Assembly (NCBI GenBank): GCA_027307335.1
Contig: DAHUXD010000036.1
Coordinates: forward strand, 62,001-126,000
From: Acidobacteriota bacterium
Lineage (GTDB): Bacteria; Acidobacteriota; Thermoanaerobaculia; UBA5066; Gp7-AA6
Direction of reading: 5' to 3'
Length of the DNA stretch: 64,000 bases
Shown here: positions 1-64,000 of the stretch, one piece after another
Layout: the number at the start of each line of letters is the position of its first letter
Numbering within the stretch: position 1 is the first letter of the stretch
Made by a program: the position numbers and the translations under genes
The notes under the pieces: model-generated
Database searches by the model: none
Told to the model about the DNA's origin: nothing
What the model saw: the letters and a program-made list of their open reading frames with translations, nothing else

Positions 1-435
1 CGGCAGCGCGAACGCGTCGGCGAGCTCGGGCGTGACACGCCCTTTCGGGCGGGTGTGAGCGAAGGCCGTGCGCGCCTTCTCGAAGGACTCGCGCAGCTGC
101 GACTCGAAGCGCGCGGGCGCCCCCGCGTCGTAGTCGTAGATCGGCAGGACCTCGGCCGAAACCTCGGCACGGCGCCGGGCCGTCGCGTCGGGGTCCGGGA
201 CGATCAGGTCCCGCGGTGCGACGATGTCCCGCGGCGCGACCATGCCCGGGACCGCGGGGCGGTCGCGGAAGGACAGCGTCGGCGAGAAGCAGAGCGTCGT
301 CGCGATGACGTACGCGATGGCCCAGAGCAGCGGCCGGACGCGCACCGCGGGCCGTTCGCCGTCTTCGCGCGAGGGCGGCGGCGGCGTCTTCTGAAAATCG
401 ATCGTCGTGCGCCCGGGGGGCGCGCCCGTGGACAT
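1..435 (-). CDS. HD-family phosphohydrolase, YqfF/PgpH-like (N-terminal part only)
   Basis: The gene starts at an ATG and runs off the left edge after 145 codons. Residues about 35-52 form a membrane segment. After it comes the paired VAPRDIVAPRDL motif and a downstream VLPIYDYD, which are typical of the extracytoplasmic 7TMR-HDED domain of YqfF/PgpH proteins. In characterised members this domain precedes seven membrane helices and a cytoplasmic HD domain that hydrolyses cyclic di-AMP; those parts lie outside the window, so the activity is inferred from family. It follows phoH by 10 bases on the same strand, matching the common phoH-yqfF-ybeY order. No clear Shine-Dalgarno site is visible, so translation may be coupled to phoH. 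Confidence 0.85.
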   Translation of the reverse strand, partial: MSTGAPPGRTTIDFQKTPPPPSREDGERPAVRVRPLLWAIAYVIATTLCFSPTLSFRDRPAVPGMVAPRDIVAPRDLIVPDPDATARRRAEVSAEVLPIYDYDAGAPARFESQLRESFEKARTAFAHTRPKGRVTPELADAFALP

Positions 436-445
436 CCGCGCCGCC

Positions 446-1465
<1,020 letters not shown>

Positions 1466-1576
1466 CGGCGCAGCTCCTTGAAGGGGAAAACGGTACCACG
1501 GCCGGGGGGGCCCCTGCGGCCGGCCCCCTCCAGCTCGTCAAGCGACTGCAGGACAAGGAGTTGTCCCGCTCTTCCC

Positions 1577-2152
1577 TCACTTCCCCTTGGAGATGTCCTT
1601 CGCGCAGTCCTCGAGGCCGTTTTCGACGGCGTCGTGAATTGTCGAGCCCTTGGCCTTTTCCCGGATCTCGGCCACGATCGCGCCGCTCTTGTCCTTGATG
1701 ATCAGCTCCATGCCGACCCCGGGGTTGGCGCCCCAGCCGCCCCAGACGCGCGCCGCGCCGCTCGGCTCCCAGGCGTTGAAGATGTTGCCCTCGACCGTGT
1801 AGTCGGCGGGCCCCTTGTCCACCACGTCGTAGCCCTGCTTCTGGAGCCACTGCTCCATGTACTCCTTGCCGTACGAGGCCGCTTCCTTGGGCTCGCGGCC
1901 CTTCCCGTTGTGCTCGAACTCCTTCACGAGGACCGTCTTGCCCTTGAGCGCCCCGTTCGGGAAATAGACCCAGTCGGCGTCCTTGCCCTTGACCAGCTTG
2001 TCGTAGTCGGGCAGGAACTTCTGCGGCTCGTCCTTCTCCTTCGCGTCGTCGGAGCTCAAGAACTTCTGATCGGCGCGGAGAGCGGTGGAGCTGGCGAGGA
2101 GGAACAACAGGGCCGTGGCGAGCGGATAGAGCTTGCGCGCAAAGTGTGACAT
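1577..2152 (-). CDS. Secreted protein of unknown function
   Basis: The protein has 191 residues and a clear signal peptide (positively charged start, hydrophobic stretch LATALLFLLASS, cleavage near residue 27). The mature part is charged and Lys-rich. Its C-terminal half (GVGMELIIKDKSGAIVAEI, then a helix ending in GLEDCAKDI) resembles small DUF4410-like exported proteins, but I cannot assign it firmly. The ATG is supported by an upstream AAGGAG, and a TACAAT hexamer further upstream could serve as its own promoter. It is probably a monocistronic envelope or lipid-associated factor; no function is claimed. Confidence 0.7.
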   Translation of the reverse strand: MSHFARKLYPLATALLFLLASSTALRADQKFLSSDDAKEKDEPQKFLPDYDKLVKGKDADWVYFPNGALKGKTVLVKEFEHNGKGREPKEAASYGKEYMEQWLQKQGYDVVDKGPADYTVEGNIFNAWEPSGAARVWGGWGANPGVGMELIIKDKSGAIVAEIREKAKGSTIHDAVENGLEDCAKDISKGK

Positions 2153-2215
2153 CAGTAGTTCGTCTCCTTGAAACTCGATTGTACCAGTCCCTCCCGAATG
2201 CCCGGGAGGGCGGGA

Positions 2216-3265
2216 TCACACCCGCAGGCGCTGGCAGACGGCGTCGCCGGCGGCCGCGGTCGTCAGGGAGCCGCCGACGTCCGCGGTGGCCGCTCCCTCG
2301 CGCACGCACGCCGCGACGGCGGCCTCGACGGCGGCGGCTTCGCCGGGGTGCCCGAGGTGGTCGAGGAGCAGCGCCGCCGTGAGGATCGCCCCGAAGGGGT
2401 TGGCCTTGCCGGTGCCCGCGTACTTGGGCGCCGAGCCGTGGACGGGCTCAAACATCGAGACGCGGCCCGGGTGAAGGTTGCCCGACGCCGCCATGCCGAG
2501 CCCGCCCTGCAGGGAGGCGCCGAGGTCCGTCGCGATGTCCCCGAACATGTTGTTCGTCACGATGACCTCGAACTGGCGCGGGTCCTTGACCATCTGCATG
2601 CACAGCGCGTCGATGTAGAGGTGCGAGGCCTCGATCTCCGGGAAGGCCCGGGCGACCTCCTTGAAGGTCCGCTGCCACAGGTCGCCGACGAAGCGCATCG
2701 CGTTCGATTTGTCCGACATCACGACGCGCTTCTTGCCGCGCTTCTTCGCGAACTCGAAGGCGTACCGCACGATCCGCTCGACGCCCTTGCGCGTCGAGAT
2801 GTCTTCCTGGACCGCGACCTCGTCCGCGGTTCCCTTCTTCAGGTGCCCGCCCGAGCCGACGTAGGAGCCCTCGGTGTTCTCCCGGAAGACGACGAAGTCG
2901 ACGTCCTTCGCGCCGAAGCCCTTCAGCGGACACAGCCGATCGTCCAGGCAGCGCACCGGCCGGTAATTGACGTAGAGGTCGAGCACGAACCGCGCGCCGA
3001 GGAGGATCTCGGCCGCGTGCTTCATGTCGGGCACGCGCGGATCGCCGAAGGCGCCCATGAAGATGGCGTCGTAGTTCCGGGACAGGTCGTCGAAGCCACC
3101 GGGCGGCACCGTCTCGCCGGTCTTCAGGTAGTGGTCGGCGCTCCACGGAAGGAAGACCGGCTCGAACTTCAGGCCGCGCCGCTCGGCCACCCGCGCGAGC
3201 ACCTTCACCGCCTCGGCGGTCACGTCGACGCCGATGCCGTCGCCCGGAATGACTGCGATTTTCAT
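2216..3265 (-). CDS. Isopropylmalate/isocitrate-type beta-decarboxylating dehydrogenase
   Basis: The protein has 349 residues, the normal length for NAD(P)-dependent beta-decarboxylating dehydrogenases. It shows the N-terminal nucleotide/substrate loop IPGDGIG, the FRENTEGSYVGSGG active-site region, the metal-binding segment VTNNMFGDIATDLGASLQGG and the MFEPVHGSAPKYAGTGKANP signature. The motif FRENTEG with the following KGTADEVAVQ and RKGVERIVRYAFE resembles the LeuB/tartrate dehydrogenase branch rather than classical isocitrate dehydrogenase. 3-Isopropylmalate dehydrogenase is the likeliest role, but no leuC/D/A neighbours are present, so substrate is uncertain. A TATGTT hexamer lies 9 bases before the ATG. 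Confidence 0.85.
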   Translation of the reverse strand: MKIAVIPGDGIGVDVTAEAVKVLARVAERRGLKFEPVFLPWSADHYLKTGETVPPGGFDDLSRNYDAIFMGAFGDPRVPDMKHAAEILLGARFVLDLYVNYRPVRCLDDRLCPLKGFGAKDVDFVVFRENTEGSYVGSGGHLKKGTADEVAVQEDISTRKGVERIVRYAFEFAKKRGKKRVVMSDKSNAMRFVGDLWQRTFKEVARAFPEIEASHLYIDALCMQMVKDPRQFEVIVTNNMFGDIATDLGASLQGGLGMAASGNLHPGRVSMFEPVHGSAPKYAGTGKANPFGAILTAALLLDHLGHPGEAAAVEAAVAACVREGAATADVGGSLTTAAAGDAVCQRLRV

Positions 3266-3274
3266 GCGCGGCGC

Positions 3275-3280
3275 AACATA
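3275..3280 (-). promoter_or_regulatory. -10 element TATGTT, near-leaderless dehydrogenase promoter
   Basis: The hexamer TATGTT lies 9 bases before the ATG of the isopropylmalate-type dehydrogenase. With the usual 6-7 bases from a sigma-70 -10 box to +1, transcription would begin about 2-3 bases before the start codon. No convincing -35 box or Shine-Dalgarno site is seen. It is one of a series of similar sites in this window. Confidence 0.45.
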
Positions 3281-3301
3281 GCACCATACAGAAAACCGAC
3301 A

Positions 3302-3342
3302 CCCCTCTCCCTATTGGACAGGGGGTAGGGGTGAGGGGCGCG
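3302..3342 (+). repeat. Dispersed palindromic repeat, copy A (diverged)
   Basis: The sequence begins ACCCCTCTCCCTATTGGACA and ends GGGGTGAGGGGCGCG. It is a diverged member of a family found five times in this window (others at 20888, 26054, 45811 and 49331). The hairpin arms are CCCCTCTCCC and GGGGTAGGGG-like with several mismatches. It lies between the divergent dehydrogenase and cysteine dioxygenase genes, upstream of both start codons. Confidence 0.7.
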
Positions 3343-3385
3343 AATGAGGTTCGTGCTCCCCTCCCCCGCTCGCCAGGAATCCGAC

Positions 3386-3391
3386 TAGAAT
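3386..3391 (+). promoter_or_regulatory. -10 element TAGAAT, leaderless cupin promoter
   Basis: TAGAAT is followed by CCCGCCA and then the ATG of the cysteine dioxygenase-like gene. The 7-base spacer places the expected transcription start at or one base before the ATG, which would make a leaderless mRNA. No Shine-Dalgarno sequence is present upstream of this start, which fits that reading. Confidence 0.55.
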
Positions 3392-3398
3392 CCCGCCA

Positions 3399-3944
3399 AT
3401 GCACTTCGCCGAATCCGTCAAGGAAGTCATCCGGGATCTCTCGGCGCGGCCCGAGCGGCCGACGCCGGCGCTCCTCTGCCAGAAGGTGGGCGCCGAGCTC
3501 GAGCGCCACCTCGATCGCGTCGTCTACTCGAACGACCGCTACATGCGCCATCCGATCCTCCTCTGGGACGAATGGGAGGTCATGCTCATCGCGTGGAAGA
3601 GCGGGCAGATCACGCCGATCCACGATCACCGCGGCGTGATGGGCGGCATGTCCGTCCTGTCGGGCGGCCTCTCGGAGGAGCGGTTCGGCACGCCGCAGGA
3701 GAAGCCCGAGCTCTTCGACAGCCGCAACCGCGCCGAAGGCGACCTGTCGGACATCGGGCCGACGGTCCTCCATCGGCTCGCGCCGACGACCCCGACGGCC
3801 ATCTCGCTCCACATCTACCGGCCGCCGCTCCGCACGATGGGCATCTGGGACGCCACCGGGATGCTCGCGATCATGCCCTCGGCGTTCGACGTCGGCGAGG
3901 AGGTCCTCGCGCACGCGACCGGGGTGCCGGTCGGCGGCGCCTAG
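3399..3944 (+). CDS. Cysteine dioxygenase type I-like cupin
   Basis: The protein has 181 residues and the cupin fold signature of cysteine dioxygenase (CDO). The metal ligands appear as His75 and His77 in PIHDHRG and His138 in SLHIYRPP. CDO enzymes use a mononuclear non-haem iron to oxidise cysteine to cysteine sulfinate; bacterial relatives may act on other thiols such as 3-mercaptopropionate, so the exact substrate is open. The start ATG has no Shine-Dalgarno site and follows a TAGAAT box by 7 bases. Its TAG stop overlaps the TAG stop of the convergent glycosyltransferase gene through the tetranucleotide CTAG. Confidence 0.85.
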   Translation: MHFAESVKEVIRDLSARPERPTPALLCQKVGAELERHLDRVVYSNDRYMRHPILLWDEWEVMLIAWKSGQITPIHDHRGVMGGMSVLSGGLSEERFGTPQEKPELFDSRNRAEGDLSDIGPTVLHRLAPTTPTAISLHIYRPPLRTMGIWDATGMLAIMPSAFDVGEEVLAHATGVPVGGA

Positions 3945-5692
3945 CTCGCCCCGCTCCGCCGCCCCAGGACCAGCGCCCGCTCCCTCCCCCACGCGTCGCG
4001 GACGCGCTCGACGCCGCGCTCGCCCTCGGACGGCGGCGTTCCCGCGGCGACGATGCGGAAGGACCGCGCGGTCGTCGCCGGAAAGGGAGACGGCGGCGCG
4101 GACACGTCGAGGCGGTAGCGCGCGACGGTCGCGATGGTCGCGTCGGAACGGCCGAGCCCCGGCGCGACCGAGACGCCGCCGTACGCGCTCCACCGCGCCG
4201 CCGCCCGGCCGATGAGCGTGTCCTCGCCGTGGAAGCTGTCGAACGTCGCCCGCCGCGCGGGCCAGTCCGCGAGCGCCTGGCGCAAGTCGACGACTCCCGC
4301 GACGGCGAGCGCTCCGACGGCGGCGAGCGCGGCCGCCCGGCGCCCCGCCGACGGGACGAGAGAGACGAGCGCGAGGGTGCCGGCGGAAGCCGCGATCGCG
4401 GTCGTCGACGTGAGGTAGCCGAAGCGAAATCCGTTCGGGTGGCCGGCCGCGCCGCCGGCGACCGCGGCGAGGAACGCGGCCGCGGCCGTCGCGAGGAGGA
4501 AGGCCGAGAGCTCCGCGCGGGGCCGCGCGAGAGCGCGCACGAGGGCAATCGCGACCGGGATGCCCACGAGGCCGAGGCGCGACGCGCCCTCGAGGTCGTG
4601 CCGGCCCTCGGGGTCCGGGAGAAACCAGGGGGCGAGCAGCGCGTCGGCCGCCACGCCGAGAGCCGGGAGCGCCGACTTCTGGTAGGCGATCTCCCGAACG
4701 ACGCTGTGACGCGAGGCGCGGCCGAAGTAGGCGATCGTCCGCCCCTCGTGCAGGAGGAAGAGCGGCGCCGCGACCACCGCCAGTCCGGCCGCGAAGGCGG
4801 CGAGCCTCGCGAGCCACGCTCGGCGGTGCGCCTCCGAGGGCCACGCCGCGAAACCGGCGAGCCCCGCCGCGGCCGCCCACGCCGAGAGATAGAAGTGCGC
4901 GCCGAGCCCGATCGCCGCCCCCGCAGCCGCCGCCGGAAGCGCCCGGCCCCTCCGCCGCGCCGCGACGATCCCGAGCGCCGCGAGATCGCAGAGCGGCACG
5001 AGCACGATCGACTGGAAGCCGGAGAGCGAGAGGATCGCGTGCCACCGCAGCCCCGCGAGGACGAGGACGGCGAGCGCGCCGCCTCCCGAGGGCAGGAGCG
5101 CGCGCGCGAGGAGACCGGCCGTGGCGAGCGAGAGGATCCCGGCGACGAGCGTCGGCAAACGGAGGCCCAGGATCGTGCTGCCGGCAATGCGGAGGCTCGC
5201 GCGCAGGATCTCGAGGTACGCGACGCCGATGACCTCGTGCGGATCGGGGCGGCCGTAGGGAATCGGGCGCACCGAATCGGCGAAGTCCGCGGGGCCGCCC
5301 GAGAGCGCGAGAGCGGGCGCGAGGAGGTTGACCTCGTCCTCGAGGAACGGAATCGGCAGCGTCGCGATCCATGCCGCGCGGGCGGCGGCGCCGGCGAGAA
5401 GAGCGGCGGCGGCGAGCGCGGCGATCGTGGCGCGGCGCAACGGCAGGGCGGCGAGGGGTTCCGTCGCGAGACGGGACCGGCTCCAGGCCAGAAACAGCGC
5501 GGCGGCGAGCGCGCCGGCGGCGGCCGCGGCCACGGCGACCCCGAGGCCGAGCAGGAGGCGCGGCGCCGCCCACGCGGCGTCGGGATCGAGGAGCGGCCCC
5601 GGGCGGAGACGGCGCACGGCGGTGACCGCCGTGACGAATGCGGCGGAGAAACCGACGAGAACGGCGGCGTTCCCCCGCCGCGGGGATTTCAC
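3941..5692 (-). CDS. Polytopic membrane glycosyltransferase-like protein (GT-C/PMT type)
   Basis: The protein has 583 residues from a GTG whose last bases overlap the stop of the upstream FHA gene (GTGA). It has about ten or more Ala/Leu-rich membrane helices followed by a soluble C-terminal region of about 100 residues. An acidic pair in FLEDEVN at about residues 117-122 sits in the first large outer loop, as in GT-C transferases of the PMT/ArnT clan that use lipid-linked sugar donors. Donor and acceptor are unknown. Coupling to an FHA protein suggests phospho-dependent control or co-assembly, which is inference. Confidence 0.65.
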   Translation of the reverse strand: MKSPRRGNAAVLVGFSAAFVTAVTAVRRLRPGPLLDPDAAWAAPRLLLGLGVAVAAAAAGALAAALFLAWSRSRLATEPLAALPLRRATIAALAAAALLAGAAARAAWIATLPIPFLEDEVNLLAPALALSGGPADFADSVRPIPYGRPDPHEVIGVAYLEILRASLRIAGSTILGLRLPTLVAGILSLATAGLLARALLPSGGGALAVLVLAGLRWHAILSLSGFQSIVLVPLCDLAALGIVAARRRGRALPAAAAGAAIGLGAHFYLSAWAAAAGLAGFAAWPSEAHRRAWLARLAAFAAGLAVVAAPLFLLHEGRTIAYFGRASRHSVVREIAYQKSALPALGVAADALLAPWFLPDPEGRHDLEGASRLGLVGIPVAIALVRALARPRAELSAFLLATAAAAFLAAVAGGAAGHPNGFRFGYLTSTTAIAASAGTLALVSLVPSAGRRAAALAAVGALAVAGVVDLRQALADWPARRATFDSFHGEDTLIGRAAARWSAYGGVSVAPGLGRSDATIATVARYRLDVSAPPSPFPATTARSFRIVAAGTPPSEGERGVERVRDAWGRERALVLGRRSGAS

Positions 5693-6213
5693 TTCTGGAA
5701 GAACAGGAACAGGTTGACCGCGGACGGTCCGAGCGAGAAGAAGTCTCCCGAGCGCAGCGTCCGCGCGCAGTCGGCCTCGGACGCGCCGTCGAGATCGTCC
5801 GGGACGGGAATCGCGTCGCCGTTCAGATAGGTGCCGCACGTCGAACGCATGTCGACGAGGCTGTAGTGCGGCGCGTCGCCGGCCATCTGCCGGATCACCT
5901 TGGCGTGCAGCCGCGACACCTCGGTGTTCAAGAACGCGTCGGGAGAGGACACGCGGAAGCCGGTGACCGGCATGCCGACGCCGATGTACTCCGGCACCTC
6001 GCGTCCGAGCAGCACCTCGTCGTAGTCCATCTTCACGAGGCCCGCGTTGTAGGGACCGAGGCCCAGCAGGAACCAGCCGGACGGCAGGCGCAGCAGCGTC
6101 TTCTCGAGGCGGCTCGACATGCCCGCCATGCCGTTGTCGACGAAGGCGCCGAGATCGCGCTGGCGCGATTCGAGCGCCTCGCGGCAGATCGCGGAGTAGA
6201 TGTCGTCCTTCAT
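5689..6213 (-). CDS. FHA-domain protein
   Basis: From the chosen ATG the protein has 174 residues. An N-terminal helical segment of about 60 residues precedes a forkhead-associated domain: VLLGRE (about 67-72), VSRLHAK (about 99-105) and STCGTYLNG (about 124-132) match the conserved phosphothreonine-binding loops. FHA domains bind phosphothreonine peptides, so it is likely an adaptor downstream of a Ser/Thr kinase. A GTG at 6240 is also possible, but a TAAAAT box at 6245-6250 would start transcription near it, and the ATG at 6213 has a GAGGTG upstream. Its stop overlaps the glycosyltransferase start. Confidence 0.85.
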   Translation of the reverse strand: MKDDIYSAICREALESRQRDLGAFVDNGMAGMSSRLEKTLLRLPSGWFLLGLGPYNAGLVKMDYDEVLLGREVPEYIGVGMPVTGFRVSSPDAFLNTEVSRLHAKVIRQMAGDAPHYSLVDMRSTCGTYLNGDAIPVPDDLDGASEADCARTLRSGDFFSLGPSAVNLFLFFQK

Positions 6214-6244
6214 CTGCACCTCGGACCGGGACCGCTGCACGCCT

Positions 6245-6250
6245 ATTTTA
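6245..6250 (-). promoter_or_regulatory. -10 element TAAAAT upstream of FHA gene
   Basis: The hexamer TAAAAT lies upstream of the FHA gene. Transcription would begin around 6238, giving about 25 bases of leader before the ATG at 6213 with its GAGGTG site. This placement is the main reason for preferring that ATG over the GTG at 6240. Confidence 0.45.
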
Positions 6251-6320
6251 GCGCGCCTTCGAGACCGCGGCTCGGCCCGTCGGTGAATATTGCAAGGAGC
6301 GCGCCCTCTTGAAAAGCGGC

Positions 6321-6340
6321 GGACGCGGCATTCCGCGTCC
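6321..6340 (-). terminator. Intrinsic terminator after the UvrD-like gene
   Basis: A perfect 8-bp inverted repeat, GGACGCGG/CCGCGTCC with a 4-base loop, begins two bases after the helicase stop codon. On the minus strand it is followed by GCCGCTTTTC, a short U-rich tail. It fits a factor-independent terminator for the helicase transcript. Confidence 0.6.
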
Positions 6341-6342
6341 CA

Positions 6343-8385
6343 TCAGTGCACCGTCTCGTCCCCCGCCGCGGACGTCGCGTCATCCTCCGGCGTCGGCTCG
6401 CGCTCGATCGTCCAGCGCTCGTAGACGGCGTCGGGCAGCTCGGTCAGGAAGCGCGACGGCTCGAGGATCACGTCCACGCCGTAGCGGTCGCGCGCGAGCA
6501 TCGGGTAGACGAGCGCCACCTCGTTCTTCGCCCGCGTCACCGCGACGTAGAAGAGCCGCCGCTCCTCCTCGAGCCCGTCCTCGCTCGCGGCCGACCGGTA
6601 GTTCGGGAAGCGGCCCTCCGACAGGCCCATCACGACCACGCGGCTCCACTCGAGGCCCTTCGCCTGGTGGATCGACGACAGCACGACGCGGTCGTCGTCG
6701 GGCTCGCCCGGCACCACGTCCTCGCCCGAGAGCTCGTTGAAGAGGGCGACCTCCTCGAGGAAGGTCGGCACCGACTCGTAGCTCTGCGCGAACTGGGCGA
6801 ACTGCTCGAGATCGTCGAGGCGCGCGTCGCCGTTCGGGAACTTCGCGCGGGCATAGTCGCGGTAGACGCTCTCGACGACCGTGCGGATGGCCTCCGCCGG
6901 CGAGGAGCGGATCGCGGGGCCGTCGAGCTGCGCGAGGAGCGAGCGGAAGGGCCGGAGCGCCGCCTCGGCGCCCCGCCCGAGAGCGCCGGCGGACGCGTCG
7001 AGACGGCGGAAGGCCTCGAGCGGATCGGGCCGGCCCCCGATCGCCTGCCACACGGCCGACGCCGAGCGCTCGCCGACCCGCGGAAAGATCTTCAGCGCGC
7101 GCTTCCACGAGAGCTCGTCCTTCGGGTTGACGAGGAGGCGCAGGAAGGCGAGCACGTCCTTGACGTGCCGCTGCTCGAAGAAGCGCGTGCCGGACCGGAT
7201 CTCGTACGGGATGCCCCTTCGGACGAGCTCGATCTGGAGCTCCAGGGCCTGGAAGTGGGCGCGGTACAGGACCGCGATGTCCTCGAGCCGCTCTCCCTCG
7301 TCGCGCCACTCGAGGATCCGCTGGCCGACGAAGCGCGCCTGGTCCGGAATGTCGGGCAGCGCCACCACGGCGGGCAGCGCGCCGGCCGGCCGGGACGCCT
7401 CGAGCTCCTTCGGGAACTGCTTCTCGTTGCGGGCGATCGACGCGTTGGCGAGCGCGAGGATCTCGGGCGTCGAACGGTAATTCCGCGTGAGGCGGAACGT
7501 CTTCGCCTCGGGATAGCGCTCCGGGAAACCGAGGATGTTTTCGAAGGACGCGCCGCGGAAGGAGTAGATCGCCTGCGCGTCGTCGCCGACGACGGTGACG
7601 TTTTTCTTGACCCGCGCCATCGCGTCCACGATGTCGCCCTGGAGCCGGTTCGTGTCCTGGTACTCGTCGACGAGGATGTGATCGTAGGAGGCGGCGAGCT
7701 GGGCCGCCGCCTCCTTCGACTCGTCGAGGAGGCGCCGCCACTGGAGGAGCAGGTCGTCGTAGTCGCAGGCGTTCGCCTGCCGCTTGCGCTCGCGATAGCG
7801 CTGGAAGACCGACACGATCTCCGGCTCGAGCTCGGCGAAGTGCGGCGCGTGCTCGGCGAGCACCTGGGGGAACGGCCTCCCGGTGTTGACGGTGAACGAG
7901 TAGAGGTCGAGGAGCACGTCGCCCTTGGGGAACCGCCGCTCGAGCGTCGGCACGCCGCGGTCGGACGTGGCCGCCTCGAGCATCTCCCGCGCATCCTCCG
8001 GGTCGAGGATCGTGAAGTTCGGCCCGAGGCCGAGCCGGGAACCGAAGCGTCGGAGGAGCCGGTTGCCGACCGAGTGGAACGTGCCCCCCATCAGGCGGCG
8101 CGTGTCGACCGCGAGGAGCGTCTCGACCCTCCGGAGCATCTCGCGGGCGGCCTTGTTCGTGAAGGTCAGGAGCAGGATCCGGGAGGGATCGTGCCCGGAC
8201 TCGATCAGGCGGGCCACGCGGTACACCAGCGTCCGGGTCTTGCCGGAGCCCGCCCCGGCGATGACGAGGATCGGGCCGGCGCCGGCGAGGACGACGTCCC
8301 GCTGCTCGTCGTTCAACTCGCGGTCGTAGTCGACCCGGTAGACCTTCAGCCGGGCCGGAGTCTTGAGGACGTATTTCCGCTCCAC
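6343..8385 (-). CDS. UvrD/PcrA-family DNA helicase
   Basis: A superfamily 1A helicase of 680 residues. Visible motifs include Walker A AGAGSGKT (about 43-50), LTFTNKAAREM, Walker B VDEYQDT (about 239-245), GDDAQAIYSFRGA, LTRNYRST, SSIHQAKGLEW and YVAVTRAK. These residues drive ATP-dependent 3'-5' translocation; members act in nucleotide excision repair and replication restart. It is shorter than PcrA/UvrD (about 720-740) because the C-terminal extension is missing or short. The GTG start follows a TAAACT box by 8 bases and has no Shine-Dalgarno site, so it is probably leaderless. A hairpin terminator follows directly. Confidence 0.93.
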   Translation of the reverse strand: MERKYVLKTPARLKVYRVDYDRELNDEQRDVVLAGAGPILVIAGAGSGKTRTLVYRVARLIESGHDPSRILLLTFTNKAAREMLRRVETLLAVDTRRLMGGTFHSVGNRLLRRFGSRLGLGPNFTILDPEDAREMLEAATSDRGVPTLERRFPKGDVLLDLYSFTVNTGRPFPQVLAEHAPHFAELEPEIVSVFQRYRERKRQANACDYDDLLLQWRRLLDESKEAAAQLAASYDHILVDEYQDTNRLQGDIVDAMARVKKNVTVVGDDAQAIYSFRGASFENILGFPERYPEAKTFRLTRNYRSTPEILALANASIARNEKQFPKELEASRPAGALPAVVALPDIPDQARFVGQRILEWRDEGERLEDIAVLYRAHFQALELQIELVRRGIPYEIRSGTRFFEQRHVKDVLAFLRLLVNPKDELSWKRALKIFPRVGERSASAVWQAIGGRPDPLEAFRRLDASAGALGRGAEAALRPFRSLLAQLDGPAIRSSPAEAIRTVVESVYRDYARAKFPNGDARLDDLEQFAQFAQSYESVPTFLEEVALFNELSGEDVVPGEPDDDRVVLSSIHQAKGLEWSRVVVMGLSEGRFPNYRSAASEDGLEEERRLFYVAVTRAKNEVALVYPMLARDRYGVDVILEPSRFLTELPDAVYERWTIEREPTPEDDATSAAGDETVH

Positions 8386-8393
8386 GCGCGAGC

Positions 8394-8399
8394 AGTTTA
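8394..8399 (-). promoter_or_regulatory. -10 element TAAACT, leaderless helicase promoter
   Basis: TAAACT is followed by an 8-base spacer and then the GTG start of the helicase. The expected transcription start is 1-2 bases before the start codon. Confidence 0.5.
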
Positions 8400-8463
8400 G
8401 CCCCCTGGGGCGGTAATCTTTTCGCAGGGAAAAGCGTTCCTAGAGCTGGAAAGGGAGAACCCG

Positions 8464-8970
8464 ATGAGCATTCAACAGGTCCGCCGCTCGATCCTGATCG
8501 CCGCGGCGGTTCTCGCCGTGGCGGGGATGGGTCTCTTCGCGGGACGGATCTTCGGAGGCCAGCTCGCTCCGGGAGCCGGGCACGGCGGCCCGCGGGCGCA
8601 GCGGATGTTCGAGCACCTGGCCGACAAGCTCGAGCTCACCGACGCGCAGAAGGCGCAGGTCCGGGGCATCCTCAAGGCGCACGCCGACGAGATCCTGGCG
8701 CAGGTCCAGGCCGGAATGGACGCCCGCAGGGCGCTGCACGAAGCCGTGATGGCGCAGCCCCCGGACGAGAACGTCATCCGGAGCCTCGCCGCGAAGGTCG
8801 GCGAGGTCCACGGCAACGGCGCCATGATGATCGTGAAGGTCCGATCGGAGATCTGGCCGATCCTGACGCCGGAGCAGCAGCAGAAGTTCGTCGCCTTGCA
8901 CGAGCGCATGGGTCGCCGCGGCACCGACGGGCTCCAGTCCCTGGCGGCCTTCCTCCGGGGCGAGAGCTGA
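8464..8970 (+). CDS. Periplasmic Spy/CpxP-like protein (LTxxQ family)
   Basis: The protein has 168 residues with an N-terminal hydrophobic anchor or signal (about 8-27) and two LTxxQ motifs, LTDAQ at 58-62 and LTPEQ at 134-138, in an otherwise helical body. This is the Spy/CpxP/ZraP arrangement: small periplasmic chaperone-like or metal-responsive proteins of envelope stress responses. The start is supported by a purine-rich GGAAAGGGAG site. It lies directly upstream of an ECF sigma factor and its anti-sigma partner, so the three probably form one stress module, like the CnrX-type sensors seen in other bacteria. The sensing role is inference. Confidence 0.8.
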   Translation: MSIQQVRRSILIAAAVLAVAGMGLFAGRIFGGQLAPGAGHGGPRAQRMFEHLADKLELTDAQKAQVRGILKAHADEILAQVQAGMDARRALHEAVMAQPPDENVIRSLAAKVGEVHGNGAMMIVKVRSEIWPILTPEQQQKFVALHERMGRRGTDGLQSLAAFLRGES

Positions 8971-9035
8971 GCCTCCGCCTGGTCGCCGCCACTCCGGCAC
9001 CCCGCGGCGCCGCCTCGGACGAGGAAGCGGCGCTC

Positions 9036-9533
9036 GTGCTCCGGGCGCGAACCGGCGACGACGACGCGGTGGCCGCTCTCGTTCGGGGCGCCGCGCCGGT
9101 CGTCCTAGCCGCCGCCCGGCGGGTCACGCGGGACAGCGCGCTCGCCGAGGACGCCGCGCAGGAGGCGTTCCTGAAGGCGATCCGCGCGCTCGACCGTTAT
9201 CGTCCCGAGGCGAGCTTCCGGGCGTGGGTCCGCGCGATCGCCATCCGCTGCGCGATCGACATCATCCGCCGCCGGCGTCCCGAGTACGCGCTGCCCGACT
9301 CGGCGCCCGCCGCCGGGGACGAGGAGGCGCGCCACGAGGACGTCGACCTGCTGCGCGCCGCCCTGGAGTCCCTGCCGCCGCTCGACCGCGAGATCATGAT
9401 CGCGCGCGAGATCGACGGCGTCTCCGACCGCGTCATCGCGGAGCGTTTCGACATGAGCGTGACCGCGATTCGAGTCCGCATGCACCGCGCGCGCCGGAGG
9501 ATCCGGGCGCGCTTCGAGGAGGCACGTCCATGA
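9036..9533 (+). CDS. ECF-type RNA polymerase sigma factor
   Basis: The protein has 165 residues. Region 2 is visible as AAQEAFLKAIRALDRY followed by FRAWVRAIAIRCAIDIIRRR, and region 4 as LPPLDREIMIAREIDG and a helix-turn-helix ending in AIRVRMHRARRRI. It directs RNA polymerase to a stress regulon. The GTG at 9036 is the best standard start, with GAGGAAG upstream; the frame is open back to the stop of the Spy-like gene, so a few residues more are possible via a CTG. The stop overlaps the next gene (ATGA), which encodes its likely anti-sigma factor. Confidence 0.88.
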   Translation: MLRARTGDDDAVAALVRGAAPVVLAAARRVTRDSALAEDAAQEAFLKAIRALDRYRPEASFRAWVRAIAIRCAIDIIRRRRPEYALPDSAPAAGDEEARHEDVDLLRAALESLPPLDREIMIAREIDGVSDRVIAERFDMSVTAIRVRMHRARRRIRARFEEARP

Positions 9534-9868
9534 ATCGCAACGAATGCTTCGGACGACGGGACGACGCGAGCCATCTGCTGGTCTGCACGGCGTGCCGCAC
9601 CGACGCGCGCATCGCCGGCGCCTGGAAGGGCCTCCGGCTGAACGAGCCGCTCGAGCCGGCCGACGAGCGGTTCGTCGGCGCCGTGCTGCGGTCGGTGCGC
9701 CGGGACCGCGCGGCGGCGCGGCGCCGCCGCCTGATCGCCGCCGTCGCCGCCGCCGCGCTCTTCTCCTTCTTCGCCGGGCTCGCCCACGAGACCGCGGCCG
9801 CTCCCGAAGACGAGACGTACGCCTCGCTTTCGGCGCCGAGCGCCCTGGCGGAGTTACTGCCCAACTGA
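9530..9868 (+). CDS. Probable zinc-binding anti-sigma factor (ZAS type)
   Basis: The protein has 112 residues and begins at the ATG that overlaps the sigma factor stop (ATGA). It shows the Hx3Cx2C signature HLLVCTAC near residues 15-22, followed by a helical segment and one membrane helix (AAVAAAALFSFFAG). Short C-terminal tail of about 25 residues outside. This is the layout of a membrane-tethered ZAS-domain anti-sigma factor that would hold the preceding ECF sigma factor at the membrane. Conserved order, overlap and motif support the call; the inducing signal may come through the upstream Spy-like protein. Confidence 0.75.
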   Translation: MNRNECFGRRDDASHLLVCTACRTDARIAGAWKGLRLNEPLEPADERFVGAVLRSVRRDRAAARRRRLIAAVAAAALFSFFAGLAHETAAAPEDETYASLSAPSALAELLPN

Positions 9869-9881
9869 CTCGGACTCTGAG

Positions 9882-9901
9882 CGGGCCGCTTTCGCGGCCC
9901 G
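9882..9901 (+). terminator. Hairpin after the sigma/anti-sigma operon
   Basis: CGGGCCGC/GCGGCCCG form a perfect 8-bp stem with a TTTC loop, 13 bases after the anti-sigma stop. No T-run follows on the plus strand, so it may slow polymerase or protect the 3' end rather than be a complete intrinsic terminator. Confidence 0.45.
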
Positions 9902-9967
9902 ACCGGAGAGAGAGGGAACGCCCCTGCCGCTCCCTCTCCCGCCCGATGGGCACGGCGGTCGCTTCGA

Positions 9968-9973
9968 TAGACT
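9968..9973 (+). promoter_or_regulatory. -10 element TAGACT, leaderless aroC promoter
   Basis: TAGACT, then CCCGGCC (7 bases), then the aroC ATG. Spacing predicts a transcript that begins at the start codon or one base before it. Confidence 0.55.
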
Positions 9974-9980
9974 CCCGGCC

Positions 9981-11156
9981 ATGCCGCTGCGCCTCACGAC
10001 CGCCGGGGAATCCCACGGCCCCCGCCTGACGGCGATCCTCGAGGGTGTGCCGGCCGGGCTGACGGTCGATCCGGATTTCGTGGCGGCGGAGCTCGCCCGC
10101 CGGCAGCACGGCTACGGACGCGGCGGACGCATGAAGATCGAACGGGACCGGGCGATCTTCGAGGGGGGACTCCGCGGCGGACGGACGCTCGGATCTCCCA
10201 TCGCGATCGGGATCGCGAACGCGGACTTCGCGAACTGGACCGGCGTGATGGACCCGCTGAGCGTCGATCCCGACCAGGCCGCCGCGCGCCGACTCACCCG
10301 GCCGAGGCCGGGGCACGCCGACCTCGCCGGCGGCATGAAATACGGCGCCCGGGACCTGCGCGACGTGCTCGAGCGCGCCTCCGCCCGGGAATCGGCCGCT
10401 CGCGTGGCGGCGGGGGCGGTCTGCAAGCTGCTCCTCGGCGCGTGCGGCATCCGCGTGGCGAGCGGGGTGCTCTCGATCGGAGCCGTCGCCGACGCCCGCT
10501 CCCCCCGGTCCTTCGCCGCGCTCGCCGGAGTGCGCGAGGACTCGCCGCTGCGCGCCATCGACGCCGCGCTCGAGCCGGCCATGGTCGCGGCCGTCGACGA
10601 GGCGAAGGGGCGCGGCGAGACCCTCGGCGGCTCCGTGCTCGTCGCGGCTCGCGGCGTGCCCGCCGGCCTCGGCGCGTACGCGTCGTGGGACCGCCGCCTC
10701 GACGCGCGGATCGGCCAGGCGCTCCTCTCCGTGCCCTCCGTCAAGGCGGTCGAGCTCGGCGCGTCGATCGAGGCGTCGCGCGGGCCGGGCTCTCTCGCGC
10801 ACGACGAGATCGAGCGCGGCCCGGATGGAACCCTGCGCCGCCGCACGAACCGCGCCGGGGGGCTCGAGGCGGGCGTGACCAACGGCGAGGACGTGGTCGC
10901 CGTGGCGTATTTGAAGCCGATCTCGACGCTCGCGCGCGGCCTCGACTCCGTCGACCTCGAGACCGGCGCGGCGGCGCGTTCGGCGTACGAGCGCAGCGAC
11001 GTCACGGCCGTGCCCGCGGGCGGCGTCATCGCCGAGGCGATGCTCGCCTTCGTGCTCGCCGACGCGGTCCTGGAGGTCACGGGCGGCGACCGACTCGAGG
11101 ACGTCGTGGCGCGGCTCGCCGCGCACCGCGAGCGGGTCCGCCGCTATCCCGCCTGA
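9981..11156 (+). CDS. aroC: Chorismate synthase
   Basis: A 391-residue AroC that converts 5-enolpyruvylshikimate-3-phosphate to chorismate, the last common step of aromatic biosynthesis, using reduced FMN. Recognisable segments are the N-terminal TTAGESHGP, the RRQHGYGRGGRM loop, the RPGHADLAG and YGARDLRDVLERASARE region, and the C-terminal AVPAGGVIAEAM. Length is normal. The gene stands alone; aroF, for the first step of the pathway, is 12 kb away on the other strand. The ATG follows a TAGACT box by 7 bases and lacks a Shine-Dalgarno site. Confidence 0.97.
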   Translation: MPLRLTTAGESHGPRLTAILEGVPAGLTVDPDFVAAELARRQHGYGRGGRMKIERDRAIFEGGLRGGRTLGSPIAIGIANADFANWTGVMDPLSVDPDQAAARRLTRPRPGHADLAGGMKYGARDLRDVLERASARESAARVAAGAVCKLLLGACGIRVASGVLSIGAVADARSPRSFAALAGVREDSPLRAIDAALEPAMVAAVDEAKGRGETLGGSVLVAARGVPAGLGAYASWDRRLDARIGQALLSVPSVKAVELGASIEASRGPGSLAHDEIERGPDGTLRRRTNRAGGLEAGVTNGEDVVAVAYLKPISTLARGLDSVDLETGAAARSAYERSDVTAVPAGGVIAEAMLAFVLADAVLEVTGGDRLEDVVARLAAHRERVRRYPA

Positions 11157-11175
11157 CCTGGAAGGCCGACATGCC

Positions 11176-11202
11176 GCGGGCGGGGACGAGCCCCGCCCCT
11201 AC
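11176..11202. repeat. 27-bp dispersed GC hairpin repeat, copy 1
   Basis: Starts GCGGGCGGGGACGAGCCCCG and ends CCCCTAC. An identical 27-base copy is present at 58027-58053. The inner GGGCGGGG/CCCCGCCC arms form a perfect 8-bp stem around ACGAG. It lies between aroC and the small convergent gene, and its end supplies the stop codon of that gene. Confidence 0.8.
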
Positions 11203-11417
11203 TGGCGGGCGATCTGGATCCGGCTGTATTCGGAGAGGGCGCGCCGCACGATGCGCCGGAGGTTGCGCATCCGCCGCTCGGCCCGCGCGCGCTCTTCCTC
11301 GCGCGCCTCCTCCTCGCGGCGCCGCACGACCTCGCGCACGAGGAGATCCACGGCGCGCTTCCAGCGCGCGTACGCGATCTCGGCGACGTCGAAGGTCCGG
11401 GCGGTCACCCGATTCAA
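11199..11417 (-). CDS. Small charged coiled-coil protein
   Basis: A 72-residue reading frame with codon use like its neighbours. The core has a run of alternating Arg and Glu (VVRRREEEAREEERARAE) predicted as a coiled coil, flanked by YARWKRAVDLL and RRIVRRALSEYSRIQIARQ. The TTG at 11415-11417 is the best start because GGGAG lies 5 bases upstream; a GTG at 11408 is an alternative. No family is recognised. Its stop codon falls inside the 27-bp GC repeat, so the original 3' end may have been altered by repeat insertion. The downstream partner aroC is convergent. Confidence 0.5.
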   Translation of the reverse strand: MNRVTARTFDVAEIAYARWKRAVDLLVREVVRRREEEAREEERARAERRMRNLRRIVRRALSEYSRIQIARQ

Positions 11418-11603
11418 GGATACTCCCGCGCACGCCGGCCGCCGTGAGAGAATCGCAGCACGACCGACGACGCACTCGATCCGAAGACCTCCGATCCGGG
11501 AGCGCCCGCACCGCCCTCCGTCGCCGAATCCGGCGTTCCCCCCCCGCCCCGCCGCCGGGTCCGCATCGCGCCGGTCTACGCGACCATCGGGTCCATCCTG
11601 GGC

Positions 11604-12284
11604 GTGGGGGCGCCGGCGGGGGCCCTCCTGCTGCGCCTCGCGCTCGGCGCCGGGCCTCCGGCGCGCGAGCTCTCGGCCGAGGCGTTCTTCTATCTGTACG
11701 AGCTTCTCGGCTCCTGTCTCGTGTTCGGCGTCGCCGGCTGGATCGTCGGCCGCCGGGCGGACCGCCTGCGGCTCCTCGGAGACCGGTACCGGGAGCTCTC
11801 CGAGCACGATCCACTGACGGGCCTCGCGAACGCGCGAGTGTTCTTCGCACGGTACCGCCGCGCCGTCGAGCACGCCCGGCGTTTCCGCGAGCCGCTTTCC
11901 CTGCTGCTGATCGACGTGGACCGCCTCAAGGACGCGAACGACAAGTTCGGCCATGCGTTCGGCAGCGCGGTGCTCCTCCACGTCGCCGAGGTCGTCGGGC
12001 AGGAGAAGCGCGAGGACGACATGGCCGCGCGCTGGGGCGGCGACGAGTTCGCGCTGCTGATGCCGGGCGCCGAGGCGCGCTCCGCACGCGAGCGGGCGGA
12101 GGCGATCGAGAGCACGCTGCGCCGCGTGCCACTCCGCCACGGCGAGAAAGTGGCTCCGGTCTCGGTCACGATCGGCGTCGCGACGCGGACGGGGGATTTC
12201 GCGCCGGAGGAGCCGGATCTCTTCGAGAGCGCGGATCAGGCGCTCTACGAGGGCAAGCGCGTCGGCCGCGGTCGAGTGCGCTAG
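11604..12284 (+). CDS. Membrane-anchored diguanylate cyclase (GGDEF)
   Basis: From the GTG used here the protein has 226 residues: two membrane segments (about 1-15, truncated, and 28-48), then a GGDEF domain with LTGLANARVF, IDVDRLKDANDKFGH and the catalytic GGDEF at about 145-149. An RxxD inhibitory site (REDD, 136-139) lies five residues before it, so the enzyme should make cyclic di-GMP from GTP and be product-inhibited. The frame remains open and coding-like back to 11448, and the first membrane helix is cut by this GTG, so the real start is probably upstream, perhaps at a non-AUG codon near 11460. Its TAG stop overlaps that of the next gene through CTAG. Confidence 0.88.
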   Translation: MGAPAGALLLRLALGAGPPARELSAEAFFYLYELLGSCLVFGVAGWIVGRRADRLRLLGDRYRELSEHDPLTGLANARVFFARYRRAVEHARRFREPLSLLLIDVDRLKDANDKFGHAFGSAVLLHVAEVVGQEKREDDMAARWGGDEFALLMPGAEARSARERAEAIESTLRRVPLRHGEKVAPVSVTIGVATRTGDFAPEEPDLFESADQALYEGKRVGRGRVR

Positions 12285-13267
12285 CGGTCCGGCGGAGGCT
12301 GCACCGAGCCCGGCGCCGACGTGGCGCGCATGCGCTCGAGCGACACGTCGTGCTGCGGGAGCTTCAGGTCGAGCATCGCGAATCGCGGATCGGTCGGCGC
12401 GAGGCCGCTGCCGCCCCGGCGCCAGTACTCGTAGTGAAGCGCCGGCGACATCGCCCAGCCGGTCGCGCCGACCGTGCCGAGGGGGGCTCCCCGCGTGACC
12501 CGCTCGCCCCGCCGGACCCCGATGCGCGCGAGATGGCCGAACACCGTCACGCCCGCCGCGCCGTGCGACAGCACCACCAGGTTGCCGAACCGCCAGAGCC
12601 GCGCGTTGGCGGCGGACAGAACGCGGCCGGCGAACACGACCGTGCCCGCCGCCGGAGCGAGGACCGGCGCGCCCGCGGGGGCGGCCAGGTCCATGCCGGC
12701 GAAGAATTCCTCGGCTCCCGTCCACGGCGACGTGCGCGGTCCGAACCGCGAGGCGGGCTCGACGAGGTCGGTCGAGAGCGGCATCATCGACGGCGTGTCG
12801 CGCGGCAGCGACGCGTCCTCGGCCTCGCGTGCGGCGACGAGGGCGACACCGCGGTCGAGCGCGATCGCGTAGCGGCGCAGCCCCTGCGCGACGGTCTCGG
12901 GGTCCCCCGGGGCGAGCGCGCCGCTCTCGGGGTTCAGGCTTCGCGGCCAGGCGGCGACCGGAACGCCGTACAGAAAGGCGATGCGGCCGACGAGGTCGCC
13001 GCCGTCGAGCGCGCGGTCGCGCAGCCCGTCCAGCCGGGCCTCGACGTCCCGCCGCGCGCGCGCCGTCCTCGCCGACTCCCCCGAGAGGGCCTCGGCGCGC
13101 CCGGCCCTCAGCGCGCGAAGGCAGACGAGCGGGGCCGTGACCCACAGCGACACCGTGAGCGCGGCGGCGAGCCCGGCGGCCGCGAGAACGACGAGCTCGG
13201 TCCGGTCGCCGAGCGCGACGCTGCGGACCGCACCGCGGCCGGAGGCGGGGTGGAACTGGAGCTCCAC
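12281..13267 (-). CDS. M23/LytM-like envelope protein with degenerate active site
   Basis: The protein has 328 residues: an N-terminal membrane helix (about 20-45), a helical segment, and a C-terminal LytM/M23 fold with FFAGMDLAAPAGAPVLAPAAG, NLVVLSHGAAGVTVFGHL and GATGWAMSPALHYEYW. In active M23 endopeptidases the zinc ligands come from HxxxD and the second His of HxH. Here the first His is Phe (FAGMD) and HxH is AxH, so catalysis is doubtful and it may act as an EnvC/NlpD-like activator. The GTG at 13267 starts five bases after the upstream stop; an overlapping ATG at 13300 is possible. Confidence 0.75.
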   Translation of the reverse strand: MELQFHPASGRGAVRSVALGDRTELVVLAAAGLAAALTVSLWVTAPLVCLRALRAGRAEALSGESARTARARRDVEARLDGLRDRALDGGDLVGRIAFLYGVPVAAWPRSLNPESGALAPGDPETVAQGLRRYAIALDRGVALVAAREAEDASLPRDTPSMMPLSTDLVEPASRFGPRTSPWTGAEEFFAGMDLAAPAGAPVLAPAAGTVVFAGRVLSAANARLWRFGNLVVLSHGAAGVTVFGHLARIGVRRGERVTRGAPLGTVGATGWAMSPALHYEYWRRGGSGLAPTDPRFAMLDLKLPQHDVSLERMRATSAPGSVQPPPDR

Positions 13268-13271
13268 GGTC

Positions 13272-15191
13272 CTAGCCGGGATCGGCGAAGATGGCGGCAA
13301 CGCCGAGCTCGCGCGAATCGCCGGAGCCGCCGACGCGGCGCGGGACGAAGGAGCGGGACAGGCCGAACACGACGACCTCCGCCGCTCCGGCCGGCGCGGA
13401 GAGCGCGAGCGTGATCCCGTCTCCGGGCGGGAGCGTCCGGGAGAACCGCTCCGCGCCGGCCCGGGCGGTCAGGACCACCGGCCGGCGCTCGGGCGTGACG
13501 TGAACGAGGCGCAGGCGGAGCCGCTCGCCGGGAGCCAGCCTCACCGCGAAACGGCGCGCCGTCCACCGGAACGGCCCGTCCGAACCCTGCTCGACGCCAT
13601 GGAAACCGATGTCCCGAGAGTACCGGAAGGCCTCGGCCGGGTCGAGCGTCGAACGCGCCGATACGGCGGCCGCCGCCGCGTAGAGGGCGAGCGCCCCGAC
13701 ACCGACCCGCGCCGGCCATCGCGCCGCCGCACGCTCCGGCGCCCCGCCGGCCGAGGCGGCGGCCATCAGGAAGAACAGGAGCGCCACATCCGGCGCGAAC
13801 CAGTGGGAGCCGGTCGCGAGCGCGGCGAGGAGACCGAGCAGCGACGCTCCCGCGCCGGCCGTCGCCGGAGAACCCGTCCGGTCGCGGAGCGCCCGCGCCG
13901 CCTCGCGCACGAGGACCGCGACGAAGACGAGCGTCAACGCGCCGCCGATCGCACCCGTCTCGGCGAGCGCCTGGAGGTACGCGTTGCCGGGATTGTCCAT
14001 GAACTTCGCCGGGCGGCCCTCGTCCGCGAGAAGGTTCGGCAGCCGCCAGGCAAACGCGCCGAGGCCCGTCCCCTCGAGCGGATTGGATTCGAAGATCCGC
14101 CAGGCGCTCCGCCAGAGCAGAGGCCGGGAGGAGACGCGCCGCTCGGCCGGCACCCGCTCGTCGAAGAGCTCGGCGAGCCGCACGCCGACGTTCCCGCGAG
14201 ACCCGCTGCCGCGAACGAGCACCGCGGCCGCGACGAGGCATGCCGCGGCCAGCACGGCGACAGCCCGCCGGCGCGCGGGGACGATGCGGGCGCACGCCGC
14301 CGCCGCGAGTCCGACGACCACGAGGCCGACGCCGCTGCGGGAGCCGGACAGCAGCAGCCCCGCGGCGAGGACGGGCAGCGCCGCCGCCGCCGCGTGGCGC
14401 CGCAGCCCCGTTCCCGCGGCCGCGATCGCGACGGCGACCGGCAGGACCGCCCCGGCGAGGATCCCGAGCGCATTCGGGTCGACCGCTCCGCCCGAGAACC
14501 GGCCCGCGAACTGCCAGAAGCGCCGCGTCTCGGTCGCGAGCAGCCCGAAGCGCTGCGCGACGGCGACCGCCGAGGAGATCGTCGTCCCGAGGAGGACCGC
14601 GAAGAGCGCGTCCTCGCGCGCGCCGCGCCCCTCGCGTCGGAGCAGGAAGAAGAAGGCGGCGCCCGCGGCGAGCGCCGCGAAGGACAGCACGGTCGCCCGG
14701 ATCGCGGCCGTATCGATCGTGCCCTGGACGTTGACGACGCGGAGCGTGAGGCCGCGGAGGATCGCCCAGAGCGTGCGGGCCCGGACGATCGCGAGCCCGG
14801 TCGAGAGCGTCCACAGGCCGAGCATCAGCCGCACGACGCCATCGGCGCGCGACCGGTCCGGACGGCTCTCGAAGTCGTAGAGGAAGCGAAACGTCCAGCC
14901 GCCCGCGAGGCCGAGGAAGAGCAGCAACGGCCATGCGATCGCGTCGACGCCGCCGACGAGGCGGTCGCCGAGGCTCGCGAAGGGCATCGCGAAGGAGAAC
15001 GCGAGGAGCCCGGTCCGCCGGTCCCAGGCGGCGACCAGGGCGAGGGCGCCCGACAACACGAGCACCGGCAGCCGATCCCGCGCGCCCGGCGGGAAGCCGA
15101 TCGAGAAGATCGCGGCGTAGGCGACCGCCGCCGCGGCGAGACCGGCGAGCCGGAAGAGGAGTCCCGGCCGGCGCGCCATCGTCGCGCTCAC
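13272..15191 (-). CDS. O-antigen ligase/polymerase-like membrane protein
   Basis: The protein has 639 residues with about 12 membrane helices, then a C-terminal soluble beta-rich domain of about 130 residues. The large periplasmic loop carries RPLLWRSAWRIFESNPLEGTG and NPGNAYLQALAETGAIGG, the hallmark of the Wzy_C/WaaL family that joins or polymerises O-antigen or exopolysaccharide on undecaprenyl carriers. The usual HN of the loop is GN here. The C-terminal extension is not typical of WaaL and may be sugar-binding. The start is a GTG at 15191 or an ATG at 15179. Co-oriented with the M23-like gene, 4 bases downstream. Confidence 0.78.
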   Translation of the reverse strand: MSATMARRPGLLFRLAGLAAAAVAYAAIFSIGFPPGARDRLPVLVLSGALALVAAWDRRTGLLAFSFAMPFASLGDRLVGGVDAIAWPLLLFLGLAGGWTFRFLYDFESRPDRSRADGVVRLMLGLWTLSTGLAIVRARTLWAILRGLTLRVVNVQGTIDTAAIRATVLSFAALAAGAAFFFLLRREGRGAREDALFAVLLGTTISSAVAVAQRFGLLATETRRFWQFAGRFSGGAVDPNALGILAGAVLPVAVAIAAAGTGLRRHAAAAALPVLAAGLLLSGSRSGVGLVVVGLAAAACARIVPARRRAVAVLAAACLVAAAVLVRGSGSRGNVGVRLAELFDERVPAERRVSSRPLLWRSAWRIFESNPLEGTGLGAFAWRLPNLLADEGRPAKFMDNPGNAYLQALAETGAIGGALTLVFVAVLVREAARALRDRTGSPATAGAGASLLGLLAALATGSHWFAPDVALLFFLMAAASAGGAPERAAARWPARVGVGALALYAAAAAVSARSTLDPAEAFRYSRDIGFHGVEQGSDGPFRWTARRFAVRLAPGERLRLRLVHVTPERRPVVLTARAGAERFSRTLPPGDGITLALSAPAGAAEVVVFGLSRSFVPRRVGGSGDSRELGVAAIFADPG

Positions 15192-15219
15192 GACCGGGTC
15201 CGAAGAACCCGGGAAACCG

Positions 15220-18426
<3,207 letters not shown>

Positions 18427-18435
18427 CGGGGCGGG

Positions 18436-18441
18436 AGTATA
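18436..18441 (-). promoter_or_regulatory. -10 element TATACT, near-leaderless carB promoter
   Basis: TATACT is followed by CCCGCCCCG (9 bases) and the carB GTG. The predicted +1 is about 2-3 bases before the start codon. It is divergent from the kinase promoter 18 bases away. Confidence 0.5.
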
Positions 18442-18458
18442 GCGGGCGGGCGCGCCGT

Positions 18459-18464
18459 TAGAAT
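18459..18464 (+). promoter_or_regulatory. -10 element TAGAAT for the kinase gene
   Basis: TAGAAT lies 20 bases before the kinase ATG, giving an expected leader of about 14 bases without a good Shine-Dalgarno site. It is divergent from the carB promoter. Confidence 0.4.
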
Positions 18465-18484
18465 GCCGGCGAGAAACCCTCGAC

Positions 18485-20884
<2,400 letters not shown>

Positions 20885-20887
20885 GGA

Positions 20888-20928
20888 AGCCCCTCACCCC
20901 TGCCCCCCTCTCCCGGGAGAGGGGTGAC
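20888..20928 (-). repeat. Dispersed palindromic repeat, copy B
   Basis: In minus orientation it reads CACCCCTCTCCCGGGAGAGG and continues to GGGGTGAGGGG. The CCCCTCTCCC/GGGAGAGGGG arms form a near-perfect palindrome. It lies between the convergent kinase and LolC/E-like genes, where it can work as a bidirectional terminator. Confidence 0.75.
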
Positions 20929-20930
20929 GA

Positions 20931-22169
20931 TTATTCGTATCGCAGCGCGTCGGCGATGTCGACGCGCGCGGCGCGCCAGGCGGGGACGAGGCTCGCGACG
21001 ACGATCGCGAGGAGGGCGAAACCGACGATCAGGGCGAGGTCCCGCGCGCGCACGAGGAACGGGATGTACGAGACGAAGTAGATCTCCGCGACGCCGGGCG
21101 GGAACGACAGCAGCCGGAACCGCGTCATCGTCCAGCAGACCAGCACGCCGAACGCCACGCCGGCGAGGACGCCCCCCCCGCCGAGCAGCGCTCCGAGGGC
21201 GACGAAGACGCGCCGGAAGAACCCCGGCTCGGCGCCGAGGGCGGCGAGGACGCCGATGTCCCGCTTCTTCTCCTGGACCGTCATGACGAGCGTCGCGACG
21301 ATGTTGAACGTGGACACCGCGACGATGAGCCCGATGACGAGGAAGAGGATCGTCTGCTGGAGGGCCAGCGCCGAGAAGAGGCCGCCGTTCATGGACCGCC
21401 AGTCGGACACCGAGTACGCATTTCCGGCGGCGGCGGCGATCGCGGCCGTCGCCTTGTCGGTGTCCTTCGTCGTGTCGAGGCGGATCTCGACGACGTTCGC
21501 CTGCCCCGGCAACCGGGACAGCCGCCGCAGCTCCTCCCGATCCATGAAGACCCACTCCGTGTCGTACTCCGAGAAGTTCGTGCGGAAGATCCGGGAGACC
21601 GTGAAGCGCTCCGTTCGGGGCGCGAATCCCCCGCCCGCCGAGTCCGCGACCGACAGGGCGATGAGGTCTCCTTGTCGCACATCAAGGAGCCGCGCGAGCT
21701 CGTGGCCGATCGCGACCGAGGCCGGCCGGTCCGGCGCCGAGCGCGTCAGGGCGGCGCCCGCGTCGGGCAGGTAGGCGTCGAGCTCGGAGACGCCGCGCTC
21801 CGCGTCGGGGTCGATGCCCTTCAGCACCGCGTCGACGCCGTCGGGCGTCGCGGCCGACGCGGCGACCCCGGTCTGGTAGATCACCGGCGCGACGGCGCGC
21901 ACCCGCGGGATCTTCCGCAACCGCCGCGCGAGAGCGCCCGGGTCGGCATCGCCCCCCGAGGTCATCGGAAAGAGGACGACCTCCGCGTTGGCGCCGATCA
22001 GCTTCTCGCGGATCTCGTTGCGGTACCCGGAGAGGAGCCCCATCGCGACGACGAGCGCCGCGACGCCGAGGCCGATGCCGGCGATCGAGAGGAGCGAGAC
22101 GGAGGAAATCAGCCGCGAGGGCCGGGACTTGAGATAGCGGATCGCGACGTCGAGCGCGAGGCCCGTCAC
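20931..22169 (-). CDS. LolC/LolE-type ABC transporter permease
   Basis: The protein has 412 residues with the LolC/E topology: an N-terminal helix ([21 protein letters not shown]), a large periplasmic domain of about 220 residues, and three helices at the C-terminus (about 270-400). The segment [18 protein letters not shown] is the typical coupling region of FtsX/LolE permeases. Such proteins extract lipoproteins from the inner membrane with LolD ATPase and LolA; no lolD is present in the window. The GTG start overlaps the carA stop (GTGA), so translation is probably coupled in an aroF-carA-lolC/E operon. Confidence 0.88.
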
Positions 22170-23257
22170 GAACGGGCGCGCCCCATCGCCTCGAGGAAGC
22201 CGTGGAAGAGCACGTTGGCGTCGTGGGGTCCCGGCGCCGCCTCGGGATGGAACTGCGCCGCGAGGATCGGGAGCGTCCGGTGCCGAAAGCCCTCGAGCGT
22301 GCCGTCGTTCAGGTTCACGTGGGTCGCCTCGACGTCGCCGGGCAGCGCGGACGCGTCGACCGCGAAGCCGTGGTTCTGGGACGTGATCGCCACGTGGCCT
22401 CGCTGCAGGTCCTTCACGGGGTGGTTCGCGCCCCGATGGCCGAACTTCAGCTTGAACGTCTTCGCGCCGAGCGCCAGGCCGAGGAGCTGGTGGCCGAGGC
22501 AGATGCCGAAGATCGGCTTGGCGGTCCTGCAGAGCCGCTCGATCGTGCGGATGGGGCCCGGCAGTGCCGCCGGGTCGCCGGGGCCGTTCGAGAGGAAGAT
22601 GCCGTCCGGGCGGCTGTCGAGGATCTCCTCGGCGCTCGCCGTCGCCGGAAAGATCTCGACGCGGCACGACCCCTCCTGGAGGAGGCGCACGATGTGGCGC
22701 TTCATGCCGTAGTCGACGGCGGCGACGCGGAACTTCTTGCGTCCCTTCCCGCCCCGCGCGAGGCGCCGCTCGGACGGCGAGACCGACAGGGCGAGGTCGC
22801 TTCCCACCATCGGCGGGGACTCGAGCACGCGGCGCCGGAGCTCCTCCGGATCGTCGATCTCGGTCGAGAGGCCCGCCCGCATCGCCCCGAGGCTCCGGAT
22901 CCGCCTGACGAGCGAGCGGGTGTCGAGGCCGTGGAGGCCGAGGATCCCGTTCTCGTCGAGGTACTCCGCGAGGCTCCGCTCGCCGCCGGACCCGCTCCAC
23001 AGCGCCGGGAAGTCGCGGGCGACGAAGCCGGCGACGTGCACCTTCGACGACTCGGCCTCCTCGTCGCGCACCCCGTAGTTGCCGACGTGCGCCGCCGTCA
23101 TGACGACGATCTGGCCCGCGTAGGACGGGTCCGTCAGGATTTCCTGGTACCCGCTCATCGCGGTGTTGAAGACGATCTCGCCGAACGAGGTGCCCGGTCG
23201 GCCGATCGCTTCGGCGCGGTACACCGCGCCGTCTTCGAGGACGAGCAGGCCCTTCAC
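22166..23257 (-). CDS. carA: Carbamoyl-phosphate synthase small subunit
   Basis: CarA of 363 residues: glutamine amidotransferase subunit that supplies ammonia to CarB. The N-terminal domain begins [17 protein letters not shown]; the class I glutaminase domain has the nucleophile Cys253 in [10 protein letters not shown] and the His337/Glu339 pair in FHPE, so the triad is intact. The GTG start overlaps the aroF stop and its own stop overlaps the lolC/E start, both as GTGA. Separation from carB is unusual but not rare. Confidence 0.96.
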
Positions 23258-24267
23258 GCCGTGCGTCCGACGACCGGCGCGAGGCGCCGCATCTCGGCGA
23301 CGAGCTCGCGGAACATTTCCGGCAGGAGCGCCTGCGGCCCGTCGGATAGCGCGTGCTCCGGCTCGTTGTGGACCTCGATCAGGAGCCCGTCCGCGCCGAC
23401 GGCGACGGCCGCCCGCGAGAGCGGCAGCACCTTCGCCCGCTTGCCGGTCCCGTGCGACGGGTCGACGAGGATCGGCAGGTGCGAGATGCGCTGCACGTAC
23501 GGCACCGCCGAGAGGTCGAGCGTGTTGCGCGTGTGATCGGCGAACGTCCGCACGCCGCGCTCGCACAGGACGACCTCGTAATTGCCCTCGGCGAGGAGGT
23601 ACTCGGCCGACAGGAGCAGCTCCTCGATCGTGGCCGCCATGCCGCGCTTCAGCAGGACCGGCTTGCGGATCCGGCCGAGGCGTTTCAAGAGCGAGAAGTT
23701 CTGCATGTTGCGCGCGCCGACCTGCAGGCAGTCGGCGTGCTCGGCGACGACGTCCACGGTCTCGGTGTCGAGAACCTCCGTGATGATCGGCAGGCCGGTC
23801 TCGGCGCGGACGCGCGCGAGGATCTTCAGCCCCTCGACGCCGAGCCCCTGGAACGAATACGGGGAGGTGCGCGGCTTGTAGGCGCCGCCGCGGTACAGGG
23901 TCGCTCCGGCTTCGCGGACGCTCTTCCCGATCTCGATCGCCTGGCGCTCCGACTCGACCGCGCACGGACCGCCCACGATCGCGAGGCGCTCGCCGCCGAC
24001 GGGCACCCCGCCGATCGAGACGACCGTGTTCTCGCGCTTGGCCTCCCGGGAGACCAGCTTGTAGGGCGCGGAGACCGGGATGACCTCGGTGACGCCCGGC
24101 AGGTTCTCGAACGCGGTGCGGTCGACCGCCCCCCGGTTGCCGGTGATGCCGATCGCGGTGCGTTGGGCGCCCGGAATGGGATGGGCCTGCAGCCCCAGCG
24201 CCTGGACGGTTCCAACGACGCGCTCGATGTCCTCGGCGGTCGCGGCCGCGTCCATGACGATGAGCAT
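23254..24267 (-). CDS. aroF: 3-deoxy-7-phosphoheptulonate synthase (DAHP synthase)
   Basis: The protein has 337 residues. An N-terminal FL-like regulatory region of about 70 residues ([18 protein letters not shown]) precedes the type I-beta DAHP synthase barrel: [63 protein letters not shown] and [10 protein letters not shown]. This is the Thermotoga/Bacillus class rather than E. coli AroG. It makes DAHP from phosphoenolpyruvate and erythrose 4-phosphate, the entry to aromatic biosynthesis. First gene of the operon with carA. A TTGACA at 24300-24305 with a weak GATGAT box 16 bases on is a possible promoter. Confidence 0.95.
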
Positions 24268-24341
24268 GCGGGTGCTATCATCTTGGGCGCAGACAACCCT
24301 GTCAAACCGGGGATTTCCGCGTTCTTAAGGAGGCGACCGGC

Positions 24342-25061
24342 GTGAAAAAGAGCCTGGCTTCGGGTCTGCTGGCGCTTCTCCTCGCCGCCGCGCCGGCCTT
24401 CGCGTACGTCGTGAAGCTGAAGGACGGCTCGCTCATCTTCGCGAAGACGAAGTACACGGTGAAGGGCGACAAGGCGATCATCACGCTCGAAAACGGCACC
24501 GTCACCCAGATGAAGCTCGACCTGATCGACGTCGACGGCTCCGAGCAGTACAACAAGGAGAACTTCGGCAACGTCGTCGCGATCGACACCCCGGACGGGC
24601 GCAAGCCGACGCCGGCCCCCGACATGCCGCAGCCGGCGCGACTGCAGGACTACATGAAGAACAAGAAGCCCCGCATGGCGCTGCCGTCCCAGGCCGACAA
24701 GGCGGCCGGCGGCGGCACCGGCCCCTCGTTCCAGGACGTCGACCCCAATCTCCAGTCCGCGTTCGCGAAGGTCTTCGACGGCGCCGGCATCTCGCAGTAC
24801 AAGCTGACGAACTTCCGCGGGAAGACGGGGCTCCTCGTCACGACGAACACCGAGGAGGCGGTCTTCAACGCGCTCAACGCGGCGGCGCGCGCCCTGTCGG
24901 ACCCGCAGAGCCGCGGCCTCGCGATCACGATTCACATCATCCTGACGACGTCGGGCGGCGAGGCCGCGGGCACGCTGGAAATGTCTCCCGAGCAGGCGCG
25001 CCAGCTGGTGAACGGCCAGGTCTCCGCCGCCGACTACTTCGTCAAGAACGTCGCCCTTTAA
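24342..25061 (+). CDS. Secreted protein of unknown function
   Basis: The protein has 239 residues, a standard signal peptide (MKKSLASGLLALLLAAAPAFA, cleavage about residue 21) and a mature part that opens with a small beta segment YVVKLKDGSLIFAKTKYTVKG, as in proteins that carry a short SH3-like or Sm-like barrel. A proline-rich linker follows, then a second domain ending in a TSGGEAAGTLEMSPEQARQL helix. The GTG start has a strong AAGGAGG at the right distance. No family is assigned. The plus-strand hexamer TATCAT at 24276-24281 may be its promoter, overlapping the aroF promoter region on the other strand. Confidence 0.72.
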   Translation: MKKSLASGLLALLLAAAPAFAYVVKLKDGSLIFAKTKYTVKGDKAIITLENGTVTQMKLDLIDVDGSEQYNKENFGNVVAIDTPDGRKPTPAPDMPQPARLQDYMKNKKPRMALPSQADKAAGGGTGPSFQDVDPNLQSAFAKVFDGAGISQYKLTNFRGKTGLLVTTNTEEAVFNALNAAARALSDPQSRGLAITIHIILTTSGGEAAGTLEMSPEQARQLVNGQVSAADYFVKNVAL

Positions 25062-25126
25062 GCCGGGGACACGGCTTCTCGCTTCGATTTTTCCGCCTTC
25101 GAAACGGCGAAAGAGGAGGTTTCTCC

Positions 25127-25567
25127 ATGGCCGAATCGGCGCGCCAGTCTTACAAGAACCACTTCCGGTTCGTCCCCTACTTCCATTTCGTGCTGGGCCC
25201 CATCCTGATCGTCAACTTCGTTTCGTGCGTCTACCGGGCCATCGTCGCGTTCTCGTGGCCGACGCTGCTCGGCGCGCTGATGGGCTTCGCCTTCCTCCTG
25301 ATGTTCTTCGCGATTCGGGGATTCCCGATCGCGGTTCAGGACCGCCTCATCCGCCTCGAGATGCGCCTCCGGCTGGAGCGGATCCTGGCCGCCGACCTGA
25401 AGCCGCGCATCGCGGACCTGAACGTGCGTCAGCTGATCGCGCTGCGGTTTGCGAGCGACGCGGAGCTGGCGGGCCTGGTGCGGGAGGTCCTGGACCAGAA
25501 GATCACGCGGCAGAAGGACATCAAGTTGAAGATCCGCGACTGGCAGGGGGACTACCTGCGGGCTTGA
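25127..25567 (+). CDS. DUF6526-like two-helix membrane protein
   Basis: The protein has 146 residues. Two adjacent membrane helices (about 18-38 and 42-64, FVLGPILIVNFV and LLGALMGFAFLLMFFAI) are followed by a basic, helical cytoplasmic tail. The opening YKNHFRFVPYFHFVLGPI matches what I recall of DUF6526 proteins, for which no function is known. An AGAGGAGGT-like site precedes the ATG. It follows the secreted protein by 65 bases on the same strand, so they may be co-transcribed. The call is family-level only. Confidence 0.7.
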   Translation: MAESARQSYKNHFRFVPYFHFVLGPILIVNFVSCVYRAIVAFSWPTLLGALMGFAFLLMFFAIRGFPIAVQDRLIRLEMRLRLERILAADLKPRIADLNVRQLIALRFASDAELAGLVREVLDQKITRQKDIKLKIRDWQGDYLRA

Positions 25568-25586
25568 ACGTCGCCTTCGCTCGCTC

Positions 25587-25684
25587 GGGATCTGCGGCCT
25601 TCGGCCGCGATCCCTTCCTCTCGCTCCGGCTCCCGCGGCGTGAGCCTCCACCCTCGCTCCGCTCGGGTGACTTCTCACGCCGCG
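25587..25684. repeat. Intergenic palindromes: 13-bp hairpin plus a long-range inverted repeat
   Basis: The first palindrome, 25587-25614, pairs GGGATCTGCGGCC with GGCCGCGATCCC around TTC. The second is an 11-base perfect inverted repeat, CGCGGCGTGAG (25634-25644) and CTCACGCCGCG (25674-25684). Together they fill most of the 156-base space between the two convergent genes, so they probably act as a bidirectional terminator. They are unrelated to the CCCCTCTCCC family. Confidence 0.6.
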
Positions 25685-25723
25685 AGCTACTGGATGAGTA
25701 CGGCACGTCAGTGCACCGCGGGC

Positions 25724-26047
25724 TCAGCCGTCGAGAGGGTCCGGCATCGGCGTCAGGTAGTAGCGCGCGTCCTCGCCCACCGTCCGCTTGAATCGGTCCG
25801 CGAACGACACGAAGTCGCCCGCCGTCTCGTCCATGAAGATCCGCTCGACCCGGTGGAGCGGGAAGAAGACCGTCGAGGGCAGCACGGTTACGGTCTCGCG
25901 CCGCGCGATCTCGTGGAGCCAGCCCTCGAATCCCTCGAGCGAGAGTCCGCGGACGGTGATGCCCGAGGAGTCCCGGTCCTTCAGGATCCCCCAGAACTTC
26001 TCCTTCGGGTTGACGAGGTGCACGAGCACGAACTCGCCGACCTTCAT
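25724..26047 (-). CDS. Conserved hypothetical protein downstream of mce
   Basis: The protein has 107 residues without membrane segments. It begins with a beta-rich stretch (VGEFVLVHLVNPKEKFWGIL), then SSGITVRGLSLEGFEGWLHEI, suggesting an Sm-like or SH3-like barrel, and ends in a helical, acidic tail. No family is recognised. Its ATG overlaps the mce stop (ATGA), so it is the last gene of the acyl-CoA dehydrogenase-meaB-mce operon and likely works with it or was simply captured by coupling. Confidence 0.65.
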   Translation of the reverse strand: MKVGEFVLVHLVNPKEKFWGILKDRDSSGITVRGLSLEGFEGWLHEIARRETVTVLPSTVFFPLHRVERIFMDETAGDFVSFADRFKRTVGEDARYYLTPMPDPLDG

Positions 26048-26490
26048 GGCCTTCTCCCCTCTCCCTCCGGGAGAGGGGCCGGGGGTGAGGGGCGCGCCTC
26101 AGACAACTCGATGAGCACGCCCCCGCCGGCCTCGGGGTGGAGGAACGCGACGCGCTTGCCGTCCGCTCCCGGGACCGCCTCCCGGTGGATGAGGCGGAAC
26201 CCGCAGGCCGCCAGCTCGTCCAGCGCGGCGTCGATGTCGTCGACCGCGAAGCAGACGTGGTGGATCCCGCCGCCCCGCTTCTCGAGGAACTTCGCGATCG
26301 GCGAGTCGGCGGCGGTCGGCTCGAGGAGCTCGATCGAGCTGTCCCCCGCCGGCAGGAACGCCGTGCGCACCTTCTGAGTCGGCACCTCCTCGCGGCGATC
26401 GACCTCCAGCCCGAGCGCCCGGTAGACCGGCAGCGCCTCCTCGATCGAGGCGACCGCGACGCCGAGATGGTCGATCCGGAGCACGCTCAC
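26044..26490 (-). CDS. mce: Methylmalonyl-CoA epimerase with repeat-derived C-terminal tail
   Basis: The protein has 148 residues. The VOC-fold core shows RIDHLGVAVASIEEAL, the substrate/metal His residues in DHLGVA and IHHVCFAVDDI, and the ending VLIELSE where normal epimerases (about 130 residues) finish. It interconverts (2S)- and (2R)-methylmalonyl-CoA with a divalent metal. About 16 further residues (ARPSPPAPLPEGEGRRP) are encoded by the dispersed repeat at 26054-26096, which has replaced the original stop. The GTG start overlaps the meaB stop and its own stop overlaps the next ATG, so the operon remains coupled despite the insertion. Confidence 0.92.
   Translation of the reverse strand: MSVLRIDHLGVAVASIEEALPVYRALGLEVDRREEVPTQKVRTAFLPAGDSSIELLEPTAADSPIAKFLEKRGGGIHHVCFAVDDIDAALDELAACGFRLIHREAVPGADGKRVAFLHPEAGGGVLIELSEARPSPPAPLPEGEGRRP
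26054..26096 (+). repeat. Dispersed palindromic repeat, copy C, inside mce
   Basis: Starts CTCCCCTCTCCCTCCGGGAG and continues to GGGGGTGAGGGGCGCG. The CCCCTCTCCC/GGGAGAGGGG arms flank a TCC loop. Read on the minus strand it encodes the last residues of the epimerase (SPPAPLPEGEG), so this copy is coding. Confidence 0.85.
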
Positions 26491-27479
26491 CCGGATCTCC
26501 GCTCGGCCGCCTCGCGCGGCGGCGGGACGAGTTCCTCGAACAGCCGGGCCGCCGCCGAGTAGGGATCCTCGCGGCGCTCCGCGACCGCGGCCACCGCCTG
26601 CTCGAGGCCGTCCGGCTCCGGCGCGCGGGCCTCGATGGCCCGGCGGAAGCGGGTCTCGAGCAGCGCCAGCAGCCGCGAGCGCGCGCGCAGCGAGCGGCGC
26701 CGCCGGCCCTCGCCCGACGCGGCGAGGTGCGCGCCGTGCGCCTCCAGGGCCGCCACGGCCTCGGGCACTCCCGAGCCCGAGGGCGCCGACGTCTTCACGA
26801 TCGGCGGCCGCCACTCCGGATGGCCGGCGAGGTCGAGCATCATCGAGAGCTCCGCCACGGCGCGATCGGCGCCCTCCCGTTCGGCCTTGTTGACCACGAA
26901 GACGTCGGCGATCTCCAGGATGCCCGCCTTGATCGCCTGGATGTCGTCGCCGAGCCCGGGCACGAGCACGACCGCGATCGTATCCGCGGCACGCACGATG
27001 TCGACCTCGTCCTGGCCGACGCCGACCGTCTCGATGAGGATCGGGTCGAAGCCGGCCGCGTCGAGCACGTCCACGGCGTCGCTCGTCGCGCGGGCGAGGC
27101 CGCCGAGCGCCCCCCGCGTCGCCATCGAGCGGATGAAGACGCCCGGATCGGTGTAGATCTCCGACATCCGGATCCGGTCGCCGAGGATCGCCCCGCCCGT
27201 GAACGGCGACGACGGATCGACGGCGACGATGCCGACGCGCCGCCCGGCCCTGCGGTACGCCTGCGCGAGCCGCTGGACGAGCGTGGACTTGCCGGCCCCC
27301 GGCGGACCGGTGATGCCGATGATCCGCGCCCGTCCCGTGCGAGGGAAGACGCGGCGGAGAATCGCGGGGACCGTCACGGAGTCGCGCTCCACCTCCGAGA
27401 TCGCGCGGCCGATGGAACGGGCGCCTCCCTCGAGGACGCCGCGCGCGAGGTCCTCCGGGCCGGAGCCCGCCGCGCTCAT
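26487..27479 (-). CDS. meaB: MeaB/ArgK-type GTPase, methylmalonyl-CoA mutase chaperone
   Basis: The protein has 330 residues with a G3E GTPase fold: Walker A GITGPPGAGKST (about 55-66), VDPSSPFTGGAILGDRIRM, ETVGVGQDEVDI, VVLVPGLGDDIQ and the NKAE guanine-specificity motif. MeaB proteins load and protect B12 in methylmalonyl-CoA mutase. The mutase itself is not in the window, though mce lies directly downstream. The ATG overlaps the acyl-CoA dehydrogenase stop (ATGA) and the stop overlaps the mce start (GTGA). The role in propionate or odd-chain/branched acid degradation fits the neighbours. Confidence 0.93.
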   Translation of the reverse strand: MSAAGSGPEDLARGVLEGGARSIGRAISEVERDSVTVPAILRRVFPRTGRARIIGITGPPGAGKSTLVQRLAQAYRRAGRRVGIVAVDPSSPFTGGAILGDRIRMSEIYTDPGVFIRSMATRGALGGLARATSDAVDVLDAAGFDPILIETVGVGQDEVDIVRAADTIAVVLVPGLGDDIQAIKAGILEIADVFVVNKAEREGADRAVAELSMMLDLAGHPEWRPPIVKTSAPSGSGVPEAVAALEAHGAHLAASGEGRRRRSLRARSRLLALLETRFRRAIEARAPEPDGLEQAVAAVAERREDPYSAAARLFEELVPPPREAAERRSG

Positions 27480-28621
27480 GCCTTGCCGAGCAGCTGCCGG
27501 GCGATGACGAGCTTCTGGATCTCGCTCGTGCCCTCGCCGACCGTGCACAGCCGGACGTCGCGGTAGTACTTCTCGACGGGGAAATCCTTGGTGAAACCGT
27601 AGCCCCCGAGGATCTGGATCGCCCGCTCGGTCACGCGCACGGCCGCCTCCGACGCGAAGAGCTTCGCCTGCGCGGAGAGCCGGGTGACGGGCTCGTGGGC
27701 GTCCTTCGCCGCGGCGGCGCGCTCGGTCAGGAGGCGGGCCGCGTCGACGTCGGTCGCCATCTCGGCGATGTAGAACTGGATCGCCTCGAACTCGCAGATC
27801 GGCTTGCCGAACTGGCGGCGCTCCTTCGCGTACGCGATCGCGGCCTCGCAGGCGCCGCGCGCGAGGCCGACCGAGAGCGCGGCGATCGAGATCCGTCCGC
27901 CGTCCAGCACCTTCATGGAGTCGACCCAGCCCGATCCGAGCGAGCCGAGCAGGTTGCCGGACGGGACGCGGCAGTCCTCCATCACGAGGGTGCACGTGTC
28001 GGACGCTCGCATGCCGAGCTTGTTCTCCTTCTTGCCGACCCGGATGCCGGGGTTGTCGAGCTCGACGATGAACGCGGAGATCCCCTTGCTGCCCTTCTCT
28101 CGGTCCGTGACCGCCATCAGCACGGCGAGGCTGCCGACGGACGCGTTCGTGATGAAGTTCTTCGAGCCGTTCAGGACCCACGCGTCGCCGTCGCGGACGG
28201 CGGTCGTCTTCGTGCCGCTCGAGTCCGAGCCGGCCTCCGCCTCCGTCAGACCCCAGGCGGCGAGGCCCTCGCCGGACGCCAGGCGCGGCAGGTACCTGCG
28301 CTTCTGCGCGTCGGTGCCGAACTGGTGAATGTGGCCCGACCCGAGGCTGTTGTGCGCCGCGACCGAGAGGGCGACCGACGGGTCGGCCGCCGCGATCTCC
28401 TCGATGATCGCCTGGTAGTCCATGTAAGAGAGGGCCGCGCCGCCGTACTCCTCGGCGACGAGGATGCCGAGGAAGCCGAGCTCGCCGAGCTTGCGGAAGA
28501 CCTCGCGCGGGAACTCCTGCGCCTCGTCCCAGCGCATGACGTGGGGGCGGATCTCGGCGTCGCAGAACTCGCGAACGGTCTGAATGATCGCGCGGCGCTC
28601 GGCGGAAACGACGGTGCTCAT
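27476..28621 (-). CDS. Acyl-CoA dehydrogenase
   Basis: The protein has 381 residues, normal for the FAD-dependent acyl-CoA dehydrogenase family. Visible features are WGLTEAEAGSDSSGTKTTA and WVLNGSKNFITNASVG of the middle domain, RRQFGKPICEFEAIQF of the C-terminal helices, and the catalytic Glu in VGEGTSEIQKL near the end, as in short-/medium-chain and butyryl-CoA type enzymes. It probably oxidises a short or branched acyl-CoA feeding propionyl-CoA to the mutase route, because meaB and mce follow in the same operon. Start: ATG 7 bases after a TAGAAT box. Confidence 0.95.
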   Translation of the reverse strand: MSTVVSAERRAIIQTVREFCDAEIRPHVMRWDEAQEFPREVFRKLGELGFLGILVAEEYGGAALSYMDYQAIIEEIAAADPSVALSVAAHNSLGSGHIHQFGTDAQKRRYLPRLASGEGLAAWGLTEAEAGSDSSGTKTTAVRDGDAWVLNGSKNFITNASVGSLAVLMAVTDREKGSKGISAFIVELDNPGIRVGKKENKLGMRASDTCTLVMEDCRVPSGNLLGSLGSGWVDSMKVLDGGRISIAALSVGLARGACEAAIAYAKERRQFGKPICEFEAIQFYIAEMATDVDAARLLTERAAAAKDAHEPVTRLSAQAKLFASEAAVRVTERAIQILGGYGFTKDFPVEKYYRDVRLCTVGEGTSEIQKLVIARQLLGKA

Positions 28622-28628
28622 CCCGAGG

Positions 28629-28634
28629 ATTCTA
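28629..28634 (-). promoter_or_regulatory. -10 element TAGAAT, leaderless promoter of the acyl-CoA dehydrogenase-meaB-mce operon
   Basis: TAGAAT, then CCTCGGG (7 bases), then ATG. The expected +1 is at the start codon or one base before it. Confidence 0.55.
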
Positions 28635-28729
28635 TCGTTTCGTCCGGGAATCCCGAGCGCGGCGAGGGATCCCTCAGCGGCCGCCGGACTCGAAAGGGAT
28701 TCCTCGGCCTCCGGCCTCGGAATGACGAG

Positions 28730-30985
28730 TCATCGCTCCGAGGGCCTGGCCGGCGCCGTCACCCCGGCGGACGGCACGATGTCGATGCCCGTGTAGTAGT
28801 GCCTCAGGATGCGGTCGTAGGTCTCGCCCGCGAGCGCCATGCCGAAGGCGCCGTTCTGGCACATACCGACGCCGTGCCCCCAGCCGCGTCCCATGAAGAC
28901 GAACTCGGCCTGCCCGTCGGCTCCCTCGACCTTCGAGACCGTGAAGAGCATCTCCGGCATCTCCACGGCCTGCCGCAGCTCGAACCGCTTGAAGATCGCC
29001 TCGGCCTGGTCCGTCCGCACGCGCATCTCGACCGCGCGTCCCGACGGCGTGCGGCGCGTCACGGTCACCTCGCGGACCTCGGTGCCCGCGACCCGCCCGG
29101 CCATTCGGCGCGCGAGCTCCCGCGCCGGCACGCGGCGCACCCACTCGGTCCAGGCGGAGTCGCGCTCGGCCTCCGGACCGTCCGCCTCCATCTCGACCCA
29201 GAGCGCGAGCAAGCGCGGGCCCGAGCGGAGCCAGCGCAGCCGGTCGCCGGGCCGCAGCGTCAGCGTCCCGGCGGGCCAGTAAGACGAGCCGGCGCGCCGC
29301 GCGAACGGCACGTCGGGATCGACCGGGAGCCCCTGGCGGCCGTCGGGCGCCTTCACCCAGAGGTTCGAACCCTCGCGCGAGACGAACTTGCCCGAGCCCT
29401 CGGTCGCGCCGAGCAGACGCATCGCCACCGACAGGAGCAGCCCGCCGTACTCCTCCTCGGTCAGCTCGCGGTCCGAAGGAGGGAGCAGGTCACCGGCGAA
29501 TCGGAAGCGCACGAGGAACTCGTACGCCGAGCGCGCCGGATCGGCGAGACCGCGGACGGCGGACGGGCGCTCGGCGTAGTAGCGCTCGTCTGAGGGCGTG
29601 AGGTGCAGCGCCTTTGCCTCCGAGAGGCCGAAGTCCTCGATCAGCGACGGGTAGACGGCCGAAGGCGTCAGCTTCGCCGGCGGCGCGCCGCGGACGGGCA
29701 CGCCGGCGAGGCGCTGCGCCGCCTGGAGGCTCGCGGCTCGCGGGGCCGCCGTCTTCTTCGGGAGGGAGCGGCGCAGGGCGTAGCCCCGCCACGCCAGGGC
29801 GGATCGGGGCTCGGCGCCGTCGCGCGGCACCGCGGCCCCCGCCACGTCCACGGTCGGCAGCTCGCCGCAGGGCACGGACACGAGATACGGGACCGGCCCG
29901 CCCGAGAAGACGTTCTCGACGTTCTCGGTCACGCCGCCGCACGTCGAGACGAACAGGGCGTCCGCGAACTGGCCCTGCCAGGCGAGCACGAGTCCGCGCG
30001 TCCCGTCGACCGCGGCCGTCGAGAGCGGGTCCTCAAGCGCGGCACCGCCGTAGGCCTGGCACTTCGGACCCGGACAGAGGTCGTAGCCCTCGGCGTCGAA
30101 CTGCCCGCGGTGCGCCATCGCGTACGTCCTCGCGGCGACCGCCTGGGCCTTGAGCGCCTCGATCGCGTCGAAGCGCTTCGGGCCCATCTCGGCCGGCACG
30201 ACGCCGTAGAGGTACTCCTCGAGGTCGACGCGATTGACGACGTTGACGAGCCCGCGCGGATTGACGACCACGCGGACGCTCCCGCGGTACGCCACCCCGT
30301 CGACCGAGACCCGCACGTCCGGGGCGGGCGGGAAGACGTCGACCGGCGACGGCCACTCGATCGGCGCGGCCGAGGCGCTCGCGATCGCGATCCGCGGCGC
30401 ACCCGCGGCGGGCGCGGCCGGAACCGGCGGCGCGCCCGGCACGACGAAGCCGTCCTGGCCGCCGCCCTTCAGCTTCGCGACGAACGCATCCGCGTCGGCG
30501 CGGGCGGAGAACGGACCGAAGAGGACGCGATACACGCCGCGATCGGCCGAGAACGCGACCGCCGGCGCCGTCCCGTACGCCGCCGCGAGGCGGTCCGCGA
30601 GCCGCCGCGCGGGCTCCTCCTGCGAGAAGGCGCCCGCCTGCACGTCGAACGCGGCGGGCGCTCCGGCCGGGACGCCGCTCGGCCGCAGCACGATCGGGCC
30701 CTGCACGAGCTCCGCGCGATCGCCCGACGCCACCACCCAGACCGTTCCCGCCGAGCCGTAGGAGAACTCGAGGAGGTCGCTCTTGAGGCCGACGCGGTAG
30801 AGCACGCCCGAGGGCGAGGAGGGCGCCGGGGGCGCCACGGTCACGGACGGGATCGGCAGCGGCGGGGCCTCCGGGCCGCTCGCCGGAAGAGCCTGAGGCT
30901 TCGGCTGGGGCGTGACGCAGGCCGTGGCGAGGAGGAGGACGGCGAGCGGCAGACGCGCCGCCGCGCGATGCCGGCCGACGCTCAA
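28730..30985 (-). CDS. SPOR-SpoIID lipoprotein (peptidoglycan-acting)
   Basis: The protein has 751 residues from a TTG that overlaps the upstream stop (TTGA). Lipoprotein signal with Cys23 in LLLATAC. A SPOR-like domain occupies about 115-175 (FDVQAGAFSQEEPARRLADR and YRVLFGPFSARADADAF), and a SpoIID/LytB domain starts near 230 with VDLEEYLYGVVPAEM and EALKAQAVAARTYA and ends with GWGHGVGMCQNGAFGMA. SpoIID proteins cleave glycan strands at denuded peptidoglycan, and SPOR domains bind denuded glycan, so the fusion is logical. About 300 residues inserted within the SpoIID part are unusual. The organism shows no sign of sporulation; a cell-division role is more likely. Confidence 0.82.
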   Translation of the reverse strand: MSVGRHRAAARLPLAVLLLATACVTPQPKPQALPASGPEAPPLPIPSVTVAPPAPSSPSGVLYRVGLKSDLLEFSYGSAGTVWVVASGDRAELVQGPIVLRPSGVPAGAPAAFDVQAGAFSQEEPARRLADRLAAAYGTAPAVAFSADRGVYRVLFGPFSARADADAFVAKLKGGGQDGFVVPGAPPVPAAPAAGAPRIAIASASAAPIEWPSPVDVFPPAPDVRVSVDGVAYRGSVRVVVNPRGLVNVVNRVDLEEYLYGVVPAEMGPKRFDAIEALKAQAVAARTYAMAHRGQFDAEGYDLCPGPKCQAYGGAALEDPLSTAAVDGTRGLVLAWQGQFADALFVSTCGGVTENVENVFSGGPVPYLVSVPCGELPTVDVAGAAVPRDGAEPRSALAWRGYALRRSLPKKTAAPRAASLQAAQRLAGVPVRGAPPAKLTPSAVYPSLIEDFGLSEAKALHLTPSDERYYAERPSAVRGLADPARSAYEFLVRFRFAGDLLPPSDRELTEEEYGGLLLSVAMRLLGATEGSGKFVSREGSNLWVKAPDGRQGLPVDPDVPFARRAGSSYWPAGTLTLRPGDRLRWLRSGPRLLALWVEMEADGPEAERDSAWTEWVRRVPARELARRMAGRVAGTEVREVTVTRRTPSGRAVEMRVRTDQAEAIFKRFELRQAVEMPEMLFTVSKVEGADGQAEFVFMGRGWGHGVGMCQNGAFGMALAGETYDRILRHYYTGIDIVPSAGVTAPARPSER

Positions 30986-31728
30986 AACCGGGACCGGATC
31001 TTCGTGCCGAGCACGTCCTTCCGGAAGTCGCTGCCCTTGAGCGACACGAGGAGGCACATCTCGTAGAGACGGCTGCGGAGCCGGTAACCGATCCGGTCCT
31101 CGAGCTTCTCGCGCTCGCCCGAGCCGGGCGCGACCTCGTCCTCGAAGTTGGACGTCGCGATCGTCACGCGCTTGCGGTTGTACCGGGTGTTGAGCAGGCT
31201 GTAGAGCACGTCGAGAACCCACGCATGGGGCTTCGCCGCCCCGAGCTCGTCGACGACGAGCAGCTCGGCCTCGGCGTACGGCGTCAGCACCGACTCCTTG
31301 GAGAAGTCCGCGTCCGGCCGGAACGAGGTCGTGATCTTCATCAGCAGGTCGGAGAAGTCGACGTAGAGACCGCTCGCGCCCTTCGTCGTCACGATCTCCG
31401 ACAGGATCGCGCACGCGAGATGGGTCTTGCCGCGGCCCGACGGCCCCACCAGCAGCAGGCCCGCGTCCACCGCCGGGTACGCGTCGACGAACTCGCGCGC
31501 GAGCGTCTTCGCGCGGGTCAGGCTCGCGTTGTTGTCCGAGAAGTTGTCGAGCGTGCAATCGCGGTACCGCTCCGGGATCCCCGCCGCGGAGAGTCGCGCG
31601 CGCGCCGCCTCGGAGGCGCGGCAGATGCAGGGGTGGGCGAGCTTGCGCCCGTCGGCCGAATCGAGGACCCATCCCATGCCGCCGCAGATCGGGCAAACGT
31701 CCGCCGCGGTCAGGCGCTCGAGGTCCAC
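30982..31728 (-). CDS. DnaC/IstB-like ATPase with N-terminal zinc motif
   Basis: The protein has 248 residues. CPIC (12-15) and CIC (34-36) form a probable zinc-binding motif at the N-terminus. An AAA+ domain follows with Walker A GPSGRGKTH (95-103), Walker B LLVVDEL (156-162) and sensor-like ATSNF. This matches helicase-loader ATPases of the DnaC/DnaI family. No transposase is adjacent, so an IstB assignment is less likely; a chromosomal loader role is possible. It sits one base after the SRPBCC gene and overlaps the SPOR-SpoIID gene, an odd pairing with no obvious shared process. Confidence 0.8.
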   Translation of the reverse strand: MDLERLTAADVCPICGGMGWVLDSADGRKLAHPCICRASEAARARLSAAGIPERYRDCTLDNFSDNNASLTRAKTLAREFVDAYPAVDAGLLLVGPSGRGKTHLACAILSEIVTTKGASGLYVDFSDLLMKITTSFRPDADFSKESVLTPYAEAELLVVDELGAAKPHAWVLDVLYSLLNTRYNRKRVTIATSNFEDEVAPGSGEREKLEDRIGYRLRSRLYEMCLLVSLKGSDFRKDVLGTKIRSRF

Positions 31729-31729
31729 G

Positions 31730-32212
31730 TCAGTTCTCCGGCAGCCCGGCCTCGATCAGGATGCGCCGCTCACGGGGCCCCTCGAGATAGCGCTTCAGAT
31801 CCGCGAGGCTCGTTTCCCAGCCGGCGCCCGCCTCGTCGGTGTACCGCTCGTACGCCGGTCCGGCGTCCGGCACGGCCTGCGAAACCGTGACGACGCACCG
31901 TTTCTCGCCCTCGTCCCGGAACGTGAGCTCGAGCCGGATGCCCGACAGCGCCTCGCCATCGTGCGGCTCGTAGGAGATGTCGTCGACGACGAGGCGGCGG
32001 CCGCGCTCGAAGTCCACGATCTTGCCGAGAACGGTCGCCTCGGTCATGCCGCGCTGGTTGGTGAAGCCGACCGCCCAGTTGCCGCCGGGACGCAGGCCGA
32101 CGAGCGCGCCCTCGCAGAGCCACGACAGAAGGTCGGAAACGCGGGTGAAGGCGTCGAAGGCGTCGGCCGCCGAGGCACCCACCGAGACGGAGCGGACGAC
32201 CGGAGAGCTCAC
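31730..32212 (-). CDS. SRPBCC (AHSA1-like) protein
   Basis: The protein has 160 residues and a START/SRPBCC fold: VRSVSVGASAADAFDAFT at the start, a central LRPGGNWAVGFTNQRG and RLVVDDISYEP, then a C-terminal helix GWETSLADLKRYLEGPRE. Members bind hydrophobic ligands or assist Hsp90-type chaperones (AHSA1); specific ligand unknown. The GTG start lies 6 bases from a TACAAT box, so it is probably leaderless. It is the first gene of an operon with the DnaC-like and SPOR-SpoIID genes. Confidence 0.8.
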   Translation of the reverse strand: MSSPVVRSVSVGASAADAFDAFTRVSDLLSWLCEGALVGLRPGGNWAVGFTNQRGMTEATVLGKIVDFERGRRLVVDDISYEPHDGEALSGIRLELTFRDEGEKRCVVTVSQAVPDAGPAYERYTDEAGAGWETSLADLKRYLEGPRERRILIEAGLPEN

Positions 32213-32218
32213 GACGGC

Positions 32219-32224
32219 ATTGTA
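32219..32224 (-). promoter_or_regulatory. -10 element TACAAT, leaderless SRPBCC promoter
   Basis: TACAAT, then GCCGTC (6 bases), then GTG. This places +1 at the start codon. A palindrome, GGGGTCAGACCCC, lies 11 bases upstream. Confidence 0.5.
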
Positions 32225-32235
32225 GACCTTCGAAG

Positions 32236-32248
32236 GGGGTCAGACCCC
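32236..32248. promoter_or_regulatory. Palindromic site GGGGTCAGACCCC, copy 1
   Basis: The arms GGGGTC/GACCCC are perfectly symmetric around a central A. An identical site occurs 49 bases away at 32285. Both are in the space between the divergent SRPBCC operon and argS, this copy close upstream of the SRPBCC -10 box. They may be operators or a repeat element. Confidence 0.5.
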
Positions 32249-32284
32249 GCCCGGCTCGATGACATGTGCAGGCGAATCGTGGGC

Positions 32285-32297
32285 GGGGTCAGACCCC
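32285..32297. promoter_or_regulatory. Palindromic site GGGGTCAGACCCC, copy 2
   Basis: Second exact copy, ending two bases before the TATACT box of argS, so it occupies the -35/-10 spacer. A protein bound here would block argS transcription. Confidence 0.5.
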
Positions 32298-32298
32298 G

Positions 32299-32304
32299 TA
32301 TACT
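32299..32304 (+). promoter_or_regulatory. -10 element TATACT, leaderless argS promoter
   Basis: TATACT, then CCGCGCCC (8 bases), then the argS ATG. No Shine-Dalgarno site is visible. Confidence 0.55.
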
Positions 32305-32312
32305 CCGCGCCC

Positions 32313-34349
32313 ATGCTCCCGAGGATTCGCGAAGCGATCGCCGCCGCGGTGCGCGCCGCGGCGAAGGAGCGCTTCGGCGCCGACGTCGAGCGCGTGGTGC
32401 TCGAGCGGCCGCCCCGCATCGCGCTCGGCGATCTCGCGTGCCCGATCGCGTTCGATCTCGCGAAGGCCCTGAAGAAGGCGCCGCGGGCGATCGCGACGGA
32501 GCTCGCGCCGGCGCTGCAGCTGCCCGAGGGCGTCCGGCAGGCACGCGTCGAAGGCGCCGGGTACCTCAACTTCTTCCTCGAGCGCGCGCCGGTGGTCCGG
32601 GCGCTCCTCGCTGGTTCCGTTTCCGCGGCGGCGCGTCCGGAGAAGGTCATCGTCGAGCACACCAACATCAACCCGAACAAGGCCGCGCACATCGGGCACC
32701 TGCGCAACGCGGTCCTCGGCGACGTGCTCGTCCGCTCGCTCCGGCGGCTCGGGTATCCCGTCGAGGTCCAGAACTACCTCGACGACACCGGCGTCCAGGT
32801 GGCCGACGTCGTCGCCGGGCTCGTCCACCTCCAGGGCGTCCGCACCGTCGCCGCCGCGGCCGAGGTCGTCCGCGACCGCCGCCTGCCGGGCGGCCCGGTC
32901 TACGCGAAAGGGTTCGCCTATCTGTGCTGGGACCTCTACGCGGAGGTCGGGCGGACGTACGCCGCGCGCCCGGAGACGAAGGCCTGGCGCGACGAGGTCC
33001 TCCAGGCCATCGAGGCGGGCGACAACGAGACGGCGCGCATCGCCGCGCTCGTCGTCGAGGCGATCGTGTCGGCTCACCTCGCCACGATGGGCCGGCTCGG
33101 CATCGCGTACGACGTCCTCCCGCGCGAGAGCGACATCATCCACAAGCACTTCTGGGCGAAGGCGTTCGCGATGCTGAAGGAGAAGGGCGCGATCCACCTC
33201 GAGACCGAGGGCAAGCACGCCGGCTGCTGGGTGCTGCGGCTCTCCGAGTCCGAGGAGTTCGCCGGGATGGAGGAGCCCGACAAGATCCTCGTGCGGTCGA
33301 CCGGCACCGTGACGTACACCGGCAAGGACATCGCGTACCAGCTCTGGAAGTTCGGCCTGCTCGACGCGGATTTCGACTACGACCGGTTCCGGCCGGCGTG
33401 GGACTCCGGCTCCGTCGAGGCGGCCGAGATCCCGGCCGAGGTCCGCGACCACCCCCTGTGGCGCACCGCGCACGCCGGCGGGGCGGCCGATGCGCCGCCG
33501 TTCGGCCGGGGCGATCGCGTCTTCAACGTCATCGACGTGCGCCAGTCCTATCCCCAGAAGGTCGTCCGCGAAGGCCTGCGCGCCCTCGGATACGCCGGGG
33601 AGGCGGAGCGCTCGACTCACTTCTCCTACGAGATCGTGGGGCTGTCCGCGAAGGCGGCGCGCGAGCTCGCCGAACGCTTCGGCGAGGAGTACCGGCTTTC
33701 GCCGGAGGACGAGCAGAAGCCCTTCGTCGAGATGTCGGGCCGGAAGGGCCTCGGCGTCAAGGCGGACGATCTGGTCGAGCTCCTGCTCGAGCGGTCGCGC
33801 GCGGAAATCGCCGCGCGTCGCACGACCGACGCCGCGACGGGTGCGACGGAGGCCGAGCGGGACGCGCGGGCGATCGCGATCGGCGCGCTGCGCTACTTCC
33901 TCCTCAAGGTCGGCCGGAACAAGGTCATCGCGTTCGATTTCGACGAGGCGCTGAACTTCGAGGGCGACACGGGCCCCTATCTCCAGTACTCGCTCGTCCG
34001 GACCGACAACATCTTCCGCAAGCTCGAGGAGAAGGGTCTGCCCGCGGCCGTCGCACCGGACGGACTTCCGGAGGACGGCTGGGACGACGATCTCTGGGGA
34101 ATCGCGCTCGACGCCGCTTCGACGCCGGACGTCGCCGAGCGCGCCGTCGACACGCTGGAGCTCGCCGCGCTCGCACGGCACGCGTTCGGCCTCGCGCAGG
34201 GGTTCAACACCTTCTACCACCGGCAGCCGATCCTCCAGGAGCCCGACCCCGTCGTCCGGAACCGGCGCATCGCGATCGCGCGTATTTTCCGGATGGAGAT
34301 GTCGCGGCTGCTGGAGCTGCTGGGGATACCGGAACCGGGACGCATGTAA
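32313..34349 (+). CDS. argS: Arginyl-tRNA synthetase
   Basis: The protein has 678 residues. Class I signature HIGHL in NPNKAAHIGHLRN (about 120-130) and the KMSKS-type loop MSGRKG, with an N-terminal tRNA-binding additional domain and a C-terminal anticodon-binding DALR domain ending in RIFRMEMSRLLELLGI. It charges tRNA-Arg with arginine. An in-frame ATG at 32259 is less likely because it would lie upstream of the TATACT box; the ATG 8 bases after that box gives the normal N-terminus. It is followed at 45 bases by a cupin on the same strand. Confidence 0.96.
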   Translation: MLPRIREAIAAAVRAAAKERFGADVERVVLERPPRIALGDLACPIAFDLAKALKKAPRAIATELAPALQLPEGVRQARVEGAGYLNFFLERAPVVRALLAGSVSAAARPEKVIVEHTNINPNKAAHIGHLRNAVLGDVLVRSLRRLGYPVEVQNYLDDTGVQVADVVAGLVHLQGVRTVAAAAEVVRDRRLPGGPVYAKGFAYLCWDLYAEVGRTYAARPETKAWRDEVLQAIEAGDNETARIAALVVEAIVSAHLATMGRLGIAYDVLPRESDIIHKHFWAKAFAMLKEKGAIHLETEGKHAGCWVLRLSESEEFAGMEEPDKILVRSTGTVTYTGKDIAYQLWKFGLLDADFDYDRFRPAWDSGSVEAAEIPAEVRDHPLWRTAHAGGAADAPPFGRGDRVFNVIDVRQSYPQKVVREGLRALGYAGEAERSTHFSYEIVGLSAKAARELAERFGEEYRLSPEDEQKPFVEMSGRKGLGVKADDLVELLLERSRAEIAARRTTDAATGATEAERDARAIAIGALRYFLLKVGRNKVIAFDFDEALNFEGDTGPYLQYSLVRTDNIFRKLEEKGLPAAVAPDGLPEDGWDDDLWGIALDAASTPDVAERAVDTLELAALARHAFGLAQGFNTFYHRQPILQEPDPVVRNRRIAIARIFRMEMSRLLELLGIPEPGRM

Positions 34350-34394
34350 CCACCCCAGCGGTGGGAGAGCGCCGAAAAGAGCGACGGAGGATCC

Positions 34395-34757
34395 GTGACG
34401 GACAAGGTCAACCTGCTGCAGAAGTTCTCGCTCTTCTCCGAGCACTGGAAGCCGAAGATCGTCGGCGACGTGAACGATCACCAGATCAAGGTCGTGAAGT
34501 TCCGGGGAGACTTCGTCTGGCACAGCCACGAGCACGAGGACGAGCTCTTCCTCGTCGTGCGCGGCCGGATGCGGATGGGCCTGCGCATGGGCGACGTCGA
34601 CCTCTCCGAGGGCGAGCTCTTCATCGTGCCGAAGGGGACCGAGCACCGGCCCGTCGCGGACGAAGAGTGCTGGGTCCTCCTCATGGAGCCCCGCACGACG
34701 CTCAACACCGGGGACGTCCGGAACGAGCGCACGGTCGAGGAGCTCGACCGGATCTAG
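34395..34757 (+). CDS. Small cupin-domain protein
   Basis: The protein has 120 residues, a single cupin barrel. Metal ligands appear in WHSHEHEDELFLVV (two His and a Glu) and EHRPVADEE. The start GTG has a GGAGG site. Single-domain cupins of this type (WHxHxxEDELFxV) are metal-binding proteins often of unknown substrate; here it may be a mannose-6-phosphate isomerase-like or a small dioxygenase. It is co-directional with argS and the ferredoxin-MBL gene (14 bases downstream), so the three may be co-transcribed. Confidence 0.82.
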   Translation: MTDKVNLLQKFSLFSEHWKPKIVGDVNDHQIKVVKFRGDFVWHSHEHEDELFLVVRGRMRMGLRMGDVDLSEGELFIVPKGTEHRPVADEECWVLLMEPRTTLNTGDVRNERTVEELDRI

Positions 34758-34771
34758 ACCCCGGGAGAACC

Positions 34772-35650
34772 ATGGCCACCCTCGCCGCCCGGCTGCCGGA
34801 CAACGCGCCGGGCGACTTCTACGTCGACCGGACCTGCATCGACTGCGATGCGTGCCGGCGGATCGCCCCCGCGACGTTCGAGGAAGGCGACGGCCATTCC
34901 TACGTGGCGCGCCAGCCCGCCGGCGAGGCGGAGCGCCGCCGCGCGCTCATGGCCCTCGTCGCATGCCCGACGGCCTCGATCGGCACGGCCGTCCGGTCGA
35001 GCGCCGCCGAGGCCGCCGCCGCTTTTCCCGAGCCCGTCGACGGGAACGTCTCGTTCTGCGGTTTCACCAGCGAGCGGTCGTTCGGCGCGTGGAGCTACCT
35101 CGTCGAGCGGCCCCAGGGCAACGTCCTCGTCGACTCGCCCCGCGCCGCCGGGCCGCTGCTCAAGGAGCTCGAGCGGCGCGGCGGGATCGCGACGATGTTC
35201 CTGACCCACCGCGACGACGTCGCGGATCACGCGACGTTCCGAAAGCGATTCGGCTGTGAGCGGGTCCTGCACGCGGACGACGCCACCCCGGGCACGCGCG
35301 GCGTCGAGCGCCTCTGGACGGGCATGGAGCCCGAGCGCCTCGCACCGGACCTCCTCGCGATCCCGACGCCGGGCCACACCCGCGGCCATGCCGTCCTGCT
35401 CCACCGCGACCAATACCTCTTCACGGGCGACCACCTGGCTTGGTCGAGGCGCCTCGGCCGGCTGGTCGCGTTCCGCGACGCGTGCTGGTACTCGTGGGCC
35501 GATCAGATCCGCTCGATGGAGCGCCTGCTCGACTTCTCCTTCGAGTGGGTGCTGCCGGGCCATGGCGCCTGGCACCACGCCGCATCGGCCGCCGCGATGC
35601 GCGACGAGGTCGCGCGCTGCGTCGCGTGGATGCGGGACCCGCGGCGGTAG
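34772..35650 (+). CDS. Ferredoxin-like plus metallo-beta-lactamase fold fusion
   Basis: The protein has 292 residues. The N-terminal part has Cys22, Cys25, Cys28 (CIDCDAC) and Cys65 (VACPTA), enough for one [4Fe-4S] cluster. From about residue 95 it has a metallo-beta-lactamase fold with THRDDVADH (145-153), PTPGHTRGHAV, FTGDHLAW and LPGHG. The first metal motif is HxD rather than the usual HxHxDH; this variant is known from a plant and cyanobacterial group related to At4g33540. Function unknown; a redox-linked hydrolase or glyoxalase-like role is a guess. Stop codon abuts a hairpin. Confidence 0.8.
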   Translation: MATLAARLPDNAPGDFYVDRTCIDCDACRRIAPATFEEGDGHSYVARQPAGEAERRRALMALVACPTASIGTAVRSSAAEAAAAFPEPVDGNVSFCGFTSERSFGAWSYLVERPQGNVLVDSPRAAGPLLKELERRGGIATMFLTHRDDVADHATFRKRFGCERVLHADDATPGTRGVERLWTGMEPERLAPDLLAIPTPGHTRGHAVLLHRDQYLFTGDHLAWSRRLGRLVAFRDACWYSWADQIRSMERLLDFSFEWVLPGHGAWHHAASAAAMRDEVARCVAWMRDPRR

Positions 35651-35705
35651 CGCGGCGAGAGAACGCCGCGCCGGGATTCAGGGTGGCGCAGCCAGCCTGA
35701 ATCCC
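35650..35705. terminator. Double hairpin between convergent genes
   Basis: First stem: GCGCGGCG/CGCCGCGC around AGAGAA (35650-35671). Second stem: GGGATTCAGG/CCTGAATCCC (35673-35682 and 35696-35705) with a 13-base loop. They lie between the ferredoxin-MBL gene and the GHMP kinase gene, which converge, and probably stop both transcripts. The GAGAACGCCGC core is shared with the tandem repeat at 50884. Confidence 0.65.
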
Positions 35706-35726
35706 GATAAGAAACGCCCGCCGACG

Positions 35727-36725
35727 TCAGCCGCTGACGGTCAGGCCGCGATTCTCGGCGGCGACGAGGAGCACGCGGCCGCCGTCGAGCCGCGCGAGCG
35801 CCTCGCGGACCTTCGGTGTCCGATCGGCCGGCGCGAGAAACGCGACGCACCCTCCCCCGCCCGCGCCGCAGGCCTTGCCTCCCCAGGCGCCCGCCGCGAC
35901 CGCGGCCTCGATCGCCTTCGCCACGCCCGGGGACGAGACGACCGGAGCGAGACGGCGACGCGCCTCCCATTCGCTCGCGAGCGCCCGCCCCATCCCCGGG
36001 AAGTCCGACGCCTCCGCCGCGTCCGCCATGTCGCGCGCGGCCGCCGCGACGTCCTCCAGGCTCGTGGCGACGCCGCGGTCGCCCTCCATGCGGGCGCGGA
36101 AGATCTCCCAGTTGTTCATGCCCGAGGAGTGCGCGGCGCCGGAGTCGTAGAGGGTCAGATGGCGCAGCCAGCCGGAGGGGTCCACGTCCCGACGCGACAC
36201 CTCGGTCCGGCCGGGAAGGAACCGGAGAACGTGCAGGCCTCCCGAGAGCGGCGGATAGTAGTCCTGCACCCCGGCCGGCTTTCCGAGCACCCGCGTCTCG
36301 ACGTCCCGCACGAACTCGACGCGTCCGGGCCCGTCGAAGTCGCGGCCGTCGCTCGCCGACAGGGCCGCCGCCATGGCGACGGTCAGCGCCGAGGAGCCGC
36401 CCAGGCCCGAGCTGTACGGGACCTGGGTCGACAGCTCGACGTCGCGGGACTCCCGCACCTCGAGCGCCTCGAGCAGCGCTCCCGCGATGGCGCCGCGCGG
36501 ATCGGCGAGCAGGTCGTCGGCCGTCACGGCGGTCTTCTCGTAGCCGAGCTCGGGCACGGAGACGCGGAAGCCTCCCTCCCGCCGCCGGACCCGGCAGGTC
36601 GCGCGCAGGTCGATCGCCAGGTTGACGGTGACGGAGCCCGGATGAAGCGCGTGAAGCGGCCAGAGGTCGAGCGTCCCGCCGGCGAGATCGATCCGCGCCG
36701 GCGCGGAGGCTTCGAACGTCTGCAC
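35727..36725 (-). CDS. GHMP-family sugar or isoprenoid kinase
   Basis: The protein has 332 residues. GHMP signatures are APARIDLAGGTLDL (substrate end), VPYSSGLGGSSALTVA (phosphate loop, about 105-120) and CGAGGGGCVAF near the C-terminus. The APxRIDLxGG opening and length favour sugar kinases of the galactokinase/fucokinase/heptose-7-phosphate kinase branch over homoserine or mevalonate kinase. The substrate cannot be decided from sequence alone, and no nucleotide-sugar genes are adjacent. The GTG start follows a TAAAAT box by 6 bases, so the mRNA is probably leaderless. Confidence 0.8.
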   Translation of the reverse strand: MQTFEASAPARIDLAGGTLDLWPLHALHPGSVTVNLAIDLRATCRVRRREGGFRVSVPELGYEKTAVTADDLLADPRGAIAGALLEALEVRESRDVELSTQVPYSSGLGGSSALTVAMAAALSASDGRDFDGPGRVEFVRDVETRVLGKPAGVQDYYPPLSGGLHVLRFLPGRTEVSRRDVDPSGWLRHLTLYDSGAAHSSGMNNWEIFRARMEGDRGVATSLEDVAAAARDMADAAEASDFPGMGRALASEWEARRRLAPVVSSPGVAKAIEAAVAAGAWGGKACGAGGGGCVAFLAPADRTPKVREALARLDGGRVLLVAAENRGLTVSG

Positions 36726-36731
36726 GAGCGG

Positions 36732-36737
36732 ATTTTA
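36732..36737 (-). promoter_or_regulatory. -10 element TAAAAT, leaderless GHMP kinase promoter
   Basis: TAAAAT, then CCGCTC (6 bases), then GTG. +1 is predicted at the start codon. Confidence 0.55.
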
Positions 36738-36802
36738 GGGGACGAAGATGACGGATGCGAGCTGTCCGGTCGGGGAGCCGACCGATCGGGAATCCGAGCC
36801 TT

Positions 36803-37420
36803 TTAGTAACCCACTCGCGACGCGCGCAGGAACCCGGACTCCGGAAACTCCACGCCCTCGACCGTCACGGCCTGACCAACGGAGGCGCTCTCGAACGCGG
36901 TGTCGGCCGTCATCATCCGGAACGTCTCGCCGTTGTCGGCGCAGAAGCCGAGCTCGTGCACGACCGGGTCGTTCGCCGGGCAGCTCACGCCGTCGTGACC
37001 TCCCTCACACTGCAGACAGACGAAGGTGCCGGTCATCTTGCGCGAGACGGGGACGACCGCGCGTGCGCCCGCGACGGCCACCGGAGCGCCCATCGTCATG
37101 ACGGCGCCGCGGGGCACCGCCTGGTCGGCGACGAGGGGGAGGATGAGGAGGAGGATGGAGGCGGCGATGCCGAAGGGTGCGTAGCGGGGCTTGAGGCGCG
37201 GCTCGTAGAGGCCCTGGGAGAGCCTGTCCAGCAGCCGCGTCGGGGCCCGGTCGTACCGCATTCGGCTTCGGAGCAGTCCCGAGAGCGCCCGCGCCGAACG
37301 CGCGCGGGAGGCGCAGGGACCGCAGAACGCGAGGTGTCGTTCGAGCGCCGCCTTGTCCCAGCCGGAAGACTCCGAGGCGGGAGAGGCGTAGATCAGGAAG
37401 CGGGCGCGAACGCAATTCAT
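36803..37420 (-). CDS. Probable ZAS-type anti-sigma factor with extracytoplasmic Cys-rich domain
   Basis: The protein has 205 residues. His29, Cys33 and Cys36 form the Hx3Cx2C motif (HLAFCGPC) of zinc-binding anti-sigma domains. A membrane helix lies at about 83-98 (FGIAASILLLILPLVAD). The outer part contains CLQC, then C-P and a late C (GFCAD), suggesting a metal- or redox-sensing site. It lies 78 bases downstream of the ECF sigma factor, so it is its likely partner. The outer Cys pairs are unusual and could respond to oxidation. Confidence 0.78.
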   Translation of the reverse strand: MNCVRARFLIYASPASESSGWDKAALERHLAFCGPCASRARSARALSGLLRSRMRYDRAPTRLLDRLSQGLYEPRLKPRYAPFGIAASILLLILPLVADQAVPRGAVMTMGAPVAVAGARAVVPVSRKMTGTFVCLQCEGGHDGVSCPANDPVVHELGFCADNGETFRMMTADTAFESASVGQAVTVEGVEFPESGFLRASRVGY

Positions 37421-37498
37421 CGGACCGAGGGGGAAAACGAGGGGAGTACCCCCCTTATTCCGTCCCTCGCGGGAGGCCGCCCGTCCCGAAACCGGGGG

Positions 37499-38149
37499 TC
37501 AGGCCGTCTGGGTGCGGGGCCGGGTGCGCATCTTGGTCGGCTCCCCTCCCCGGATGTACCCGTGCTTGCGGGCGTACTTCAGGAGGGCCTTCTCGAGGAG
37601 CTTCCGACCCCGGTAGAGACGGGACATGACCGTCCCGACCGGGCAGTCGAGGATCTCGGCGATCTCCTTGTAGGAGAAGTCCTCGAGGTCCGCCAGGATG
37701 ACCACCATGCGGTAGTCGTACGGGAGCGACTCCAGCGCCTTGCGCACGTCGTCGTCGAGGACGCCGTTGAAGAACTCGGTCTCCGGGTCTCCTCCGGTCT
37801 CGGCGCTGTCGCGGCGCACGATCCTCTCGAAGGAATCCTCGATCTCCGCGAAATCGACGCTGCGCGGCTCGAGCTTCTTCTTGCGGTAGTTGTTGATGAA
37901 CGTGTTCTTGAGGATCTTGAAGAGCCACGCCTTCAGGTTCGTGCCTTCCTCGAACTTGTCGTAGTACTTGTAGGCCTTGAAGAAGGTCTCCTGGACGAGA
38001 TCTTCCGCATCCTCCGCGCTCCGCGTCATGCGGTACGCGGTGTTGTAGAGCGAATCCACGAAAGGCATCGCCTGGGAGTTGAAATCCCACGACGACACCG
38101 TCTGGGGAGCGTTCGCCTCCGGGAGCTTCTGCACGCTGACCTTGTTCAT
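37499..38149 (-). CDS. ECF-type RNA polymerase sigma factor
   Basis: The protein has 216 residues from the ATG used here. Region 2: [20 protein letters not shown], then [19 protein letters not shown]; region 4: [20 protein letters not shown] and [20 protein letters not shown]. It belongs to the sigma-E/RpoE-like group, with a longer N-terminus (about 30 residues). An alternative TTG start lies six codons upstream. The anti-sigma gene follows. Unlike the Spy-associated pair at 9 kb, this pair is not overlapping. Confidence 0.9.
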
Positions 38150-38341
38150 ACCCTCGTCTTTTCGCAAATTTCTTGCCCGGCCGGCACAGGGAGCCTTCGC
38201 CCCCGGCCGGACCGGGCTAACCTCCGTCTTTTCTACGGAGTAGGAACCCGGTCCGTCGGGCCCTCTCGAAGGGAAATACGTCCCGAACGCCCCGGAAGTT
38301 TCTCCCGCCGGCGGCAGACTGTCGCCGCCCGGGGACAGAAA

Positions 38342-38371
38342 GGGCCTCCGACCGGAACCGGCCGGAGGCCC
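38342..38371 (-). terminator. Intrinsic terminator after atpE
   Basis: A 9-bp stem, GGGCCTCCG/CGGAGGCCC, encloses CCGG-AA-CCGG. It starts 19 bases after the atpE stop on the minus strand and is followed by TTTCTGTC. It marks the end of the F0 gene cluster. The rest of the 220-base gap before the sigma gene shows further GC hairpins but no gene. Confidence 0.65.
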
Positions 38372-38389
38372 CCGGAAACCGGAACCGTC

Positions 38390-38710
38390 CTAGAGCTTGC
38401 TGACCTGGCCCGCGATTAAGAGCGCGTACAGGACCAGCGACTCGATCAGGGCGAGGCCGATGATCGTCATCAGACGGATCGGGCCCGCCGCCCCCGGGTT
38501 GCGCGACATGGCTTCCGCCGCCGCCGAGGTCGCCCGTCCCTGGGCCATGGCGCCGGCCGCGGCCGCGATGCCGAGCAGGAACGCGGCCGACAGCGCGCCC
38601 CAGCGGACCCCGCTCGCCGCTCCCCCGGTCGTGGTGGGCTCCTGAGCGAGCGCCGGAAGCGCCAGACAGGCCAGCGCCACGATCCCGATGACCAATGCTT
38701 TCTTGAACAT
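38390..38710 (-). CDS. atpE: ATP synthase F0 subunit c
   Basis: The protein has 106 residues, longer than typical c subunits (about 75-80), owing to a signal peptide-like extension of about 28 residues (cleavage near AQE). The two-helix hairpin shows the proton/sodium carboxylate Glu90 in LIESLVLY. Gln57 (AQGRA), Glu90, Ser91 and Tyr95 keep the same spacing as Gln32, Glu65, Ser66 and Tyr70 of the Na+-type Ilyobacter c-ring; the positions corresponding to Val63 and Thr67 are Leu. A Na+ preference is thus possible. It forms the c-ring that turns with ion flow in the membrane. Confidence 0.95.
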   Translation of the reverse strand: MFKKALVIGIVALACLALPALAQEPTTTGGAASGVRWGALSAAFLLGIAAAAGAMAQGRATSAAAEAMSRNPGAAGPIRLMTIIGLALIESLVLYALLIAGQVSKL

Positions 38711-38741
38711 CCGCAGTTCTCCTTCTCCTCCTCGAACGATT

Positions 38742-39554
38742 TCAGTGTTCTTCGTGAGCCGTGGACAGATTGATGTAGACCGCCGTCAGCGTGACGAAGA
38801 TGAACGACTGGAGCAATGCCGTGAACAACCCGAGGATCATCAGCGGCCAGGGAATGACGATCGGCACGAGGCTCGCGAAGAAGCCCGTCACCGTGTGCTC
38901 GCCCGAGATGTTCATGAAGAGGCGCAGCGAGAGCGACAGGATGCGCGCGAAGTTCCCGATCATCTCGATGACGAAGAAGAGCGCGCCGAACAGGAAGATG
39001 GCGGGGAAGATCGCGATGCGCAGCAGCAGGCTGGGCTTGCCCGACACGAGAGACGGCCCCGCGAAGTGGCGCAGATACCCGAGGAGCCCCTGGTCCTTGA
39101 TGCCCTGCCAGTTGAAATAGACGAACGAGATCACCGCGAGCGCGACCGTCGTCGAGAGCGAGCCCGTCGGCGGCATCAGCGGAAAGATCAGGCCGAAGAG
39201 GTTGCCGACGAAGATGAAGAGCGCGAAGGCGCCGACCATCGAGAGGTAGCGCTTCTCGGCGCCGTGGCCGATGACGTCCACGAGGAGGCCGCGGATCCCG
39301 TCGACGATCATCTCGAGGAAGTTCTGCACCGCTCCGGGCCTCGCCGGGTCGTAGCGGCGCGCCGCGAGCGGGATGAAGATCGCGAAGAGAAGCGTCACCA
39401 GAAACGCCATGATCGCGGTGTCCGGCATCCAGGCCTTCGGGTCCGGGAAGAAGAACGTCCGCCACGCCGGCGCGACCCTCTCGACCGGCGGCGCGCCGAG
39501 AATGGCGACGAGCAGCCGATTGACCGGACCGTAGAAGATCGAGTGGTGCTCCAT
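38742..39554 (-). CDS. atpB: ATP synthase F0 subunit a
   Basis: The protein has 270 residues with five to six membrane helices. The essential Arg is visible in ARILSLSLRLFMNISGEH, facing the c-ring. Other regions: RYLSMVGAFALFIFVGNLFGLI and SFIFVTLTAVYINLS. It carries the two half channels for the coupling ion. Order here is atpZ-atpI-like-atpB-atpE; atpF and the F1 genes (atpHAGDC) are not in the window, so F0 and F1 are split on the chromosome or b subunits are encoded elsewhere. Confidence 0.96.
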   Translation of the reverse strand: MEHHSIFYGPVNRLLVAILGAPPVERVAPAWRTFFFPDPKAWMPDTAIMAFLVTLLFAIFIPLAARRYDPARPGAVQNFLEMIVDGIRGLLVDVIGHGAEKRYLSMVGAFALFIFVGNLFGLIFPLMPPTGSLSTTVALAVISFVYFNWQGIKDQGLLGYLRHFAGPSLVSGKPSLLLRIAIFPAIFLFGALFFVIEMIGNFARILSLSLRLFMNISGEHTVTGFFASLVPIVIPWPLMILGLFTALLQSFIFVTLTAVYINLSTAHEEH

Positions 39555-39562
39555 CGCCCGCG

Positions 39563-39934
39563 CTACTCTCCTTGACTCTCTTCCCGCACGAACCCCTCCG
39601 ACACGACCGCCGCGACCGCCACCGAGATCCCGATCGCGCCACCGGCGAGGCTGAAGTCCTTCCAGCGGAAGGCCGCCACCCCGAGCAGCAGCACACTCGC
39701 GGCCGTCACCAGCAGGAAGGGAACCAGCCTTCGGAACCCGGTTTTTGCCTGCGGGGGAACGAGACGCTCTGTCAGTTTCTCGAGAACCAGGACGCTGAAA
39801 ACTACCACGGCGGCGGCGATTGTCAAGGACAGGGCGACGCGCCAGTCGTAGAACGAAGTGACCGCGGCTGAGAGAGTTGTGAAGACGATCGCGCGGCGAT
39901 GAATGCGCCGGAGCGCGGCGCCGTCCGCGGTCAC
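39563..39934 (-). CDS. AtpI-like membrane protein of the ATP synthase locus
   Basis: The protein has 123 residues from a GTG overlapping the atpZ stop (GTGA). It has four hydrophobic segments (AIVFTTLSAAVTSF, ALSLTIAAAVVVFSVLV, FLLVTAASVLLLGVAA and GGAIGISVAVAAVV). This position and topology match ATP synthase subunit I, which helps assemble the c-ring, although sequence conservation is weak. Eight bases separate it from atpB. Confidence 0.65.
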   Translation of the reverse strand: MTADGAALRRIHRRAIVFTTLSAAVTSFYDWRVALSLTIAAAVVVFSVLVLEKLTERLVPPQAKTGFRRLVPFLLVTAASVLLLGVAAFRWKDFSLAGGAIGISVAVAAVVSEGFVREESQGE

Positions 39935-40137
39935 TCGACGTCCTTGCGCGCCGCCCATCGGAAGAGCTCGACGAAGGCGAGGACGGCGCCGAGCGCTCCG
40001 CCGCCGAAGGCGGCCGCGTCGCCCCACCCGAGCCACCGGCCGGCCACCCCGCCGAGCAGATATCCCCCCACGACGAGCGCCGGGAACATCACGCCGAGGT
40101 ACACGGCCTGCGCCCAGCCGCCGGTCGATTTCGCCAT
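39931..40137 (-). CDS. atpZ: AtpZ/AtpI-family small membrane protein
   Basis: The protein has 68 residues with two membrane helices joined by a short loop (YLGVMFPALVVGGYLLGG and AAAFGGGALGAVLAFVELF). This is the AtpZ layout found at the head of many atp operons; a role as a Mg2+/Ca2+ channel or assembly factor has been proposed. The gene opens the F0 cluster. Its ATG follows a TACACT box by 8 bases without a Shine-Dalgarno site, so it is probably leaderless. Confidence 0.8.
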   Translation of the reverse strand: MAKSTGGWAQAVYLGVMFPALVVGGYLLGGVAGRWLGWGDAAAFGGGALGAVLAFVELFRWAARKDVE

Positions 40138-40145
40138 GGCGGCGG

Positions 40146-40151
40146 AGTGTA
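40146..40151 (-). promoter_or_regulatory. -10 element TACACT, leaderless F0 operon promoter
   Basis: TACACT, then CCGCCGCC (8 bases), then the atpZ ATG. Predicted +1 is 1-2 bases before the start. Confidence 0.5.
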
Positions 40152-40198
40152 TCGAGGATGCGAAACGCGGGCGCGGGAGGGGACCGCGGAGCGACCGG

Positions 40199-41646
40199 CT
40201 AGCGGCCGAGCACGCAGCTCTTCAGCACCTCGAGGAAGGGCTGCGGCACGACGCCGATGACGAGGGTCCCCACGGCGCAGACCGCGATCACCGCCGACAG
40301 CGCGTACGAGCTCTTCAGCTTCGCCGGCGACCCCTCGGTGAAGAACATCGCCGCCGCGATCCGGAAGTAGTAGAAGAGCGAGACGGCCGACATCACGACG
40401 GCGAGAATCGCCAGCCAGGCATAGCCCGCCTTCATCGCCGCCGTGAACAGGTAGTACTTGCCGATGAAGCCCGCGGTCGGCGGAATGCCCGCGAGGGAGA
40501 GCAGGAAGAGGAGCATCACGACGGCCGCCGGCATGCTGCGCTTCGCGAGGCCGTTGAAGTCCGAGACCGACTCCCCCGCATAGCCCTTGCTCTCGAGCAG
40601 GATGATCAGCGTGAACGCGCCGAAGTTCATGAACGTGTAGGCGAGGAGGTAGATCAGGATGCCCCACAGTCCCCACTCGGTGCGGAACCCGAGCACGCCG
40701 AGGAGCGCGTAGCCGGCGTTTGCGATCGAGGAGTAGGCGAGCATCCGCTTGACGTTGGACTGCAGGAGCGCCGCGACGTTGCCGAGGACCATCGTCGCCG
40801 CCGAGACCAGGGCCACGACGAAGCCCCAGTCCGCGTGGAACTTCGCGAACGCCACGTAGAAGATCCGCGCGAGGATCGCGTAGGCCGCCACCTTGGGACC
40901 GACGGAGAAGAACGCGGTCACCGGCGTCGGCGAACCCTCGTAGACGTCGGGCGTCCAGACGTGGAACGGCACCGCCGCGATCTTGAACAGCAGCCCGGCG
41001 AGGATCAGCAGGATGCCGAGCATCAGCAGGTTCGACCGCGACGCGGAGGCCAGCAGCTTCGCGAGCTCCGGCAGCCCCATCACACCGCCGGCGCCGTAGA
41101 CGAGCGACAGCCCGTACAGCAGCACGCCCGAGGAGAACGCGCCGAGGATGAAGTACTTCAGCGCGGCCTCCGTCGACTTCGGCTCGGCCTTGAAGTATCC
41201 GGCCAGGACGTACGACGAGAGCGCCATCAGCTCGAGCGCGACGTAGATCGAGATCAAGTTGTTGCCGGACGCCATGAACAGCATGCCGACGCCCGAGAAG
41301 AGGAGCAGCGCGTAGTACTCCCCTCCCGGGTAGGGCGCCGCGCCGACGTACCGGGCGGACGCGAGGACCGTCAGCGCGAGCGAGAGCAGCACGAGCGCCT
41401 TGAAGAACAGGGCGAAGTTGTCCACGACGAAGGCGCCGCCGAGGATCGGCGTCGCCCGCTCGGGCCGCGTCGCGACGAACGCGACGAGCGCGCCGGTGAT
41501 GCCGACCGACACGGTAGCCAGGAACGCGAGGAAGTCCTCCTTCGTCTTGCCCAGGGCCACGGAGAGGCCGAGCAGGAGGAGGCCCATGGCCGTGAGGAAC
41601 AGCTCCGGCGCGAGCAGGAGCCAGTCCGAGGCGTGGAACGCGAACG

Positions 41647-41650
<4 letters not shown>
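40199..41650 (-). CDS. nuoN: NADH-quinone oxidoreductase subunit N
   Basis: The protein has 483 residues with about 14 membrane helices. Antiporter-like features: ISIYVALELMALSSY with the conserved Glu of helix 5, VPFHVWTPDVYEGSPTPVTAF, KRMLAYSSIANAGY and LAGIPPTAGFIGKYY. It is one of three proton-pumping antiporter-like subunits of complex I. The ATG overlaps the nuoM stop (ATGA). It is the last gene of the nuo operon. Confidence 0.97.
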
Positions 41651-43257
<1,607 letters not shown>

Positions 43258-43287
43258 CGGGTCCTCATAGCTTCGTTCTCGACGGCC

Positions 43288-45474
43288 TCACCGGAAGAGC
43301 AGGTAGACGGCAACCAGGCAGAAGAGTCCTCCACCCATGACGAGCGCGTAGTTCTGGACCCTTCCGGTCTGCGCGCGCCGGAAGAGCTGGAAGAGCGACT
43401 GGAGCGCGTACGCGACGCCGTTGACGAGGCCGTCCACGACGTACTGGTCGAACGCCGCCGCCATCCAGGAGGCGCCGCGCGTCACCGCGGCGGCGCCGTT
43501 CGGGATCAGGTCGACGACGGTCGCGTCGACCTCCCATAGGAAACGGCCGCCGTCGAGCGCGAGCCCTCGGACGAAGACCTTCTCGTAGGCCTCGTCCACG
43601 AAGTACTTGTGCGCAACCGCCCGGTAGACGCCCGGCCACTCGGCCGCGAGGCGGGCCGGCGTGCGCCCCTCCCCCTTCGAATACCAGGACCACGCGAGGT
43701 AGATGCCGATCGACGCGACGGCCACCGCCGCCGCCATCAGCCCGAGCTCGATGGAGAGCGGGGCGTGGTGCACGCGCTCCGGCATCCCGGCGATGGGCAG
43801 GCGGATCGGCCGGAGAAACTCGCCGATGCGGTCGCCGTGCTCGATGATCGGCACGCCGACGTAGCCGGAGACGATCGAGAGGAACGCGAGAACGATGAGC
43901 GGAATCGTCATCGTCGCCGGCGACTCGTGGACGTGGTGCTCCTGCTCCTTCGTGCCGCGGAAGTGCCCCCAGAAGGTCAGCGTCAGGAGCCGGAACATGT
44001 AGAACGCGGTCAGCCCCGCGGTGAAGAGCGCGACGGCGTACAGCAGCTTCGGGAGCCACGGCACCGCCTGGAACTCCGCGTGGAAGACGGCCGCCTTGAT
44101 CGCGTCCTTCGAGAAGAACGCCGCCAGGAACGGCACCCCCGAGATCGTCAGCGTCGCGATCAGGAACGTGCGGTAGGTCCTCGGGATCTTCCCGGCGAGG
44201 CCGCCCATGCGCCGGATGTCCTGCTCGCCGCCCATGGCGTGGATGACCGAGCCGGCCCCGAGGAACAGGCAGGCCTTGAAGAAGGCGTGGGTCGTGACGT
44301 GGAACATGCCTTCGGCGAAGGCGCCGACGCCGCACGCGAGGAACATGTAGCCGAGCTGGGAGACCGTCGAGTACGCCAGGACCTTCTTGATGTCGTTCTG
44401 CGCCACCCCGATCGTCGCGGCGAAGAGCGCCGTGAACGCGCCGACGATCGCCACGACGATCATCGCGTTCGGTGCCAGGCGGAAGAAGACGTTGCAGCGC
44501 GCGATCATGTACACGCCGGCGGTGACCATCGTCGCCGCGTGGATCAGGGCCGAGACCGGAGTGGGTCCCGCCATCGCGTCCGGCAGCCAGACGTAGAGGG
44601 GGAACTGCGCCGACTTGCCGCAGGCGCCGACGAAGAGGAGGAGGCAGATCACGGTCATGTACGGCGTGTAGGCGGCCGGGTTGGCCGCGGCCGCCGCGAA
44701 GACCTTCTGGAAGTCGAGCGAGCCGAAGAGCCCGAAGACGCCGAAGATGCCGAGGATGAACCCGAAGTCCCCGATGCGATTGACGACGAACGCCTTCTTG
44801 CCCGCGTCGGCGGCGTAGTTTTTCTCGTAGTAGTAGCCGATGAGGAGATACGAGCAGAGGCCGACCCCCTCCCAGCCGACGAACAGCAGCAGGAAGTTGC
44901 CGCCGAGGACGAGAACCAGCATCGCGAACATGAAGAGGTTCAGGTAGGCGAAGAAGCGGCCGAATCCCTCCTCGTGGCCCATGTAGCCCACCGAGTAGAG
45001 GTGGATCAGCGAGCCGACGAAGGTCACGAACGCGAGCATCAGCGCCGAGAGCGAGTCGATCCGGAGCGTCACGTCGACGAACCACTCGCCGGCCGAGCCG
45101 GGGATCTGTCCGACGGCCTGGTTGACCGCGAGCGGAATCCAGCGCCAGAGCGTGATCGAGTGCGAGGCGCCCTCGGAGAACGCCTTCAGCCCGATGTCGA
45201 AGATCGCGCCGAACGCGAGGACGCACGCGATCACCACGCTGCCGACCCCGACGACCGTGTGGAGGCCCTTGAAGGGGATCTCGTGGTGCCCCGGATCGTG
45301 TCCGGTGTCGTGCGCCGTATCGGGCGCGGTCGCGGCCGTGTGGGCATCGGTCCCGTAGCCGCCGCCGTGGCCGTGCGTTTCCCCCTTCGTGCGGTGCGAG
45401 AGGAGGTACACGAGCCCGTTGATCAGGAACCCGATCAGCGGGAACAGCGGGATCGCCCAGAGGAGGTTTCTCAA
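43288..45474 (-). CDS. nuoL: NADH-quinone oxidoreductase subunit L with His-rich loop
   Basis: The protein has 728 residues. Motifs include LFVGWEGVGLCSYLLIG, FPLYVWLPDAMAGPTPVSALIHAATM, KKVLAYSTVSQLGYMFLA and GVPFLAAFFSKDAI. It contains the long lateral helix typical of NuoL. Between helices 1 and 2 it has an inserted hydrophilic loop (about 27-72) with at least nine His residues mixed with Gly, Asp and Thr. Such a loop is not usual and may bind metal at the membrane surface. Five bases separate it from nuoK. Confidence 0.96.
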   Translation of the reverse strand: MRNLLWAIPLFPLIGFLINGLVYLLSHRTKGETHGHGGGYGTDAHTAATAPDTAHDTGHDPGHHEIPFKGLHTVVGVGSVVIACVLAFGAIFDIGLKAFSEGASHSITLWRWIPLAVNQAVGQIPGSAGEWFVDVTLRIDSLSALMLAFVTFVGSLIHLYSVGYMGHEEGFGRFFAYLNLFMFAMLVLVLGGNFLLLFVGWEGVGLCSYLLIGYYYEKNYAADAGKKAFVVNRIGDFGFILGIFGVFGLFGSLDFQKVFAAAAANPAAYTPYMTVICLLLFVGACGKSAQFPLYVWLPDAMAGPTPVSALIHAATMVTAGVYMIARCNVFFRLAPNAMIVVAIVGAFTALFAATIGVAQNDIKKVLAYSTVSQLGYMFLACGVGAFAEGMFHVTTHAFFKACLFLGAGSVIHAMGGEQDIRRMGGLAGKIPRTYRTFLIATLTISGVPFLAAFFSKDAIKAAVFHAEFQAVPWLPKLLYAVALFTAGLTAFYMFRLLTLTFWGHFRGTKEQEHHVHESPATMTIPLIVLAFLSIVSGYVGVPIIEHGDRIGEFLRPIRLPIAGMPERVHHAPLSIELGLMAAAVAVASIGIYLAWSWYSKGEGRTPARLAAEWPGVYRAVAHKYFVDEAYEKVFVRGLALDGGRFLWEVDATVVDLIPNGAAAVTRGASWMAAAFDQYVVDGLVNGVAYALQSLFQLFRRAQTGRVQNYALVMGGGLFCLVAVYLLFR

Positions 45475-45478
45475 CCGG

Positions 45479-45784
45479 CTAGCCCTGCATCGTGTGCGCT
45501 TCTTCGACGTCGAGCGTCTTCTTCTGGCGGAAGAAGGAGATCGTCAGCGCGAGGCCGATCGCCGCCTCGCCGGCCGCGATCGTGATCACGAAGATGGAGA
45601 AGACCTGCCCCGTCAGGTCGGACAGGCGGCGCGAGAACGCGATCAGGTTCAGGTTGACCGCGTTCAGCATCAGCTCGATCGACATCAGGATCGTCAGGAA
45701 GTTGCGCCTCACGAGAACGCCGAGGAACCCGATCGAGAAGAGCAGGAAACTGACGATCAGGTAATGGTTGATGGTGATGGTCAT
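45479..45784 (-). CDS. nuoK: NADH-quinone oxidoreductase subunit K
   Basis: The protein has 101 residues with three helices, normal for NuoK. LIVSFLLFSIGFLGVLVRRN, MSIELMLNAVNLNLIAF (conserved Glu within helix 2) and AAGEAAIGLALTISFF (second Glu) are intact. It is separated from nuoJ by 85 bases that hold a palindromic repeat. Confidence 0.97.
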   Translation of the reverse strand: MTITINHYLIVSFLLFSIGFLGVLVRRNFLTILMSIELMLNAVNLNLIAFSRRLSDLTGQVFSIFVITIAAGEAAIGLALTISFFRQKKTLDVEEAHTMQG

Positions 45785-45810
45785 GCAGAACGCCCATATG
45801 GGGAAACGCC

Positions 45811-45850
45811 GCCCCTCTCCCCCCGGGAGAGGGGGTGGGGGTGAGGGGCG
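45811..45850 (+). repeat. Dispersed palindromic repeat, copy D (within nuo operon)
   Basis: Starts GCCCCTCTCCCCCCGGGAGA and ends GGGGGTGAGGGGCG. It lies between nuoJ and nuoK; the only spaces this long within the operon carry such elements. It may act as an RNA stability or attenuation element. Confidence 0.85.
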
Positions 45851-45869
45851 TCCAAGAGCCGCACTCTCA

Positions 45870-46424
45870 TCAGTCCATCTTCTCGAGCGACCGCTTCCCC
45901 AGAACGACGGCGCCGATCATCGCCACGAGCAGGAAGACCGAGGCGACCTCGAACGGCACCAGGTAATCGCGGAAGAGCACCCACGACACGGCCTCGGTGT
46001 TGCCGACCACCCGCGTGCCGACCATGCGGAACGCCTCCGCCTTGACCGGAACGTCCGGCAGCTTCTCGGTGCCCAGGATGTACAGGAACGGCAGCAGGAA
46101 GATCGGGAGCAGCACGACCGCGACGTCCCACTGGTGCTGGAACGACTTCTCCGAGCGCGTCACGCCCGGATTGACCAGCATGACGACGAAGAGGAAGAGC
46201 ACCATGATCCCGCCGGCGTAGACCAGCATCTGCACCGCGCCGACGAACTCCGCCTGCTGGAGGATGAAGATCGCCGCGACGAGCACGAAGGAGAGGAGCA
46301 GAAACAGCGCCGAGTGCACGGGGCTCCTCGCCACGACGACGGCGATCGCCGACGCGAGCGCCACCGCCGCGAGGACGGCGAAGAGGACACCCGCCCCCCC
46401 GGTCAGCAGCACGCCGTCCGACAC
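45870..46424 (-). CDS. nuoJ: NADH-quinone oxidoreductase subunit J
   Basis: The protein has 184 residues with five membrane helices: VLFAVLAAVALASAIAVVVA, SALFLLLSFVLVAAIFILQQ, EFVGAVQMLVYAGGIMVLFL (the pi-bulge helix), a fourth at about 105-120 and FEVASVFLLVAMIGAVVLG. The GTG start lies six bases after the nuoI stop. Confidence 0.95.
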   Translation of the reverse strand: MSDGVLLTGGAGVLFAVLAAVALASAIAVVVARSPVHSALFLLLSFVLVAAIFILQQAEFVGAVQMLVYAGGIMVLFLFVVMLVNPGVTRSEKSFQHQWDVAVVLLPIFLLPFLYILGTEKLPDVPVKAEAFRMVGTRVVGNTEAVSWVLFRDYLVPFEVASVFLLVAMIGAVVLGKRSLEKMD

Positions 46425-46429
46425 GCTGC

Positions 46430-46912
46430 CTACCCCCGCTCCACGACGGTGAACGGCTTGACGTTCGGCGCCTCGCGCCAGTCGGTGAGCTTGCGGATGT
46501 CGAGGTAGAGCGACTCGTTCCGGTCGTACGCGGCCATCTCGTACGTCTTCGTCGTCAGCCAGATCGATTTCGGCACCGTCGGGCACGCCTCCTCGCACAG
46601 CTGGCAGAACATGCACCGCTTCAGGTCCACGTCGAAACGGTCGAGGACCTTCACCGACTTGTTCTGCTCGTCCTTCTCGTTGTGCCAGTCGATGTAGATG
46701 ATGTTGATCGGGCACTCGATCGCGCAGAGCGTGCACTTGATGCAGCGTTCCTCGTCGAGGCGGAACATGCCGCGGAAGCGGTCCGACGGCAGCTTCTTCT
46801 GCTCGGGGTACTCGATCGTCACCTTCTTCTTCAGGAGGTGGCGTCCCGTGACCGACAGGCCGTCGAACAGATCGAGCAGCGTGATGCGGTCGAGCCACTT
46901 CTTCAGCGCCAC
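46430..46912 (-). CDS. nuoI: NADH-quinone oxidoreductase subunit I (2x[4Fe-4S])
   Basis: The protein has 160 residues with two ferredoxin motifs: CIKCTLCAIECPINII and CMFCQLCEEACPTVP. These bind clusters N6a and N6b which pass electrons to NuoB. The N-terminal part has a membrane-facing amphipathic helix (LDLFDGLSVTGRHLLKKK). Its stop lies six bases before nuoJ. Confidence 0.96.
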   Translation of the reverse strand: MALKKWLDRITLLDLFDGLSVTGRHLLKKKVTIEYPEQKKLPSDRFRGMFRLDEERCIKCTLCAIECPINIIYIDWHNEKDEQNKSVKVLDRFDVDLKRCMFCQLCEEACPTVPKSIWLTTKTYEMAAYDRNESLYLDIRKLTDWREAPNVKPFTVVERG

Positions 46913-46916
46913 GGCG

Positions 46917-48080
46917 TCACCCCTCCACCGGGTGCGGCTCGGCCGCGAGGCGCTCGCGCCGGGCGAGCTTCTGACGGAGCTTCGCGGCGAGATAGGCGAG
47001 GACGAAGAGAACGCCGAGCGTCCAGCCGAGCCAGACGAGGCCCGTGGTCCACCCCGGGGTCAGCAGAATCGCGAACGCGACGAGCAGGATGTTCGTGAGC
47101 GCCAGGGGGATCAGCCACTTCCAGCCGAGCGCCATGAGCTGGTCGAACCGGTAGCGCGGGAAGGTCGAGCGGAACCAGATGTACGCGAACAGGAAGGCGG
47201 CGACCTTCGCGAGGAACCACAGCGCCGGCGGCACCTGCCAGAGGAACTCGAGCGCCTTGACGTTCGGGAAGGGCGGCAGCCAGCCGCCGAAGAAGACGGT
47301 GACCGCGACGCACGAGATGATGATCATCGCGGTGTACTCGCCGAGAAAGAAGAAGGCGAACTTCACGCCCGAGTACTCGGTGTTGAAGCCCGAGACCAGC
47401 TCCGACTCCGCCTCCGGCAGGTCGAACGGGTTTCGGTTCGTCTCGGCGACGCCCGCGACGAAGTAGATGAAGAACGCGAGCAGCCCGGGAAAGACGAACC
47501 ACAGGTGCATCGCCTCCTGCCGGCGGACGCTCTGCACGAGCGAGAGCGAGCGCGTCATCAGGAGCACGGACACGAGCGCGAGGCCCATCGGGACCTCGTA
47601 GGAGACGAGCTGGGCCGCGGAGCGGAGCCCGCCGAGGAGCGAGTACTTGTTGTTCGAGGACCAGCCGCCCAGGATGATCCCGTACACGCCGATCGAGGTG
47701 ATCGCGAGCAGGAACAGCAGGCCGATGTTCACGTCGGCCACCCACAGGGGAACCACCGTGCGCCCGACCCGCACCGGCGGACCGAAGGGAATGACGGAGA
47801 GGGCCGTCAGCGCCGGAATGACCGCGAGGACGGGCGCGAGCGAGTGCACCGCCTTCTCGGCGCGGGAGGGCGTGATGTCCTCCTTCGTGACGAGCTTCAG
47901 CAGGTCGGCGAGGCCCTGAAGCGTTCCCTGCGGCCCGACGCGATTCGGCCCGAGGCGCGCCTGCATGAAGCCCATGAGCCGCCGCTCGGCGAGCACGACG
48001 ACGAACCCGACGATCGCCGGCACGAGCGCGACGAGCAGGACGACCTTGAGATAGGTCCAGAAGGCCGGCGGGAGGGTCAC
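46917..48080 (-). CDS. nuoH: NADH-quinone oxidoreductase subunit H
   Basis: The protein has 387 residues with eight membrane helices. Quinone-site elements: ERRLMGFMQARLGPNRVGP, GLADLLKLVTKEDITP, AETNRNPFDLPEAESELVSGF, EYSGVKFAFFFLGEY and RSTFPRYRFDQLM. The GTG start overlaps the nuoD stop (GTGA). It forms the quinone pocket with NuoB and NuoD. Confidence 0.97.
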   Translation of the reverse strand: MTLPPAFWTYLKVVLLVALVPAIVGFVVVLAERRLMGFMQARLGPNRVGPQGTLQGLADLLKLVTKEDITPSRAEKAVHSLAPVLAVIPALTALSVIPFGPPVRVGRTVVPLWVADVNIGLLFLLAITSIGVYGIILGGWSSNNKYSLLGGLRSAAQLVSYEVPMGLALVSVLLMTRSLSLVQSVRRQEAMHLWFVFPGLLAFFIYFVAGVAETNRNPFDLPEAESELVSGFNTEYSGVKFAFFFLGEYTAMIIISCVAVTVFFGGWLPPFPNVKALEFLWQVPPALWFLAKVAAFLFAYIWFRSTFPRYRFDQLMALGWKWLIPLALTNILLVAFAILLTPGWTTGLVWLGWTLGVLFVLAYLAAKLRQKLARRERLAAEPHPVEG

Positions 48081-49294
48081 CGGTCCACCTCCCCCAGCAC
48101 GATGTCGATCGTGCCGATGAGGGCCACGAGGTCGGACACGAGGTGCCCCTTCGCGAGCCGAGGCAGCGCCTGGAGGTTGATGAACGAGGGCGGCCGCACG
48201 TGCATCCGGTACGGCTTGTTCGAGCCGTTCGAGACGCAGTAGAAGCCGAGCTCGCCCTTCGGCGACTCGACGGAGGCATAGACCTCTTCCGCGACGGGCT
48301 TGATGACCCGCGGCACCTTGCCCCTGATCTCGCCCGGCTCGAGCCGCTCGAGGCACTGCCGGACGATCCGGACGCTCTGCCGCATCTCCTGGACGCGAAC
48401 GATGTACCGGTCGTAGGTGTCCCCGTTCTGCCGCGTCGGGACGACGAAGTCGAGCTCCTCGTAGCACTCGTACGGCTGCGCGCGTCGCAGGTCCCACTCG
48501 ACGCCGGAAGCGCGGATCACCGGGCCGGTCAGGCCCCACTCGATGCATTCCTCGCCCGAGATCACGCCGATGCCGACCGTCCGCTTCTTCCAGATGCGGT
48601 TGTCGGTCAGGAGCTGCTCGTACTCGTCGATCCGCGCCGGCAGGTCGTCGACGAACTCGGCGACCCGCTCGGTCCAGCCCGGCGTCAGGTCGAACGGCAG
48701 CCCGCCGATGCGCATGCAGTTGAGAGTCAGGCGCGCGCCGCAGTACTCCTCGAAGAAGTCGAGGATCTGCTCGCGCTCGCGGAACGCGTACCAGAAGGGC
48801 GTCACCGCGCCGAGGTCGATGCCGGACGTGCCGAGCCACACCAGGTGCGACGAGAGCCGCTGCAGCTCGTCGAGGATCACGCGGATGAGCTGCGCGCGCC
48901 GCGGCACCTCGACGGCGAGGAGCTTCTCGATCGTCAGGCAGTAGGCGTGGTTGTTCGTCGCCGCCGCCACGTAGTCCATGCGGTCCGTGTGGGGCACGCC
49001 CATGGGGTACGTCTCGGTCTCGAAGAGCTTCTCGGTGCCGCGATGGAGATACCCGACGTCCGGCTTCGCCTCCAGGATCTTCTCGCCGTCGACCTTCAGG
49101 ACGATCCGCAGCACGCCGTGCGTCGAGGGGTGCTGTGGGCCGAAGTTCAGCTCCATCTCCTGGACGTCGAAGAGCGTCGGAGGGGTCCCGGTCACGGCGG
49201 AGGCTTCGGCCGCGCGGGCGGCCGCCGCCTTCGCCCGCTCGGCGAAGTAGGCGGCCTCGTCCTTCTCGGCCTGCGAGATCTTGTCGTCAGACAT
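48077..49294 (-). CDS. nuoD: NADH-quinone oxidoreductase subunit D
   Basis: The protein has 405 residues. After a non-conserved, Ala/Glu-rich N-terminus of about 40 residues come MELNFGPQHPSTHGVLRIV, DVGYLHRGTEKLFE, DRMDYVAAATNNHAY and GSNKPYRMHVRPPSF. This subunit carries the quinone-binding His/Tyr pair. The Arg in HGVLRIV corresponds to the region of NDUFS2 that is dimethylated by NDUFAF7 in mitochondria; a relative of that enzyme is encoded next to this operon. The ATG at 49294 lies behind a palindromic repeat. Confidence 0.97.
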   Translation of the reverse strand: MSDDKISQAEKDEAAYFAERAKAAAARAAEASAVTGTPPTLFDVQEMELNFGPQHPSTHGVLRIVLKVDGEKILEAKPDVGYLHRGTEKLFETETYPMGVPHTDRMDYVAAATNNHAYCLTIEKLLAVEVPRRAQLIRVILDELQRLSSHLVWLGTSGIDLGAVTPFWYAFREREQILDFFEEYCGARLTLNCMRIGGLPFDLTPGWTERVAEFVDDLPARIDEYEQLLTDNRIWKKRTVGIGVISGEECIEWGLTGPVIRASGVEWDLRRAQPYECYEELDFVVPTRQNGDTYDRYIVRVQEMRQSVRIVRQCLERLEPGEIRGKVPRVIKPVAEEVYASVESPKGELGFYCVSNGSNKPYRMHVRPPSFINLQALPRLAKGHLVSDLVALIGTIDIVLGEVDR

Positions 49295-49330
49295 AGTGCC
49301 TGCCGCGGCGCGCAGCGCCGCCTCCAACTC

Positions 49331-49369
49331 CTCCCTCTCCCTCCGGGAGAGGGCCGGGGTGAGGGGCGT
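49331..49369 (+). repeat. Dispersed palindromic repeat, copy E (within nuo operon)
   Basis: Starts CTCCCTCTCCCTCCGGGAGA and ends GGGGTGAGGGGCGTG. It fills most of the 93-base gap between nuoC and nuoD. Copies C and E are the most alike. Confidence 0.85.
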
Positions 49370-49387
49370 GACTCAGCCAACCGCACT

Positions 49388-49981
49388 TCACGACACCACC
49401 TTGCGGTTCGGGTCTTTCCCGGACGGGCCGCCGCCCTCGGGCCATTCCTCGGGGTAGATCGCCGCGCCGGTGTCGATGCCCTCGAGCGGAAAGTCCTTGC
49501 GCAGCGGATGGCCCTTGAAGCCCTCCCAGGTCAGGATCCGCCGCAGGTCGGGGTGGCCCGAGAACGAGATCCCGAACATGTCCCAGGTCTCCCGCTCGCA
49601 CCAGTTCGCGGCGAGGAAAACCGAAGCGATCGATGGGACCTCCTCGCCGTCCGCGGCCGCGCACTTGACCCGGATGCGCGCGTTCTTCGAGAACGAGTAG
49701 AAGTGATAGACGACGTCGAAGCGCGGGACGCGCGTCTTCCAGTCGACCGCGGTCACGTCGACGCAGTACCGGAAGTCCTCCGCGTCCTTCAGGTGCCGCG
49801 CGACGCGCGCGATCGAGTCCTTCTGGACGACGACCGTGATCTGACCGGCGAACGACTTCGCGGACACCACCGTGTCGGGCAGCGCCGCGCGGAGGGACTC
49901 GACCCAGGGATGGCCCGAGGCGTCGGTGGCCTCGGGCCGGGCCTTCTTCTCCTCGGCGGGAGACTTCTCCACGTCCGCCAA
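49388..49981 (-). CDS. nuoC: NADH-quinone oxidoreductase subunit C
   Basis: The protein has 197 residues. The family core is present: [59 protein letters not shown]. An acidic N-terminal extension of about 25 residues is not conserved. The start is a TTG immediately after the nuoB stop (TGA TTG); a GTG four codons later is an alternative. It is a peripheral-arm scaffold. Confidence 0.95.
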
Positions 49982-50467
49982 TCAGGACGCCTTGCGGATG
50001 ACCTTCATCCGGTCGATCTTCTTCTGGAGCGCCATGATCCCGTAGATGAGCGCCTCGGGCCGCGGCGGGCAGCCGGGCACGTAGACGTCCACGGGCACGA
50101 TCCGGTCGACGCCCTGCGTCACGGCGTAGGTCTTGTAGGGACCGCCGCACGTCGCGCACGAGCCCATCGCGATCACCCACTTGGGTTCCGGCATCTGGTC
50201 GTAGAGGCGCTTGACGATCGGCGCCATCTTCTCGACGACGGTGCCGGCGACGATCATCAGGTCCGACTGCCGCGGCGTGCCCCGGAAGACCTCCGCGCCG
50301 AAGCGCGACAGATCGTGCCGGGCGTCCATCACCGCCATCATCTCGATCGCGCAGCAGGCGAGGCCGAACTGCATCGGCCAGATCGAGGAGCGCCGCGCCC
50401 AGTTGATGACCGAGTCGACGGTCGTCGTGAGCACGTTGTCCCCGAAGCGGTTGTCGACCAGGCCCAT
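49982..50467 (-). CDS. nuoB: NADH-quinone oxidoreductase subunit B
   Basis: The protein has 161 residues and holds cluster N2: the tandem Cys pair in [12 protein letters not shown], then [10 protein letters not shown] and [14 protein letters not shown]. It is the last cluster before quinone. The ATG is preceded by a good GGGGGAG site. It lies 14 bases after nuoA. Confidence 0.98.
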
Positions 50468-50481
50468 CCGTCTCCCCCGTC

Positions 50482-50838
50482 CTAGGCCCAGTCCAGGGCC
50501 TTGCGCTTCCAGCAGTAGAAGTACCCCACGACGAGGATGGCCAGGAAGACCAGCATCTCGGCGAGTCCGAAGAGCCCGAGCCGGTGGAACATGACCGCCC
50601 ACGGGAAGAGGAAGATCGTCTCCACGTCGAAGACCACGAAGAGGACGGCGATCAGGAAGTACCGCACCGAGAAGCGCGTGTCGAAGGCCGAGGTCGTCGC
50701 CTCGACGCCGCACTCGTAGGGCTCGAGCTTGGCCGCGTTCGGCCGGCGCGTCTGGACGGCCCGCGCGATGACGATCGTCCCGATCGGCAGAGCCGCAGCC
50801 AGAACGGCGAACACCAGAATGGGAAGGTACTGGCCCAC
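50482..50838 (-). CDS. nuoA: NADH-quinone oxidoreductase subunit A
   Basis: The protein has 118 residues with three helices. Motifs: [16 protein letters not shown] (with the conserved Cys loop) and [20 protein letters not shown]. It starts the operon nuoABCDHIJKLMN. The GTG follows a TAGAAT box by 9 bases and there is no clear Shine-Dalgarno site, so the entire complex I transcript probably begins within 3 bases of the start. Confidence 0.96.
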
Positions 50839-50847
50839 TGGCGCGGC

Positions 50848-50853
50848 ATTCTA
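50848..50853 (-). promoter_or_regulatory. -10 element TAGAAT, near-leaderless nuo operon promoter
   Basis: TAGAAT, then GCCGCGCCA (9 bases), then GTG. The predicted +1 is 2-3 bases before the start codon. No obvious -35 box. Confidence 0.5.
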
Positions 50854-50883
50854 TCGGAGCGATCCCGCGAAACCAACCCTGCG

Positions 50884-51004
50884 GCGGGAGAACGCCGCAT
50901 CGGAAGCGGGGCCGGCGAAGCCGGGCCCGGTTCCGAGAAAAGAACGTCGCGGGAGAACGCCGCATCGGAAGCGGGGCCGGCGAAGCCGGGCCCGGTTCCG
51001 AGAA
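50884..51004. repeat. Tandem 65-bp repeat with strong hairpins
   Basis: A 56-base unit occurs twice (50884-50939 and 50949-51004), with period 65. Each unit has GGGAGAACGCCGC followed by a long GC hairpin, CGGAAGCGGGGCCGGC paired with GCCGGGCCCGGTTCCG. The duplication fills the space between nuoA and the 3' end of the methyltransferase gene. The GAGAACGCCGC core also occurs in the double hairpin at 35650. This could terminate the methyltransferase transcript before nuo. Confidence 0.8.
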
Positions 51005-51037
51005 GATGACGTCGGACGGCGGCGCGTTCGACTTTTT

Positions 51038-52096
51038 TCACTCCCGCGCCGGCCCGCGCGGCCCCTTGCGCTGCACGAGCACCGAGATCTGCTCGCCCAT
51101 CCCCTCCGGATCGAGGAGGCGGAAGACGCGCCACTTCTCCGCGTCGCTCTCGACGAAGTCGAGGATGCCGATCTCGGAGAGGAACATTCCCTGCCGCGTG
51201 AGGCGATCGGCGGCGAGCCCCTGCTCCTCGCCGGCGGCGAGGAGGACGTCCCAGTCGACGTGGGCGGTTAAGTCGACCTCGCCCGGGCGCTCGAGGGGGT
51301 CGCCGCCGCGGCGGCCGCCCCGATGGACCGCGAGCGTCCCGTGGGGCCGCGCGAACGGGTGGTAAAGGATGCGGGCCGGGTGCCCGTAGTCGAAGGTCAC
51401 GATCGAGCCCCGCTCGAGCGCGCCCGCCAGCCGGCGGTGCAGGGGCGCCGCGTCGGGGGCGATCTCGCCCTTCTGGCCCGGCGCGAGCGAGATCCCGAGG
51501 CGCGCGAGGTGCTCGCGCCACTCCTCGGCCGCGGGCGCCGCCGTCCAGACGAAGCCGCTCGGACCCGCGCCGACGCGCAGCTCGTTCAGCCCCTCCTCGG
51601 ATCCCTCCACGCGGACGACCGGCAGCGCGTCGTAGAGCTCGTTCGAAAAGATCCAGCCGCGCACGGAGCCCGGGGCGAGCCCTTCGGCCTTCTCGAGGAC
51701 ACGCGGGGCCGGCTCGATCGACCGCGCCGCCAGCCGGCGCCGCGCCGCCTCCGACGCCTCGATCGCGGTCACCCGCAGCCGCCCGTGCAGCTCCGGGGCG
51801 AGCCGCGCCAGCGCGAACGTGAAGTCCTCGAGGAAGCGGCCCTCGCCGGCGCCGACCTCCACCAGGTCGACGTCGCCCTCGAGCTCCTGCGCCTCGATCG
51901 CGAAGAGGCGCGCGAGCGCCGCGCCGAAGGCGGCCGAGACGTGCGGCGACGTCAGGAAGTCGCCGCCCTCGCCGATCGCCGCTCCCCGCGCGTAGTACCC
52001 CTCCTCCGGATCGTAGAGCGCGGCCCGCATGAACTCGTAGAAGGAGATCGGCCCCTCGCCGGAAATCCGGCCGCGCAGGCGTTCCGACAGTGACAC
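51038..52096 (-). CDS. MidA/NDUFAF7-like SAM-dependent methyltransferase
   Basis: The protein has 352 residues from a GTG that lies 10 bases after a perfect TATAAT. It begins SLSERLRGRISGEGPISFYEFM and contains YDPEEGYYARGAAIGEGGDF, SAAFGAALARLF, the SAM loop VEVGAGEGRF, IFSNELYDALPVVRV and TFDYGHPARI, all diagnostic of the MidA/NDUFAF7 family (PF02636). In mitochondria NDUFAF7 symmetrically dimethylates an Arg of the NuoD homologue NDUFS2 and is needed for complex I assembly. Its place directly upstream of the nuo operon, on the same strand, suggests the same job here. That role is inference. Confidence 0.9.
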   Translation of the reverse strand: MSLSERLRGRISGEGPISFYEFMRAALYDPEEGYYARGAAIGEGGDFLTSPHVSAAFGAALARLFAIEAQELEGDVDLVEVGAGEGRFLEDFTFALARLAPELHGRLRVTAIEASEAARRRLAARSIEPAPRVLEKAEGLAPGSVRGWIFSNELYDALPVVRVEGSEEGLNELRVGAGPSGFVWTAAPAAEEWREHLARLGISLAPGQKGEIAPDAAPLHRRLAGALERGSIVTFDYGHPARILYHPFARPHGTLAVHRGGRRGGDPLERPGEVDLTAHVDWDVLLAAGEEQGLAADRLTRQGMFLSEIGILDFVESDAEKWRVFRLLDPEGMGEQISVLVQRKGPRGPARE

Positions 52097-52106
52097 GCGG
52101 GCGCGG

Positions 52107-52112
52107 ATTATA
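52107..52112 (-). promoter_or_regulatory. -10 element TATAAT for the methyltransferase
   Basis: A perfect consensus TATAAT, then CCGCGCCCGC (10 bases), then GTG. It overlaps the -10 box of the divergent lipoprotein gene by four bases, so the two promoters share one melting region. Confidence 0.6.
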
Positions 52113-52114
52113 GT
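52109..52114 (+). promoter_or_regulatory. -10 element TATAGT, leaderless lipoprotein promoter
   Basis: TATAGT, then TTTCCGCG (8 bases), then ATG. Overlaps the opposite-strand TATAAT at 52107-52112. Confidence 0.55.
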
Positions 52115-52122
52115 TTTCCGCG

Positions 52123-54384
52123 ATGCGGCGCCGCGCGCTCCTTCTCTCGGGTTCGGCGGCCGCCCTTCTCGCTCTCGTCCCACTCGCGGCGGCCTGCGCC
52201 TCGAGGAAGGACGAGAGGCTCCCGACGCTGGCGGACTATTCGGATGGGACGTCCGTCTGGGCCGACGACCTCCTCGCCGGCTGGAAGGCGGGCGAGATCC
52301 CGGCCGCGCTCTTCGCGTCGCCGGCCGCGTGGAGCGGCCCGCTGCCGGGCGAGGGCCTGCGGAGGGTCCCGGCGCGTCCGCCGCTCTCGGTCGAAATCTA
52401 CGAGGCCGCCGCCACGGCGGGGTCCGCCGCCGCGTCCGCGCCGGCCGACGTCCGGGGGGCGCTCCGCGCGGTCCGCTCCCGGTTCGCGGCGCTCGGCCGC
52501 TCGGAGGCGACGATCCTCGACTTCCGGCGGCACGGCGAAGAGCGCGTGATCCTCCTCGGCCTCTTCCTCGGCGGACGCGGGAAGGGCGGCGAGCTCCGCC
52601 AGGAGGCCGGGCGGCTCCGGCTGACCCTCGGCCCGGCGGACGCGGGCCGCTGGCGCCTCGAGGAGGGATCCGTCGAGGGCTGGCTCTCCGCGAGCGCGGG
52701 CGAGCCTCTCTTCGAGGAGCGCGCCGCCGCGGCGGGCCTCGGCGAACCGCACCGCGCGTTCAAGGCGAACGCGGCGCGCAACATCCCGGTCCCCGGCGAG
52801 CACCTGCCTCCCGGCGCGGCCGTGCTCGACTTCGACGGCGACGGGCGCGAGGACATCTTCGTCGCCGGCGGTCACGGCAACCACCTCTACCGGAACCGCG
52901 GCGACGGCACGTTCGAGGACGTCGCCGTGCGGGCGGGCGTGCGGGGCCAGGAGGGGGAAGCCGTGGGCGCGCTCGCGTTCGACTACGACGGCGACGGGCG
53001 GCCGGACCTCTACGTCACCTACCTCGAGCGCCCGAATCTCCTCTTCCACAACCGCGGCGACGGCACGTTCGAGGAGGTGGGGGCGAAGGCCGGCGTGGCG
53101 CTGTCGGAGTACTGCACGTCGGCCGCCGCGCTCGACTACGACCGCGACGGCCGGCCCGACCTCTACGTGCTCGTGTACGGGCATCCGGACTACGGACCGA
53201 ACATGGCGGCGGACAACGCCCCTCCGAACCACCTCTTTCACAACAACGGCGACGGCACGTTTACGGATGTCACGCAGAGCTCCGGCACCGGCGACACGGG
53301 CTGGGGGCTCGCGGTCGAGTGCGCGGACCTCGACGGCGACGGCTGGCCCGACATCTACATCGCCAACGACTTCGGCAACCACGTTTACCTGCACAACAAC
53401 GCGAACGGGACCTTCACGAACGCCGCCCGGGCCTCCCAGATCCTCGACCCCGGCTTCGGCATGGGCGTCGCGATCGACGACTACGACGGCGACGGGCGGC
53501 TCGACCTCTTCGTCTCGAACTATTCGTTCCCGCTGAACTGGTTTCTCAAGGACCCGCGCTACCCCATGCCGCCCTTCCCCTACTCGATGGGGCGTCCGAT
53601 CGTGTGGCGGAAGCTGAAGTCGCTCTCCCGCGGCTCCTCGCTCTTCCGGAACGTCGGCGGCAACCGCTTCGAGCGCACGTCGACCGAGGCGGGCGTCGGG
53701 GACACGTCCTGGTCGTGGGGCTGCGTCTTCGTCGATGCCGACATGGACGGCCGCCCGGACCTCTTCGTCGTCAACGGCATGGTCACGGGCAAGAACGACG
53801 TCGAGCGCGAGATCGAGTTCTGGGCGCTGATGTCGATCGAGTTCGAGAAGTTCCAGAAGGGCATTCCGGTCGCCGAGTTCGGCGACGACTCGCTCTGGGG
53901 CCGGCCGCCGAAGCGCTTCTACCGCAACCGCGACGGCGCGCACTTCGACGAGCTCGCCGCGGTCGCCGGCCTCGAGTCGAACGCGAACCAGCGCGGCCTC
54001 GTTGTCCTCGACGTGGACGGCGACGGCGCGCCGGACCTCTTCGCGACCGGGTTCCTCCAGCCGCCCGCGCTCTGGGTCAACCGCAACCCGTCGCACGCGA
54101 AGGCGCTCGCCGTCGCGCTCGAGGGCGACCCGTCGCTGCCCGGCCCGCACCGCTCGACCCGCGACGCGCTCGGCGCGACCGTGACGGTCGAAGCGAACGG
54201 CCTCTCGCGCACGCAGGTCGTCGCGGCCGGCTACTCCTTCCTCTCGTCGGGCGCGAAGGAGCTCTTCTATGGCCTCGGCTCGGCGGAGAGGGCCGACCGC
54301 GTCGTCGTGCGCTGGCCCTCGGGCCGCGTCACCGAGCGGCGCGGGGTGCCCGCGGGACGGCTCGCGCTGCGCGAGGCGCCGTAG
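52123..54384 (+). CDS. CRTAC1/ASPIC-UnbV family lipoprotein with FG-GAP repeats
   Basis: The protein has 753 residues. Signal with a lipobox-like site and Cys25 (VPLAAAC). From about residue 210 come at least six FG-GAP/VCBS repeats, each with a calcium-type loop such as DFDGDGREDIF, DYDGDGRPDLY, DLDGDGWPDIY and DADMDGRPDLF, building a beta-propeller. The last about 90 residues form the ASPIC/UnbV domain (VRWPSGRVTERRGVPAG). These large surface proteins are common in Acidobacteriota; function unknown, perhaps in binding or extracellular calcium-dependent adhesion. A Gly/Ala-rich helical region of about 180 residues precedes the propeller. Confidence 0.9.
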   Translation: MRRRALLLSGSAAALLALVPLAAACASRKDERLPTLADYSDGTSVWADDLLAGWKAGEIPAALFASPAAWSGPLPGEGLRRVPARPPLSVEIYEAAATAGSAAASAPADVRGALRAVRSRFAALGRSEATILDFRRHGEERVILLGLFLGGRGKGGELRQEAGRLRLTLGPADAGRWRLEEGSVEGWLSASAGEPLFEERAAAAGLGEPHRAFKANAARNIPVPGEHLPPGAAVLDFDGDGREDIFVAGGHGNHLYRNRGDGTFEDVAVRAGVRGQEGEAVGALAFDYDGDGRPDLYVTYLERPNLLFHNRGDGTFEEVGAKAGVALSEYCTSAAALDYDRDGRPDLYVLVYGHPDYGPNMAADNAPPNHLFHNNGDGTFTDVTQSSGTGDTGWGLAVECADLDGDGWPDIYIANDFGNHVYLHNNANGTFTNAARASQILDPGFGMGVAIDDYDGDGRLDLFVSNYSFPLNWFLKDPRYPMPPFPYSMGRPIVWRKLKSLSRGSSLFRNVGGNRFERTSTEAGVGDTSWSWGCVFVDADMDGRPDLFVVNGMVTGKNDVEREIEFWALMSIEFEKFQKGIPVAEFGDDSLWGRPPKRFYRNRDGAHFDELAAVAGLESNANQRGLVVLDVDGDGAPDLFATGFLQPPALWVNRNPSHAKALAVALEGDPSLPGPHRSTRDALGATVTVEANGLSRTQVVAAGYSFLSSGAKELFYGLGSAERADRVVVRWPSGRVTERRGVPAGRLALREAP

Positions 54385-54410
54385 GCCGGAAACACTTCGC
54401 CCCCGCCGTG

Positions 54411-54416
54411 TAGAAT
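54411..54416 (+). promoter_or_regulatory. -10 element TAGAAT for the PurD-like gene
   Basis: TAGAAT, then CCCGGCGCTCTC (12 bases), then ATG. Predicted leader is about 5-6 bases and lacks a Shine-Dalgarno site. Confidence 0.5.
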
Positions 54417-54428
54417 CCCGGCGCTCTC

Positions 54429-55718
54429 ATGGAAAAAAAGCGCAAGTTCCTCTTCGTGTCCCTGACGGGGCTCGTCGGCGACATCGCGTGGCAGGTCCTC
54501 AAGGAGGGCCACGAGGTGCGCTACTTCATCGGCGACGCCGAGGAGAAGGACATCGCGGACGGCTTCGTCCCGAAGACCGACGACTGGGAGAAGGACGTCG
54601 ACTGGGCCGACGTCATCGTCTTCGACGACACGCTCGGCCAGGGCGAGAAGGCCGTCGCGCTGCGCGCGAGGGGCAAGGCCGTCGTCGGCGGCACGCCGTA
54701 CACCGACCGGCTCGAGGACGACCGATCCTTCGGGCAGGAGGAGCTGAAGAAGGCGGGCGTCTCGATCATTCCCTACGGCGACTTCGACAACTTCGACGAG
54801 GCGATCGCCTACGTGCAGGAGAACCCGAACCGCTACGTCATCAAGCCGTCCGGCGCCGCGTCGAACGTCAAGCGCCGCCTCTTCGTCGGCGACGAGGAGG
54901 ACGGGCGCGACGTCGTGCGGATGCTCGAGGCGTACAAGAAGGCGTTCGCCGACGAGATCAAGGTCTTCCAGCTCCAGAAGCGCGTCGTCGGCGTCGAGGT
55001 GGCGGTCGGCGCCTTCTTCAACGGCAAGAGCTTCGTGTACCCGATCAACGTCAACTTCGAGCACAAGAAGCTCTTCCCCGGCAACAACGGTCCGCCGACC
55101 GGCGAGATGGGCACCTCCATGTTCTGGAGCGCGCCCAACAGGATCTTCAACCAGACGCTGCTGAAGATGGAGCCGAAGCTCGCCGAGGAGGGCTACGTCG
55201 GCTACGTGGACGTCAACTTCATCGTCAACGGGAACGGCATCTATCCCCTCGAGTTCACGACCCGCTTCGGCTACCCGACGATCTTCATCCAGCAGGAGGG
55301 CATGATCACGCCGATCGGCCACTTCCTGTACGACCTCGCGCACGGCCTCGATCCGAAGCTGAAGGTGAAGAGCGGCTTCCAGGTCGGCGTGCGCATCGTC
55401 ATGCCGCCGTTTCCCTTCGACGACGACGCGACGTTCGACTCCTTCTCGCGCAACGCCGTCATCGTGTTCAAGCGCGGCACGCCCGAGGAGGTCCACATCG
55501 AGGACGCGAAGATCGTCGAGGGCCAGTGGCTCGTCGCGGGCACCTCGGGCGTCGTGCTCACCGTCGTCGGCCTGGGCCAGACGATGAAGCAGGCGCGCAC
55601 CCAGGCCTACGCGAAGGTGCGGAACATCATGATCCCGAACATGTACTACCGCGACGACATCGGCGAGTCGTGGAGCGAGGACTCGGACAAGCTCCACACC
55701 TGGGGATACCTGAGGTAA
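54429..55718 (+). CDS. PurD-like ATP-grasp ligase
   Basis: The protein has 429 residues and resembles phosphoribosylamine-glycine ligase (GARS): an N-terminal nucleotide-like domain with KFLFVSLTGLVGDIAW, an ATP-grasp region with NRYVIKPSGAASNVKRRLFV and YVGYVDVNFIVNGNGIYPLE (metal Glu/Asn), and the GARS-type end TRFGYPTIFI. The opening lacks the GxGGREHAL motif of true PurD, so substrate is doubtful and a different amine or peptide-like ligation is possible. No purine genes are nearby. It ends exactly where the convergent malic enzyme gene ends, leaving no terminator space. Confidence 0.7.
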   Translation: MEKKRKFLFVSLTGLVGDIAWQVLKEGHEVRYFIGDAEEKDIADGFVPKTDDWEKDVDWADVIVFDDTLGQGEKAVALRARGKAVVGGTPYTDRLEDDRSFGQEELKKAGVSIIPYGDFDNFDEAIAYVQENPNRYVIKPSGAASNVKRRLFVGDEEDGRDVVRMLEAYKKAFADEIKVFQLQKRVVGVEVAVGAFFNGKSFVYPINVNFEHKKLFPGNNGPPTGEMGTSMFWSAPNRIFNQTLLKMEPKLAEEGYVGYVDVNFIVNGNGIYPLEFTTRFGYPTIFIQQEGMITPIGHFLYDLAHGLDPKLKVKSGFQVGVRIVMPPFPFDDDATFDSFSRNAVIVFKRGTPEEVHIEDAKIVEGQWLVAGTSGVVLTVVGLGQTMKQARTQAYAKVRNIMIPNMYYRDDIGESWSEDSDKLHTWGYLR

Positions 55719-57986
55719 TCAGGCCTTCGCGGCGGCCTTCTCCTGGGCGTCGACGACGGCGATCGCGGCCATGTTTACGATGTCGGCGACGTCGACACCG
55801 CGCTGCAGCACGTGCACGGGGCGCTTCAAACCGAGGAGGATCGGGCCGATCGCCTCGGCGCCGGCGAGCCGCCAGATGAGCTTGTACGCCGCGTTCGCCG
55901 CGTCGAGGTTCGCGAAGACGAGCACGTTCGGGTGCCGCACCGTCGACCACGGGTACTGGCCCTCGAGCAGCTCGGGCACGACGGCGTAGTCGGCCTGCAT
56001 CTCGCCGTCGATCGCGAGGTCGGGGCGCGCCGCGCGGACGAGCTCGACCGCCTTCTTGACCTTCAGCGCCGAGGAGTGGGTGTTCGAGCCGAAGCTCGAG
56101 AACGAGATCATCGCGATCCGCGGCTCGATGTCGAAGCGGCGGACGGCGTCCGCCGTCAGCTCGGCGATCTCGGCGAGCTCCTCGGCCGACGGGTCGATGT
56201 TGACGGTCGTGTCGGCGAAGAAGTACGTCTGCTGCTTGAGCATCAGGATGTAGAGGCCGGACACGCGCTTGACCCCCGGCGCGGTGCCGAAGATCTGGAG
56301 CGCGGGTCGGATCGTGTCGGGATACGACTGCGTCAGCCCCGAGATCACGCCGTCGGCGTCGCCCGCGTCGAGCATCAGAGGCCCGAAGACGTTCCGCACG
56401 CGCGCCTGCTTGGCCGCGTCCTCCGCGGTCATGCCGTGGCGGCGTCGGATCTCGACGAGGCGCTTCGCGTAGGCCGGCAGCCTCTCCGAGCGGTTCGTGT
56501 TGACGAAGTCGATCTTGTCCATCGGGAGCTGCAGCTCCTGCGCGAGCTTCTCGATCTCCGCCTCGCGGGCGAGCAGGATCGGCCGGCAGATGCCCTCCTC
56601 CGCCAGGATCTTCGCCGCGCGCAGGATCTTGGGGTGCTCCCCCTCGGGAAAGACGATCCGCTTCGGGTCCCGGCGCGCCTTCTCGATCACGACGCCCATG
56701 ACCTCCCGCGAGCGCGACAGCATCGCCTCGAGCCGGCGCAGGTAGGCCCCCATGTCCGTGATCGGGGCCCGCGCCACTCCCGACTTCATCGCGGCCTCGG
56801 CGACGGCCGGAGCCACCCACAGGAGCACGCGGTGGTCGAACGGCTTGGGGATCAGGTACTCGCGGCCGAACCGGAAGCTCTGGCCGCCGTACGCCTTCGA
56901 GACCGAGTCCGGCACGTCCATCTTGGCGAGGGCGGCCAGGGCCTGCGAGGCCGCGCGCTTCATGTCCTCGTTGATCTCCGTCGCCCGGACGTCGAGGGCT
57001 CCCCGGAAGATGAACGGAAACCCGAGCACGTTGTTGACCTGGTTCGGATAGTCGGACCGCCCCGTCGCCATGATGACGTCGGGCCGCGCGGCCTTCGCCT
57101 CCTCGGGGGTGATCTCGGGATTGGGGTTCGCCAGCGCGAAGACGATCGGGTCTCGCGCCATGCCCTTCAGCATGTCGCCCTTGACGATGCCGCCGGCCGA
57201 GAGGCCGATGAACACGTCGGCGCCGGTGAGCGCGTCCGTGAGCGTGCGCTCGAACGTCTCGACGGCGAACTGCGCCTTGTACGGGTTCATGTCGTCGGTG
57301 CGGCCGAGGTAGATCACGCCGGACTTGTCGACGAGCCTCAGGTTCTCCCGGCGCACCCCGTACGCGAGGTAGAGCTTCGCGCACGCGATCGCCGACGCGC
57401 CCGCGCCGCAGAAGACGACCTTCACGTTCTCGATCTTCTTTTCGACGATCTCGAGCGCGTTCAAGAACGCGGCGGCCGAGATGATCGCCGTGCCGTGCTG
57501 GTCGTCGTGGAAGACGGGGATCTTCAGGCGCTTCTTCAGCGCCTCCTCGATCACGAAGCACTCCGGCGACTTGATGTCCTCGAGGTTGATGCCGCCGAAG
57601 GTCGGCGCGATGCGCGCGACCGTCTCGATCACGTCCTTCGCGTCCTTCGCGTCCACCTCGATGTCGAAGACGTCGATGTCGGCGAACCGCTTGAAGAGGA
57701 CGCCCTTGCCCTCCATCACGGGCTTTCCGGCGAGCGGCCCGATGTCGCCGAGGCCGAGCACCGCGGTGCCGTTCGAGATGACCGCGACGAGATTGCCCTT
57801 GCTCGTGTATTCGTACACCTTCTCGGGGTCCTTCTCGATCGCGAGGCAGGGCTCGGCGACGCCGGGGCTGTACGCGAGCGAGAGGTCCTCCTGCGTCCGG
57901 CACGGCTTGGACGGAACGACCTCGACTTTTCCCTTGCGGCCGCGCGAGTGGTACTCGAGCGCCTCCTCGGCGGTCATGCGACGCAT
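55719..57986 (-). CDS. maeB: NADP-dependent malic enzyme with C-terminal phosphotransacetylase-like domain
   Basis: The protein has 755 residues, the size of MaeB. The N-terminal malic enzyme half has [30 protein letters not shown], the nucleotide fold [12 protein letters not shown] and [15 protein letters not shown]. The C-terminal half (about 430-755) is related to phosphotransacetylase ([34 protein letters not shown]) and in MaeB binds acetyl-CoA for allosteric inhibition. It oxidatively decarboxylates malate to pyruvate, forming NADPH. The ATG has a clear GAGGAG site, unlike the leaderless genes around it. Confidence 0.95.
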
Positions 57987-58026
57987 ATGAACTCCTCGGG
58001 TGTAGGGGCGGCCCTCGGGGCCGCCA

Positions 58027-58053
58027 GCGGGCGGGGACGAGCCCCGCCCCTAC
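58027..58053. repeat. 27-bp dispersed GC hairpin repeat, copy 2
   Basis: Identical to the copy at 11176-11202. Here it is preceded by TGTAGGGGCGGCCCTCGGGG, so an outer stem GTAGGGGCGG/CCGCCCCTAC can also form across 58002-58053. It lies between proS and maeB on the minus strand and may terminate proS. Confidence 0.8.
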
Positions 58054-58071
58054 GGAAGGCGGAACCCACGA

Positions 58072-59802
58072 TCATCCGCCCAGAAGCTCCGCCCGCAGCG
58101 CCCGGACGGCCTCGAGCGCTCCGGCGAGCGGCGCCGTGCGGACGTTCTTGTCCCGGCGCCGCACGATCTCGACCTGGCCCTCCTTGAAGGCGCGGCCGCC
58201 GACGTTGACGCGGATCGGGAACCCGATCAGGTCCGCGTCCTTGAACTTCACGCCCGGCCGCTCGTCGCGGTCGTCGTAGAAGACGTCCATCCCCGCCTGG
58301 CGCAGCGCGTCGTAGAGCGCGTCCGCCGCCTCGCGCGTGGGCGCGTCCGCCGGATTGAGCGAGACGAGCGCGATCTCGAACGGCGCGAGCGAGAGCGGCC
58401 AGACGATGCCGTCGCCGTCGTGATGCTGCTCGACGGCGGAGGCCATCGTGCGGCCGACGCCGATGCCGTAGGTGCCCATCACCGCGGGGTGGCTCTCGCC
58501 CTTCTCGTCGGTGTAGGCGCACCCGAGCGCCTTCGAGTACTTCGTGCCGAGCTTGAAGATGTGGCCGACCTCGATGCCGCGGGCGATCGCGAGAGGCTTG
58601 CCGCAGCGGGGGCAGGGGTCGCCCGCCCGCGCCTGCGCGAAGGAGCCCCACTGCTCGACCTTCGCGTCGCGCCGCAGCACGAACCCGGCGACGTGCCAGT
58701 CGCGCCGGCCCGCCCCGGTCACCGCGTTGACCGCGTCCCGGATGGATTCGTCGGCGACGACCCGGAGCTTCTCCCACGGCAGCTTGTGCGGCCCGACGTA
58801 CCCGACGGGCGCGCCGGTCGCCCGCTCGACCTTCTCCTCGGACGCGAGCGCGAGGTGCTCGACGCCGAGCACGTGCTTCAGCGCGACCTCGTTGACCTCG
58901 AGGTCGCCGCGCAGGAGCGCGACGGCGTAGCCCTGCTCGCTCTCGTAGACGAGGCACTTGATCATTCGCGCCGCGGTGATGCCGAGGAAGTTCACGACGT
59001 CGTCGATGCCGCCCTTGCCGGGCGTCGGCACCTCGACGAGCGGCGCCTCGGTCTCGTCCCTCCAGGGCGCCGGCCGGCGCCCCGTCTCCGCCTTCTCGAG
59101 GTTGGCGCCGTACCCGCAGGCGGCGCAGCTCACGACGGCGTCCTCCCCCGTGTCCGCGAGCACCATGAATTCCTCGGACGCCGTGCCGCCGATCGCGCCC
59201 GAGTCCGCCTGGACGACGGTGAAGTCGAGCCCGCAGCGCCGGAAGATCGCGCGGTACGCGGCGTCCTGCGCCGCGTAGGAGCGGTCGAGCCCCTCCTCGC
59301 CGGCGTCGAACGAGTAGCCGTCGTACATGAGGAATTCGCGCCCGCGCATGAGGCCGAACCGCGGACGGATCTCGTCGCGGAACTTCGTGCGGATCTGGTA
59401 GAGCGTGACGGGCAGCTGCCGGTACGACGTCACGCCGGCGCGCACCATGGTGGTGACGGCCTCCTCGGCGGTCGGCGCGAGGCAGTAGTCGCCGGCCTTG
59501 CGGTCCTTCAGGTGGAAGAGGATCTCCTCCCTCTCGTAGCGCTCCCAGCGGCCGCTCTCCTCCCAGAGCTCCCGCGGCTGCAGGATCGGCAGCTCCACCT
59601 CGAGCGCGCCCGACCGGTCCATCTCCTCCCGCACGATCCGCTCGCACTTGCGGTGCGAGCGGAGGCCGAGCGGCGTGAGCGAGTAGATGCCCGCGGCGAG
59701 ACGGCGGATCATCCCGGCCCGCGTCAGCAGGATGTGGGAGACCGCCTCCGCGTCGCCCGGCGCCTCGCGGACGGTCTGCAGGAAGTAACGGGACCAGCGC
59801 AT
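58072..59802 (-). CDS. proS: Prolyl-tRNA synthetase (bacterial type with editing domain)
   Basis: The protein has 576 residues. Class II motifs: AAGIYSLTPLGLRSHRKCER (motif 1), RTKFRDEIRPRFGLMRGREF (motif 2) and GTYGIGVGRTMASAVEQHHD (motif 3). An inserted editing domain of about 180 residues sits between motifs 2 and 3 (CLVYESEQGYAVALLRGDL), removing mischarged alanine. A Cys set, C-x2-C and CPRCG, is present within it and may bind zinc. The C-terminal anticodon domain follows. The ATG lies 8 bases after a TATTCT box. A start nine codons upstream is less likely. Confidence 0.96.
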   Translation of the reverse strand: MRWSRYFLQTVREAPGDAEAVSHILLTRAGMIRRLAAGIYSLTPLGLRSHRKCERIVREEMDRSGALEVELPILQPRELWEESGRWERYEREEILFHLKDRKAGDYCLAPTAEEAVTTMVRAGVTSYRQLPVTLYQIRTKFRDEIRPRFGLMRGREFLMYDGYSFDAGEEGLDRSYAAQDAAYRAIFRRCGLDFTVVQADSGAIGGTASEEFMVLADTGEDAVVSCAACGYGANLEKAETGRRPAPWRDETEAPLVEVPTPGKGGIDDVVNFLGITAARMIKCLVYESEQGYAVALLRGDLEVNEVALKHVLGVEHLALASEEKVERATGAPVGYVGPHKLPWEKLRVVADESIRDAVNAVTGAGRRDWHVAGFVLRRDAKVEQWGSFAQARAGDPCPRCGKPLAIARGIEVGHIFKLGTKYSKALGCAYTDEKGESHPAVMGTYGIGVGRTMASAVEQHHDGDGIVWPLSLAPFEIALVSLNPADAPTREAADALYDALRQAGMDVFYDDRDERPGVKFKDADLIGFPIRVNVGGRAFKEGQVEIVRRRDKNVRTAPLAGALEAVRALRAELLGG

Positions 59803-59810
59803 GGGGGCGA

Positions 59811-59816
59811 AGAATA
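59811..59816 (-). promoter_or_regulatory. -10 element TATTCT, leaderless proS promoter
   Basis: TATTCT, then TCGCCCCC (8 bases), then ATG. No Shine-Dalgarno site is seen. Confidence 0.55.
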
Positions 59817-59883
59817 GCAGGAGCGTCAAAAACCGCTGTGGGGAGAACGCATTACCGGAGACAGGAGGCGACCGCGGGAACGA

Positions 59884-61740
59884 CTACGAGCGCGGCTTCG
59901 CGGCCGCGGGCTCCCGGCGTCTCGGCCCGACCTTCTCCACCAGCCGCAGGTTCGACCGCACCTGCTGCATCATCCGGTCCTCGATGCCGGCGCCGCGCGC
60001 CGCGGTCTTGGCCTTCGCGAACGACGCCTTCGCGTCCTCCGCCCGGCCCGCCGCGAGATAGGCCATGCCGAGGTGGTGCAGCGTCGTCGGGGCGGCGGCG
60101 CGCTCGCTCGAGCGGCGCAGGCACTCGATCGCGCGGTCGTACTCCTGCCGCTTGTAGTGCACCCATCCGAGCGCCGCGAGCGGGTAGGGCTTCAGCTCCT
60201 CCGGCGCGGCGGCGAGCGCCCGTCCCGCGTAGTCGAGCGCGAGGTCGAGGTCCTCGCCGGACTCGGCGAGGCTCGTCGCGAGCTCGTAGTACCCGACGGC
60301 CTGCGCCGTCTTCGACGGGTGCTTCTCGAGGAATTCGCGCAGGAACTCGGCCGCCTCGCGCGTCTGGCCCTCGGCCCGCAGCGCCTCCGCCAGCGTCGAG
60401 CACGCCGCCGCGGCGACGACGTCCTCCGGGTCGGCGGCGAGGACTTCGCGGCAGGCCGCAATCGCCTCCTTCCAGCGTCCCATCGATGCCGAGAGGAGCG
60501 CGTACGAAACGCGGATCGTCGGGTTGCGCGGCTCGGCGCGCATCGCCTTGCGATACAGCTCCTGCGCGCGCGCGAGGGCGCCGCGGGCGGCGCTCTCCTC
60601 CGCGTCGCGAAAGGCCGCCGCTCCGGGTCCGTCCACGCGCGGCAGCCCCTGTCCGCTCCGCCGCTCGAGCAGGCGCACGGCCTCCTGGTACTCGAGCCGG
60701 CGGGGGTTCTTCTCGAGGGCCTGCTGGAAGCACTCGAGCGCCCGCTTGTGCCAGTTCTTGTCGAGGAAGCAGAGGCCGAGCTGGAAGACGGCCTCCTCCG
60801 ACTCGGGCGCGAGCCGGATCGCCTCCTCGAATTCGTGGATGGCGCGCGAGAGCTCACCCTTCTCGCGGAAGACGTTCCCCAGAAGGATGTGCGCCGACGG
60901 CACCGGCGCGCACTCGAGCGCGCGCGCGAGCGCTCCCTCCGCCTCGGCCCAGCGGGACTGGTGCGCGTACAGGGTCCCGAGCGCGAAGTGCGGCAGGAAG
61001 GCGTCCGGCTTGCGCTCGATGGCTCGCGTCAGCGCCTGCTCGGCTCCGGCGACGTCGCCCGACTCGGACGAGGCGATGCCGCTGTACACGAGCGCCTCGA
61101 AGTGGTTCGGGTCCGCGGCGAGGATCTTTCGGAAGTAGGCGAGCGCCTTCTCGAGGTCGCCCCCCGAGAAGAAGGTCTCCGCGAGGTAGAAGCCGAGCTC
61201 GACGTTCTCGCGGTCGGCGCGGAAGAGATCCTCGAGCACGCGGATGCCGCGGGCCGCGTCGAGCGCCAGGATGGCGAACTCCGCCTCGCGCAGCTTGCGG
61301 AGAAACCCGTCCCGGTCGGGCGCCGAGGATCGCGCGATGATCCGATCGCGGCGCTCGAGGAAGCGGTCCTTCTTCTCGACCGCCTGCATGCGCTCGTCCA
61401 TCTTCGATTCCCAGAGATCGACGACCTCCTCGGACCGCACGGCGCCGCGGCGCTCGAGCGTCTCCTGGAGGGCGAGGATTCCCGTGTGGGCGACGAAGAG
61501 GTTCTTCTCGAGGTTTCCCATCGACTCGAAGAGGGACTTGACCGCCTCGGCGGTGCGCTTGACGACGTCCTCGAGCGTCGAGATGCGCTCGAGGAGGTGC
61601 TCGTCGAAGGGGATCTCCTCCTGCGGCTCCCCGCTCTCCTCGACGACCCCGACGCCCGACAGGACGAGGAGCTTCGAGTTGCAGCGGAGGCAGTACTCGT
61701 CTTCGTCGGAGTTCTTGAGCCCGCAGACCTGGCAGTACAT
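59884..61740 (-). CDS. Zinc-ribbon TPR protein
   Basis: The protein has 618 residues. Cys3, Cys6, Cys17 and Cys20 (CQVC and CLRC) form an N-terminal zinc ribbon, followed by an acidic coiled-coil region (about 45-150). From about 155 to 590 there are ten or more TPR units, for example DLEKALAYFRKILAADPNHF and ELSRAIHEFEEAIRLAPESE. TPRs make superhelical protein-binding surfaces. It lies 9 bases downstream of the hydroxybutyryl-CoA dehydrogenase gene, suggesting co-transcription, but no functional link is evident. Confidence 0.85.
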   Translation of the reverse strand: MYCQVCGLKNSDEDEYCLRCNSKLLVLSGVGVVEESGEPQEEIPFDEHLLERISTLEDVVKRTAEAVKSLFESMGNLEKNLFVAHTGILALQETLERRGAVRSEEVVDLWESKMDERMQAVEKKDRFLERRDRIIARSSAPDRDGFLRKLREAEFAILALDAARGIRVLEDLFRADRENVELGFYLAETFFSGGDLEKALAYFRKILAADPNHFEALVYSGIASSESGDVAGAEQALTRAIERKPDAFLPHFALGTLYAHQSRWAEAEGALARALECAPVPSAHILLGNVFREKGELSRAIHEFEEAIRLAPESEEAVFQLGLCFLDKNWHKRALECFQQALEKNPRRLEYQEAVRLLERRSGQGLPRVDGPGAAAFRDAEESAARGALARAQELYRKAMRAEPRNPTIRVSYALLSASMGRWKEAIAACREVLAADPEDVVAAAACSTLAEALRAEGQTREAAEFLREFLEKHPSKTAQAVGYYELATSLAESGEDLDLALDYAGRALAAAPEELKPYPLAALGWVHYKRQEYDRAIECLRRSSERAAAPTTLHHLGMAYLAAGRAEDAKASFAKAKTAARGAGIEDRMMQQVRSNLRLVEKVGPRRREPAAAKPRS

Positions 61741-61749
61741 GTCAGGGGA

Positions 61750-62604
61750 TCAGGCGGGGTACTCGTAGAAGCCCTTGCCGGACTTCTTTCCGAGCCACCC
61801 GGCGTCGACCATGCGGACGAGGAGCGGACTCGGGCGGTACTTCGGGTCGCCGAAGCCCTCGTGCAGCACGCGGAGGATCGAGAGGCACGTGTCGAGGCCG
61901 ATGAAGTCCGCGAGCTGGAGCGGTCCCATCGGGTGATTCATGCCGAGCTTCATGATCCCGTCGATCGCCTCGCGCGTCGCCACGCCCTCGCGCAGCGTCT
62001 CGATCGCCTCGTTCAGCATCGGCATCAGGACGCGGTTCGAGACGAAGCCCGGGTAGTCGTTGCAGAGAATCGGAGTCTTCCCCATGCGCCGCGCCAGAGC
62101 GTCGACGGCCCCGGCGGTCGCGTCGGACGTCGCGATGCCCCGGATCACCTCGACGAGCTGCATGACCGGAACCGGATTCATGAAGTGCATGCCGATGAAC
62201 GACTCGGGCCGCCGGGTCGAGGCGGCGAGACGCGTGATCGAGATCGACGACGTGTTCGACGCCAGGATCGCCCCAGGCCTCGCGATCGCGTCCAGCCGGC
62301 CGAAGAGGTCTCTCTTGATCGTCTCGTTCTCGACGATCGCCTCGACGAGGATGTCGCACCCGGAGAGCGCGTCCAGGCGGGTCGTCGTGGAGAGGCGCGC
62401 GAGGGCTCCCGCCTTGTCCTCGGCCGTGCGCTTGCCCTTGGCGACCTCGCGGTCGAGGTTCTTCTCGATCGACGCGCGGCCCTTCTCGAGGAACCGGTCC
62501 TCGACGTCGACGAGCGTGACCGGAAGCCCCGCGGCGGCGGCGACGTGCGCGATGCCGCCGCCCATCTGGCCGGCGCCGATGACGCCGACGGACCGGATCT
62601 CCAT
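61750..62604 (-). CDS. hbd: 3-hydroxybutyryl-CoA dehydrogenase
   Basis: The protein has 284 residues. The NAD-binding Rossmann loop [17 protein letters not shown] is at the N-terminus; [32 protein letters not shown] (catalytic His) and [20 protein letters not shown] follow. It interconverts acetoacetyl-CoA and 3-hydroxybutyryl-CoA in butyrate/fatty acid metabolism. It may cooperate with the acyl-CoA dehydrogenase at 27.5 kb. The ATG lies 7 bases after a TAGACT box, also near a weak GAGG. A preferred start upstream is unlikely. Confidence 0.95.
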
Positions 62605-62611
62605 GCCTCGG

Positions 62612-62617
62612 AGTCTA
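62612..62617 (-). promoter_or_regulatory. -10 element TAGACT, leaderless hbd promoter
   Basis: TAGACT, then CCGAGGC (7 bases), then ATG. Predicted +1 is at or one base before the start codon. Confidence 0.5.
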
Positions 62618-62697
62618 TCCGAGCGGCGCTCGATGGGCCGACACGAGAGAGTGACCCGGCTCACGCCGAGGCGACACCGCTTTCGCGGCCCTGAAAT

Positions 62698-63570
62698 TCA
62701 GACCGCGATGCGGTAGCGGGGCGTCCCGAAGCGGGACAGCAGCGCCACGCCGACCGCGACGATCGACGCGATGCTCCAGACGAGCGCGCCGACGAGCGGC
62801 ACGAGCGAGACGCCGCCGAGCGCGACGAAGCCCGCCGCGAGCGCCGCGGGCCGGCGCGCGGGAGAGACGCTCTTGACGAGCCGCTGGCCGAGCAGGAGGA
62901 AGAGCGCGGCCATCCCGAAGATCTTCGCGAGGACGGCGAGCGCGGCCGAGACGAGCGCGATCGGAATCGCGACGCGCGCCGGCAGGAGCGAGAGCGCCGC
63001 GCCGGCGGCGAGGAAGAGCGTGAGCACGCCGAGCGCGCCGGCCGCGAGCGTCCCCGACATGTCGCTCTCCGCCGACATCGCCGCGCGCGAGAGCGGCGAG
63101 GCGAAGAAGTAGAGGAGGACGAGCGCGACGGCGAGCCAGGCGGCGAGCGCGATCAGGTGCAGTCCCGAGAGCACCGAGGGCCGCTCGGCCGAGCCCTCCC
63201 ACGGCGCGCGCCGCATCTCGGCGAGATAGATCTGGAGGAGCGATCCCGGTGTCGCGACGCGTCCGTCGACCGGCGGCCGGCCTCCCCCGACCGGCTGGAT
63301 GCGGCCGCCGAAGACGAGCAGGTCGCCGCCGACGGAGCCTCCCGGAGCGAACGACACGTTGCCGCCCCAGACGACGACGTCGCCGGACACCCGCGCGGCG
63401 ACGCGCACGTCCGAGAGGACCGCGACGACCCGGCCGGGGATCGGCTCCGTGACGGCGACGTCGCGGCGCACCGAGGTGATCGAGCCGGGCGCCGCGAGAG
63501 CGGACGAGGAGGCGGCGAGCGCGAGGAGGAGCGCGAGCAGCGCCGGAAGGGCGCCGCGCCGGCGGATCAT
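62698..63570 (-). CDS. Exported membrane protein with bactofilin-like segment
   Basis: The protein has 290 residues with a signal peptide (cleavage near LAASSSALAA). Then comes a short beta-helix-like region (VRVAARVSGDVVVWGGNVSF and GSVGGDLLVFGG) as in bactofilin/polymer-forming proteins, and four membrane helices in the C-terminal half (about 140-280). It may form a membrane-anchored scaffold, but this is only suggested by the pattern. The ATG overlaps the upstream stop (ATGA), so it shares an operon with the gene that runs off the right edge. Confidence 0.6.
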   Translation of the reverse strand: MIRRRGALPALLALLLALAASSSALAAPGSITSVRRDVAVTEPIPGRVVAVLSDVRVAARVSGDVVVWGGNVSFAPGGSVGGDLLVFGGRIQPVGGGRPPVDGRVATPGSLLQIYLAEMRRAPWEGSAERPSVLSGLHLIALAAWLAVALVLLYFFASPLSRAAMSAESDMSGTLAAGALGVLTLFLAAGAALSLLPARVAIPIALVSAALAVLAKIFGMAALFLLLGQRLVKSVSPARRPAALAAGFVALGGVSLVPLVGALVWSIASIVAVGVALLSRFGTPRYRIAV

Positions 63571-64000
63571 CGGCGGCCGGGCGCGCGGAGGAGCACGCGC
63601 GAGAGCGCGAGCCCGACGGGGACGAGCAGCGCGAGCGCGACGAGTCCCAGGGTCCCCTCCTCGCGCATCCCCTGCGACAGGGCCTCGAGGCCGCGCGGGG
63701 CGAGCGTGAGGAAATCGAGCGCCCAGCGCGCGGCCGACCGGACGAGAGCGACGAGGGGCGCCGAGGCGGCGACCCCCACGGAGACCTGTTCCCCGGCCGA
63801 CAGGGTCGGCAGCGTCAGGAGCGCCGTCCCCGCGCCGGCGAGCCCGGCCGTCAGCAGCACCGGGGCGTTCCAGAGGGCGTAAGTCCGGCGCTCCCGGGAC
63901 GAGAAGGCGCGGAGGCGGGTGACGCGGTCGGCGAGCCCGGAGAGCCCCTCGACCGGCCCCGGGAGGCCGTCCAGGGCCTCCAGAAGGCCTCGGGCCGCCC
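63567..64000 (-). CDS. Membrane protein of unknown function (C-terminal part)
   Basis: The reading frame is open from the right edge for 144 codons. Visible are a short acidic/helical start (LLEALDGLPGPVEGLSGLAD), a membrane helix (APVLLTAGLAGAGTALLTLP), a soluble span and a second helix (LGLVALALLVPVGLALSRV) with a basic tail. The N-terminus is outside the window. An anti-sigma factor is possible because such genes often sit before bactofilin-like proteins, but no zinc motif is in view. Confidence 0.5.
   Translation of the reverse strand, partial: AARGLLEALDGLPGPVEGLSGLADRVTRLRAFSSRERRTYALWNAPVLLTAGLAGAGTALLTLPTLSAGEQVSVGVAASAPLVALVRSAARWALDFLTLAPRGLEALSQGMREEGTLGLVALALLVPVGLALSRVLLRAPGRR

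Follow-up and report, generated by a model that had tools for sequence, protein, structure and literature searches.

The gene that lies immediately upstream of nuoA in the 64,000-nucleotide stretch of acidobacterial DNA analysed here (hereafter the window) probably encodes a bacterial MidA/NDUFAF7 arginine methyltransferase, which would dimethylate Arg96 of NuoD and thereby aid the assembly of the complex I encoded just downstream. In the mechanism that we propose, MidA would use S-adenosylmethionine to dimethylate this arginine, placed in the HRGTEK motif beside the iron-sulphur cluster N2, and would do so on new NuoD, before or during the joining of the NuoB-NuoD quinone module. Here, we establish the family and the fold of the protein and the order of the genes, and we show that the target residue is present and that the enzyme covaries with it.

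Table 1. Features of the midA-nuo region, in window coordinates.
Feature	Position	Strand	Evidence and remarks
nuoN, start approximate	40199..41641	(-)	TIGR01770 E 3.4e-132
nuoM	41647..43257	(-)	TIGR01972 E 3.5e-189
nuoL	43288..45474	(-)	PF00361/PF00662
nuoK	45479..45784	(-)	PF00420 E 5.9e-32
nuoJ, start approximate	45870..46403	(-)	PF00499 E 2.9e-39
nuoI	46430..46912	(-)	NCBIfam NuoI E 3.8e-36
nuoH, start approximate	46917..48080	(-)	PF00146 E 1.6e-120
nuoD, NDUFS2 homologue	48077..49327	(-)	PF00346 E 5.2e-105
Codon of NuoD R96 (GYLHR*GTEK), predicted methylation site	49040..49042	(-)	translation compared with the peptide of PMC3750175
nuoC	49388..49981	(-)	PF00329 E 9.4e-47
nuoB, subunit carrying cluster N2	49982..50467	(-)	PF01058 E 5.1e-29, within a longer ORF
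nuoA	50482..50838	(-)	PF00507 E 3.8e-36
Tandem pair of 65-bp repeats (95% similar) bearing terminator-like hairpins	50884..51013	.	midA-nuoA gap
midA, MidA/NDUFAF7-family SAM-dependent methyltransferase	51038..52096	(-)	352 aa, GTG start; PF02636 E 1.6e-39
TATAAT hexamer, possible -10 element	52107..52112	(-)	read from the sequence; 10 nt upstream of the midA start

The original prediction placed a MidA/NDUFAF7 gene just upstream of nuoA on the same strand, and the PF02636 match, the fold and the 199-bp gap between the two genes bear this out. Indeed, in a profile search the product scores 136.3 bits against PF02636 (Methyltransf_28/COG1565), the curated cut-off being 23.3, and midA is the sole PF02636 gene that such a search found in the source genome. 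An AlphaFold2 model built from 38 related sequences (pLDDT 95.6, pTM 0.93) matches 4g67/4f3n, 1zkd and the Dictyostelium MidA structure 5zu0, with TMq values of 0.79-0.86 in a structure search. The best six matches all belong to COG1565/MidA, and their 364-392 aligned columns indicate a full-length MidA-like methyltransferase fold; unrelated methyltransferases come next, at a TM of about 0.45 or less. The SAM motif GxGxG and the NExxDALP, DYG and PGxxDLTAHV motifs are retained in the window MidA and across the 162 relatives of our alignment. Column 261 is a glycine in the window protein and a histidine in 148 of the 162 relatives; this histidine is near-invariant and common in the family, not a residue known to define it, and 13 other relatives, several of them nuo-linked, are also without it. 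When membership of the Type II PRMTs (PRMT5-like) was considered, no PRMT profile match was found, PF02636 being the sole Pfam match of the window MidA. A promoter scan gave no full sigma-70 match for midA, the TATAAT hexamer having no -35 match. On the other side of midA, a gene for an FG-GAP/UnbV_ASPIC protein with a lipoprotein-like start (52123-54384) is divergently oriented, with 26 bp between the two start codons.

Downstream, midA heads a same-strand cluster of 11 genes, nuoABCDHIJKLMN. No nuoE, nuoF or nuoG was found between nuoD and nuoH, nor elsewhere in the nuo cluster (40199-50838), and the NuoF-family genes of the source genome are carried by other contigs (C23 and C44). The cluster may encode an 11-subunit complex, or one joined by separately encoded subunits. 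As tandem repeats with terminator-like hairpins take up much of the midA-nuoA gap, co-transcription of midA and the nuo genes is, on sequence grounds, plausible at most; no further copy of the 65-bp repeat lies within the window. Similar reading-frame remnants, APHPGPLPEGEG and APHPHPLSRGERG, are found in the nuoC-nuoD gap (49327-49388) and in the nuoJ-nuoK gap (about 45781-45870), and their likeness suggests that a dispersed repeat has entered the cluster at two places. The nuo cluster is followed, in the same orientation, by a gene for an ATP synthase a chain (PF00119, 38742-39554).

Which residue would MidA modify? The arginine of NDUFS2 that NDUFAF7 modifies in human cells (PMC3829151) is found as symmetric dimethyl-arginine in cattle, humans, Pichia pastoris and Paracoccus denitrificans, the modified peptide being KCDPHIGLLHR*GTEK and the arginine being Arg-85 in the bovine and Arg-65 in the Paracoccus protein (PMC3750175). 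Cryo-EM density for the dimethyl-arginine has been observed in Paracoccus complex I too (PMC11522691). The equivalent arginine is unmodified in E. coli, and Thermus has a threonine instead (PMC3750175). In Yarrowia, the same arginine lies 3.7 A from cluster N2 and is required for N2 stability (PMC8042128). The window NuoD reads AKPDVGYLHR*GTEK, so that the target arginine and the HRGxEK motif of the partner subunit are both retained, R96 being the homologue of bovine NDUFS2 Arg-85 and of Paracoccus Nqo4 Arg-65. The claim that NuoD keeps the surroundings of the target was therefore right as regards the arginine (R96, in HRGTEK) and wrong as regards the peptide that had been named, FGPQHPSTHGVLR, which the published peptide (PMC3750175) rules out as the methylated one, R96 lying 22 residues past the last arginine of FGPQHPSTHGVLR. 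Loss of the target arginine from linked NuoD proteins, which would have spoken against the original prediction, was not seen: the arginine is present both here and in the other nuo-linked copies that we read. Among the NuoD proteins sampled across genomes, the site occurs as Arg-Gly, Arg-Ala, Arg-Ser, Arg-Cys, Arg-Asn, Thr-Gly and Ser-Gly. A paralogue group with Arg-Asn (HRNHE or HRNHD, e.g. L316, L319, L320, L389-L393) was read only in MidA-less genomes, and the source genome itself has a second nuoB-C-D-I set (L108, G000 contig C62), the NuoD of which carries HRCFEK (Arg-Cys) at the target site.

The position of midA beside nuo genes is recurrent. Our sample of 149 Acidobacteriota contains 73 genomes with a PF02636 match, 66 of which were taken as having a clear MidA, and 137 with a PF00346 gene; midA is found in none of the 12 genomes without a PF00346 gene. 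Neighbourhoods were read in 61 of the 66, that is, in all except five genomes of one genus, and midA adjoins nuo genes in 18 of the 66 midA-bearing genomes, spanning 11 families. In 5 genomes, all of the class to which the window belongs, the cluster begins with midA-nuoA-B; 13 further ones have the order [nuoI-]nuoB-midA or nuoA-nuoB-midA. In G018 (L051, L111), the main nuo cluster has no visible nuoB or nuoI, and a nuoI-nuoB pair adjoins midA elsewhere. The contig scan of named genomes, for which we used a 5-row MidA alignment because the 38-row one was too divergent, revealed the order midA-nuoA-B-C in nine Chloroflexota loci. In this phylum midA also stands divergent, convergent or downstream relative to nuo genes, and among the positions listed for the Chloroflexota sample at least 12 of the 66 midA genomes, a lower bound, have midA and nuoD no more than about 6 kb apart, in several orientations. 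The cyanobacterial phylum contributes 8 midA loci with nuo or ndh genes within about 1.5 kb. Arrangements met in this phylum are midA-nuoA-nuoB and midA close to ndhH, and the scan of named genomes gave midA-ndhH in a cyanobacterial MAG. The proteobacterial and Paenibacillus midA loci that we sampled showed no nuo linkage and have unrelated neighbours. Over the 141 midA neighbourhoods taken together, nuoB is the commonest neighbouring family (26 loci), the other recurrent neighbours being mainly confined to single lineages. The synteny that had been proposed as a check is thus recurrent in three phyla, yet it is a minority arrangement. Roughly three quarters of the sampled midA genes lie elsewhere, and the notion that midA always adjoins nuo is rejected.

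Could the midA-nuoA adjacency of the source genome be a matter of chance, or of ordinary housekeeping synteny? The unrelated genes that adjoin midA in the sampled Proteobacteria and in Paenibacillus would agree with such a reading, but linkage in 18 of 66 Acidobacteriota and in at least 12 of 66 Chloroflexota, in several orders, has to be set against a random expectation that we estimate at about one at most. The survey refutes chance placement beside nuoA, and we regard this reading as a whole as extremely improbable.

The presence of MidA also covaries with the residue that it is predicted to modify. A genome was scored as positive if it encodes a NuoD with Arg-Gly that shares 40% or more identity with the window NuoD. 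In Acidobacteriota, Arg-Gly is found in 54 of 55 genomes with MidA versus 14 of 40 without (Fisher 3e-12); when counted by family, the numbers with and without Arg-Gly are 34/1 where MidA is present versus 7/13 where it is absent (p 6e-7). Scoring any arginine weakens the contrast, which still holds (54/1 with MidA versus 28/12 without, p 9e-5). In Chloroflexota, 22 of 24 genomes with MidA have Arg-Gly (and all 24 the arginine) versus 6 of 24 without (Fisher 5e-6). Since these comparisons drew on best-matching NuoD copies, a second copy may have been overlooked in some genomes. As a test against shared ancestry, we let a NuoD tree with the target site masked stand in for the relationships of the genomes. 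In 10 phylogenetically independent supported pairs that differ in the arginine, MidA agrees in about 8.5 on average and goes the opposite way in none (median p 0.004). Here the arginine was counted when followed by G, A or S, a rule that was loosened from Arg-Gly after proteobacterial sequences were seen. A strict need for Arg-Gly is rejected: MidA-bearing gammaproteobacteria show both HRA and HRG, and HRS occurs in two Chloroflexota. The arginine is common in genomes without MidA (23 genomes, plus E. coli, where it is unmodified) and hence does not depend on MidA. In G005, MidA is present, yet a NuoD with threonine is the only one found.

The covariation may in part reflect the whole complex I subtype. 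Inside a single NuoD subtype it fell short of significance for want of independent pairs, so that residue and subtype are incompletely separated. This would suit a model in which MidA is an assembly factor of the NuoB-NuoD module, acting chiefly as a chaperone or methylating another residue or subunit, the correlation with Arg96 being a by-product of subtype; the linkage of midA to nuoB and nuoA, which is as strong as that to nuoD, also speaks for such a factor. Nevertheless, arginine and MidA coincide even in genomes whose sole complex I belongs to the inserted type (14 with arginine and MidA, 21 with neither, 3 exceptions), and it is precisely this arginine that NDUFAF7 modifies in human cells. 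We consider this model unlikely. Less credible still is a main action of bacterial MidA on some other substrate, such as DNA, with regulatory or historical reasons for the nuo adjacency. It is true that adenine and cytosine methylation was obtained with Wolbachia MidA expressed in E. coli (PMC12455994) and that the majority of midA genes are away from nuo. However, action on another substrate would predict neither the repeated, separately arranged nuo linkage in three phyla, nor the absence of midA from PF00346-less Acidobacteriota, nor the covariation with a NuoD residue.

Most simply, bacterial MidA would methylate the target arginine of NuoD, in the manner of NDUFAF7 in human cells; the kind of reaction, whether it is symmetric, when it takes place and what it does to N2 would be as known from mitochondria and Paracoccus. 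MidA is mostly present together with an arginine-bearing complex I and nearly always absent otherwise, a distribution which points to a shared and probably ancient job. The suggestion, originally drawn from linkage in this one locus, that bacterial MidA proteins share the role of NDUFAF7 gains support from the recurrent synteny and from the covariation with the arginine. We lean, if only slightly, towards the broader proposal that MidA throughout bacteria would be a dedicated partner of the arginine-bearing complex I, many lineages either keeping arginine and MidA or replacing the arginine (Thr, Arg-Asn, Arg-Cys) and dropping MidA, and that this pair would be far older than mitochondria and extend beyond Proteobacteria.

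A bacterial role of MidA, as suggested in the original prediction, had been put forward before: it was proposed for proteobacterial MidA in 2018 (Shahul Hameed et al. 2018, in the form in which PMC9006661 cites it), and dimethylation of Paracoccus NuoD is known (PMC3750175). The function of prokaryotic MidA has so far been inferred in silico only (PMC12455994), and dimethyl-arginine in bacteria is reported for one species only (PMC11522691). As far as we could find, what is new is the recurrent midA-nuo linkage in three non-proteobacterial phyla, including the nuoB-midA form, together with the covariation of enzyme and target; our search of the open-licence literature found no earlier report of cross-phylum linkage or of covariation. 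Within its family the window MidA is unremarkable, and it is its location that is informative; the hypothesis now has better support and lends itself readily to testing. Because gene order in three phyla and matched variation of enzyme and target concur, there is a testable reason to expect the methyl-arginine far beyond alphaproteobacteria. Genomes with the arginine and MidA, with the arginine and no MidA, and with threonine and no MidA form natural comparison groups for the effects of the methyl groups on N2 and on assembly.

How does the window MidA compare with known systems? By sequence and by fold, its nearest structures are 4f3n/4g67 from Burkholderia thailandensis and 1zkd from Rhodopseudomonas palustris, COG1565/DUF185 proteins deposited as uncharacterised or likely methyltransferases with no substrate stated. 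In E. coli, the equivalent arginine is Arg-249 of NuoCD, which is unmodified (PMC3750175), and, unlike in the source genome, a profile search found no PF02636 gene in the E. coli control genome. Paracoccus denitrificans has in NuoD (Nqo4) both the same arginine and the mark, seen by mass spectrometry and cryo-EM (PMC3750175, PMC11522691); we found no experimental proof of the methylating enzyme of Paracoccus in the open-licence literature. It is an alphaproteobacterium, and in contrast to the window, nuo linkage was not seen in the sampled proteobacterial midA loci. With human NDUFAF7 and Dictyostelium MidA (PDB 5ztz, 5zu0, 5zzw) the window protein has its family and fold in common (TMq 0.83, profile E 6.7e-59). 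It is about 21% identical to Dictyostelium MidA and, unlike it, adjoins the operon of its predicted substrate and is without the histidine of column 261, its activity being predicted. In the human and Dictyostelium system the target arginine of HRGTEK is conserved in the partner subunit, as it is in the window NuoD.
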